A DNA stretch of 64,000 nucleotides from Nautilus pompilius. Lineage: Eukaryota > Mollusca > Cephalopoda > Nautilida > Nautilidae. Below the pieces are notes generated by a model. That model was not told the origin of the DNA, made no database searches, and saw only the letters and a list, made by a program, of their open reading frames with translations. Every line of letters begins with the position of its first letter. The first letter of the stretch is position 1. This document shows positions 1-64,000 of this stretch, piece by piece. Where the stretch lies: the NCBI GenBank assembly GCA_018389105.1, contig JACATO010000031.1:372001-436000 (forward strand), written 5' to 3'. The position numbers and the translations under genes were made by a program.

Positions 1-38
1 ACCAAGCAGACTATTTTTCTCAATATTTTTACACTTAC

Positions 39-148
39 CGTAGCTCTGTGTTTTGTAGCATCAAGTTATGTATTTTCTGCCTATATTCCTCATCGACCCT
101 TTTGACTTTGTCTTCAAAATACTTTTCAAAAAATTGCAGCTTTGTTTT
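39..148 (-). CDS. FLACC1-like coding exon 12 (last one in the window)
   Basis: 110 nt, residues 341-376 plus 2 nt (KLQFFEKYFEDKVKRVDEEY). Acceptor aaacag, donor ACG|gtaagt, so the reading frame continues into an exon left of position 1. Confidence 0.8.
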
Positions 149-3100
149 CTGTTTAGTAAATTTTAAAAAATATATGCTTAACTTGATATTTTTAAAGAGG
201 TTTTTTTTGCTGAAACAAAATGTGTTACTTGCCTGTATAAGAACCTTTCCTACTAATTAGTAATGTCCATACGCCACACAGCCAAATTTGATGTAGAAAC
301 TTTTCGTGTTACACTGAGCCAATGCTTATTTTGTGCTAAAGTTAATTTAGAATAATTTTAGATTTTAAAATCTTCACTGGCACAAAAAATGGCTTTTCTA
401 AACAGTTATGCGATAGAAAAATGTTCTAATTTCAGTGAGCGGGTGGAAGAGTCTGTAGTAGTAAACTCTTCTTTTATCTGCCGTTATCTGTGTGTCTGAC
501 AACAGCAGTATTTCAAACTGTGGTCAACAGTAGCCTAACTCCCAATGAGTAAACTGGCCTGGAAACAACCTTACAGGAACATTTTATGATAGACGTCTTC
601 TTAATCAAATTCCACAAAAATGTTTAGCAATAAGGAGTGTTTGCTGTTACCCTCATTTTCACTAACAGCTTCTCAAAAAAACTTCAATAAAACACATTTT
701 TCCAATTTTTAACAGTTATATATAAAAAAATATGTAAAATATTTAAATTAAATTTCCAAGTTAAAGTGACCTCAGCAAACAAAAAAACTAATCTTAAAAT
801 AATATGCAATGTATCCTTAAATTAATCCAATGGTTTTCAAAATGACACCAATAGGTCTCATATAGAAGACAGTGATCAGTCGCAATTTGTTTGGTCATGT
901 TGTGCATTGGCTTAGCACATATTCCTCCAACTTATCCTCAATGTTAGTCCAGCTAGCTTTGCAGGTGCAATTTTCCTTGTTAATTTTCTTCATCTTCACT
1001 TTATGGCAGTCCCTAATACATATTTTGCCACCATCATATTTCCTGTGCACAGCTATATTGTGTACTACTTACATGACTTTACTAAGGGCATTTTAAGATG
1101 AGGTAAAGAATTTGTTGGGAGTATTTTAGAATTGTGAAGATATAGAACGTACTTGGTGAGCGTGTTAACAGTGAATTGCTCACCCAATCTGCAAATGTTT
1201 CTGGCAATAATTCCTGCAGTCTGTTTCAAATGAATAATTTTACAGTTTATTTCAGAAAATAAAATACTATCATTTTTTTTCTGTTAAGAAATTTTATTGA
1301 CTCTATAGATAAGTTGGTCTGAAGTATAATTTGAACTGCAGACTTCATACGACAAAAAATACAGTACATTAATTCTGTTGTCATTCTAGTAAGTATTCCT
1401 ATCCTCAAGAGAAATCTGATTTAAAAGAAAGAATACTAAAATGCAATATGACCCCCAAAATAATTATATTACCTCTATAAAAATAGTGATCCTAAAACGA
1501 GTAAAATATCTAAAATAACCAAAACAGTGAATAACACTATTTCACAGTATTTTGTTTACATCTCCGAACCATTGAAACTACAAAGAACAGTTGTACTCCT
1601 GTACAAGGGCAAGCTATCAGAACAAGTGAATGACATCATTGGTAACAGAGAAAACTATCCCACTGGCTACACACAAAGCACAATCCCAACCAAAAGGAGT
1701 CAACTCTTGAAAAAAAAAAAGTAAACGAAACTACAGCACAGAATTTTGAGCACAAACTATTTTATCAAAAGTTATTCATTACAAAAAAAAATTTCTTAGA
1801 AAGCACAAACTCATTAACTTACACATTCAGTCAGCTCCTCAGTAGCACTTGTCAGTTTCTTATTCAGCTTGCCATGTTGATCTTTTAAGTCTACTAACTC
1901 AGCCCTGGCTTTCTACAATGTGAAAATCAAATGAGCTTCTGTTTAGATAAATATATATAACCAGTGACTAGCATTCTAACTAGAAAACAATTTTAATTAT
2001 ACTATTGTAAAATATTAGCCATACCCATTGATAGCTAGTAGTCATGTGTTTTGAAATAAGGAATGAAATTGCTTGGAAATTTGTGTTTTACAACACAATT
2101 TTGAACTTGAAGTAATGGAAAACTTGAGAAATTCTGAAATAAATAAAGGATACTAATACTAGTTCAGCAAATTAGTTGTGGTCAGAAAGTCTAATGTATT
2201 GTTGTTGAATCAAGTGATAAGAAAAATAATAGTGAAGATGCTTCTACACTAACTGCCAAGTAATATCAGTCACCCCCAGCTCCTCTCAGTATATTTTAAA
2301 TTACTGCTACAGAACACAGATAATTATATATATATATATTATTTTTTTATCAACTCTACGTAACTTCAGTATAAAAATAAATAGATTCATACTTCTGTTT
2401 TATATGCTTCTGATAACCTTGAAAAAAATTTTTTTTTTAAATAGTTTCTTTCAGTAAACCCAAAATGTAAAAATATTTTTAAAATTTTTCAAACTTTAAA
2501 GAAAAAATGCATTTGTATTCTACTTCAAATGTTCAGAAGAATGCTGTACTATTTACTGAATAAATATTTAACAATGTAATGTAACACTTTAAATTTATGT
2601 TACTAAGATTTTATTTATCAATTATAGTTGAAAAGTTTGTAGCATATATGTCTTTCAGTTTCATCTCTGTTAAGCTTCTTTTTTTCCAAATTTAACTATG
2701 CATGAAATTTCATTTTGAATTATTTTCCACTAATTTTTGCTTGTAATTTAAATAATTTTTATTTACTCTGTTCGTATAAATCTTAGAACTTCAGTGTAAT
2801 GAGTAATCTAAATCTTAGGACACTGGCACCATTTCAAGAAAAGTGAGGCAGGGTGAAGTTCTATGTCTATGTTTTGTTTCTAATGTCCTATTTGAAGTAA
2901 AAAATTTAATCTGTCATTAAATTTACTACGATATTTTATGTTGCAATACTTCAGATTGCCCATTTAAAACATCTTTCTTTCTACAAATGTGATTTGGCAC
3001 AACATGATGGTATTTATAAAAGAACAATTCTTATTCATGTCATTCCTCAAACAACACAATGTTGCTGCTAAATGCATGGTGGTAGCTGATTTATCTCCCT

Positions 3101-6100
3101 TTTTGTTGTTTAGGAAAATCTAAATAGTGTGTGCTTCTTTAATTACATGAGATCTGATTAATATCATTTCCTTTTTATCTTTATTGTTCTTTTGAAACTA
3201 TTCCAGATGTAAGTGTGATAAATATTAAATTACGAGTAGCTGTAATGGAAGGAGAGAGTTCAATCACTCTTGGAGACGGGTTTGATTTGATGACACCCCC
3301 CCCCCCCCAGCATGGTTTTTCTCACCCTTCTAGTAAGCACTTAAGTGCCACCAGAATCCACTGGTTATAGGAATAGCAGTGACATTCAAGGGGGAAGGAA
3401 CTCCAGCTCTCCTTCCCAATTTAAACTGTTATGTGTTTAATAACACAGATCCTGTCAGAGAAATGTTGTTAGCCGTCTCCACTGGACACTATTTTTTACA
3501 ATGTAGTGAACACACTACGCATTTTCTGATATAATCTTAAAGAGCAATTTTAAAATTTATCAATGAAACTCATAATTTCAAATTTTAATGTAAATCTGAA
3601 AAATAACTTGTGTGTGTGGCGAGTTGCCTCGTCGTAAAACACCAAACCACGGTTTTGTCGGTGTCGGCCAGTGTTGTTGGTAGTTAGACTGAATGTGACA
3701 AGAGTTACTTCCCTTCTATTTTGATGACACTCACTACTGGGTTTGGCTCAGATGTCCCTAAGAATGGTATACAACCAGCTCAATGCTGACTAGTTGTAGA
3801 AAGCAGACAAGTAAAATTATACCATTTTACTGGAACAAGTAAGTATATGACAAGAAATTCCGCTCAGCTGTTGCCATATCAAGTTTTATTTCTTTCAAAG
3901 TATTAAGTTACTTTCTCTTAGAAATTGAATTTTAAGCTAAATAAAAAAGCATTTCACATATTTGCACAGTATATTAAAAATAATAAGAGTTAAGAGTAAT
4001 AAAAATAATTTTCCTAATATATAAAACCTTTTAGAAAGTAAACTAGTATATATATATAACCAAAACAAACATACCTTGATCTAAACAAAAAATTAAAAAA
4101 TAATGAAGTTAATTTCTAACATTTGGATGGATTTAAATGCTGAATTTGTCATGATAGTTATCTAATAAAATAAAAACTAGAAAATTTATACATGTGAATC
4201 ATCACTAGATGCACTTGGCCAGAAACAATGCTGGTAACAACTTTTGGCATTTGTTTCGCTAGCAAACATCCCAAATTATGACTCCGCTACCAGACTCGAA
4301 CTACTCAAAAGGGTCAAGTAATTCATGTGGTCTTCTCCCATCTGTACAAAAAAGGGTGAAGATGACTATACCATATCGCTTTTCACAGTCTAATTTCTGC
4401 ACTTCTTAAACCACATGACATCTTTTCATGTTGGAAACTAATCAGCGGTTTACACAATGCTCTCCTACTAGTTGCAACATTCTTCTAAAGATAAGGCTAG
4501 AGATTGATGTGGATTGCCCTATAATGAATGACTGTGCAGGTTGGCTTATTGCTTGATGATAGTTTGATCTTTCCTCATTATGTCAACACCCTTGCAGCAG
4601 ACATTTTCACTATTTTTTTCCAATGCTGATAAATGACTGACCACTGTGACATCTGCATCTACTTTCATGTCTCTTTCAAACGCCATAATACCATTGTTTC
4701 CTATATCTGTAGGATTCAAGTCATAATGCTGCAGAGATCATCTGCCACATCATGTAGTCAACCTAATCTGTGTATGTAACTTAGGTCCAACCCACAAAGG
4801 CCCTAATAAATGGTCAGTCAGTTTATATCCTATCAAAAAGAAAAAATTAGCTTTTTGTATCTGCTAACATTGTCAATAAAAGTAAACTTCAGTCATGCAT
4901 TCTGTCAATCTGAAATATTCACATGAAACTATGCAGAGAAAGCAATAATTTTAAACATCCAGATCTATAACATTGTTTTAAATGTTAAGTGGCACTTAAA
5001 GCCAGTAGTTATCTTTAAGATAATTAAACAAACTTTATTTACATATAATTCGAAATGTAATTATAGAAGTAGTTAAATTTAAATAAATAAAAATACAAAA
5101 TAATACAAAAACTGTTTCTTAGAATTAGTAAACACTTCTGTAGTTAAGCATTTTGAAATCATGACACTTGTCAAGAGATTTCCTGAAGCTACTCAATTTT
5201 GAATTCATATAAGTATTTAAATGCACTTTGCAAATCTGTATTTGGCAAAATAGCCTTTTGATTAGTAATTCTTGTGAAGCAATTTTATTTCCTTTAGAAC
5301 ATTGCCTATTATTAAATATATTTTTTTAAACATAGTGCAGGGCTTGGTTAGACTACTGAGGTTTAGGGGCACCTTGGCTTGATGTACCTTCCCAATCGCT
5401 TGCACGGGTTTTCTCTCCGGTGGTAGTGGCACTTAAACACAGACACTCCCCCCGACTTTGCTCGTAAGTCGAGTTTCAACATCACCATATTTTTTGCGCG
5501 TTTTTAAGTATTAATAGTATCAATACATTACAAAATGGAATTAAAATAACAGTCAAAATCAATAGTACACGAAGAAATTAAAAGATTAATAATAATACCT
5601 TGAAAACTGGTGGAGTAGGCTTGAGGTGATGGATGAGTTGGTGTGGAGTTACATGGCCAGTTGGTCGTCAACGTTTTCTTCATCATCGGAGGGGGAACAA
5701 ACACTGGAAGTGGGGATGATGAAGGCACTGGTGGTGGTGATTGGGATGCTCTTGAGGTTGAAGAATTTGTCTAAGGAAGTTTGTATTGACCTTCGTTTCT
5801 TCTCATCGTATATGATACGATAACAGTGGATAGCATCGTTGATGTTGGTTGCTACTTTTGAGAATCCCTCAGCATTCGGGTCCTGATTCTCAAAAATAGA
5901 GAGAGCTTTCTCTACAAGAGAAAACCCCTCGGCCATCAATTTCGTTTCGAACTTCCTTAAAGGGACAACTCCTTCTTCTGCTCGTTGCAATGCTTCCAGT
6001 TCCATTAAATCTTCATTCTGAGTGTGGCTCAAGCAGCTCTTCACATAAGTTTTTGCTGAGGTCAACAAGACTTCCGAGGGTTTTATTTGACTCGTTCTCG

Positions 6101-9100
6101 GAAGTCGTTGACAGACTCCGGGCATAAAGCCTCCTCCATACCCACGCAGCATCGGTGTTCTTAATGCAATTGTATCCCTTCCAGAAGTCGCGGGAGCCAG
6201 CACCCTGCAAGTACGAGGGCAATATTTCTTGGCTATTGCACCTTGATCCATTGGCTGAAGCATCGAGGTCAGCCTATCTTTCGCTGCCTGAAACCCCGGC
6301 ATGTACGTCTCTTCTGACATTTTCCCCAGAAAAGGCCGCATTAAGTATTTGTTCAGGGGCACAATTTCCTTTGTCGATGATGTCCCGGGAAATTGTTCGG
6401 CTGCCTCACCGCGCGGGTTCGCTCGTTAGCCTTCTCTCGAGTCAGCACAGAGAAGTCTTTCCATCTTGTTCGTCGCTTCCCTTCTTTTCCCGCTGATAAT
6501 AGTTGGTTGCATAGGCCCGGAGCTGTTCGAGCGCTCCGTGATGGATGGGCCGTTGTGCTCCGACACGAGGCGTCCCGGGGAGCAGACGCAGCGGCTTTAT
6601 ATCGTAAACCTCATGACCTTGGGATTCTCTCGCAGAACAATCGCAAGGTCAGAAAACGAAAATGAACCAATCAGGATGAGAGTTTCAGTGTGTAGTGGAA
6701 CAGTCCGGCCGAAATCCGGAACGTTCCACTTTACCCGAATGTAGTGGAACAGTCCGGCCGAAACCTTCACCTGATTGGTCAGTTTCCAGTTCTCCCAAAA
6801 CGAAGGGATTTTTTGGGGAAATCTAAGGTTCTTCATCGGTAGGAGGATCTTCTTGGGTCGACCTGTAAACGAACGGTCGGCTTGATTCGTCTGTTCGCCA
6901 AAGGTCGACTGGTTCTCCAACAGGTGCTGGGATATTGAATGTTCCCAGTAGCGTCCGCGAACGTCCTGGGTTGATCGTAGTCGGTTGGCACGCCTTCTCC
7001 AAGTCTTGCTATTGATTTGTACATCGTACATGGCAGAACCTCGTCGGCGGAGTATTGTGCCCAGTTCTTCCTTGGTAGGACTTCGCCAATAGGAACAGTC
7101 GAGGACGTGCACCGTGTTTCTGGGTGAAATAGTCCTCCCTTTTGTGGTTCCTTGGGATCATCATGGCGTGTTCCGACCAAGTAGGCATTCAGCTGGAGAG
7201 GTCTGTCCTGCCGGGTTTGTATCACCTCCGCCCTTGGTCCCCTCCCCCCTGGAGCTTGAGCAGTCCGCGAACCTCTTGGACTGGGGATGGTAGGGCGGTG
7301 TTCGGACATGTTGAATTCCGTAGCGTTGACAGAATGCAGCGAAGTCGTGGGCGGTAAACTGGGTGCGATGATCTCCGGGAAACCGAAACAGCTGACGATC
7401 TCCAGTAGCTTCTGGATAGTGGCCGCCGCTGTCGTGGATTTCCGGCCACTTGCCGTATGAGTTGTCCGTCACATGGACCAGCACAGTCGATGTGTAGCTT
7501 CTGGGTAATTGGCCAGGATTGCAGTTCACTTGCTTGGATCCTTGGCAGCGAGGTTGCAGGGTAAACAAGTTCGGCAATGCTGTTCAAGTTGTGCGTCCAT
7601 ATCCGGCCAATATGCATAGCTGCACGCGATTGCTTTCATCCGGTTGATGCCTGGATGTCCACGGTGAAACTGTTGGAGGAGTTGGGTAGGTATGATGACC
7701 CGATCTCCCAACATGAGGCAATCATTGACGATGCGGTGGTATTGTTGTAGCTCACCCACCGGCCACTTGGTTCTCAGGAACTCTGCGACTTGCTGTAGGA
7801 CGTCGTCTTTGGTGGTTGCATCCCGGATCATTTCAGCCGTCACTTGTAAGGCAAGGATGGTATCCGAGAGCACACGATTGACTTCTTGTTCCGTCGTGAC
7901 TGAGGCGACGACGATATCTTGCGTGCCGATCAAGCGAGATAGGGCGTCCGCCTGACCGAACTTGTCAGTAGGCTGGTACTGGATAGAGAAATCATAGGCC
8001 GTGTAGGTTGGAATCCCCTTCTTAGACCCGAAGATGGCTAGAAGAGGTTTGTGGTCGGTCAACATTGTGAACTTGCGTCCATAGAGCATTTTGTGGAAAC
8101 GTTTGACAGCGAAGATGATGGATAATGCCTCCTCGATCTGGCTGTAATTGCGCTCGGCAGGAGATAGTGTTCGGGCTGCATGTGCGATGGCTTTTTGGGA
8201 TCCGTTGGGAAACACATGTGAGATGACGGCACCGACACCAAAGCTGGATGCGTCTGAAGCCAAGATGATTGGCAGAGTAGGGTCATAGTGCGTTAACAGC
8301 AGGTCCGACACCAACAGGCGTTTGATCTCTTGGAAGCATCGCTTGCAGTCTGAAGACCAGTTCCATTCAGCATTTTTGGTGAGCAGTTGGTTCATCGGTT
8401 TCCGCAGCCGATGGAGTGACGGCATGAAGGCACTGTAGTAGCTGACGAGTCCAAGAAAAGCTCGCAGACTTGGCAGGTCGGTAGATGCGGGCATTTCATT
8501 GATGGCTCTAACATTTTAGGGGTCTGGTCTACGTCTGTCTTTGTCCACGATGAAACCAAGGTACTTCACACTGGACATCCACAAATTGCACTTGTGGTCT
8601 TGGAGTCGGAACCCGTAACCTCCAATTCGCGATAACACCAGGTCCAATTTGCTTGTGAGGTCTTCTTGGTCACGACCCATGATAACGATATCGTCCAAAT
8701 AAGCGAATGCGTCTGGAATACCCGCCAACATCGTATCCATGAGCTTCTGGAAGATTGCGGGAGCCGTATGTAGCGGAACAGGCCTTTGTCAAAAGTTCCT
8801 TTGATTCCTTGGACACCGGAACTTGGAGATAAGCTTCTGTCAGGTCCAGTTTGGCAAAGCAAGTACCACCGTTCAGCTTGGCAAATAGGTCTTCAGGTAC
8901 TGGCAAGGGATACTGATGATCCTCGAGGGACTTGAGACCAGTTGAGAAGTCTGCGCACAGGCGGATGGTACCGTTTGACTTCTTGACAATGACGATCGGG
9001 GCCGCCCAAGCTGAGTGGTCGACGGCTGTGAGAACACCAGCGTTTACGAGGCGCTCCAGTTCCTGCTCCGCCGTGGAAAGGGCTGCATAGGGAACTGGAC

Positions 9101-12100
9101 ATTTGGGACGGAACACCGGTTGAGCGTTTGAACATAAGACCAGTGTAGCTGAGAATTTGGTGCACTGACCGAGGCCATCGGTGAATACAGGTGCATGTTT
9201 CAGGCGGAGAGCATCCATCAACTGCAAGCGTACGTGTGGAGGGACCGCTGATGATTGTTGGTCTTGAAGTTGAGTCCGGCGGCAGATGGGGCGGAGAGGT
9301 TGGGTCCAACAAATTCAGTTGCTCGATCCAGTCCAAGCCAAGCAAATCCAGATCAGGCACATTAGATAGGAAACAGGTGCCGCGAACAGTGGCATCGTTC
9401 AGGGTCACTAAGCAATTGTAGGCGTTTACCAGAGGCGCTTCTGGCGATCTCATTGGTAGGTCGAATGGGTGGTTGACCGATGAGCCGCCAAGTGCGATCC
9501 GAGATGATGGTTATGTCGGAAGCCGTGTCCAGTTGGAGTTGAACTGGTGAATTATTGATCAAGATAGACACGTATTTCCGGCGGCTTGCGAACAGGACTT
9601 GATTTGGAGTAACGACTGCATGGGAACGGGCGTCTCTGGAACGATTGAATTTGGTAGTTCGTTTGTTCTTGGCATTGGCGTTGTCATGCTCAGTGGTGCG
9701 ACAATGATCTTCTTTGTGACAGAGTTTGGAACATTTGTTGCACCTGTGGCGTTTGAAAGGGCAGAAACGAACGTAGTGCCAGTCACCACATTTCCAGCAT
9801 GCTGATGATGGTCAGGACTCCTTGGATTGGCTGTTCGATCGATTTGACTTCTGTGGGCTCTTGTTGGAGACAGCATGGACAGTGTTGGAGCGTTCGTTTT
9901 GAACCATGGCAGTATCGCGTTTGAGGTTCACGATACGTTGGCATTCGGTCGTCATATCCTGGAGTGTTATGTCTGGGCATTGCTCCATCATTGACAGGAG
10001 GCGGGTGCGGATGTCCGCGTCCTGAGGTGATCGGAGACCACAGACAAACACCAGGCACTTGAGTTGGTCGTCTGTCATTGACCAGAGCTTGGATCGTTTG
10101 CATTCCCGATTGACAGTGGCAGCGTAAGTGACCCAGTCATCTGTAGTGTGCTTCATCAGGTTGAGGCACTGATAACGGATATTAAACAATGATGACTGTT
10201 CACCGTACATGTTTGAGAGCTTGGTGACTGTCTCATTGAAGTTCAGGTCCTTGAGTTCTTTGGGCAGGATCATACTCAGGTACCGATTGGGCTCAGACGT
10301 GCCAAGTTTCCGCAATAATGTTCGAACTATCTCACCGTCATCGAATGTGGCCAAGTTCACACAGAAAACGTCTTCATATTTCTTGTGTCACGAGTCAAAA
10401 GTGACACCCACCATCGAGTCATAGTGAAATTCAGTAATAGATGCAATGACTGAATCCTTGGATGACGTAGATTGGGCAGCTGTTTGAGGAACTGACTGGA
10501 CATTGAGCTTCTTGGTAAGTGCTTCGAGCATCTTCATTTCTGACTGTTCGAATTGCTTTTGCTGTTGTAGCAGCGCCTGCATTTGTTTGAAAGACAGTGC
10601 CATTGTGAATCCCATCCTCGTCGCCAGTGTTGTGGACGCATACCTTTGTACTACAACAGCCTAATATACAATACTGCCTGTTGAGATACTCGTGACCGAC
10701 GTCAACAATTTTTGCCAGTTTTTGTCCCGGCGGAGATGAAGACTCCGGCGCGCGGATGGTCTGTTGTGCTCCAACACAAGGCATCGCAAGGAGAAAACGC
10801 AGCAGCTTTATATCATAAACCTCATGACCTTGGGATTCTCTTGCAGAACAATCGCAAGGTCAGAAAACGAAAATGAACCAATCAGGATGAGAGTTTCAGT
10901 GTGTAGTGGAACAGTCCGGCCGAAATCTTCACCTGATTGGTCAGTTTCCAGTTCTCCCAAAATGAAGGGATTTTTTGGGGAAATCTGTGGATTTCCCTAA
11001 CAGTTTTTAATATCATGCCAATGGTCAAACGATTCATATTATAGGCACGTGCTATGTTCACCATTTTTTTGCCACTTTCAAGTTTCTTTATTACCGCCAC
11101 CTTTGTTTCCATTGAGATGTCTTGCCGCTTTTCACCAACCTTGGTGGATAACGATTGCACATATAAAACTCGGAGCACAAGAGAGCGTGTCTTACCACTA
11201 CCATGAGTGCTAACGAACAAGGCCGGCTGAGAGGCAGTGGCGGCCAAAGTTTGTACAGTACTTGGCCAAATAGCCGCGCAAAACAAAATTTGGCCTTACG
11301 GATGTTTGTTCGTAAGTCGGGGAGTGTCTGTGTATACAGTCTCTTGGAGCCAAGTATTATTTCAATCAAGAGTAATGCTACAGAAAATTACCCTTCATTT
11401 TTAAAAATAGAACCAAAATGATCTGCACTGCATTATTTTTATTTTCAATTTAAATAATTTCATTTTTTTTTTAAATTTGCAATAAATATTGTCACAGAAA
11501 AAGAAAGAAGAGTTATCATAGAGAATAGTAGTTCTTAGTATCCAATGTTTTTTTAAGTCTCAGAAGAGTGAATTCTATCTTATTAAATTTTCTCAAAAAA
11601 AACAAACAAACAACCGCAGGTTTGTTCTAAAATAAATTTAAAGAGGTTCATTTACATATAGCGAGAAAGAATATTTTTTTCTTATTTAAGTAGCAAAAAT
11701 AATATATAACCAATTACACAGCTTTTTCTAAGATGTTTATTATATAAAATTCAAGGGAGATAAGCATTTCACCAAATTTTAAAATTCATCTTTGAATTAT
11801 TATTTTTGAATTGTTTTTGATAATCTGCATAAACTAAAACAAAACAATACATAGTTGAAAATTGCATAAATTTAATATTCTCAATTTTTCTACCAATCTA
11901 GTGTTATATATTATTTATTTATATATTTAGTAAACTTTACACCTTTTCAAAAACAAGGTTAAGCAAAATAAGATGGATTCCACTGCAATCAATCCAATTT
12001 TAATTTTAATGTTCTCATGTCACATGTAGTATGCAGAAAAATCTACTGTCAAATTTTCTACATACTTACAGATCTTATGCTTTACAAGAAAAATCAAACA

Positions 12101-15100
12101 AGGAAGTGGTTGATTTTGCTTTTCTTCATCACATAATGCACAGGCATAGCACATTTTTTTTGCAACATTCCCTTGAAGCAACAATCCACCTGATTACAAT
12201 TTAGAAATAAACGAACATTTGAGAACTTGCCATACATTTTATTGTGAATTTTTCCAAAGAAATTTTTTTTATAGTAAGTTCACAAACTAAATCTCCAATA
12301 TTAGCAAAATAATTTCTGCAAGTTTAAAACATTAATGAATGCTTTTATGTATACTAGATCCTTTTGCTAATGTACTTTGTCAGCAACTTTCCAAAAACAC
12401 ATCTGTTCATATTCATAATCTTTCACTGATAAATCTATGGATTAAAAAATAAAATGTACAATTGAACATTTGCAAAGAGTCTGATAGATTTTCATGAATC
12501 ATTACAGTACATACTGTACAATTAGGTAGCAAGGTAACACATCCAAACATCATATATATAAATATGCATGTGGGTTTGTGTAACACAGTAGCTTCACAAT
12601 ATATACTTACAGACAGCATTTCTTCTGTGATATCAAGAGTCTCTAGACGCTGAGTCACATCTTTATACTGACTAGCAAGAGCCTAAAACAAACAAATATT
12701 ATTATTAACAACTTTCTCTCTGCGCTAGTATTTATATTAGAAATCATATTTGGCTGAGGCATCGCTGTTCATAAAAACAGTGAAGTGTTCATCAAGATAT
12801 TCTGACCATTCATAATAAGTAGTTATAGTTAATAGTTTTTGTTTGAACAACAAAATTGCATGATAAAGAGGGAAGAGCTACAACCAAAATCTTTTAAATA
12901 TAATTTTGTTGTCTGGGAGAAAGAATAATATTTGCTATACAATTATATTACCTAGTTATATGCCAAGATTCTCTTCAGTGGATCAACTATTTCTTTGTTG
13001 ATTCAGTTATATTTTCCTTGTAAAAAAAAGTGTCAGCTAAAATGATCTTTGTGGCATATCTACACGAACAGAAGATTTAGATTTATGGAAATATCTTATT
13101 TAAGTAAGAAGCCCACAATTTCATCAAAATCAAGAATTTCTGCATAGACAGTTCCTAACAGAGATTCTGGAATGCAGACATGTACAAATGACAAGGGTGC
13201 ATTCTTTCCAGCTGGAACAGAACTCATTTGCAGTAGAGTCATTCATTCTGATCATAGTGACAACAAAGGACTTTTTTTTTGTGTAGTGACAATAAATACT
13301 CATCACAATGTGCTCACAGTCAGGCTAGGGTTAAAACCATCAAAATCGTTTGCTAGACTGTTTTCAGTATTTTTCTCCAGATTTACAAGTAAATACATTC
13401 TGGTAAATGTGGAATCACAACAACAAATACATAGCAATAGTCAGTAATGAAATTCTGTTACGTGTGATATTTATTAAGGAATATGAACACAATTTCTAAC
13501 AATTTAATGTTTTCCCCTTCAGGCTGAGCGATATTAGTGTGCCTCCCCTCCTCGGCATTTAGCCTCTATACATTTTTGATCAATGATACATTAAATAAAT
13601 GTGTACAACAACATGATTTTGAGCTCACAAACATATCACTAAAACCCATTTTCTTTAGCAAGTTATTCACTGTCAGATTAGCTTTCAAGGGAAACAGGAG
13701 CCAAGCAGTCATTAGTGCAGAACACACTAGAAAAATGAGAGCACCTAGCCCAAACAATAGGCAAATACTAAGATCTTATTCACATCAAAATTATTTTACA
13801 GCATAAATTTTATAGTATGACTATCATTAAAGACTCTCAGATAAGACAGGAGGGTTTTTTTTAGGTAAATACTTAGATATGGTTCAAAATGAGATATGAA
13901 CAGAAATTCCATAATATTCAACCTAAGTTCAGACCAGGATTAGAAAAACAATGATACCATTAGTGAAAAAAATCCCTCTAGCCAGCTAGTTAATGAATCA
14001 TATAATGCATATGATGAAAAAAGGGCAGTATAAAGTAAATAAAATTATTGTACCTGGAGTTGCTTCCGGTGCTCTTTCTTTAATGTTTCAATTTCCTTTC
14101 TCTGTGCTTTCATTGCAGCCATTTTAATCTGATTTTCCTCCTCAATCTTTTTACATCCTGAAAGCATCCACAACTTCCATGAGGCTGCTGTAGGCAATTT
14201 TGTAGCAGTAGTTATTACATAATGAAAAAAATAACACCCCTGTGTACACAGTTTTTGACATGCCATTTATTAAAATTACAGAATTAATAGTGATCACCAT
14301 CAGCAAGCATTCAGTATCCTTCATAATGGAAATCATGCTTTGTAAGTAAGCGGGTGAACAAAAAATCCCCCGTTGGCAAATAGCATCACTGCCATAAATT
14401 TTTTTAAAAACAATAGTATACAAAACTGGTCTTTTTTTAAAAATTTTCACTAATGTAGTTTGATAGTTGTTGCTTGGTACTTGTTTTTTATTCATTTATT
14501 TGCCTAACAACCATGACTAAGCATAACAACTTCATTGTAGGATACATTGGTGACACTTGTTTGCATCATGCGTGTTGATTAACCCTTACAATTCTGAAAG
14601 AGGATATGTCCACTTTGACATTTATAGCCATTCTTAATGTTGGAAGCAGACTGACCCCAAGGCTTCAAAAAATCTTTTCAATCTATTGCAAATAAGTGGG
14701 AATACTTTCACATCTTTAAGAGCCCTGTAACTTCTATGATCAAATTCCTAATTTCATTTTTTGAAACTTTCCAGCACGAAATTTAATTAAGCACCACAAA
14801 GGGTTAAAATAAGTCTTGTCAGCAAACAGATCATCCCCCAAAAATGTCCCAGACTATCTCTGAGTGAAACAAGATGTGGTGCTGGACATCATATTCTAAG
14901 TTTACTGACCTTTAATCAAATACTTCTTGAAATGTTCACATGCCAGCTTTGTACCATTAAAAAAGATTCATGCAATACATATAATTTATGGGGGAAAAAA
15001 AGGACTTTATGGTTGGTCTTATTCATGTGCAGATTTGAAAAGCATAAAGTTTTGGTGCAACAATCTTTCACAAGATGCCAAGTCCTGTACATTACTATCA

Positions 15101-18100
15101 ACTTGTACATGTGTTTGTGGCCTCAGTTTGGATAAAAAGTCAAAAACTGCAAATACACTTGGGAGTCAGCACATAACCCATGACATGTACATGCATTTTT
15201 TTGCATGTATTTTGTAAAATGTCATGCAGTAAGAAAATTAAACACTAAGCAAACTTACTTAGTTTTTCAAAATTAGTCTTTTGTTGGTCCTTATAATATT
15301 CCTTTAATTCCTGTTCTTTTTTTACCCACTTAGCATCCATTTCTTCCAGCAAATGGTTGCTGTGTGATCTGAAAGCAGACTGAAGTACCTCATACTCTTC
15401 CTTTGACTTCCCTGTAAAGAAAATTTTTTAAAAATTATTTCTAAAGAATAATGAAACATTTTATTAATTTTATTAAAGCACCAATACACTCAATCTTGAA
15501 AACACATGGTTCCAACATGACAAAATATTCTTGTCCTTCAGCTAAAGTAAATTTCGAATTTAAAAAGTAATGGTCAATAAAATGTAAATACAGAACATTT
15601 TTTCAAAATTTACAAAATATGTTTTTTCTTCTTCATGTAGGATCATTGTTTTGCTAGGTTTCTTTTTGGGAGGGAATGTCAACATTATCGCTACCTAACC
15701 TCCATGAATTGTAAAATCTAAAATCATTATCTTCCAAAAACATGTCTGGATGTAAATCGTCACTTTATTCAAATTTATGTAAAAGGTGTCTAATTAACAG
15801 GTAGTATAATACTTTTCCTAAAAATACATAACTAAGAATTAAAGAAAACAGTGGATTGGAGAATTCTTTATTCAACAACTATCTTCAAAATTGTAACAAA
15901 TCTAGCACATACAAGCGTTTTATAAATGTGTTTAATCTTTAATGTTTAATTTTCAAATGATTGCACCATTTTGTCCCTATAATTAAGGATTTCTAAAGTT
16001 ATCACATCCACTTAAACCTAAAAAAATCAATCACAGATGCAACACTGCCAAGTCTAACTTTTAAAGGTCAATAGATTTTTAAAACTTGCTTCAGTATGTC
16101 AGAAAATATCAAGATTAACAAACACATATCACATCTAAAGCACTGTAATTTTTACTTTCTTGTTTTCGTGACAGTTGTAAAGCTTCAAATCACTAAAAAA
16201 TCTCTTGAACTTCACATATTTTCGAGATAACACAATGTTATTGTGGTGTTCTATTTATAGCAACCAGAAGATTGGTTCATACATCACCTTATTAGTATAC
16301 TAAAAATTAAACTAACATTTTGATAATTTTTTCCTGCTATCCAATCAGCATCAAGGTTTAGTTCTGAGGACTGTTTTAGGGTACACTAACTGATGTTAAT
16401 TTGCAGGAGGTACTTCTATTTTTTAAAACTATATATGCATTCTTCTGAGGTGGTCATGGTCCCGTGCGTGAACTGTTAGTTGCTCAGTTTTTGCTGTAGC
16501 CTTCTTTCACCAATGTTTTAGGACCACATCATGTCAGTTATTTGTTTGTTTGTTTTTTTGAATATTTAAATCTCCCTTTAATTAACAGGGGTATCCAGAT
16601 TCTACTAACCACGACACTGTCTCCTTGATATGTTGAGTTCCAGAACCTTATGAATTGCCTCTTTTCTTTTTATATCATGCCATCTACAATCAATGATGGG
16701 TACTATGTCCAGTCTGCATGGTCTTCTAATCCTGACCCTAACCAAGCGTACCTGATCTTCCACACTTTTATATTCTGATTTTAACAGGCCTCTTTACCTT
16801 GTCAATCTATTTTTTACCACAGGTATACAAGTAAAGAATACACTGTACCATCGGTGGATAGCTGGACTTGGTTTGGAGACAAATGTGTTAACTGAGTCTT
16901 CAATGTTACAGTACTTTTATGAATGACTTCGATGTTAAAGTCCATACAGATCAAATGAATAAAAGTCTTTTTAGGATATGTAAATACAACATTTTGTTGT
17001 TCTGTCATAGTATATCTATTGATCTGTTTGGCTCTAATGTAGATCTTTTGGATATCAGATGTTGTTTTTCAAGCCTTAGTTCTACGCCATGACATATTCT
17101 TCCTGCTTAATCTACAACTTACACTAAAGCAACAGTGATCAAGTTAATTAAGGTAATTAACTGGTAGCAATACATCATAGTCAAAACCAAATTACTTACA
17201 ATGTTCTCAATAACTATACTCCAAAACATCAACATATTGTCTGCATAGCATGGATAATTGCTGCAGTTTTTTTTAAAAAATCTGCCATGCATTATGAATA
17301 ATTAATTGATTTACATTTGTTCAAGAAATCAGAGTAAAGAGGTAAGACTCATTATAAAAAAATATGAATTACTTAGCCTATTCTCCATTTCATCCTTGTA
17401 GGTTTCAAGTTCATCTTGATGTTCTAGCTTTAGTTTCTTTAAATTCTCCTCATGGCTTGCCAGTATTTCTCTATGGTAAATTGAGACATGCATCCAACAA
17501 TTAAAGTGAAACTAAAGTTTGTCATGTAGGTACAAAAAAATAAATACTTTTAGGACCTACAGTTTGCAGAAGTTATATAGCCTCTATTTAAAAAGTTCAA
17601 ATAACAGCATAATTCAGATGTTCCTGGTATATATTAAGTAAAAAAAGAAGAAGAATGTTAATATTGTTTTAAGAATTTAAAAATTACAGGTAAATATTTT
17701 GAACCCCCCTAGTACTCTATGTATGTACATTTCTGTGATTACATGCTATGTTCTTGATAGAGTAAGACTTAAAAGAAGCTGTGTGAAGTAATGTGCATCT
17801 ATTCAGCAACAGTTAAGGAAAAGAAAAAAAGAAATTTGTTAGTGATTTCATTACACGCATACTAGTGTGGTGCTGTGACAGCTGTGTCCATCAAGACAGT
17901 GTCTAAAATTATCCTGGAATACAGAAAATGGTAGACATGTTTTATTTCACAAGCAGCTTTTGAAGGATTAGCCCTCAGGTATGTCAGTCAAGAAGAAAAT
18001 GTGCTACAGTGCCCTAATTCTTTCAACAAAGAAAAGGACTGAGCAATAATTATACAATTAAAAGATATTTTGAACATGTTAAAATAAAAAAAAATTAAAT

Positions 18101-21100
18101 AATGCTTAAAAGGACTTTAAAATTTTAATTGGGTTAAACAGAGATGGTGTCCTGAAATTTTACAATGTTATACTCTTTTAATCCTTACAAAATTAACTAT
18201 ATTCCATTTCATGACAAGATTGACTTCAAAATTTAAGAAATATAATTCTGTAAACTACTTTTATCTACTATTTCTTCAAGACACCTGGATCTTTCAGAAA
18301 ATTAAGAAAACTATTGTGCATCCCTGGCTGTCATGGACAACCAATCAAATATTGTATTATTTTATAACAGTAGTATTTGAATTGTTAGTTTTAAATCATA
18401 TTAATAAGAGTTATCATTTTCTTCAAAACATTATATTTGATTAATACAATGGAATTTTAAAAAGATCTATACAACATATGCTTAATTATCATGCCTATAT
18501 ATTAAAATATTTACTATTTCCATCAGTCCAGCAAAATTACTCTCTCTCTCTCTAACCAACCAACCAACCTGATCTCACTGTTGTGCCAATTACAATAGTC
18601 ATCCAGCTTTTCCTTCAAGATTTTCTCATCCTGAAAAGTATTTCTTTCCCTCAGAAAACGTAAACAAATAAATAGAACAAGAACAAACAAAAGCAAAACT
18701 AGTTATAGTAAAATATGAACTGTCTTTATTAATGCAATAAAAATTATTTTAGAACAGATCTATAAATAATTTAAATATACATGAATTTGAAATTGTATAT
18801 TTTTGGTAGTGTAGACATTATTTAAGTATAGTACAACTGAAAAAAAAAAACATTTTGTGGTATAAACAAATAACTTTATTCATCATGTTGTGCATATTAA
18901 AAGAAAACTCAACAAGTGCACTGTTTCTAAATCTGGGTATAGAGTACACATGCTTATTTGGGGCAACAGATGATTCAACTTAAATTTTAGGTCATGACCC
19001 CTTGCAGCCTGCAAGACCATGATGAAAGAGAAACAGTTTTATTGATGTGCTCTTTAATTTAAAATTTTTAATGCCTCAAATAAATCTACAGCATGCCATA
19101 CCGGAAAACTTAATCTTCCTAAATAACTAAGATTCTTCATTCTAAATCATTCTCGCAAATCACCTTTGCACCCATTCTAATCTACCAACATCCTTAACAA
19201 GATGTGGAGCAAAGCCACTAAATGCTTTACATAGTGAAACAAGGACTTTCATTGTATTCTTGATTGATTGCACTATTTACCTTACTTTAAACTTTAGTGA
19301 ATAGATACTCTAAGATCTTTCTCTCTGTCACTGTCCTCAAAAGAATCACCAGCCAAAACAAAAAACTGCTTAGAATTGACATGATCTGCAAAAATACATC
19401 TATACATAGAAAGGTTGCATTTTGTCACTTAACAGTCCATTCATTTAACAGATTAAAGTCTCTGGAGCTGGCTGATATCAAACTCAAAATTAACCCTGCC
19501 AAATACTTTATCATCAACAAACCTCTTTAACTGAAGTTAACAAACAGATAAACTCAACTTAATCTGCAAATTTTAAAAAAATATTTTAGCCTACTTTTCA
19601 ATCTCTAATACCAAATAAAAGACATTTGAATTGTTTAAAAACATTTTTTCATTAAGAAATTAAATGAATATGGTTTTTATTAAATTTTCTTACTCTTAGT
19701 TTGGTCTGCTTGTGACTGAAGCGCTCTTCTTCGAGGAATATAGTCAGGTCATCAATTTGCTGATGCAGCTGTTCCAAAAGCTCATTCCTGTGAAATGTTC
19801 AGAGCACAAAATTAAACTATTTCTAACTAAAAAATACCAATGAAAAGCAAGGTAGTACTCAATAACTTGAGGAGCATCCAATATTCACACCTTTTTAATA
19901 AATGTATAGTCAAGTATTTGATTTACCTTCTTAATTTTTTAAAAAGTATTTCTACACCACCATTTATTTGTATTTCTAATTGTTTACAACACAATCAGGA
20001 CGGGTATTGTTACATTTAAAAACTAAATAATATATGCATGTTTATAAAACCTATACAAGTTATTTTCTTTATTAAGCATGTAAAGCAAATTATAACTTTT
20101 CATGAGTTTCCCCAAACATTTGTAATTTTTTAGCATTGAAATTAATTTTCAAATATAAACAATTATTACTTAAATATCTGTACTAAGAGCAAGTTGGACA
20201 CAAGAAAACCAAAATATTAGTAAATGAAGTTCAAAAACAGGCAATTTACCAGATGATTCAATATTTTTAAAAACAATTATCCAAATTTGACAAAAAAAAA
20301 AAAAAATTTTATTACTTTCCAGAATTTCAATGCAATTATAAACAGGTGGTCACATGAGATTAACCCTCCTATTATGTTTCAAGTTCCTCCCAAACTTAAA
20401 AGTGGCAAGGTTTTTTAAAATCCTCTGATATTTTGTGACTTTCACTATGACATGAAAGAAAAGATGGAACCAAAATTTCAACATAATAGAAGGGTTAATA
20501 AAGTTAAGTTGATAAATATGAGTCGAATAATTCTAACTTTCTCTTCACTCTACAGTATTCCTAGGTTTTGTTGTTTTTATTTTTTAATGCAGTCAGTATT
20601 TGTACAATTCCTAAGCAATATAATTGTAAGGTATATTAACGCTTAAGAAAATCAATAGTGTGTCTCCAGCTACTGTTCAAGATAAAAGAAAACAATAGTG
20701 CACAATCAAAAGAAGAATGAAATCATTGAGCACTGTACACTTTAAAAGTCATTGGCAGTTTTCAGAATTACCCACCTTTCTACTGTATTGGGTTTCTTTC
20801 TAAAAAATAATAAATACAGTTAAAATGAATCTAAATTCAGTTGTGTTTAAACATATATTTTGCTTAAAACTGGGCTATTTAAAATCAAGAACAAAAGTGT
20901 AAATAATAAAGTTAGTATTATTGCAAATGGTGCTTGTCAAAATTATCACCTATTAATTTAAAAACAGAAAGATTATAAATATCACTTATGTCCACAGATA
21001 AATTAAAATAACAACAACAAAAATAATATAAAATTTTAATAACTGCCAGGGAGAAAGAATACTGCCCTTTTAAACCATCTGAAACTCAATCCTGTCAAAA

Positions 21101-24100
21101 TTATCATCAAATAACAGAAATCCTGTCCAGATTCTCTAATGATTTCAACGAATAAATCATAGAGTATTTATGCATTAAATATCTTAAACCTGTTCTAAAG
21201 GATCAAATTTCTTGTTCCTTTAGTGTTATTTATTTTTTTTCCCTTTCTTTCTAGATCCACAAAAAATGTGCCTAAATTTCCAACTGTTTATTATATTAAC
21301 TTCTGTTTCTATAGCAATGTGCCTTTTTTTTTGTTGTTATATTTGAATTTTTTTTTGTAGTTGAACATGAACATGTAACATGTGAAATATCCCTAAGTTT
21401 GTATGCTTTTTTCTATGCTCTTTATATTGACTACTCTTTTTTGTTCTTACAAGTGTAAAATCATTAAAAATTTGAATATTGCCTACTAACCTTATATCTT
21501 TGGGTTCACCATTAAAAAAATCATCTGATTTAACTATAGTGTTATACTTGCAGTTATTTTTCATAATAACATAGCCAGAAGTTTCCAAAAGAGGAACCAT
21601 AGGATTCTGTAAAATTACAAAAAGGCATTTTTAGAAAATTCTTGCAACAGAAATATTATTAATTTCATTAATAAACAAATATACTCTGTCCACCTGTAAG
21701 ATGTGATAGCATAGTTGAAAGCTGGCTTCTTTTCTGCCTTGTCTAAGATCAGAGTTGTAGCTAGTGCTTTTGGCTCCCAGGGCAAAATCTATTCATGTGC
21801 CACCTCCACAAAGAATTTTCATTTGTCAATACCCCTAACATAAATAATATTATACACCAGCATATGATGTGAAACTCTTCATAATCACATGATTATATGA
21901 CATTAACATCTACTTTCAGTGTCTTGTCCCCCTGCTATGCTTCTGTCTGACAACTGCTGTTCATATTCTAATTTTATAAAATGTAATTATGGAACACATA
22001 GGATTCAGATAGTGCTAATTTTACTGTTTATCAAAACAGAATTAAAATTATAATTAAAAAATTGCTACCTTTCTGACAAGCCTAACTCCAATCCATAATT
22101 TGCTTTCAAAATATTTAAACTCTCAATTTGAGGGATTCTCTAGTGCATCCATACTCAGGCAGGGTACAGATTTACTTCCTTACTCTCTCAACTTTAAACC
22201 ATCAGCATAAAAGCAGCAGCAGAGAGACTAGACATAACTGCCTCAATTTTGGGTTTACTGTATTCCAAACCTTATTCATAATAATGATAACAAAAGTTAT
22301 GTCAAGATGCCTAAAGTTGAGATAACAATCTGAGCTATGAATGGTAACTATTCTGTAAATGAGGTTGTTTTGCCTTTATTTATAAAAACTAGCCAAGATC
22401 AAACAAATGACAAATTTTATAGATAACCACTTAACAAATATGGAATAAGTTAATGTTCACCAAACAAAATAAACCAATGCCACTTTTTAAAATTTCTTTT
22501 TTAGCTAAGAAAATTCCAATCTGGATCATTCCCAAAAAACTGAGAACATTTTTTTAAAAAATTTTATAAGCATACATAGAAGTGTGTTCAAATTTTTTTC
22601 CAAATACACTAATATTTTCAGTTTACACTTTGTAAAATAACAATGGTAATGATAATGAAAAGGAGATTATTTTTAATGGGATAGGTCTTGTGATCAAAGG
22701 TAAAAAACTTACTGTAACATGTTCTGTCCGTATATTTTCTAACGTCATTTGCTAATATACATGTAATTATACCTACTGATAAATTGATTATATATGATTT
22801 TTCATTATTTTATTGGTAAGTCCATTCCTGCAGCTGTCAGAGATTTTGTGTGCGTGTGGTGTGTGTGTGTGTGTGGAAAAAGAGAGAGATGAATTCTTTT
22901 CTCACATCCACTTAACAAGCTCAGCGAAAACAATACACGCATGCCATGATTACCAACCTCAAGATTCTTTTGCCATGGTGGAGGTTTATTCTTTTTGGGT
23001 TTCAAGTGGCTATTTAGCTTCTGTCGCCTCCATGGTTCCTCCTCTAGCTGCCGGACACGTTCACATCCCCTGTTTAATTATGAGAAAAGAGTTTCTCTTG
23101 TCTTGCTGTAAACCCTTAAGTAGAATTAATATCCCAATGATTTCCCCCAAACTTAAATCAAATAGACTACTAGATAGTTAATCTCTTACATCCTCCATTA
23201 AAATTTCCTTTCCTGTACTGTTTTGCTTTTGTTATTTTCTAAAATGTGACTTCTTCTTATCTTCTTGTGCAATCCCAAGACACTTATGAAAACTGATTAA
23301 GTTAAAGAGGCCAAGGAGAAAGTATCCTGGTCTTACAAAACTTTCCCATGTAGTAACATTTTCCATAAATTGTTGGTCTTTTCTTATTAACCATTTTGCT
23401 TTTTGACCTTGGCTATCTGAAATTAATGTTATTTTGGTTGTCAAGCTCTTTCATTATCAGTTCTCTAGTCACATAAATTTCAAAAACGTATACACATCAG
23501 GTTGTCATTCACTTTTACTGTACCCGAAGCTGCCACACTGTCAGTGTGAACAAACAGTACCTACTCTTTTCTTACTGATGCCTGTGATGCAGTTTTGGGT
23601 GGTTGACTCCAAGCCAAAATCTTCTCTGTGTTGCCAATAAACCACAAAGGTGTAGACCTGAATTTACAGGATTAACAGTATCAATCATAAAATTACCCAT
23701 CTCAAAATGCATTCATATAACTTTTAAAAATACTTATGAAATTATTTTTATTATCTTTAAATGTTTATATAAACTTTTAGTAAATAAAATCCCTGTTAAA
23801 AAAAATTTATAATGACCAAAAATTGTATATCTCCTACATAGCAGAGTTGCTTCTATTTTTTTCAAGAATGACAAATTTAAAAAAAAGATCACTTCCCTTT
23901 GAATTTTCTTGCTGCTGTCAAATTTACCAAATAATAATTTTTAAAAAAAAATAGTGAAAACAGAAAGTCTGTAACTGAGCAAGATGAAATAAACTAATAA
24001 TCAAATTATAAAGCTATTTTTGCATGAGTAAAAGCAATTCCAGCTCTCAAGTATTCTCTGTATAGATTTTATATCATGTCATTTTTTTCATTTTCTAGAA

Positions 24101-24717
24101 ATGCATTTCAAAGCTTATAAGGACCCCGAAATTGAGATTTTGGAAATTAAACATTAAGAGTTTCCTACAGATATTTTCATCACTTTATAAAGTATGAAAA
24201 TTTCAGTTTTATTAGCTATGTTAGAAGATACTCTTATTAGTCTTAGGAAATTATTAAATATGTGAAATCAGTGCAGTATATGAAAGTTAAACAAATAATT
24301 TTTTTTTTAAATGTTAATCATCTAATAAATATTTCATGTTCTTTAACCAGTAGTATTCATTTAACAGTTAATAGGTACAATATAACCTTAAAATACACAA
24401 TCATCATCCACAGAATAATACCAAAGCAATCCTGGCCATAACAGAAAACCATATAATTCAATGAGGGCCTCTATATTCTCTCTTGAAAGTTCAGGTAGTA
24501 AAAGGATGATTAAAAAAGGGGTTTCAGAGAAGTGTTTTGTCTGTCTTTTTTACTTTTGTAATTGTTGCTTTTTGGAGAAATAAAAAGTGAAAAAATATGC
24601 ATATGCAAATAAAATAACTTACTTTGGTCTTTGAGAAATGTGCTGCTTTGTAAAAACTTGGTCAATGGAATTAATATTTTTGAGCGGCGAGATGCGTTCA
24701 GCTGCTGAAGGCTCCAT
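39..24717 (-). CDS. FLACC1: FLACC1-like flagellum-associated coiled-coil protein (3' end off the window)
   Basis: Twelve coding exons join in frame on the minus strand: 24717-24623, 23069-22958, 21606-21491, 20799-20776, 19787-19694, 18630-18569, 17470-17373, 15411-15259, 14157-14054, 12682-12611, 1912-1823, 148-39. They give 1130 nt (376 codons plus 2 nt) and then leave the window. Every junction has GT-AG ends and matching phase. The product is short and charged at the N-terminus (about 1-70), has a small non-coiled segment (70-110), then is nearly continuous coiled coil rich in E, K, L and Q. Order and spacing recall human FLACC1/ALS2CR12 (about 446 aa): a short helix near 117-147, then an EMDAKW motif near 225, like EMEDKW in the human protein. 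FLACC1 is associated with the sperm-flagellum fibrous sheath in mouse; the role here is inferred. The start ATG has an in-frame TGA 15 nt upstream. The gene is very likely real; the name rests on remembered similarity. Confidence 0.72.
149..1822 (-). other. Intron 11 of the FLACC1-like gene
   Basis: AT-rich intron. A 65-codon plus-strand ORF at 1527-1724 has no recognisable domain and is taken as chance. No repeat or RNA gene is seen. Confidence 0.6.
1823..1912 (-). CDS. FLACC1-like coding exon 11
   Basis: 90 nt, phase 0-0, residues 311-340 (AELVDLKDQHGKLNKK). Acceptor cattgtag, donor TGT|gtaagt. Confidence 0.8.
1913..5435 (-). other. 3'-side part of intron 10, no gene seen
   Basis: AT-rich intron with a 13-base C run near 3296, short TA runs near 2330 and 4050, and a more GC-rich patch at 3600-3800. 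No coding exon is recognised before the Tigger relic. Confidence 0.55.
3609..3760. repeat. Possible SINE tail or other short interspersed repeat
   Basis: A patch of higher GC inside AT-rich intron, with the phrase CTCGTCGTAAAACACCAAAC. Similar tails occur in some molluscan tRNA-derived SINEs as I remember them. No tRNA-like A/B boxes were made out. Confidence 0.22.
6543..6824 (-). repeat. 3' LTR of the gypsy fossil
   Basis: 282 bp, direct repeat of 10754-10986. It is longer because it contains a 49-bp tandem duplication around the phrase TAGTGGAACAGTCCGGCCGA. It is clearly richer in CpG than its partner. Confidence 0.8.
10754..10986 (-). repeat. 5' LTR of the gypsy fossil
   Basis: 233 bp, sharing TTTTTTGGGGAAATCT at its right boundary and GGATGG at its left with the other LTR. 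Most differences are A/T here where the other copy has G/C. Confidence 0.8.
11335..12610 (-). other. 5'-side part of intron 10
   Basis: AT-rich sequence between the Tigger end and exon 10, with no recognisable repeat or exon. Confidence 0.6.
12611..12682 (-). CDS. FLACC1-like coding exon 10
   Basis: 72 nt, phase 0-0, residues 287-310 (ALASQYKDVTQRLETLDI). Acceptor tgttttag, donor TCT|gtaagt. The next intron is 10.7 kb and carries the nested Tigger/LTR fossils. Confidence 0.8.
12683..14053 (-). other. Intron 9 of the FLACC1-like gene
   Basis: AT-rich intron. ORFs of 89-91 codons at 13172-13447 and 13537-13806 show no domain or exon boundaries that fit the gene. Confidence 0.55.
14054..14157 (-). 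CDS. FLACC1-like coding exon 9
   Basis: 104 nt encoding residues 252-286, Lys/Glu-rich coiled coil ending KEHRKQLQ. Acceptor gctttcag, donor CAG|gtacaa. Confidence 0.82.
14158..15258 (-). other. Intron 8 of the FLACC1-like gene
   Basis: AT-rich intron. A plus-strand ORF at 14927-15217 has no recognisable domain. Nothing else is seen. Confidence 0.55.
15259..15411 (-). CDS. FLACC1-like coding exon 8
   Basis: The longest exon, 153 nt, residues 201-251. It holds the EMDAKWVKKE motif that most resembles human FLACC1. Acceptor ctttacag, donor TAA|gtaagt. Confidence 0.85.
15412..17372 (-). other. Intron 7 of the FLACC1-like gene
   Basis: The part 16370-17050 has more even base composition than its surroundings and may be an unrecognised old repeat. 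No protein family could be named. Confidence 0.5.
17373..17470 (-). CDS. FLACC1-like coding exon 7
   Basis: 98 nt encoding residues 168-200, highly charged coiled coil. Acceptor accatag, donor TAA|gtaatt. Confidence 0.8.
18538..18568. repeat. TC and AACC simple repeats at the exon 6 donor
   Basis: A short CT run followed by (AACC)n abuts the exon edge. On the minus strand this makes the intron begin gttggttggttgg, so the donor itself is a repeat unit. Confidence 0.8.
18569..18630 (-). CDS. FLACC1-like coding exon 6
   Basis: 62 nt encoding residues 148-167 (LKEKLDDYCNWHNSEI). The donor CAG|gttggt is embedded in a tandem GTTG repeat that continues into an AG repeat in the intron. Confidence 0.78.
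18940..19560 (-). mobile_element. CR1/L2-like LINE relic (reverse transcriptase C-terminal part)
   Basis: On the minus strand, in intron 5, broken frames read like the end of a Jockey-superfamily reverse transcriptase: DREKDLRVSIH, then HLVKDVGRLEWVQR with FARMI after it, and a following RRL-type LxLFEALKIL segment. These correspond to the DLGVxI and HLxxDIxxLExVQRRxTRMI blocks of CR1/L2-like elements. Several stops and shifts interrupt it and the 5' part is absent. Family level is uncertain. Confidence 0.62.
19694..19787 (-). CDS. FLACC1-like coding exon 5
   Basis: 94 nt encoding residues 116-147, the first clear coiled coil (LLEQLHQQIDDL). Acceptor ttcacag, donor AGA|gtaaga. Confidence 0.8.
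19788..20775 (-). other. Intron 4 of the FLACC1-like gene
   Basis: AT-rich, with an A-run near 20290. No exon or repeat recognised. Confidence 0.55.
20776..20799 (-). CDS. FLACC1-like coding exon 4 (24-nt microexon)
   Basis: Only 24 nt, between tttttag and gtgggt, adding the KKPNTVE segment (residues 108-115). Phases on both sides match exons 3 and 5. It can be skipped without shifting the frame. Confidence 0.68.
20800..21490 (-). other. Intron 3 of the FLACC1-like gene
   Basis: AT-rich intron with several T runs near 21230-21355. No other feature seen. Confidence 0.55.
21491..21606 (-). CDS. FLACC1-like coding exon 3
   Basis: 116 nt encoding residues 70-107, with a hydrophobic patch SGYVIM. 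Acceptor is ttacag; the donor AAG|gttagt is weak. This non-coiled stretch matches the position of the GYQLV-containing region I recall in human FLACC1. Confidence 0.78.
21607..22957 (-). other. Intron 2 of the FLACC1-like gene
   Basis: AT-rich intron. A GT dinucleotide run at about 22847-22876 is followed by a short AG run. No exon recognised. Confidence 0.55.
22958..23069 (-). CDS. FLACC1-like coding exon 2
   Basis: 112 nt, phase 2 in and 0 out. It encodes a basic, Trp/Pro-containing segment (residues 32-69) including KPKKNKPPPW. The donor is the weak form GAG|gttggt. Confidence 0.8.
23070..24622 (-). other. Intron 1 of the FLACC1-like gene
   Basis: AT-rich intron with poly-A/T runs. Short ORFs such as 23434-23640 look like chance. 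No repeat family recognised. Confidence 0.55.
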
Positions 24718-24783
24718 TATTATTATTATTCACATCATTTGGTACATACCCTGCATATTCAACCTCTTCGTCGTTATGCATAT
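24623..24783 (-). CDS. FLACC1-like coding exon 1 with 5' leader
   Basis: Coding part is 24717-24623 (starts MEPSAAER), ending in donor AAA|gtaagt. An acceptor TTTCAG sits just above 24783, so the leader is probably spliced to a further upstream noncoding exon. An (AAT)n run lies directly before the ATG. Confidence 0.75.
24698..24781 (-). other. Upstream ORF overlapping the FLACC1-like start codon
   Basis: A 27-codon ORF (begins MHNDEEVEYAGYVPNDV) starts 64 nt above the main ATG and ends inside the coding region in another frame. Its codons for N come from the (AAT)n run. It is acidic and looks protein-like, so it could be a regulatory uORF or an alternative N-terminus. The sequence alone does not decide. 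Confidence 0.35.
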
Positions 24784-25868
24784 CTGAAATGTAATTTATT
24801 TTTCACGTCATTCAAAAAGTACAAAAGTTTTACACATACTTGTTAATGATACTGATGCATAAAAATCTCAGTTTACTGAAAGTTAACAAAATTAAACTTT
24901 ACTAAATGTAGAACATTAATTAGAATTTAGCAAATTTCTATAATTAGTGAAGTACGCATCTGATTTTCAGTAAACAAAGTTTCAATCAGAGTTTGAAACT
25001 TATTTGCAATCAACTATGTAAAAATATTCAACAAAATAAAAATCAAGTCTAGCAATAATTTATTTAGGAATTTCTATAAATCAGAATTTTGTTTAAGCTA
25101 TTGGAGACAGCTACTCAAGAGGCTTACACAAATGATTCGCCCTTTGATTCTAAATATTTAGATTTCACTTCCTATTGTTTCAAAATTTACAAGTTTAAGA
25201 TTTTAAAAATGAGAAAACTAGGCAACTATCAGATATTATGTGCTCAACTGATTTTTTGCAATATACACACCACAACAAAGTTAAACACAACCAGTGTTTC
25301 TTTGCAATAAACCATTTTTATGGCTGCCTTAAATGTTTAAACTTTGGGTTGCTCAAATTCTCAAACACACATTCCTTGTGCATTTGGGTTATTTTGATCA
25401 TGCATACATTTGGTTGGCATTAAAAATAAAATATTATATCTTGAACCATACATGTGCTAAACAGTATAAATTCAAGCTGAGGGATATCTAGAACTACTAT
25501 TGTATACAAGTATGAAAAGGCAATACAAGAGATAGCAGATAACTGGAATAAAAAATGTTGTGCTTTTCTGAAGAGACATAAGAAGAAACTTTGTATGCAC
25601 CACTCACCTTATCATCTGATGTTTTGTTGCTAAATGCTATGTTCACAACATTGTTATCAATAGAGGTGGACATCTCCATATGTACCACAATCTCTTTAAC
25701 AACACTATTAGCCCAAGTAACCTTTGAAGAACCAACAATGAGATATTTGTTGGAACAGTGTCCAAAAGATTGACCTTGGTTACAAAGTTCATTGCGCTGT
25801 GCAATGTACAAGGTTGTTAAATGAACACAAGGGAAGCTAGACTTTTTTCTTTACACCACCATCTACTC
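24784..25868 (-). other. Sequence upstream of FLACC1-like coding exon 1
   Basis: Probably 5' intron. Apart from the exon-like segment at 25613-25788, only AT-rich sequence is seen up to the hAT element. Confidence 0.45.
25613..25788 (-). CDS. Unassigned exon-like open segment
   Basis: On the minus strand an open stretch runs from a possible acceptor (ttgcacag, near 25789) to a strong donor AAG|gtgagt at 25612. It reads as natural-looking protein, with YLIVGSSKVTWANSVVKEIV and ending FSNKTSDDK. The longer ORF is 25811-25497. It does not join the FLACC1-like frame through coding exon 1. I recognise no family. It may be an exon of an alternative 5' transcript, a separate gene or a relic. Confidence 0.3.
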
Positions 25869-28139
25869 AGTGGTCACCAAACATTTTTCACAGTGGGCCG
25901 GATAACTGAAAGAATGACGAGCGCGGGCCGCATAATCATTCTGTTCAATACTTGCAAGCCAGAACGAAAGCTCTGGGAAAAAAGGCGAAACACTAAGTTT
26001 AGCATTTCATGTTAATCATGGGTGAGTGGCGTCCAATGCACAAAAAACAAAGACAACCAACATATTTACTTACTAAAAAGTTATCAAAGAAGGCGACATT
26101 AGCAAAAATATAGTTACATCAGACCTAGTGTGCACATATCCGAATCTTACAAACTAAGCAGCAAAAAAGGTTAGTGAGATTTGTGAAACTGACGTTTGGC
26201 TTTCAAGATATCATCAATTTTTGGTTTGGAATTGCTGCATCCAATCAAGAGAATTGCTTTCAAACTGTTCATCAGTCAATCTTGTTCGATGTGTTGACTT
26301 CACATACTTCATTTTTGAAAATGTTTGCTCACAGACATAAGTTGTTCCAAACAATGATGCCATACCAGCAGCAAATTTCTTCAATTTCGGAAACTCAACA
26401 TCAGGTAAGAAGCGGTAAAATTCAACAAGTTTTCCTTCTCTGTGCTTCTCTTTCAACAAGTCATTTGCTTGCAAATCAATGAGCTCCAACTGTAGTTCAA
26501 CTGGCACATCTTCAAGGTTACAATCAAACGGATTCTGGAACAGAAGAATGTCACTCTCAATTCTGTCGAGATCTGAAAATCTCTCCAAAAAATGCTTCTT
26601 CAAGTCACGAATAATTTTTTTTAGGAAAATCGAGGTTGACATCTTCAGCAATTGTAGCGCAAAACTCTTTGAAACAGTGAAAATGAGAGAAGTTTTCTCC
26701 TTCCAGTTGTGCTTCAAACAATGACAGCTTTCTCCGAAATCCTTTGATGATTCTGTAGAGATCACAGACGAGGTTATCCTTTCCCTGAAGTTTCAAGTTC
26801 AGTTCATTCATGTGGGATGTAATGTCGACCAAAAATGACAACTTTTATCGGAGCTTGTAAAAACGAAACAGGACTTTACCGCAGCTGAGCCACCTCACTG
26901 CTGTGTGATAAGGCAAGTCACAGAAATCAGAATCAATTTCTTCAAGAAAAGCCTGGAACTGACGGTGATTGAGTGCATGTCCCTGAATGAAGTTCACAGC
27001 AGAAACGACTGGTTTCAGTACACAACAAGAAATATCCAAGTCTTTCCCACAGAGTGCTTGCTGATGTATGAACAGAGCGCCCAGGAATTTGCAAATCTTC
27101 CAACTGAGTCCTGATCTGCCCGACCAGACCCTTCCTCACTCCAGCCATGTTTTTTCCTCCATCAACTGTAACACCTCGAAGCTGATTCCACTGAAGGTTA
27201 TAGTCTTGCAAAGTTTTCTGCACTTCCATGAAAATGTCTTTTCCAGTTGTTGTTCCATGCATGCAGCAAATGGATGCCAACTCTTCCGTTATCTGAAAGT
27301 CCAAATTGACACCACGAATGAACACAAGAAGTTGTGACGTACTCGAGTGATCAGTAGACTCGTCCAGCGCCAGAGAATACCACAACAAGTTCCTAGCTTT
27401 CTCGCGTTTCTGTAGCACTATGTTCTCTCCAAGTTCTTCTGTTCTCCGCACAACTGAACTTGCCGAAAGGCTGATACTTCCAAACAAATCGGCTTTCTCA
27501 GGACACAAGTCATTTGTTGCTTCCATCATACACTCTTTGATGAAGTTGCCAGTAAACGGTTTTCCTCGCTCTGCCAACTTATGCACTATTTTGTAACTTG
27601 TACGAGTGACAGATTCATTTTCAGCAAACTTTCTCGTGAAGAGATTTCTTTGAGTTTTCTAAACCACGTTTCATGGACACATATTTCTCAGAGCGTAACT
27701 TTCCAGAAAACTTTGAATATGTTGATAGATTTTTTGTTTCATAGTGACGCCAAAGATTGTACTCTTTCAAAATGGCAACACTTTCGCTGCATACCACGCA
27801 ACTATCTTTCTGGTCCTTTGTTTCCACAAAGAAGTACTTTACTCCCCATTCTTCATTGAAAACGCGACACTCGGCGTCCATTCTTTTCTTTCTAGTACTA
27901 AATAAAGGGTGAAGAAAACAGCCTAGAGACTAGCTTGATTAACACCTTGACCGGGGAATTTTCTGAGCCTTCTTGCCCATGATGTGTCAATTATCCATGA
28001 AAAAATTTTAAAAACATTTCATTCACACACATCTCGTCGTTTCATCCTCGTTTTATCCACAAATGCAAGTACGTCAGCACGACTCAGGACTGACGGCAGG
28101 CCTGATCAGGCCCACGGGCCGTAGTTTTGGTGACCCCTG
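25869..28139 (-). mobile_element. hAT transposon relic (GTF2IRD2/ZBED-like transposase)
   Basis: The ends are inverted: AGTGGTCACCAAA on the left, and the right end reads CAGGGGTCACCAAA on the minus strand. The flanks ATCTACTC (25861-25868) and ATCTACAC (28140-28147) match at 7 of 8 bases, the 8-bp duplication expected of hAT. The transposase lies on the minus strand, 27881 to 26214: a BED-like zinc-finger start (CVVCSESVAIL), then the hAT core, then the C-terminal dimerisation block (FGTTYVCEQTFSKMKYVKS). It is spread over at least four frames or pieces (27881-27621, 27586-26942, 27039-26845, 26841-26605, 26765-26214), so it is inactive. Confidence 0.88.
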
Positions 28140-28539
28140 ATCTACACGAATAAAATCCTGGAGAGAAGAGCATAAAGCCATAGTTATCTGTTCAAAAACA
28201 TATCCTGCACCCCAAAGACCTGACACTTACAACTTTGCTTCCAACTTTGCCAAGAAAGCCCTATTAGAACTCTTCATTTTTAGGCATGTAAGGAAACTGA
28301 AGTGCCTCGAAGAAACCCATACAAGTTTGGTGAAGAAGAGTGCAAAAAGAAACTATAACCAGAATCAGAATTTGAAGACATAAAGAAGAGTACTTTAGTA
28401 GAATTTAGTTTGGTTTCTCATACATTTTTGATAGTAAAATGACACATAGAAATATTGTTAGAACTGTTGCTTGTGGTGGTGGACACATTTGATGTAGACA
28501 TATATATATAATAGGAACATAAGCTTGATCTTGTTACTG

Positions 28540-28890
28540 TGCCTGAATTCTTAATTGCCAACAGATACTGTGAAAACATTCTCAAGCCTGTAATTATTCC
28601 TTATTTTGACAGTTAACCACTTTCTGATAGACCAATATTCATGGAGGACAATGTACTATGTAGCTGTAGTAATATAATAATTCTAGGAAATGCAAGTTAA
28701 TCCCTTGCTTGGTCTATAATGATTCCACATTTGATCCTGATAAAGCATCTTCAGGATAAAATTAGGCATGATGCGAGGAGGAATATTCCTGTTCAGAATA
28801 TTGTTAAACTGGCCTCAGCTTTGCATGAGAAGTAGCAAAAAAATAACCAGTTATCATATTTGATGTTTTGTGAGCAGCGAGAGCAAATGA
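28540..28890 (+). mobile_element. Tc1/mariner fragment
   Basis: Broken plus-strand frames resemble the second half of a Tc1 transposase: ENILKPVIIPYFDS-like, then IFMEDN, then HLQDKIRHDARRNIPVQN and ALHEK. The N-terminal half and inverted ends are not seen. Confidence 0.48.
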
Positions 28891-30480
28891 TGTGAGAAAA
28901 TCATCCATGCAAGAGATTACCCTCAAAATTTACATTAAATATCACAATGAAGCTTCAGGATATTCAGTGACATTTTCACATTGTAAAACACTGATGATTC
29001 TTATAACATCACTTAACAATGATACTTTTTTTCAGTTGTCAGGTTCCAATTTCTCCATGACATTTTACAAAGAGCTATGTAAGACGAGAAAATATTACTC
29101 CTCAGAAAGAAAAAAAAATGATCAGCTTTTGGATGATAGTGGGCAACTGGATTATAGCTAATCGGTAGTTCCTTCCACCATTTAATTACTCTATAAGTAA
29201 AACTACCAGTGATCATTTCTCATGTATAAATGTATGTATGCCCAGTATATGTTTGTGCGCATAAATATACTTTTTTCAGTAGCCAGTTAATACTTTCATG
29301 TCAATTTACAAAGTGCTGTAAAATACCACAAAATAAACAAATGTCATTATTTATGATCTTTTTGTTTCCAAAATATCAATACTTTGTCACATTAAATTAT
29401 GAAGTGGCTCTGCAAGAAAGCGATTTGTGGATCAAGTTGTTAGATGAAATCTCCAACTAATAATTAACTAATACTGTCGTTTTTATTATACCCAGTCATA
29501 TAGTGAATCTCTGAATGGAGGTCATGAATGAAAACAAATCTGACTCAATTAGGTTTGATTACATGTTTATCTTAGTAGCATAAACTTCCATTCACATAGC
29601 CCCCACAACCAACAGCCACAGTTGCACAAAGCTATTGGTAATTTTCTAGAGAATGGACATTTTCACAGCTAATGATGATAGGCAAGTAGATTATGCTGTA
29701 AAGAAATAATAAGACATACTAATAAAAAGGAATTAGCTTAACATTGCAGTTGTCAGAATTCATTTAGCAATAAAACTGACAAGTTAAAATTTTTAAATGC
29801 ATAAAGTTTTTCTGGGGAACTGTATTTTGCACTAATTGTGAAATGCTCAAATAACAGACTTTGAGTTTGGCTTTTGTATTATTTTGTTGTTTTGAGGACA
29901 GTTTATTTTAAAAAATCAAATATAAACATTTTTCACATGTAGCACAATAAAAATAAATTCATATAATTAATTTAAATATCCTAACAGGAGTATTATGTCT
30001 ACAGACACCAAATATATAGTAAAGTGCAACCAATGGTCCATACGAATGATAGTCCACTTGGTTGAGTCTTGAGAAAAAATCCAAAATTTAGATTTTTTCA
30101 TGTTTTCATGAAAAGAATGATCAACATGCATGAGCAGAGAAAGTAAAATACAGAGTACCTGAGATACCAAAACTAGGCAAACTATACTATGCGAGTGCAA
30201 CTATTGCTCACAAATTGATTTTGCTCCAGCTTGAGGTGGGCGAAAAAATTTTCCAGAAAAACTACACCCAATGGTCCGCTCGGGTTGGGTTTTTGAAGTG
30301 GATTGATGGTCACGCTTTACTGAATTTTTTTTTAGATGTCACTACCCTCATTAAAGCAGTAAAGTGCAATGATCTATATTACACTGGACAACAAAATGAA
30401 ACTTTTTGTCTGCCACCGAGCAAAATGTGGGTGATCTTAGCTAAATTTTGGGTGCTGATTTCAAATCTGGCTGGGACGTC
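28891..30480. other. No gene recognised
   Basis: AT-rich sequence. ORFs at 28892-29161 and 30215-30490 have no recognisable domain. The segment after about 30200 may belong to the adjoining unnamed repeat. Confidence 0.45.
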
Positions 30481-30689
30481 AGGTTTTTGAGATATGCACG
30501 AGGAGGAATTTCACCACTAATGCTATATTATGACTTACGTTATATGAACTATATAAAGCTTGAACAACAATACTTGGTATTCAAATGTTTAATGTGGAAA
30601 CATATTTGCCATGATCAGACAACAGATACATGAGAAAGACTGATAAAAGCAGTATAGAAGATATGGAATGCATTTAACTTACATAGTAG

Positions 30690-31640
30690 GTACATTCCAA
30701 ATGTTCAAAAATGTTTCAGACACTTGTTCTTGTGTTTATGTGAGGTATCAGTCTCCCTTTGGAGGAACCAACAGTAATTACCCATCATATTGGGATTGGA
30801 TTTGCCGTGATATCTACTTTGTATCACCTTTATGTCTTGGTGGAACCTTTCACCATGCTCATCACTGACATCCCCTAGATTGGTTGGAAAAAAATCAAGA
30901 TGCAAATGCAGAAAATGCATCTTTAGAGACATTCTGGCCCCCATTCGCTGATACACTATTAGCATGTTTTTCACATACTCAGCATAGTGCTCAGCTTTAT
31001 ATTTGCCAAGAAAGTTCTGTACAACTAAAATAAATGCTTCCCATGCTGCAGACTCCAGTGGGTTCAACTTATTTTTGAACTTGTCATCACACATGAGTTA
31101 TCAAATTTCGGGCCCCACAAAAATTCCTTTGAATTTAGCTTCACTTTTATCAGCACCAAACTTCTCTCTTAGGTACCTGAAGCCATCACCGTCTTTATCC
31201 ATGGTTTTGACAGAGTTTTTCATAAGGCCAAGTTTGATACGAAGTGGTGGAGGTAAACATTCTGAGGGTCTACCAATGACATATGTTGCACATATAGGTT
31301 CCTGTCGCATAGGCCAGTCTTTTCGAGTGTAATGGTTGGCATCATCACAGCTGTTCCAAAGACACAAGAAACACGTTTTGTGTACCCTAGCTACAATCCG
31401 AGGAGGAGAGAACTAACTTTGAGATCACCACAAATTTTCCATTTATGATCCAAATAACTTGTCACTTTCAAAAGGAATTCCATCTACTCGTGTTTCTTTC
31501 AAGCCAACTGCATGAGCTATAGGAACCAAAGGTTTTTGGTTACCATGATGTAACAACACAGCTTTAAGGCTTAGTTTGCTAGAGTCTGTGAATAACCTCC
31601 ATTCATCAGTCACATGCCATAACTAAAAAAACGTGATGTC
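30690..31640 (-). pseudogene. Relic of a widespread repeat-associated protein family, unnamed
   Basis: Minus-strand pieces read, in order, WRLFTDSSKLSLKAVLLHH, then CLWNSCDDANHYTRKDWP, then ECLPPPLRIKLGLMKNSVK, then FKGIFVGPEI, then LGDVSDEHGERFHQDIK and MMGNYCWFL. I recall this set of blocks from many multicopy uncharacterised proteins in insects, cnidarians and other animals. The family's origin is not known to me. It is broken in several places and ends directly beside a second hAT relic. Confidence 0.6.
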
Positions 31641-31649
31641 CTAGAGCAA

Positions 31650-32921
31650 AACGGTTTTCAGATTTGAAATCAGCATGCAAAATACAGCAAATGGTGCTCC
31701 CTCCATGATTGGTGAGACAAATAACTTCATCAGATATCTGAAGAGGCACCTAGAACCGGATCTTGCAGCACAACTAAAAGATTACCACTGCATAATTCAC
31801 CAGGAGGCATTGTGCAGAAAACATTTAAATTCCAAAGATATAATGGCCTTTGTTATGTCTACTGTTAATTTTATCCGTGCAAGATCACTAAATCACATAG
31901 AATTCCAGACTTTTCTGAAGGACATCAGTGCAGCTTATGGGGACGTTCTCCATCACACAGAAGTGAGGCAGCTAAGTTGTGGTAACGTTTTGAAACAATT
32001 TTTTGCTCTGCAAAATGAAATCAAGCTGTTTTTACAGTAGAGAGGAAAGGACACTGACTGGATTGCTGATTCTGCCTTTTTGACAGACCTCACTGGACAC
32101 TTGAATGATCTCAACCTGAAACTGCAGGGGAGAGAGAAACTGATTTGCGACTTGTTTGAGACAGTCTGTGCATTTGAAATGAAACTGAAACCTTTTGCAA
32201 CTCAGTTAAAGAAAGGGAATCTGACACACTTTCCAGCATGCCAAGACGCCTTTTCGCACAAGCATTACAACTGGGGCCAACACAGCTGTGTGCTTGAAGA
32301 CCTGCAGCAGACATTCACCATCAGATTTAGGCAGTTCAGGAATGAACAGGCTGCGTTCAGTCTACTTGCAGATCCATTGTGTGTGGATGCTGAAAGTGTA
32401 CCTGGTGACATACAGCTAGAAGTAATTGAACTCCAGTGCTCCACAGTGATGAAGAATAAGCACAGGGAGATGCCACTCCTACAATTCTATCAGGGCCTGG
32501 ACCGACATCTGTTTCCCAATATCACTGCAACTGCACAGAAATGGATCTCAGTGTTTGGAAGCACTTACATATGTGAACAAGTGTTTTCCTCAATGAAGAT
32601 GACCAAGTCTCCCCTGCAAACAAGACCAACAGATGATAACCTGCAGGCAGCGGTCAGAGTTGCAACCACCTTATTGGGGCCCAACATTAACCAGTTGGTG
32701 TCAGAGAAGCACTGCAATGTCTCCCACTGACCACGACCTTTTTTTTTTTTGTAACTGACATCCATGTAAGTAGAATAATTCTATATAACAGATTGATCTT
32801 GGTAAATCTATAGAAAAATTTCATGTTATAGGGTATAGAGATGGATGCTGAACTTTTGTGGCCCACTGATGGACGTGTCACGTGGAAGTGGCCCGCATTG
32901 AAAAGAGGTTGTGCACCCCTG
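31650..32921 (+). mobile_element. Second hAT transposon relic, 5' truncated
   Basis: Plus-strand frame 31675-32730 is a GTF2IRD2/ZBED-like hAT transposase from the NGAPSMIGETN block to the C-terminal dimerisation block (FGSTYICEQVFSSMKMTKS). A single in-frame TAG at 32038-32040 interrupts it. The right inverted end is GTGCACCCCTG, ending at 32921. The left end and BED finger are missing; the unnamed repeat relic abuts there. It differs clearly from the first hAT copy, so it is another subfamily. Confidence 0.82.
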
Positions 32922-33690
32922 CTTTAAGGTAAAATAGGAAAACAATTAGACTAAAAATGGTAAATATTTTTTGCCACAATTAAAGCAGATTACATTTACT
33001 TAATCTGAAATTAATGTAATAAAATAAAATGTAAGTACACTTTTTTATTCCTTACAAAAGATTATCTTTTTAATTTTATTCACAGTTTCGTTAACTTAAC
33101 ATGTTGATATAAACATTATACAAACACAAATAACTATAACAGAATTGCCGAGTTTTATATTCATGCATCGGGCAGAAAGGGTTAAAGGAAATCTTTTCTT
33201 TTAGTTATTTTTGTAAAATCAGAGCTCAGAGTGAAATTTTAAAAGAATATTCTTTAATATTTCTACTGAACTCGTTGAGAGTTTACTAGCATTAACAATT
33301 AATTCTGACATTAAACATATTTACTGTTAATCTTAAAACTTAAGCATTAGATTTAGAACAAGGCTTTTTCCTTCTTTTTTTCCGATTGAAAACCAAATAC
33401 GGATTAGAAATAAATGATACACTACAGCAAATTATTGTGATGTCTCCTAACGGGTGGTGGGGAGTCGGGCAGAACCCAGTGCCTGTGCAGCTGCACTGCT
33501 AACCATTAACACTTGATCAGGCAGACAGGGTAATTAATGTTGATGTTAGTACTGAAAACTAAGGACATCCAGGTCTACACTAACCCGAAATTCTGGGCCA
33601 TTCTACCAGGATTATTTCCTAACAACTGTTAGTTTTACAGCTCCATTGTGAGAGCCAGGAACACACACACACACACATCAATTTCCCTAC
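32922..33690. other. AT-rich sequence before the promoter region
   Basis: Nothing recognised apart from a CA run at about 33661-33676. A GC-richer patch at 33440-33640 may belong to the promoter region. Confidence 0.45.
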
Positions 33691-33745
33691 CTTACTGTTT
33701 ATAGCATCGCAAAAAAAAAAACCCCCCCGCCGCCATCTTGTTACT
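33691..33745 (-). other. Possible 5' noncoding exon of the FLACC1-like gene
   Basis: Downstream of the YY1-type motif on the minus strand are two adjacent candidate donors, AAG|gtaggg and ACA|gtaagg. They could splice across about 9 kb to the acceptor above 24783. The ATG in the YY1 motif opens only a short ORF. Inferred. Confidence 0.28.
33729..33740 (-). promoter_or_regulatory. YY1-type motif CAAGATGGCGGC
   Basis: A perfect 12-base match, in minus orientation, to the YY1 motif common just downstream of animal transcription starts. It points toward the FLACC1-like gene, suggesting a start near 33.74-33.78 kb. Confidence 0.55.
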
Positions 33746-34337
33746 AAGAAAGCTCACACTTTAATAAATAAATAAACAAATAAACAAATAAAATAATAAT
33801 AATAATAATAATAATAAATAATAATAATAATAATAATAATAATTCACCTGATTTTAAATATAAACGTTGTCAAAATACACGCAAAACACACACACATATA
33901 CTTGTACTTTTAATTAATACCGCACAGAATTGTCTCTTTATCGGTTGGCAGTAAATGGATTATTAATAATATTGTTTGTGATGTTTATTTGAGCTGAACG
34001 GAAAAGACATTTTTAAAAATAAAATAAAAGGTTTTCATGTTGGGGCCGGGCGCTGTTCGGTTAATATTTATTTTATCTGTTTATTGACCAGTAGGAAGGA
34101 CGGACATGAACAGTACAACCAGCCCGTGGATCGATTAACCCCGACCTGCACCCAACCTTACTTAATGAGGACGATCGCTGCTAGGCTGTCCTCCTATTCA
34201 CAGATAATATAGCCTTACAGAATTAGAGAATCGCGAGTAAACAGCCATATTTATAAAATCATCACACACGCTGTTGATTTGGTTATTTCGGAGAGATTTT
34301 AAAAAAAACACGTAAACCGGACTAACACGAGAGCAAG
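33745..34337. promoter_or_regulatory. Probable shared promoter region of two head-to-head genes
   Basis: This 0.6-kb stretch separates the YY1-type motif from the plus-strand start codon. From about 34040 to 34330 it is richer in CpG than its surroundings. It probably includes the 5' leader of the plus-strand gene. No TATA box in a convincing position was found. Confidence 0.42.
33761..33844. repeat. AAAT/AAC and AAT microsatellite
   Basis: A compound simple repeat: (AATA)n and (AACA)n grading into (AAT)n, inside the promoter interval. Confidence 0.9.
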
Positions 34338-34401
34338 ATGGTGAAATGGTGTGGAGTACTGGCTGAGGCTGTGATGGCTGCTGGGATCCTGCTGTCTCTC
34401 G
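34338..34401 (+). CDS. Shisa/CX-like exon 1 (signal peptide)
   Basis: 64 coding nt, residues 1-21 plus 1 nt, donor TCG|gtgagt. The ATG stands in AGCAAGATGG, a good initiation context and a partial YY1-type word. The exon's 3' part is the parent sequence of the intron 1 minisatellite. Confidence 0.8.
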
Positions 34402-37400
34402 GTGAGTGGTGGTGTGGAGTACAGGGTTAGGGTTAGGGGACCTCGGTGAGTGGTGGTGTGGAGTACAGGGCTGGTCGGGGGGTCCTACTATCTCTCGGTG
34501 AGTGGTGGTGTGGAGTACAGGGTTAGGGTTAGGTGACCCTGCTATCTCTCGGTGAGTGGTGGTGTGGAGTACTGGTCGGGGGTCCTGCTATCTCTCGGTG
34601 AGTGGTGGTGTGGAGTACTGGGCTGGTCGGGGGACCCTGCTATCTCTCGGTGAGTGGTGGTGTGGAGTACTGGTCGGGGGTCCTGCTATCTCTCGGTGAG
34701 TGGTGGTGTGGAGTACTGGGCTGGTCGGGGGTCCTGCTATCTCTCGGTGAGTGGTGGTGTGGAGTACTGGGCTGGTCGGGGAATCCCTGCTATCTCTCGG
34801 TGAGTGGTGGTGTGGAGTACTGGGTGGTCGGGGGACCCTGCTATCTCTCGGTGAGTGGTTTGTGTGGAGTACTGGTCGGGGGTCCTGCTATCTCTCGGTG
34901 AGTGGTGGTGTGGAGTACAGGACTGGTCGGGGGACCCTGCTATCTCTCGGTGAGTGGTGGTGTGGAGTACTGGTCGGGGGTCCTGCTATCTCTCGGTGAG
35001 TGGTGGTGTGGAGTACTGGGCTGGTCGGGGGACCCTGCTATCTCTCGGTGAGTGGTGGTGTGGAGTACTGGTCGGGGGTCCTGCTATCTCTCGGTGAGTG
35101 GTGGTGTGGAGTACTGGGCTGGTTGGGGGACCCTGCTATCTCTCGGTGAGTGGTGGTGTGGAGTACTGGTCGGGGGTCCTGCTATCTCTCGGTGAGTGGT
35201 GGTGTGGAGTACTGGTCGGGGGACCCTGCTATCTCTCGGTGAGTGGTGGTGTGGAGTACTGGTCGGGGGGGACCCTGCTATCTCTCGGTGAGTGGTGGTC
35301 TGGAGTACTGGTCGGGGGACCCTGCTATCTCTCGGTGAGTGGTGGTGTGGAGTACTGGTCGGGGGGACCCTGCTATCTCTCGGTGAGTGGTGGTGTGGAG
35401 TACTGGTCGGGGGACCCTGCTATCTCTCGGTGAGTGGTGGTGTGGAGTACTGGTCGGGGGGACCCTGCTATCTCTCGGTGAGTGGTGGTGTAGAGTACTG
35501 GTCGGGGACCCTGCTATCTCTCGGTGAGTGGTGGTGTGGAGTACTGGTCGGGGGTCCTGCTATCTCTCGGTGAGTAGTGTTGCACCTGCCCCTGTAGCTA
35601 GAAGCTGCGCTGCATATGGCGACTATTATCATCTGTTTAATATGTAACAAATATACTCGTGGAAATGGGTAGTTTATTTATGTTTTATAGTTCACATTTT
35701 GTAGTCACAGTGATCGGACTTTCAATAGGACTGAACTGAAATACTGGGGAGGAAACAGCTTGACTATAAATAATGTTGGGATAAACCAAGAATTAGGTGT
35801 ACCATTGATGCTAATAATCCTTTTTGACAAGATAATTCGATTAGAATCATTCCATGTTATATTTTCTGTGATATTTATCGCACACAGACACAGTTCTTCT
35901 ATTCATGAAATTGGTAATAAGTTATTTTCATAGACTCGTTTTTATTTAAAATGACAAATTGTTGTTTATTATTTTATGCACAACTTTAATATTTAATTTT
36001 GTGAAAAATCAATTTTATTCAAATTTTGTGCTCTTGGTAATAAAATTTAATTATGAAAGCCAAAATAAATTTTTTAAAATATATTATTGGGTTATTTTGC
36101 ATTCACTCTCTTCTAGAGAATTTTATATTGTATTTGCCTTGGTAAATTGTTTTAGGTGCCACAGTTTTAACAAGCAGAACAGTGGATTGGGGAGGACAGG
36201 AAAAGAAAATAGAATTTATTTTTAGATGATATTGTTAAGATTATCGTAATAGTACAACAACACAACAATAATTAATGTTATTTAGTGTATTGACACCAGA
36301 AAGTTAAAGAGCTGTCCTACAAATAGCAGCTACTTTCTTGTTGCTTAAGTAAGACTGAAATCCCCATCAGAATCCAGATCACTATAATATCCAGAACACA
36401 CCCAGATTATAATCATATATCATTGCATCTCACCAAAGTTTAAAAATATCCTAACTAATATAAGCTTGCCATTTTATAAAGATCTGATGGACAATAACGG
36501 GCAGGGGACACTATAGCAGTACTATACTAATTATCACAATAACCGTTATACCTACCTGGCTCAGTATAAATCCATTGTTTTGACTCATTCCATCCAGAAT
36601 TAATTGTGGTATGCCTTCTAGGCTATACAAAATCAGCTACATATTAGATCTCCAGTATTTTGCACCATATACCATAAGCATTCTATAGATTGGGAAATTG
36701 GAGTGGGTGAAGATGCATTTGTGGTGGACTTTGACAGACTGGAGCCAGATTCTTTTATCTAATAAAAGCAAATTCAGCCTTCACTTTGGCTGTTTACATG
36801 TTTGGTGGAAACCAAATGAACATTATGCTGATTGTAATATGCCAGAGAGATGATTTCTATAGGGCCGTTGTTCTAGTCTGGGATGTTGTATCAGATGATT
36901 ACAAAAGTAAACTGATTCTCTTTGATAGGACTGATTTGTAATAGTTCTGTCTGTAAAGTCTTGATAATCCATTTATCTTCATAGATGATAATGCAAAGGC
37001 CAACAAGAATAGGCCACCTTTATGAGAAAAATATCCAACTTAAATCCCACAGAACTTCTAAAATGATCTATTTAGACATATTGGATTGTAATCATATGTT
37101 CCTCAGATCATTCATTCTGAAACTGCATGAAGCCTTGACAGAAGAGTGGAACACATTGTCATAAAGCTGCCAGATATCTTGATCAGTATGAGATGCATGT
37201 GCAATGCTGTAGTGCAAGGTGTTCATACATGTTACTGAAGGTTATACAATCTCAGACTGTGTAGAATGTGATTCTTATTGGGATATTGTAGTATAGTGTA
37301 CATATTTAGTGAAGATATAAAATTTTCACTCAATTTCAAAAATGACTATATACAAAGTTTAAAATATTTCATTTTGCAGAATATCTGGATTGATTTATAA

Positions 37401-40400
37401 ATAAGACTCTGATGTTATCATATATGGTATATTTGTAGCCTCATGGAATCAAAATAAAAAGATTTAGGCATTTTCTTATTGTTTTATTATTTTTAAATGC
37501 ATTTATTTGTTTTTCCCCTCAGATTGTGAACTCTCTGAGAGCAGCCATTCATCAAGCAGAGGGAGTAGAATTTCAAGGTCTCGCTCATCAACACGGATCA
37601 CTCGAAAGAAATATGGCTCAGTAATTAGCTCAACACGTTCCAGGATCTCAAAATTAGGCTGGAAGAAGTCACTACTGATTGGTGGCATTCTCTACGTTGG
37701 TTCAAGTTATTATTTGTCACGAAGTAATTACCGTCGCTATCCAAACCGAAGTAAGTTGTTCCATCTTTTACATTACTACAGACATGTACCGATTTACTTT
37801 TGCCAAGTTATGTTAATATTTTGCACTGATCTGTGACACTTGTTTATACTGAGAACTAAGGAACAAGCAAAATTTAATTACATATGCTGTAGTGTATATT
37901 TGCTATACTAGTGAGGAATGTTTACTGCTACTGTTATGTGTAAACTTTATTTGTTTGAGTAATGAGCTAGATGTCTGATTTAAAGTAGAATAACATTCTT
38001 TTATATTTACTGTATGTTACTGAAATTGTTATCAAATTTATCTTAGTTTCCTTTGTAGAATGTTTACTAATAATGTTATGTTGTTGGCCTGCGCCATTTA
38101 TTCAGATCAAAGAAGACAAAGAGACACACAATAATTAGGGAAGGTTTTTCTAATTTTCATGATTTTATTTTTCAAGGACCAACCATATGTTCCAATTATG
38201 CAAAGTCAGACAATAATGGCACAGTGTATGGGATGTTCATCTGTCCAATGAGATATAACCCAGATGACTTCACCCAGTGTTGTGGTAATGAAGGTGAACA
38301 AAGATGTTGTCGATATTTTGATGGGTAAGTCAAAATATTTAATAAGAATTTTCCTGTTACTTTTTTAAAAGATAATGATTGTAATACATCTATAGTACTC
38401 AAGATGGTCTCTGTGCAGCTTTTAAAAGCAGACCTTGTGTTTTTGTAAAATTTGCATTGTATATAAATCTGTTTGCTCCAAACCAACACAATCATTTCTC
38501 TTGATGTGGGTGTAGATGTCAGGGTCGTGTCAGACAGCTTTGTTGTACACTTAGAAATCGCAGCACATTTTGAAGTTACATAAAACAGGATTTATGACAT
38601 TTGGTTTACACAAGTTTAGGGAAAGGGTATGATGCCGTGCTTACTGCATTTAAAAATGAATTATGAAATCCAATATTTGCAATATTTATCTAAGTATATT
38701 TATGAAGAAATTTTCTTAAAATGATTGAACACAAATTTTTAGAAAGTTATTTCTCTTTTTCTTATCATCGCAGCCACTACAGACTAGACTGACTTTTATC
38801 TTTAGTTTACCTAACCATGTACCTTTCATTTTTGTGTGCAGTACTTTTAAGATCTTTCATATGCACACTGTGAAACAAGTTGATCTCTGCACATAATTGC
38901 TTTCTTTCTTTCTAGCACAACAAATGTGGTTGGGATTGTTATTGGTTCTGTGGTTGCATGTGTGGTCCTTGCTGTGATAGTCTACTGCCTATGCAGAAGA
39001 AAGCAGCGGCATGCTGGCCATGTTATAGAAAAAGGTTTGTTTGGTATATTATTGTTGTTGTTAACATCTTATCAGAGAGAGCATTTTTAAAGATTTTGTT
39101 TGGATGGGGTGCAAATCATTAACGTTACAGCATCTGTTAAGATAAAGTACATATATTTTACAAGCAAACCTAAAAAAATAATTCAACTTTTTAGCTATCA
39201 GAATTCTGTATAGAAGTATCTCCAAACACTAATTTATATGCCCAAAAACTAACCAACCACATACACACAATGATAAATAATGTGACCACATCACTCAAAT
39301 GTTGTACTACTATTAGCTTTCAAATACATTCAAGGTGCTTCTGATGGACTCCTCAGATATGTGCTTCTTTAAGTGTTCTTCAGACACTAAAGCAACAAAA
39401 CTTATCACAGATTTAAAAAAACAAACTATCACTATCCGTCCCAAAATTTATAGATCTAAGATATTCATATGTTTGTTTCATTTATTTTCAAAATACCAAT
39501 GTTAAAATGCACATGAAAATACATTTTGCAGTGATAATCAGTGAATCAAATAAAATGAACACTGGAAAATTATGCATTTTAGTTTAATAAATAAAAAAAT
39601 CACGTTAGAGCAATTAGTTCTTTGACATATCTGGTTGCTGAAATGTGTTTACACACCTGTAAAGTGTATGTCACCTGATATCCTTACATGTAACACACAA
39701 TATTAAAAGATGTGTGTATATTTCTAATTTCATCAGCTAATTTAGGACTTTACACCCATGTGATGTAAAATGGTACTTATATTCTTTGAAAATCAAGAAA
39801 AGGATACAGGCTACATTTACAACTGGTCCACCAGTCAAAATTCACAATACAACAGCTGTGCATATTAAACTGCTGATACAAAAACAATTCATTTTATTTG
39901 TGTTTGGTAAAAACTTTGGTTCAGAGATCTTTGTCTAATTATTTCAAACTTAACAGCTTAAATAAAATTGTGTTATGCTAAAACGAGTTACATTCAGTAA
40001 TAAAGCTACATGCCAGGTGTTCATTTTAAAAATGAAGAGCTTGACAAGTCAAAATTCTGAAATTTAGTGGAAGAAAAGTTTTAAAAATCCTGGAGAAATG
40101 GCAATTTGTACTAAGAACTTTAATGATAAATATTCTGTAGTTTAGTGTTTTATATTATTTTACAAAAACTGGAGAGTGACAATTAAATTTGCTATAAAAT
40201 TTTTGTGGTGCTTTTTATGAATAGTATTTTGTCTAGTGCTTGCTATTGACTTATTTCTTATTGCTTTATTTCTATGTTTACTTATAGTGCAAACATTAAA
40301 AGTTAAAATTTTAGTACTTTTGATTTTTATTTATTCAATTAAGTATGATCATGGGTAAAAAAAACAAAAAATCTACAAACCAAACAAACAAATACACGGT

Positions 40401-43400
40401 ATTACTGAATTAGCTGTAGTGAGCTCACTTTTCACACAATTTGCTAAATGGGATGGGAAAAAATGTTTTCAATTGAGTAGATTGTCTGATCCTTAGGCAC
40501 ATTTGACATCATCTCAGGTTCATTACATTGACTTGTCTTAGTTTGGTCAAATGATATCTCAAGCTGTTGGACCTTACATGAAAGACAGACAGTAACTCTT
40601 TATTGATTGAGAAAAATGATCAGTGGTAAGTCGGCTATTGATTATGATGGCCATGTGGGACTTCAGAAGAATAATTAACAGATTAAATACAGATCAATGC
40701 AACTTGTTCATTGTTTCATAACAAAGTTCTACAATCCACATCTGATTTGACAGCAATCAAGCACCTTTCACACCTTCAGCTGATGACAAACGATCAAAAA
40801 AAACACGTTACTCTGGCACAAATAAGACAAATGAACAACACAAAAAATATATTTTATTTGTTTTTCAAACTTTATTAAACAATTGCTTAATCATAACATA
40901 GATGTTTCTGAGCTCATACTCGTCCATACTTACTGATATGTTCTATACTGGGGATTCAGACATCTATCTAAGACCTGACCCGACTTTGGCCAAAAAGAAA
41001 TGACCATTTGACATACTTTTGAAAAATAACTTTTAATGCTAAAATCTCCAACTAGCTTATGTAGGGTGACCCATTTCCTAACTACATGTTATGATGTAGG
41101 CTGCATTGAACTAGAACCATAAAAAATAAAGATAACTGAAAATGTTGAAGACTTATATAATGTTACTTTAACTAAAATATTACTATATTTTTTAATTTCT
41201 TCAAACATTTTGTTTGCTGTGAAATGCATTGATATTTTCATTAAAGCTTTTTTTTTTAGATGATAACGTTTTCTAATTCACTATCTCAATTGTTAAAATT
41301 TGCCAGAATTTATGAGAGATAAAAATGTCAAATTAAATATAATTTTTATTTGCTGTCATATGCAGCTTGGGTTTTCTCTATGACTGTTAGACAAGCACAC
41401 ATACCTGTCTTCTGAAAGAATTGTGAAAACTGATTTGTGATACAAAACGAAAAGTTGTTTTTATTTGCTTGATTCATTTATTTTATCTTTCATGTATAAA
41501 TAATTTTCTTGAAATAGTCTCTTCAAAAGACAACTGAATGATGCTTGGGCTTCAAAATTTTGTTTTAGTTTTATGTGTTTTTTTGCTTCTTCATTTGCAT
41601 GTTTACGTCTTCATTTGCATGTTTACGTCTTATTTGCATGTTTACGTCTTCATTTGCATGTTTACGTCTTCATTTGCATGTTTGCTTCATCATAGATTTG
41701 CAGGATTATTCGAAAGTTACTTGTCCTTTACAAAGTGTCCCAGGTAAGCCTACATTTAATTAATTGTACTAACTTAAACAAATACTTTAGTTACACTTCT
41801 GCACATTAGCTGATAAAACAAAAATGTTTATGGCGGAGCCTTTCTGGTTCTTGGCTTCATTCTTCTGGGTTTGTAACCACCACCTGTTTATGTTTTTAAT
41901 GTTATGCTAATTTTTTATTTTGGAAATTAAGAAGGAAAAAAAAAAAAAAACAGAACCAGCAATGTATACAAACTACACTTAAAATTGATAAAAAATTAAT
42001 TTTCTCTGTCTCTCTCATATGCATACATACATATATATATTGTGTGTTATTTCTCCCAGCCAATGGAAAGTTATTTACTATGAATTCATTTACCCAAAGT
42101 TGGTGTCCACATTTCCATCTGGGAAAACCTGTATATTAAAAACTTTGAATTTTGCTTGGTAGGAAGTGTTAAATCTTTGTTTGTCCTACAAGTACAGTCA
42201 TGTAGCTAAATGGTAATTTAGTGTTTTCTTTAAATAAAAAGAGACATGAAAAAACAACAACATTGTTTTGTTTTAGAAGGCAGGTGTTGCATCATTAATT
42301 AGACTGGATAGAACAACTAGTACACAACTGATAAGTTCATTTCTGAAGGACTTTTGTAGTTAGTACAAGTCCCAAAACTCTCTTAATTTTGTTTAGGAGT
42401 ATGAAAAACAGGTTGTTTTTTTTTGTTGTGGGGTGGGTTTCTAAATACTAAACATTAGTGCCAAACACTGGATACAATTTACTTTCAAAACTCTGGCAAG
42501 AAAAAATTTGATGGTATAAAGCTACTTCATGTTTAATTTCTTAAATCCCATGATGTATAGAGATTTCCCAATGGCGGTTATGATTTCAAGTGAATTTTGA
42601 CAAGTTAAACTAATTTTAAAGCACTAAAGGTTTCATGTTTGATTTATTTTGGACTACAGCAAATATGGTGATATTTCAAGGTCTTTTTTGTTTAAATAAA
42701 ATGGGGCTGATTAAATAGTTTAACTAATAAAAATAAAAGCATTCCTTTTAACACTTTTAATGTGTGCAAAGCCATCTGATGAGGGGGATGGATGATATCA
42801 GCAGCATGGCATTGTGTATAGTGCTCTCTCTACTTAATCATGTGCATTTGTATACTATTAAAAATTACTGAGGATCAAGGGATACAACATTGATATAAAG
42901 TTGTTTGGTACCATAATGAAAGAGAATTTAGAATGTTTATAAACTACTTTAAGAAATCATTATTATTGGAAAATTGGAAAATGACAGATATTGTCAAATG
43001 ATGTCAAAACTTGTCAATAGAAACACAACAAAAAAGACTTTTAATTATTAAGAAAAGATGAAAAATCTGGAAGTTTTATTCCATTTTGGCAAATTCCTGT
43101 TCAGAAATCCATTTAGTATTTTGAGAGTCTCCAGCATGAATGATATTTTAGCTCTAACATCTCATGATGATGAGTCTTTGAATGTTGACCTGGGCCAGAT
43201 CGTTCCATTTCTTTGAGAATTTCAGCAAGTTCCTGCAAGATTTGTGGTAGCACAGGTGATTTTTCACTTGTAGTTTGAAGCATTTCCTATACAACTAGTG
43301 AGAGACCCTATAGTGTTTATGTTCAGCAATTTTAGCATATTGAAACCTCTCTCTCTCGTCCTCCCCCCTCTGACATGCTGGTCTCAGACAAAATGTTGAC

Positions 43401-46400
43401 TCTGAAAAGTACAAGGGTCCAGTTTCTCATGGTCTATACGCAAGTCTTGCCATGCCTTGTGGTGGCCCATGGTTTGTGCTATGCAGATAAGGTTTTTCTT
43501 GCTTCCATGCCATTAGCCTAGAATTGATAACATACAGTTTGTGTTGAGACATTGACATTTGTTGCATTTTTAAGGTCAGATTTCAGCAGAGTTGTCAAGA
43601 AATGGTTTCTTCTCTCTTGCATGACCAAAAAAGTGATTCTGGTGATACATTATTGATTTGGATTGGCACTCATCATGTTGTCTAGCAGTGATGCTGAGTC
43701 CAGGCTTTAGAAATGATTTTCTGGCTCTCAAAGTCCATCTGCCACATGATGTTGAGTTGCTCCAATCTCCAGGATATCAATTCTTCTGTCAAATGTTATC
43801 TTTGTCACCATTGCACAACTCTTTATCAACCAGCACTAATAAAAAAAAAATTACTAATTTGGTGATAAAGCACTTCTTAAATAGCAAAATGATGGCATGC
43901 AACACATTGACATTTATGTGAAGATCATGTATTTTAAATGTTGACACAATGGAGAAACTTCCTCTCACTGTGGGTGAGGTTTCAAAGAGGAGATAAGGGA
44001 GTGAACTGTACTAGGATTTGGTTTGATATTCATAGTTGGCCGATAATCCTTTAATCTTTAGTAAATTTTGAGTAGTGTATAATACGAATTTCTAGAAAAG
44101 CATAATCTAGTTTAACTTTATATTGGCAACCACTTTGTGAACCTTTGCTTGTTACACAAGTAGTGAAATTTTGTGTTTGTATTACAGCAGAACAGCCTCC
44201 GATACCAATGACAGGCAAGATGGATCCAGCCCAACCAGCAGCTGCTGCATATGTGCCGCCACCAGGACCAACCTGTCCATTACAGCCTCAGTTTTATCCC
44301 CAAGAGTCCGGAGCCAGTAAGTTACCACTGTTCAGTAGAGATGCTAGTAATTATTGAATTCAAAGTTGCATTATTTTTTCAGAGCTAGTTAATACTCTCA
44401 ACTTCCTCGTTTTTTTGTAGCTTATATAAACCTCATTTGACAACCTTTTATTTATAAATTCTGTTTTTTTTAAGAAGCTAATTAATTGAAATTTGAACTC
44501 TCTTGAAATGAAGAACTAGTGATGATGAAATGCCATTCCATACTTTTGCTTCTGTGTAGTAAACAAATATTGGCTTTGCTTGCATTTAATTAACCCTTTA
44601 CATACCATATCAGTTTTTACTTATTATACATACATGATATATTTACATTCCAGCCTAAAAACACTAGTATTTATGTTGAACTGATTATATATTTAGTCAA
44701 CACAGATTTATAATGATAGGAAAGTACTGTGTCATAGGGCCCTATGGCTCAACCTGTTCTGAATCTTACAGATTTGTAGGGTAGTGGTTTGCCCAGGTGA
44801 TATATAGAGGGTTAATGGATTTTATTTATATTATTTCTTTGCTCTATTCTTACAGTAACAATGACTAATTTCAGTTCTTATTTTGAGGAGATAAATTCTA
44901 TTAGCTAATTGACAAGTGAATCTTTTTCATCAATTTTTAATTTATTTTATTGTATTTGAAGAAATTTTTTTTAATGTTTAGCAATGATGGAATGGAACAT
45001 AAGAATTATTGCACAGTATTTATTAGTTTAAAAGAATTCTTTAGTTATTAAGGTTAGTGGATTATTTATTCCAAAGATTAAGATTTTTTTTGGTTCGTTT
45101 CTAAAGAACTAGATGGCGAGTTTCTTAGACTCTTTGCCACACCACTTTGCTACTGTAACTTTCCACTCTTACCTTTAAAAACAATTTGAAAATTTGCTCC
45201 TTTTTTTTTGTTTTTGCTGTCACTTGCTGACAAGAAGCAGATGAAATATAAAATTAGCCACAATATAAAAGCCAAGAATACATAAATCACCGAGTATATT
45301 CATGACTTGTGACTTTAAAAATTGTTATTTTGTGTTTTTTTTCCTTTTAATGTGAAGTGGAATTGTGGTTACCTTGGAATACACCAAAATATCAAGGGAA
45401 CAGTTGAGTCATTGATTCACCTAAGTAGCTGAGATTAATATGCAGTATTGAAAATAACTTTGGAAACACACACAGTATGTGCACAAGTAGTAATCAGTAA
45501 TTACAACAAGAGATGTATAAAGTACATACACAACACATTATTACAGAAATTATGCCAAAGTAAAATGAATATGTAAAGTGCATTGGTATTTAATATGTGA
45601 GCCCTTTGATTTATATTGAGCATGACATCTTTTCATGCTCCCTTGCAGGTTATCAATGTATGACTGTGGAATGTTCTAAATGTCCAGTATCACTTTACAC
45701 AGTTTATCCAGTGTGTTTTGTTGTTTCACTTTCTCAGTAGCCATGTAATTCCACTTTTATAGTGTTCATATCGTGACTTTTTGCAATCCAAGACATCTTT
45801 ATGAATGTACTATCAGCCTCTTTTCACCACATTGGCTTTATGCTGGAGTCATTAAATTTTGAGAGATGAATCTCTGCCCAATGAGATATCTTTCTGATGG
45901 AATGGCATGAGAAATTGCCTGTACTTGTTAGCAGTCAGTATAATTTCATTTTTATGCCAATCTTTAATTTTAATGCCCCCATGCTTCACTGTGACTGTTG
46001 TATGCTAACTGTTATACCAGTCTCCAATCTGCTTTCAAATAAACTGCCATTGAATTATTGGCAGACAGTTTAAGCATGGACTAATCTGTAAAGAGCACCT
46101 TTTAGATTTGGTCATCCCATCGTTTCAATTTTTATATCTATCTCCGCTTTGCTGTTTGGTTGCCTCTCCTTAGCAAAGGTATTCAAAGAACTAGACATCC
46201 TTTCGTGTTAATGTGTGTCTTGCTTTTCTTGAAGAAATGCTAACACCGGTACTTGAAACTAGATCATTTGTAAGATCTGTCATGTAGAACAAACTCCGAA
46301 GTACTTAAAATCAGTTTTGGAGAGTTCTGATCTTTTTTCCTTATGCTGGCCAGGCCTGGCTTAATTTATTTTAGTGATGTATGGTACGCAATATGGGAAA

Positions 46401-49400
46401 TCAAGAACTTTTTAACATCACCTTCAAATCTCTTGTTTTCATTTATGGCAGCATTGGATCATACTCTAAAAAAATTGTGTAAACAAATATACTTCTCTGT
46501 TGGACTTTCTTCAACAACCTTATTAGCTCCAAGATACTGCTTTTATCCCCATGCAAATACCCTGTATCTAAATCTTATGGCTCCAACAAAAGTATTTTGA
46601 TCTTGATTCGGTTTTGTGCTAGCGCGCGTGTTGTAGACTGACTGGCTCTGACTAAATTGCAGGTGTATTTATGTCTACGAACTGGAAGAAGGTTTGAACA
46701 ATTTTAAAGCCGTGAGAAATCACAGGCACACGGATTAGCATCAGCTAATATTAAATTTTATAAAAAAAACTGTACAGCTCCAGAATCAGCATCAGGAACA
46801 ATTATGTGCATGAAGAACACTTCTGAAAATTGTCAATACTTTACTTTGTGGGGCATGGCAAGACATCCCAATTAAAGGAGAAGAATTTCAATGTTGAGTT
46901 CCACGTCACTGGTATCTGTTTGCCTCTTTACCAATTTTAATTGTCTTGAAAAGTTTTGTATCACCTTAGTGATAAGTCTTGGGAAATTGTGAATCAGACA
47001 AATTGTGCACTTTCTAAGGTAATTTAAATGCTCTTTCCTTTCCAAGGAAGCATAAAACTCCAAGAACAAACAGCATTGTATGAGCTTCTCACAAAACTAG
47101 TCATAAATCCAGCTACTAAGAGAATACAATCTGATATTATACCTCAAGCTTTCCCCATCTTTGGAAGTAGTACTTGACTGCATTAGGCAGAATTTTTCTA
47201 GAAAAAATGTTGATGAATACAGGCTTTGTTTTAAAAAATTAAACCCAGAAGTTTTTTTTGCATGTACCCACAAACCAAAAACTTTTACAGCTGAAAGATC
47301 TTTCAGCGAGCTATGATGAATCAAAAGCCTGGCTTTGAAGTACAACATCACAAGAGATTAAACGATCTCGTGGTTTGCTGGTTGCTGAAATTAATCCACA
47401 GTAAATTACACAAGATATAAGACAAACACCACAATCTTTGGTGTGTTTTAGTAAAGAAAGTCTAGTAATGATATAGCACTTAATTTTATTTTTCATATAA
47501 CATATCTATAAACTTATGATTGAAAAAATAAAATAAGATATAAATACATCCTATAATTTAAATTCTGGTGTTGCTATTTTATAAGCCATATTCTCTTTTT
47601 TGCTTTACAAAATATTTTTTTATAATAAGAAATTACTAAAAGCCACTAAATTTGCCTTGCAAGATAAAAATTGAACAATTCAATGCAAAATTTTGCTTTG
47701 ATGTTGCAAATTTTATGTATAACTGCTTTTAATTGTATATCATCAATCAATAAATCGTCTTAATTTTCCTTCTTTTTTTTTTGTTTCATATAATTTCTGG
47801 AAGATTACATTTTTTATGTTTTACAGAAAAATCAGACTGGTTACTGAGATCCTAGATCCCACACTGAGAAATTGTGGCAAACATATATATTCAGTACCTG
47901 TATACACTATGTACAGGTTACTTCAAAATCCAATGGGACCAAAAAGTCTCAGCAGTATTGTACTAAATTTTGCTTTGTTTTTTTTTTTTAATAAAGAGCA
48001 TGACAAATATTTAGTTTATCCTATCAGAACAAACTAGCCAGGGCAGAGCACTTTACTGAAAAACAGAATTGAATGTGATAATGAAATAAAGCAGACATCT
48101 TGAAAACATGTATGGTCGGGACATTTAGTGAATCTGCCTGCTTTCATGTTTTGTTAAAATTGGTAATATAAATTTCTTGGGTCTGCTATTTAACAATAAT
48201 ATAAGTTTCACCAATTGTGGTGATGAAAACGTTCTTGAAAAGTGTACCTGTAGAATCTTTCTTGATTTTACAGTTTACCCGCCTGTGTATCCGGGCTATG
48301 TTTCCAATTCTTGTGATTCTACAGCTCCACCACCTCTACAGCCATATCCAGGTATTGTGTAACAGCTTGTTTATTAATCACCCAATATTTCACATTGGCT
48401 TTTATTTACTTATTTGGTAACAGATGTTATTGTAAATTACATCTGCATGATGTGAACATTTTAGTTAGTTATGTTACTTGAAGGTTTATCAATTCTCAGT
48501 TACTATATCCACTTAAGTAAATAATTCAGGGAGCATTCTTAATGGAAGTTGTTGTTATACAGTGATGATTTGACATAAGTAAATAGGCTTATCTGCGTGT
48601 CAGGGAATACCATTCTAGTCATATGATAAGTACATCAATGCAAGTTATAAGACCAGATACAGATCAGAAGAAACCACAGATGGTAGACAACCATACTACT
48701 GATGGACTTTGAAAGTGGATGCATAGTTGGGCAATGAAACATTGGTAGAAGTTAGTGGGTAGTCTGTAAGGTACTGGATATTTTGTTGTTAGCTGTTAAC
48801 AAGGTGATTGTCCAGATTAAGAGAAGCCATAAGATAGCCATTCATATGTGCCACCTGGATGCTCAAAGCCAACAGAATGGAAATCTTGTGTTGTGGAGAG
48901 AAGCATGGAAAATGAACTTTATAACTGGCTGCAAATATGGAGAGCATATGTAAGTATTCACAATGAATATCAAGTATTCTCTCCACATTGTAGGGGACAA
49001 TGGAATAGTGGTGAGATGCAAAATATGCTGCTACCACATCCACCTGCATACAGGAATTTTTCACTGAACCAGCTAAAGCCACAGCAAAATATAGCAGTCT
49101 GTCTGTCATGGTGTTGAGTGGGATTTGTGCCACTGGACAGTCACAGCTGTCAATATGGTCCAGTCATCACAAAGGTGGAAAGACAGTTAGGATATCACAA
49201 CTCTACCACGAACTCCTTTGAGCATATGTGGAGTATCTTGGACTGATCCATGCAATAGTGTCCTTATAACCAACTTTCTGGGACTCCCTATGGGCTACAT
49301 TCTCACAGACCAAGATTTCTGATTTTATGAGCACAATATGTTAGCATATTGCAGTTTTGCAACAGAATAAATGGGTGATTTTTCAAGCTTTGGTATCTGT

Positions 49401-52400
49401 TTACCTATGTCAAGCTAACATTGGTTCTTTACACCTATAAGGAATCATTCAAAAATCCCAAAGGTATAGCATGTTGTGTATTTTTTTGTTTTCTTCAGTC
49501 ATCTAAAAAGTATTCACTCGCAAAAGAATAAATAACGCTCTTTTCATTGGAAATACATTTTTAATATGCACTGTGTTCTTTGACTTATACTCCAAACCAA
49601 CAGTGACTGAAATTGTTTAATGAAAACTGTGTGGTATTACTACAAGAATTTTTTTGTCAATTGGGTGAACTAATGCACCTCCTGAAGCATGCAAAATTAT
49701 CCAATCAATAATAAGTGCATGTTTACCAATTGAATTCTATCTATCTATTTCATATACATACCCCAAACAAACCTACCTCATCTCAAAATGTCTTCCATAA
49801 AGTCATGCAACACAAAGTTGTTAAGTCCATGGAAGAAATGGTGTTAATATGGCCATGTACAGGGTATGCAGAGTCACTGAGAAATGTTTTAGGGACTGGT
49901 GTAAAGGAAAGAATACATCACAGACTGCGAAGAAAACCCAGAATGCAAATTGCAGCTGCAAAACTAACATTGAGGTTAAGTTTGGTGAATATGTGCTAAT
50001 TCAATGTACCATGGACATAGTACTGTATAGGTGAGACAAAAGGCCAACCAGATTACAACTGATGGTTGCTGTCTTTACATTTCTGTCTGTCTTCTGCTGG
50101 TGTGAAGTATTCACCATGATTTCTTCCTGGAGTTATGCACCATATCATCTAATCAGAAAACAGCTAAGCATGTTAATCTCTGTTAGCCTAGTTATGAACC
50201 CCAAATGTCAGACAACTTGAAACTGAGCTTACTATTTATTGTACTATCAAAATTGAAATTTTAAGTTGGATTTCTGAATTTCAGTATCTCAAAATCAAAG
50301 AAAATTATTGAAGATAGATAAAACTGACATGTTTGACTTTTTAAAGTAGGCAGTACAACAGCTCAAATGACAGGATCACCTGATGATCACTGATGTCATG
50401 CAGTGACTAAAACAGACACTGGGCTTTCAACACCAGAACTGATGATAACATTTGCAGTTTGTTTGTTTCATATATCTCTCCATGATTACAAACATGTTGA
50501 AAAACTATTTTAACATCCCATTTATCTAGATCATTTTATAAAACAGCTACGTGGTGTGAAAGATTTGATACGTTGTTCTGACTGGTTGAAAGTTTGGTAA
50601 CCTTGTCTTATATTCCAGATAGACTTATTTATGAATGAAGGAAAGAAAAATGGGAAAGTTTGCCAATTTTGACTTATAATCCAAAAAGTAGTATAATTTG
50701 GTTTAAAAAGTATTTATTTGCTATTACTTAAGCACCAAGTCATGCTTACTGAATTGCAATTATATTCAGATTACAGTATATATACAAAATTGAAAATGCC
50801 AAAACTATTGAAATTTCAACAAAATTCTAATTTTTAAACTGAAAAAATGTTTGTTTTTACAGTTCACAAAGAAAGCAAGAGCTGCACTATAGTTTTATCA
50901 GCTCTCTGCATGTCACAGGCTGTCTGTCTTTGTTATATTATGTTGTTTTACTGATGAAGCACACAGCATCCTGGTTCAGATGCCATGGTATTATCAAAAT
51001 AATGAGACAAGCAGGAAGTTGGTCTGTTAGAATCCATATGCAAAGCTTACTTAGCCTTTAATATTTATGAACTAATTTTTTGTTTTCGTTTATCTTCTTT
51101 TAGTTTCACAATAAAAAAAAAAACCTCTTTACTGAGAGCAAAACTTCAGTAAATGTTTTAATTGCTGCCTTCTTTTTTATTCCATCTCATAAGGAAAACC
51201 AAGTTTCATTCCGTGAATGAATGTGTTGAATAAAATCAAAAGCACCAGGGTATCCTTTGGTGAGATGAGACTCTAACAGCAGTTTAAAATTTTTCAAAGA
51301 ATGTTTCTTAGAAGTTGACTTTCAAGATTTTGTTTGTATTCATAATATTAGTATTATTACTAACTACTTAATGATGGGTCTGGATATTTATTTTTTGGGG
51401 GAGAATTCTTTCAACAGATAAATAGCTGTCTTTTTAAAATATCATATAGGTATTTTTACTTTGAGTCTGATTTAGCCATTGGTAGATTGAATCAGCATAT
51501 AGACTGAGGTTATTTATGTATATGTATGATTCCAGCATGACTGCATCAAAACATTGGAATTGCACAGAAGAGAAATAATTAAAAGAACTAGTATTGTGGG
51601 GGGAGGAGGGAACATTTTTGAAGTTGACTAAGCATCTTTAAATATAATTGGATTCATGCTGTACTTTAGAATCAGTCTAAACATTGACCAATTTATAAGT
51701 GCATCTGATCAATTCTATTATACTGTTACTAAATTTTTATTCATTGGTTTCAAGAGATTTTTATCTTCATTTACATGTGATATTGCATTGCCTATCTATA
51801 AGTAGTGCGATGAAGGTTATACTTTGTGATATGAAATTTTGTTTCTTATTTACAGGATCAGTTATGCTATTGATTTAGATCAGTATTATGCTATTACTAG
51901 TTACATTATATGTTTCTATTAAACATTTATGACGACCTACATCGAAAGGCTTGTTAAATTAGATGTTAAACAATGTTTGTTTTTATCTTTATTTGTAAAA
52001 TCCCAGAAAAAAAACTCAAATCTTAGGCAGGAATCACCGTGCTTGATTTTCCATCTAACATTTTTTAACTGGTTTTCCGTCTACCGACCTCAGGTTAATT
52101 GGTCTATAATTTCCGAGATCATCAGTTTTATTTAAACCAAGGATTCGATTTGACTGGAAATTGTACTTGGTGGATAACAGTTTTGATCAGCTATTAATCT
52201 TTACCCTAGATTAATATGACTATCGGGTCTTGTTGTTTATTTGGATACTTTTAAGTCTTTTCCACCTCATTTAGTGGCAGTATGAAGTAGAAACATTTGT
52301 CAGTGATGTAACAGAGTGTCCACAAATATAAGGATGGTTGCTGCAGAATCTACTGATAGTAACAACAATGTATTTTGTTTTTCAGCTATTTATTCATTGT

Positions 52401-55400
52401 GCATTATAATTTTGCTCTTTAAATATTGAAAAAAACATGAAAGAACAAGATGAAACAGATTAAGATGTTCAAAATCTACTCTTGTTTCTAGGAAATGTTG
52501 TTCCACCTTATCCACCAGCTGTTCAAATGCCACAACCCTCTCTTTCACCTTATGGATATGGTCAGCCCCAACCCCAGCCCCCTGCTGGTAAGTAATTTCT
52601 TTTCTCTGTCTATCTGTGTGTGTGTGAGATCTTTAAAAATGTCTTTGTTAAATAATTTAAAAGTAAGTTTCAGTGTATATTTTAAAAATTACAATTATTA
52701 AATTGTTCATGGTGGTTGGCATCATTTACTCCTTCCACAATTTGGGATTGCTCAGCCAGCATAGTATGAGCCACTTTTATTAATAGCTTTATGATATGTG
52801 TAAACTGTATAAAGTCCTTGTAGAGAGTGATTTCTGGACCTTTATGACACTAATTAGTAAAGTGTCAAGTTCTCATATTTTGTAATACCTAAATCATGTA
52901 AGACATAGATGATTGAATTGCTCTTGTAAGCTTGATGCATTCATTAACATTTACTTAGTACAGTTGCCCCCCCTCGGTATTCGCGGGGGTTACGTTCCTA
53001 GAGCACCCGCAAAGAGTGAAAAACCACGAATATTGTACGTGGTCCATAAAAGTGCCTATAAACGTCAAAATATAACGTAAAATATAATTAAAAAAATATA
53101 AGTAAATATATAATAATAATTTAATAAAAAATACAACACTCAGAGAAACACTCGAGATAGCTACACACGGTAAACTGGGATGATGCGGGGCTGCATCTGC
53201 CTGAGACGGCGCCTCGTGTGCAGCAGCCAATCAACAGCGAGGAGAAATGAATAACGCTCTCGGATTGGCTACTTTCAAACCTCCAGCCAATAGCGTTTTA
53301 TTTTATATTGTTATTAATAATTTAGCATTAAAAAGCATGAAAAAATATATATTGCCACGAAGAAAGCCATAAAAAATCACAGAAGATATTTGCGATTCCG
53401 CGAATAACCGAGGCCGCGATTACGCGGGGGGGCGACTGCATAGATAGATGTCAGAAACTAGAACTCGGTCCCCCACAACAGCACTATTCTATTGTATTAG
53501 TGTTTAGACTGCCCACCTCTGAACTTGTACAATTTATTTTCCTTTTCTTAATTGCTTTAATCTGTAGGCTCTACACACTGGTTCCTTTACACTACAGTAG
53601 TTTCCAAAAGTTAAGTAACAAACAAAAAATTTCTAAAATGGCTACAGTTTTATTCATCAAATGTTTAGCAACTCTTTCTTCGTGTACCGCCATTTTTATT
53701 TTAAAAAATATGTCAATGAGCTTGAATAGAAATATATAAATTGGCTTTGGTATATAGGTGTGGAAAACAAAAAGTGGTTTGTTTTCGTATCAGTTTTGGC
53801 TTTAGGATATCTGTTTTGAAGGGCAACATTACAAATGGATAGTCATATTTGTTTTGGCAGTCTTTAGGGTAGAGAGGCCAGAATCACAGACCCGAGTGAC
53901 AGAGTGGTTGAATATGAACAGAAGTGTGATTTCTGTGCTATGGAAAATTTCAAGTATATGAATTTATTGTTTAAAGAACAGTTCAAGGTTGACAATGGTT
54001 CACAGCCCAAGCAGGTGATTGTTATATATCACACTTCACTTGTTGAAGCAGAACTTCAGTATTGACCCAGATTGATTCTGATCTTACTGTGGCTACAGGG
54101 AGGTTGGTATCAGCTTCAATCATCCACAGGAGGCTGCATGGAAGTAGGTTCTATGTGAGATGATCCATGGTGCCTTTGACTCATCACCATAAATAGGAAT
54201 AGTTGAACTGGTGTCATGAACATGCCACTTGGACACTACATGACTGGAGATATGTTCTCTCTACTGAAAAGTCAAGATTTAGCTTTCAATGTGACTTGCA
54301 ACACTTACTCATCTTGAGGGATGGAACATGTTTCCAGTCCACAAACATGAAGAGGGATCACTATGGTAAGATGGTATGAATTTTATTAGGTAGCCATACA
54401 GACCTGCATGTGTCCTGATTTGGTCCTACCTGTTTCTTTGTTTCCCCTAAGAATTATTTGTAATTTACATTTTTTTTTTATAGAAGTTGTTAAAAGGAGA
54501 GGAGTTTGCATTGATCATTTGGTGAATAGAACTTTAACCATTTTGGACATATTTGTAATTGCTTGTTTATTGTTTAACTTTTGAAAAACAGTGTAGTTAA
54601 TACTATATTATATGTGAACTTAATCTAAGTAATTATCTAATCTAGTTTTTGATCAATGTTCTTGATATTGGGCTCCGTCCTAATGTCTGTCTGTTTGCTG
54701 TAATATACACCAGCAAGTATCACAGAGACAAAGTGCCATTTAGCACAAGATACCTGTCAATCAAATTAGATAGGTTATTTTTAGAATTTTGATAACTTAT
54801 ATGCATAAATAAATATTCTCTATTTAACATAACCTTGATTACTTACTAACTTCATTTAATAATAATAATAATAATAAGTGAAGAGGATCAACTTCAATGT
54901 CAAAAGTCTTTTTTTTTTATTATTTTACTGCTTACCTACATTTGCGGCAAAAATTATAGGCGGATTTCATGATTCGATCCAGACAATGTGTATTTACAAA
55001 ATAGGGCACTTTCTTGACAACCAAATCATTAAATACATTCTAGTATTTGATAGGACACCTGAAATTACTGATCACGGCATGAGAGTGAGAGGGCATTCAG
55101 TTGATAAGCTTGTTGCAATAGTCAATCATAATTTTGCCCCATAATTCTTCAATATTTTCATACAACTCGCTCAATTTTGCTGGCTTTGAAGCTCTAATCC
55201 CTCTACCTGGTGTATGCCACATGTTCTCTATTGGATTTCAATCCAGAAATTGAGGAGGCCATTCAAGAAGAGGGGTTGTCATGGTTTGGAACCAGTGTTT
55301 AACGATATTTGCTGTGTGAATAGGGGCATTGCCTGCTGGAGGATCCAAGTCAAGGACAAATTCTCATCAGCATATGGTTCAAGGACATTTCTCAAGATGT

Positions 55401-56617
55401 GCAAATATCTGTTGTTGTTCAAAGTTCCTTCAATTTTGCACGTTGGACCAATCCCATGTCCAGAGAAACATCCACAAATCATAATCCCCTCCTCTGAACA
55501 GTTGGAAGAATACATTTCCGATTGAACTCTTCACCGATTTTGCATCAGACATATTGCACATAGTCAGAACCAAACAAATTGAATTTGGATTCGTCTGACC
55601 AGATGACTTTTGACCACATTTCTGGGGTACAGTCTATGTGCTCCCATGCAAACTTGAGATGGTACAAGCAGTTCTTTTACAAAACAAATGGCTTCTTCCT
55701 GGTGACCATTCCATTTAGTCCAAACTCATGCAGTTAGTTTCTGACAGTTCACACAACGATACCACCCCCCCATCTCCCACTACTGAATTTCCCTATGGAT
55801 GTCCATAGCCGCCTTCATACGATCAGCTTCAAATAGCCTATGGATGCACTGATCCAATCTTTGGGTAGCTTTTCTAGGCTGGCTGGAATGTGGACGATCT
55901 CCATACTGTCCAGTAGCTTGGTAGAGATTCCAGGTTGTCTGCAGTCTGTTTTGGTTCTTCCAATTTCATTGGAGAAATGGGAATAGGAAAATTTCAGCTT
56001 TCAAAGCTCAATAATTGTTGAACAAGTAGTTGGAGAAAGACAAGACTTCCTACCCATTCTAAGAAAATAATAATTAATTATATATTAGCCACACAAGTGA
56101 TAAATATCTATAGGCCTTTAAAATCTTAATATCATATCAAATTATTTAAATGTTCAAAATCCTCTTATAATTTTTGCCATTATAAAAAAATGATTTCTTT
56201 GTCATTTTGAAAATAAAATCTTTCTCGTGTAAATTTGTGCTAGAACTTGAAAAGCATCTGTAAACACTGATAAACTTCCTTTTGTCTGATATATAAACGT
56301 GTTATTGGTTATTTCAGCAAAAGCGATAAACATCTGAAAATTTTTCTCCAAATAATTTTTGCCGCCAATGTACCTTTGGTATGTTTATCATACAGCTTTG
56401 AGTAAAAGCTTACCTTCTTTAAACTCATTCTGCTTTTCCTTTGTGGAGGAGATTCGTGTATCCCACCAACAAATTGTGTGGCTTTGTTATTTAGTTTATG
56501 GCTGAACCTCTTGACAGAATTAATTAATTAACATATTTAAAGGTGAAAATATTTTAAAAGTTTTCTTTCTTTGCAGGGCAGTTTAATCCACAGCAGTATC
56601 CTCCACCATACCAATAA
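34338..56617 (+). CDS. Shisa/CX-like single-pass membrane adaptor protein, 316 aa
   Basis: Nine exons join in frame: 34338-34401, 37523-37750, 38177-38324, 38916-39034, 41696-41743, 44188-44316, 48274-48351, 52492-52587, 56577-56617 (951 nt). Residues 1-21 form a signal peptide (VMAAGILLSL). Residues 34-65 are Ser/Arg-rich, and 72-86 (LLIGGILYVGSSYYL) is a hydrophobic patch. Cysteines 102, 120, 132-133 and 141-142 make the C...CP...CC...CC pattern of the Shisa/CX/WBP1/VOPP1 group (the STMC6 superfamily of Pei and Grishin). Residues about 151-173 are a membrane helix, followed by RRKQR. The tail (187-316) is Pro/Tyr/Gln-rich with PPVY (248-251) and PPPY (312-315), the WW-domain ligand of NEDD4-type ligases. 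So it probably acts as a trafficking adaptor with its six-cysteine domain outside or in the lumen. The gene is well supported; the subfamily is not. Confidence 0.85.
34389..35575 (+). repeat. 46-54 bp minisatellite built from the exon 1 / intron 1 splice junction
   Basis: About 24 units, each with CTGCTATCTCTCG, then GTGAGTGGTGGTGTGGAGTA, then a variable CTGGTCGGGGG-type spacer. The first unit is the functional junction of exon 1 (CTGCTGTCTCTCG|gtgagt). Within exon 1 itself an earlier degenerate GTGTGGAGTACTGG (34350-34363) marks where the unit came from. In all, 25 GTGAGT words stand in register, the first at 34402 and the last at 35570. Long and short spacers (GGGCTGGTC versus GGTC) alternate in the middle, and short ones dominate at the right, so units spread in blocks. 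Confidence 0.95.
34424..34533 (+). repeat. Telomere-like TTAGGG words inside the minisatellite
   Basis: GGGTTAGGGTTAGGGG at 34424 and GGGTTAGGGTTAGG at 34520 replace the usual CTGGTCGGGG spacer in units 1 and 3. They are short and may be slippage products rather than true telomere DNA. Confidence 0.7.
35580..37522 (+). other. Rest of intron 1
   Basis: AT-rich sequence without recognisable exons, except the Tc1 relic listed separately. Confidence 0.55.
36660..37260 (+). mobile_element. Tc1/mariner relic in intron 1
   Basis: Plus-strand broken frames match the Tc1 transposase second half: LLSNKSKFSLHFGCLHVWWK, NEHYADCNMPERDDFYRA, then ELHEALTEEWNT-like text and a MHVQCCSAR-type end. These equal the blocks DESRFxLHxxDGRVRVWR, ERYADCNxxERD and LxEALxEEWNxxP. 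Several stops; inverted ends were not found. Confidence 0.72.
37523..37750 (+). CDS. Shisa/CX-like exon 2 (Ser/Arg-rich region)
   Basis: 228 nt between tttcccctcag and gtaagt, residues 22-97. Rich in RS and SR pairs, then a hydrophobic patch and an Arg/Tyr-rich end (SNYRRYPNR). Confidence 0.88.
37751..38915 (+). other. Introns 2 and 3 around exon 3
   Basis: Apart from exon 3 (38177-38324) this is AT-rich intron with no recognisable element. Confidence 0.55.
38177..38324 (+). CDS. Shisa/CX-like exon 3 (six-cysteine module)
   Basis: 148 nt, residues 98-146. It carries all six module cysteines; key parts are MFICP, QCCGNEGEQRCC and RYFDG. Donor GG|gtaagt. Confidence 0.9.
38916..39034 (+). CDS. 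Shisa/CX-like exon 4 (membrane helix)
   Basis: 119 nt, residues 147-186, with GIVIGSVVACVVLAVIVYCL followed by a basic stop-transfer. Acceptor tttctag, donor AAG|gtttgt. Confidence 0.88.
39035..41589 (+). other. Intron 4, left part
   Basis: AT-rich intron. A less AT-rich patch at 40500-40850 could be an unrecognised old repeat. No protein frame identified. Confidence 0.5.
41590..41688. repeat. 20-bp tandem array beside the exon 5 acceptor
   Basis: Five copies of TTCATTTGCATGTTTACGTC, one shortened to 19 bp and the last diverging. Each holds ATTTGCAT, the octamer bound by POU-class factors (ATGCAAAT on the other strand), and an ACGTC half-site. The array ends 7 bases before exon 5 and supplies much of its pyrimidine tract. 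Confidence 0.92.
41696..41743 (+). CDS. Shisa/CX-like exon 5 (48 nt)
   Basis: 48 nt, phase 1-1, residues 187-202 (DLQDYSKVTCPLQSVP). Acceptor atcatag, donor CAG|gtaagc. Skippable without frame change. Confidence 0.72.
41744..43080 (+). other. Intron 5, left part
   Basis: AT-rich, with an A run near 41940 and a T run near 42420. No exon or repeat recognised. Confidence 0.5.
43080..43860 (-). mobile_element. Tc1/mariner relic in intron 5
   Basis: Minus-strand broken frames resemble the N-terminal half of a Tc1 transposase, notably LKNATNVNVSTQTVCYQF (like the second HTH block xxxxVSxxTVxxRL), followed by GHHKAWQDLR and an area that would hold the first catalytic Asp. Heavily degraded. Confidence 0.58.
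44188..44316 (+). CDS. Shisa/CX-like exon 6 (Pro-rich tail)
   Basis: 129 nt, phase 1-1, residues 203-245, with YVPPPGPTCPLQPQFYP. The acceptor is a tandem CAGCAG, so use of the second AG would drop one Ala. Donor CCA|gtaagt. Confidence 0.85.
44317..45600 (+). other. Intron 6, left part
   Basis: AT-rich. No element or exon recognised. Confidence 0.5.
45600..46200 (-). mobile_element. Tc1/mariner relic in intron 6
   Basis: On the minus strand, frames spell a decayed Tc1 transposase: KRWDDQI with VLFTD nearby, then SEAWGH-like text at the GGGSVMVWG block, and a C-terminal end around ARE-KMSCSI with KG. Many stops. The element may extend right to about 46760; ends not identified. Confidence 0.55.
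46200..48273 (+). other. Intron 6, right part
   Basis: The stretch 46860-47480 has minus-strand ORFs (for example 47351-47097) that look like a decayed protein, but I cannot name the family. The rest is AT-rich intron. Confidence 0.4.
48274..48351 (+). CDS. Shisa/CX-like exon 7 (PPVY motif)
   Basis: 78 nt, phase 1-1, residues 246-271, containing YPPVYPGY and APPPLQPYP. Acceptor ttttacag, donor CAG|gtattg. Confidence 0.83.
48650..49330 (+). mobile_element. Tc1/mariner relic in intron 7
   Basis: Plus-strand frames resemble Tc1: SVMVLSGICATGQSQLSIW (block SVMVWxGIxxxGxTxL) and TNSFEHMWSILD (block LNPIEHLWDxLxRR). Earlier frames match only weakly. Stops and shifts are frequent. Confidence 0.55.
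49331..52491 (+). other. Intron 7, right part
   Basis: AT-rich intron. An ORF of 94 codons at 49715-49999 has no known domain. No exon recognised. Confidence 0.5.
52492..52587 (+). CDS. Shisa/CX-like exon 8 (Pro/Gln-rich)
   Basis: 96 nt, phase 1-1, residues 272-303, with VPPYPPAVQMPQPSLSPYGY. Acceptor gtttctag, donor CTG|gtaagt. Confidence 0.85.
52961..53438. repeat. Tigger/pogo-type MITE in intron 8
   Basis: A 478-bp nonautonomous element. The left end is CAGTTGCCCCCCCTCGGTAT, and the right end on the other strand is CAGTCGCCCCCCCGCGTAAT. These resemble the Tigger terminal repeat, including the following TTCGCGGGG and ACGTTCC words. TA precedes the left end, but the right flank has CATA, so the duplication is imperfect. 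It is GC-rich at both ends and encodes nothing. Three CCAAT-box words lie at 53227, 53263 (reverse) and 53287. Confidence 0.8.
53880..54400 (+). mobile_element. Tc1/mariner relic in intron 8
   Basis: Plus-strand text DWRYVLSTEKSRFSFQCDLQ matches the Tc1 block W..VLFTDESRFxLxxxD. The following part is badly decayed. No inverted ends found. Confidence 0.5.
54857..54877. repeat. AAT microsatellite
   Basis: Short (AAT)n run just left of the Tc1 element. Confidence 0.85.
54939..56370 (-). mobile_element. Tc1/mariner element with both inverted ends (inactive)
   Basis: The left end is CATTTGCGGCAAAAATTAT; the right end on the minus strand is CATTGGCGGCAAAAATTAT. Each is flanked by TA, giving 1432 bp, a typical Tc1 length. 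The transposase runs on the minus strand from an ATG at 56057 (MGRKSCLSPTTCSTIIEL, the first HTH) through GRTKTDC, SDESKFNLFGSD, ICGCFSGHGIGP and NPIENMWHTPGRGIRASKP. Several stops and frame changes make it a fossil, but it is the best preserved Tc1 copy here. Confidence 0.86.
56577..56617 (+). CDS. Shisa/CX-like exon 9 (C-terminal PPPY and stop)
   Basis: 41 coding nt, residues 304-316 (QFNPQQYPPPYQ) then TAA. The acceptor ctttgcag is strong. The PPPY motif sits one residue from the C-terminus. Confidence 0.86.
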
Positions 56618-56669
56618 ACATGAGGATACATTCACTGTTTTTTTTCAGTACAGATATTTCTCATTTACA

Positions 56670-56675
56670 AATAAA
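56670..56675 (+). terminator. First poly(A) signal of the Shisa/CX-like gene
   Basis: AATAAA stands 53 nt after the stop codon. Further AATAAA words occur downstream (for example near 60320 and 61590), so longer 3' UTRs are possible. Confidence 0.4.
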
Positions 56676-57179
56676 TGAAAATATATATATATATAATGAT
56701 TAAAATTTCTTTCTGTATTTCACTGAGAGATATATTATAAATGTAAATGTTTTTATTGTTTGTAGATAATTAGAAAAAAAAAAATATATATATATATGTT
56801 AGAGCAATGCTTTATCTGTTGAGCATCATATACATACATGAGTAAACAACCTGTAATCCAACCTCCAGTTATCCAACTCTGCCAATATAATCTAAGATTA
56901 GAGATTAGTTCATTTTTGGCCATACAAACTTTGTAGTTCATAAGTCAGTCACCAGTTATCTGTACATGCTCAGATTGCTTCTTCTCAGATGATTAGCATC
57001 TTTTACTTCATTATTGATCTCTTGTACTCTCTCTTTCTAATGATTTTTATCAGTGATAATAATTGTAGTAATTGCAATATGTCATCTAATAATGCTAGTA
57101 ATAGTTTAGCTAGTTCTCTGACAAGCAATCCAAAGAAAGCTGCTGTTGGATAAGAGGCAACACTTGTTTAAAATCAGTG

Positions 57180-58080
57180 TCTGACTTTTGGATATTGGAG
57201 CTCCTCCAGCTTCCATTATGGTACTGCGAATTGAATAAAAATTAACTCATCTTATTGATGGAAAATGGCATTAAATCCTAAATAGAAGAAGTTGGAGCTA
57301 TAAACACACAATTTATAGAATGAAATCACCTGGCTCAGCCATGAATTTAGAAAATCCATGAAACAGGAAGATAGGTCACTGGTTCAAAAGTCTTGAAAAA
57401 CCCTTTTCACAACCAATTGCTAACCACAATTCCTTGGCAGCATTTAATATCTCAACCTCTAGCAACAAAAGACAGCCAAGAGAAGTTGGATAGATTGGTT
57501 GCATAGTAGCTATTTGTGGTTACAATAAAAGGCAACTTAGCAACCTAACTGTGCTAAACAACATCAGAGCTATACTTTGGAGCAATACTGAAATATTATG
57601 GTCAAATGAAAGGCTTGAAATACATTTCTAATTGATGATAGTCATACTTTTCTCTGATCTTCTAATATAAGGAAAGCTGCTCTTGGCCTAAGATTAAGTA
57701 AGGTAGTGAAAATGTGAAAGCATATGGTTGTTTATAGTTATGTAGCTGGAGACCTGATGAAAATTGATAGAATTCTCACAAAAAAAAAAAAGATATGGCA
57801 ATATTCTACAATGCCAAGAAGCTCTATCGGAGCATTGTTTGATAGGTGATAGTTTTACTGTAGAGAGATAATGAACTTAAGCATACTCAAAGCTCAATAT
57901 TCAATACATTGCTAGAAAAGAATTAGGACTTATAAAACTATAGTTTGGTCCCACCTCAATATCCAGATCTGAACACCATTGAAGTTGCGTGGGACAAACT
58001 AGATTGAAGAGTCAAGTAAAAAGGGATTACTTGCAAAAGGATTGGCAGTTAATTACAAGGAAATAATTTGAAAATTTAGT
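57180..58080 (+). mobile_element. Tc1/mariner relic downstream of the gene
   Basis: The clear part is PPQYPDLNTIEVAWDKLD near 57950-58005, matching the third catalytic block PPQSPDLNPIEVAWDxLxRRVK, with RVK following a stop. Upstream frames are too decayed to align by eye, so the left limit is a guess. Confidence 0.58.
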
Positions 58081-61000
58081 GGACAAAATGGCCAAAATAG
58101 ATGCATGGGGTGACTATTCTGATGGGAAAATCTTGAAGTAATAACAATGTCACAATTAACGTTTTATACATTCTGATACATGCTTCGTTCAATTTTTCAT
58201 AGTTTTTTATGGAATGATGTATTTCCATTAACAATACGGTTTTGAAAAGGCAGATAATTTTTTTTTGCATGGTGAGCTTGTAATTTTGAAAGCCATATTA
58301 TAAACAAAAACACCATTTATCTTTAACCAAACAGATTTCCAAATCAAAAACACCCTGGAAAAAGATTTGATAAGGCTGAACTTCATATACAAGGAACAAA
58401 AAAAGAAATATGATGCAAATTTAGAAAGAAAAAAAAATTAAATATATTGACAATTTCTGATCACCAAGATTTTTAAATAGCGAAAGAATCAATCATTTTA
58501 AATTTCAACTCATTGGAAATTCTGGAAAAAATTCTTATTATGTTTAAAGAAAATTGATGACAAAGGTGGTTAAAGCGACATGATTAAGAAAGTCAAATGC
58601 TCATTCCCAATAATCGTGCAGTGCAATTCTTTTTGTATTTTGGAACACAGGACTGACAGCCTACAAAATATGCTCATCATGCTACCAGTCAAATGATTGA
58701 AGTCTTCTTTCTTAAATGGAAACATAAACTCAATTGTACATATTTGAGGTAATGAAACAATTTGTTTATTGAATTGTATTGTATGAAATTAAATAAGGAA
58801 TGACTGCAATAATTAAACATTTTGTCATACAATATGTACAGTGGATTCTGTAAAGAGATCTTATGGGTGCATACTTAAAATATAGAATTTGATTAAACTA
58901 TTTGACTAGAAACAGCAATCATTCCAGTGTGTTTGTTTTAAAAAAGGAAACATCAGCATATCCAGGAAATATAGGTTTTCCTTCCTTACCTCTAAAACAA
59001 AATTTATATTAGACTGTTGTAATTTCAGCCACTGTAGAAATCCATCTGCTAGTTCATTAGAAGAAAAAATTCAAAAGAGGATTCTATGCAATGGCCAACT
59101 CCCATGTCTATATTGTAGATCTAATGGTACTTTTATTTTGCTTGTATTAAATGTATCAGAGCATAAAGATTAAAGATTGACACTCATTCAACCATATGTG
59201 ACATGTCCAGCTAGGCTAGGTTTGCTACTGACCTTCCGTTGAAAATTATATAATTTCTGTCACTTTAGCATAATAAACTAAGCACAAGTCTTTCTAATAT
59301 GCATGTCCATAATTGTAAACTTTTTAAATAGCTTATTGTTGTAAGCAAATAGCACTAAAATAAGCAGCATTCAAATATGTAGCTACAGAAATAATTTCTT
59401 CAAACAATGTAAGAATTTCCAATAATAAATAAAAAATCTAGAACAGTTCTCCTGTTTCAGTTTTACCCATTACTAAGAAGCCACCATGGGATAAGCAGTA
59501 ACTCTCTCTCTCTCTCATTTAAAAAAAAAAACCAAAAAATGTTCTTTCAGGTATCTGACTTTCTAATATTGACCGTCCCCAGGTCCCATTAGGGTTGGAT
59601 TACAGGTTTTTTTTTACTGTATATTTTTTTTTGGATGAAGCTTTGGTCAGATTATTTGTCCAGCTGTGATCTATGAACAAAACAACAGAATCTGGTAGGA
59701 ATTGACAATATGTCAACTTTCAATTTAGTTGGAACTACAACAAACTCATGGCAGTCTATCTGATGTTCAGCTTGTATTTTACGTAACTCATTAACTGTCT
59801 CATTTCTAAAGATTTATTGTGTGTTATAGCTGAAAAAAAAGCATGTGATATATTGTGAGAAATACTAGTATTTTAATGTATGTATGGTACTGTGTAATAA
59901 TGAGCCGTCTCAATATATTTAATATTTTTCTTAAGCTCTCAGAAATAAATCCAGTTTTCAATAAATAAAGGTAAAATTCTGCAAAATGCAGTTAAAATAT
60001 CAATATATAATAATGAAATGGTAGCTGGACACTGCACAGCAGGAGTATACAGACTAAAACAGAATTTTTTTTAAAAAAACATTACAATTTTTATTGTTAA
60101 AATGGTTGCCTTTTTGTATGTATATTGTATGTATTTTTATATCTTTGTGAACCATCATGTAAGTGAAACTAGCCACCATTCTACATTTTTATAAAAGTAT
60201 GAATGATTGACTATTTAATTATTGCTTTTTGAAGCTTAAATTCATATTATACAAAAATGGAAAGGAGGCATTATATGTATGTATGTTGGCTTTATTTATA
60301 TATTTTTATAACGATAAGGAATAAACAATTTTTTGTAAAAGTAACAGGTAAAATGAAATATTGTATGTATTCATTTCACTGTAATACTCTATATGATGGA
60401 TTGTTTACCCTGAGACTTTAAATTTGTTCATTTATTTTAATTTACTGTTATTGGAGATGAATTGGTTTGTTTTTGTTTTTAAATTCAAGGATCATAAAAA
60501 TAAAACAAAATTATGAATCTGTGTTTTACAAGGGAAAGAGTTATAATTTGTTTCCGTTAAGGATGGAAACTGTAAGGTTAAGATGTGGATAATTAATGCA
60601 GGATTTTTTTAGAATTTTAATTGAGCTTTCTTAAGAATTGTATCTTATTTTTGTTTAGTTAAATGGATTAGCTGGCTACTGTGAAAGTACGGATAGCAAT
60701 TGTATTATATTCTTCTTCCGTTTGGAGTGATGGTCAGTAAGTCATTAGTCTAGCAGGTGTTTTCTGTTGAACTTTTCTGGTAATCCTAGCCCATATATCT
60801 CTTTCTCCTGTATTTAGTCAGATAAAATCCCGTGAAAACCATTCAATATATTGTATACTGTTCATGAATGGAATTGCATTGTAGCTCATGAAATAACGAC
60901 TCAGTTTACCTGGTCTAGTTTCCTTTGCCTTGCACACTTGTTAACTTAAGTTTTGCAATTATCTAAATTATATACTTGGATTGCTTTTAACCATGTAGAA

Positions 61001-64000
61001 TATCCAAACAATTAAACCATCAGATTTATTAACTTTCAGTATTAAACCTGATAGTTTTTTTAAATACCTAAAGATTTCTGAATGTGAGCAAAATTTATTT
61101 GCTGTGTTCTTATAATACTAGAGAACCAAACTACACCAGCTGTGTATGATGGCAAGGACAGCGCAGAATTTCAAATATGGGATCACAAAAATATTTTTCT
61201 TATTTGGACTGCAAAGTTGCTTATTAGAATGTATTTTTTACTGCATATTTCTGCTTGGCTTTACCCTTGGTATAAGAACTTCTATTTTACTCCTTTTTGA
61301 AAACCTGATGTTTTGATTATGTCCTTTCTTCATAACTACAAGAGACAGTTTGCATTGATTGCTTAATTTAAAAACTTGGAGGATTCTTCTAGGATTTTTC
61401 TATAGAAATCAAATCAATTTATTTCTGCTAATAAAAATAGTGTTCTGTTGTTAATAAATGGAAAATAAGAAAACTCACATAGTCCTTTTAGAGTGTGTGT
61501 GTGATAAATTTGCTCAAATTGAAGAAAAATATATATATAATTTTAATTAACATTTGTATTGTAATTGTTTTTTTGACTATTTCTTTTTAAATAAAGTTTT
61601 CATTATATACAGGATCAGAAATGTTTAGCCTTTTAAAGATGGTGAGGGAAGGTGATCAAATTGAGTATAAAACACGCAGGCAGTCTGACCAACCCCTGCC
61701 AGTGCCTGGTGTTGATGGTCTGATAAAAAGGTTTTAATTGAATTTAATGTCGAATAATGATGGATCAAAAGGTGGAAAATCAATGCAGCCAGAAGAGATG
61801 AACAGTTTAGCATTCAGCACATATATCTCAATAATCTTTTGATCTGACCAGGCTCTCAATCAAAGGGTAGAGAATTCTTAATATGGTTATTTTGAAACAT
61901 CAGCATATTTATAATTAAATCTATTAAATACAGTGACACTGAATTAAGCCATAACTGTCTTGAGAATTTAATTTCTAAGCAACAAAGAATAACATCAATA
62001 TGTTTGTTTATGATAAGATGGCGTGCATGTTTTTTACTTAGATCGGGGTTCTCTCCCTTACACCACCACCACTAATGTAGAGTAATTTTTATTCACCTTT
62101 CTCATTACCATATATTAACATACATACATACATTAGGCTTTCTGGAAGATTCTGTCAGATAAGCCAATTTCATTACCTAAACATCTGAATGGATTTAGGA
62201 TTTATTTAACAAACTAATGAGAAAGAGTCTTTACAGCTCAATATTTTGTAAACATTAAAATGGACTTTTTATATAACCTTGATAGCTATATTTAGTTAAA
62301 AATTAGATTTCTTTATTCTCAATGTTATTGATGTCATAAAATCAAACTACAAATTTTCAGTAATATAGGTTTTATGCAACAGTAGTGTATACATTGGCAA
62401 CAAAATGAATATAATAGTATCTAAAAGTAATGAGTAAAATTTAAAATATGAAAAATACTGTTGAATTAAATGTATTAAGCTGTAGGAGGGGATGTAAGAA
62501 TCGTTAATCGCTACTCTTCATTATCAGCCAACGTTGAGACTATCTGGCTGGGTATCTCAGATAATTTATCATTTACATTACACACTGCAGTTATATATAA
62601 GGAAGCCACATGATAAACACATCCAGATTGTGTTTATTACATGAACAAGCAAAACTGAAATTTGACTCTCATATTTCGATTCTGCAACATTTTTCAATCA
62701 GATCTATCTAAATAGTATTTGATCAGCTAAATGTTATACTTCCAGTCCTTGCTTTAGTAGATAATTAGTAAAGTAGAGAGTTCAATACCAATCTCTACCT
62801 ATACTGGCGGTTATATTTCTAAAATAAACCATCACAAAATTAGCATTGCCATAAACACTCTTATGACCTGATAATTCTTTAAGCTTATTCTTGTAGTAAG
62901 TGATAACAGTAAAACACTACCTGCTTCATAAAATAATTAATGCTTGTTTTTCTTAATTGATGATTGGTAGAAAATATCTGGTGTTTTAACTTCCAATACA
63001 TTTTTATTGATTTTATCATAACCTTAATGTAAAAAAATTTGAACTTGTAATATAAACAAACAAATTGCAATTTTTTTCTAAATTCTATTTTTTTAATTTT
63101 TAGCAAAACTTTTAAAGTGATTGCATGAAGTTTTTAGATTTTAATGATATAATTTAACTTGAGATGAACTTCTACATACAACTTCTAATGATAACAACAA
63201 TAAAGACATTGTTAAACAATTTTGGCATGACAGTATCAGGTTTTTTAGACATTACCCTTTGTTGATATTGCCTCATACATTGAACATTAATGTCCTTTCA
63301 CCAAAAAGGAAGAATCTTCTAATATTGTAATGCTAATCTGTATGATATATTTTATAAATTAGTTTGTTATTTCTTATATCCACTGGATGGATTTTAAGAG
63401 AATCACAATTTTTTCAACAAAGTAGTCATATGAACAATGAAATCTTGTAGTTTTCAAATTATTACTTTCACGTAATAATAATAATAAAATTGTGCTGAAA
63501 GAAATTTGTCTAAATATTAACTACACTGGCTTTTTTCTATATTCTTCAGGCATTCATTATAATCATGTATCAAACTTTCCATATTTTTAATTGTGCTGAC
63601 TTAATTGTTGTAGCGGAATGTTGTTTTCTTGAGTAGTTAAGGTATGTCTTGCTTGCTCAGGTAATTGTGCAATCCATTGCTAGCACCATGACTACAAACT
63701 CCACACACAAGAGTGGGAACTCACAGTTAACCAGAACCTATTCATATATAATGTCTGCAAAGTGAATAACTTCACATTATCCTATGCAAATTACTTTATC
63801 AGCCTTGTTTTTTTTTATGTGAAAAGTTAGATAATTTTGTCTCTTTAGATAATACTCTTAATCATAAAACAAGACACTAACCCTGACCCAGGAAGCTATG
63901 TATTTACATTTAAGAACTTTTTCATACCTGTGTTTGAAGCATCTTCCAAGGATTACAACTAAATTATTAGAAACAATATCTTTTTTTCAGCTACAAAAGT
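58081..64000. other. Intergenic or long 3' UTR, no gene seen
   Basis: AT-rich throughout. A TC run lies near 59500. Many short ORFs of 60-75 codons lack domains. Several AATAAA words between 59940 and 61600 fit a long 3' UTR, but this cannot be shown from sequence. No transposon protein or RNA gene was recognised. Confidence 0.5.

Follow-up and report, generated by a model that had tools for sequence, protein, structure and literature searches.

A tandem array of donor-like GTGAGT sites behind a predicted first exon of Nautilus pompilius is probably a neutral, junction-copying minisatellite

A 64,000-nucleotide stretch of Nautilus pompilius DNA (the window; contig JACATO010000031.1, positions 372,001 to 436,000) contains a minisatellite whose unit repeats the junction between exon 1 and intron 1 of a predicted gene (Table 1). 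The array is real and probably a neutral junction-copying minisatellite, a good instance of a known phenomenon; taken by itself, the sequence gives no support to a function. It is likely that the main mRNA is made via the first donor and that the intronic copies are mostly passed over. This neutral reading is supported by the match between the units and exon 1, by a turnover resembling that of the lancelet "mirages", by the wider near-constant block around GTGAGT, in which the hexamer shows no significant excess conservation, and by the reading frame, which donor 1 alone keeps open.

Table 1. Positions in the window of the array, its parts and the exons of the predicted host gene.
Feature	Position	Strand	Remarks
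Coding part of predicted exon 1	34338–34401	+	21 codons + 1 base; signal-peptide-like, hydrophobic N-terminus
Exonic longer version of the repeat	34340–34401	+	Presumed source or oldest copy; from alignments with units
Minisatellite array	34402–35575	+	25 GTGAGT donor-like sites, 24 intervals of 44–54 bp
Presumed authentic 5' splice site of intron 1	34402–34407	+	Of the 25, this one alone gives an open frame across exons 2 and 3
Three 5'-edge units	34402–34551	+	Most divergent; two with TTAGGG-like spacer
Middle block, units 4–16	34552–35191	+	46–47-bp and 51–53-bp units, mostly alternating
3' block, units 17–22	35192–35477	+	47–49-bp units
Final donor copy	35570–35575	+	Non-repeated intron sequence beyond
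Predicted exon 2	37523–37750	+	CAG acceptor and GTAAGT donor, both in phase 1
Predicted exon 3	38177–38324	+	Cysteine-rich, weakly Shisa_N-like
Predicted later exon, proline-rich tail	44188–44316	+	Splice ends read by eye; GTAAGT at 44317
Predicted later exon, proline-rich tail with PPVY motif	48274–48351	+	Read by eye; phase fits preceding predicted exon

The 64-kb window contains 26 copies of the hexamer GTGAGT on its + strand and four on its − strand. All but one of the + strand copies stand in line, with first bases at 34402–35570, and none of the four − strand copies lies in the array; base composition predicts about 0.2 occurrences per 1180 bp, compared with the 25 present. This listing confirms the position and count given by the first-pass annotation, namely a presumed donor followed by 24 copies, all on the sense strand. 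Successive sites are spaced by 44, 52, 54, 46, 52, 46, 51, 53, 51, 47, 52 and 46 bp (units 1–12) and by 52, 46, 52, 46, 47, 49, 47, 48, 47, 48, 46 and 46 bp (units 13–24). TRF resolved the array into three overlapping rows, jointly spanning 34398–35579, with periods of 44, 46 and 98, the last of which had the top score. An exact 27-base unit core found no match in viral and prokaryote contig collections, which says little because these collections hold viral and prokaryote DNA.

Alignment of the 24 units with the exon matched the unit to the 3' part of predicted exon 1 plus the donor. Common to units and exon are TGGTGTGGAGTACTGG and CCTGCT(A/G)TCTCTCG, followed by GTGAGTGG, with a few unit-specific changes; unit 1 is without most of the CCTGCT(A/G)TCTCTCG stretch. 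The exonic version has 62 bases, which exceeds the 52- and 46-bp units by 10–16 bases, and the extra bases lie in the middle. Its local alignments with the 46- and 52-bp units scored 43.5 and 49.5, and the maxima of 2000 single-base shuffles each were 35 and 30, respectively. Both the match of the unit to the predicted exon 1/intron 1 junction and the degenerate unit that had been placed in the signal-peptide codons are borne out by these alignments, the latter as the longer exonic copy.

We propose a tandem duplication that encompassed the end of exon 1, its 3' part, together with the first bases of intron 1. GGTGAAATGG at the start codon (from 34340) resembles GGTGAGTGG (from 34401), so that slippage between two GGTGA words, one at the start codon and the other 61 bp further on at the donor, may offer a simple origin. 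Such a duplication would have put extra donor copies within intron 1, and unequal exchange and conversion could then have expanded and homogenised a G-rich minisatellite. The main mRNA would use the first donor, and the 24 intronic copies would mostly be skipped or yield little mRNA, ending after 30 residues.

Sixteen of the 24 units are distinct in sequence, and they fall into blocks. Mean identity to the other units is 0.67, 0.86 and 0.83 for units 1–3 and 0.87–0.92 for the remaining 21; the 3'-most unit, at 0.91, is not divergent. Comparison at lag 2 gives a mean identity of 0.95 within units 4–16, versus 0.87 at lag 1, corresponding to a dimer of about 98 bp, and the alternation is interrupted by three long units in succession (units 7–9). 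The spacer varies chiefly in length, at a G run and via a GGGCT-like insert. The block-wise arrangement and the odd units at the 5' edge look like ordinary minisatellite turnover and fit unequal exchange. The spacers of units 1 and 3 contain GGGTTAGGGTTAGG (34424–34437 and 34520–34533), which is like two vertebrate-type telomere repeats.

No change was found in the 25 copies of GTGAGT, a result that is compatible with constraint. Yet the core, flanked by TCTCG and GGTGGTGTGG, sits within a longer, nearly unchanged block: CTCG before it is invariant in 25 of 25 copies, and GG after it is invariant in the 24 units (AG in the last copy). Over 38 constant alignable columns (24 to the left, 14 to the right) about 6–8 distinct events were counted by eye, and a rough estimate puts the chance of a change-free six-column core at P about 0.25–0.36. 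The estimate presumes uniform and independent events and omits the length-variable spacer, and therefore neither shows nor excludes constraint on GTGAGT. The suggestion that GTGAGT is specially kept is thus not upheld, the flanks being equally constant; the comparison of the core with its surroundings, proposed as a check at that time, did not show constraint and has little power to exclude it.

The gene model into which the array falls is a prediction. Positions 34338–34401 encode MVKWCGVLAEAVMAAGILLSL plus one further base, and exons 1–3, joined 34402 to 37523 and 37751 to 38177, give an open frame of 146 amino acids with GT-AG ends and donor 1 in phase 1; the predicted intron 1 is A+T-rich and 3121 bp long. 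Donor 1 is presumed authentic because frame and phase fit, and to this extent the view of the first GTGAGT as the real donor is plausible, drawn from these features and not from transcripts. As to the proposed Shisa/CX-like identity, exon 3 weakly resembles Shisa_N (PF13908); the curated cut-off of 22 bits is reached neither by exon 3 (E 0.0098, 16.4 bits) nor by joined exons 1–3 (14.7 bits). A transmembrane exon expected between exon 3 and 44188 was not found at the single GTAAGT site inspected. The kilobase before exon 1 has a CpG o/e of 0.90, the array one of 0.50 and the interval 36001–44000 one of 0.21, with a mean of 0.51 over the 34 kb upstream and a value of 0.25 in the remaining downstream window (to 64000). 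Where a genome is poor in CpG, a stretch rich in it is promoter-like, and judged by its CpG content the kilobase before exon 1 appears to be so.

Several other features were recorded in the window. A second, short tandem array (41588–41683), in an intron further along this predicted gene, consists of 4.8 copies of the 20-bp unit TCTTCATTTGCATGTTTACG with 97% matches (TRF); the ATTTGCAT within this unit is octamer-like. Retroelement remains lie in separate frames on the − strand (7526–9314): RNase H-like and integrase zinc-binding matches exceed the cut-off (7526–8515), and a weak match to reverse transcriptase stays below it (8670–9314). Transposase-like remnants match Dimer_Tnp_hAT above cut-off on the + strand (32041–32730) and DUF4371 below cut-off on the − strand (26942–27658). 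No Rfam family at gathering threshold and no tRNA gene (ARAGORN) was detected within the window.

Folding of the predicted RNA was considered as a means of hiding the donor copies. Part of the array (34550–35000) is predicted to fold more stably than dinucleotide shuffles (z −5.09, 0 of 100 as stable). Against dinucleotide-shuffled units repeated identically in tandem, however, the tandem consensus units reached z values of only −1.53 (46-bp unit; 10 of 200 shuffles as stable), −0.55 (52-bp; 52 of 200) and −1.64 (98-bp; 13 of 200). A rod of RNA was therefore rejected as a clearly special feature, since most of the effect vanishes against this control, and the predicted rod-like fold is largely a by-product of repetition. 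The sense strand is G-rich, and G4Hunter gave an array maximum of 1.6, with windows of at least 1.2 making up 9% of the array versus 0.09% of the rest of the window; a regular expression for the canonical four-run G-quadruplex motif found none in the array. The acceptor-like AGs of the units are part of a GAG behind 75% pyrimidine and look weak.

Splicing from the later donors to exon 2 would stop after 30 residues in 24 of 24 cases, as would unspliced read-through, in agreement with the earlier remark that a TAG in the first unit makes later donors end the protein early. All 25 donor cores are intact, and predicted pairing with U1 amounts to −10.5 kcal/mol for donor 1 and −11.0 for the last donor versus −5.6 for exon 2 and −10.3 for exon 3. 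The copies might act as poison donors that compete for U1 and the acceptor, so that a share of transcripts dependent on repeat number stops after 30 residues and is degraded, and the number sets expression; the use of repeat donors described for human IFI6 in the accessible text of PMC4526556 provides a precedent. We nevertheless consider this unlikely, given that extra conservation of the core is not demonstrable and that lancelet mirages are reported, in the accessible parts of PMC3087553 and PMC3902484, without disturbance of splicing. Predicted openness slightly favours donor 1 as well, placing it third, third and first among the 25 when computed with three window sizes, a weak hint since all values are low and the differences small. 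Quite improbable is the strongest form of the idea, a heritable rheostat in which 24 equal poison donors, in a row of variable length behind the signal-peptide exon, divert a further share of splicing into an early stop with each added copy, so that repeat number sets protein dose.

It is very improbable that the prediction of exon 1 is wrong, the gene starting elsewhere and a plain neutral minisatellite carrying GTGAGT that was not copied from a working donor. Such an error is suggested by a Shisa_N match below cut-off and a short exon 1, but is countered by an open frame that keeps its phase across three predicted exons bounded by GT-AG, the hydrophobic N-terminus and the promoter-like, CpG-rich kilobase upstream. 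Hardly to be expected at all is an array that holds U1 and, from its place in the first intron, suppresses early polyadenylation or enhances transcription: sites complementary to U1, lined up near the presumed promoter, and the four AATAAA of intron 1, which all lie downstream of the array, would suit it, but four such hexamers are, in our judgement, unremarkable in an A+T-rich intron of this length, and conservation lends no support. As for the neutral reading, splicing work on duplicated donors has often found that the intron-proximal one is used, which counts against it, as do the compatibility of 25 unchanged GTGAGT copies with constraint and the undiverged 3'-most unit, which departs from divergence at both edges. 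Nor is silence of the copies certain, because downstream units of human IFI6 are reported as donors (PMC4526556, accessible part). Both outcomes of donor choice have precedent.

The array provides a natural test bed for donor choice by the spliceosome, with 25 near-identical donors available to a single exon, and joins the junction-copying minisatellites already published. Were splicing to change with copy number, a minisatellite would be tied directly to gene dose.

Repeats of this kind are on record. In the accessible text on lancelets, "mirages" are tandem repeats across exon-intron boundaries in globin and Adh3 genes; they are unstable, the cluster boundaries escape homogenisation, and the data suggest that regular splicing is not disturbed, cryptic use being called possible (PMC3087553). 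Many units retain AG/GT signals (PMC3087553, PMC3902484), and troponin C (TnC) and PGBD5 are further mirage genes (PMC3902484). For the human IFI6 (6-16, G1P3) minisatellite, the part of PMC4526556 at hand credits Turri et al. with two downstream repeat units that serve as donors, giving three mRNAs. According to the portions available of PMC4974935 and PMC2812944, where introns are gained or modified by tandem duplication at a splice boundary, the duplicated sequence can furnish new splice sites; those of PMC3045353 and PMC12783039 concern other intronic minisatellites and have no bearing on splice-junction repeats. The statement in the first-pass annotation that no such case had been described therefore fails, as lancelet mirages and human IFI6 repeat junctions or donors (PMC3087553, PMC3902484 and PMC4526556, as far as accessible).

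Like the lancelet mirages (Adh3, BflGb6/BflGb9, TnC, PGBD5), the present unit spans a junction, conditional on predicted exon 1, and the interior is homogenised: units 1–3 are divergent and the interior shows lag-2 periodicity, although the 3'-most unit does not diverge. By contrast with them, the present array adds 24 further donor copies, all sharing one intact core, where a signal-peptide-like exon ends, and it repeats the donor side whereas BflGb6 repeats the acceptor side. The low CpG and G+C of the host also differ from those of lancelets. Intron gain by boundary duplication shares with it a duplicated splice sequence; the acceptor-like AGs present here look weak. The IFI6 repeat unit has 12 bp. 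Both that minisatellite and the present one repeat a splice donor, but IFI6 has the shorter unit and repeat donors that are reported to be used, whereas here intervals of 44–54 bp are combined with an early stop behind donor 1. Taken together, the Nautilus array looks like a long and clear example of a mirage-type minisatellite.
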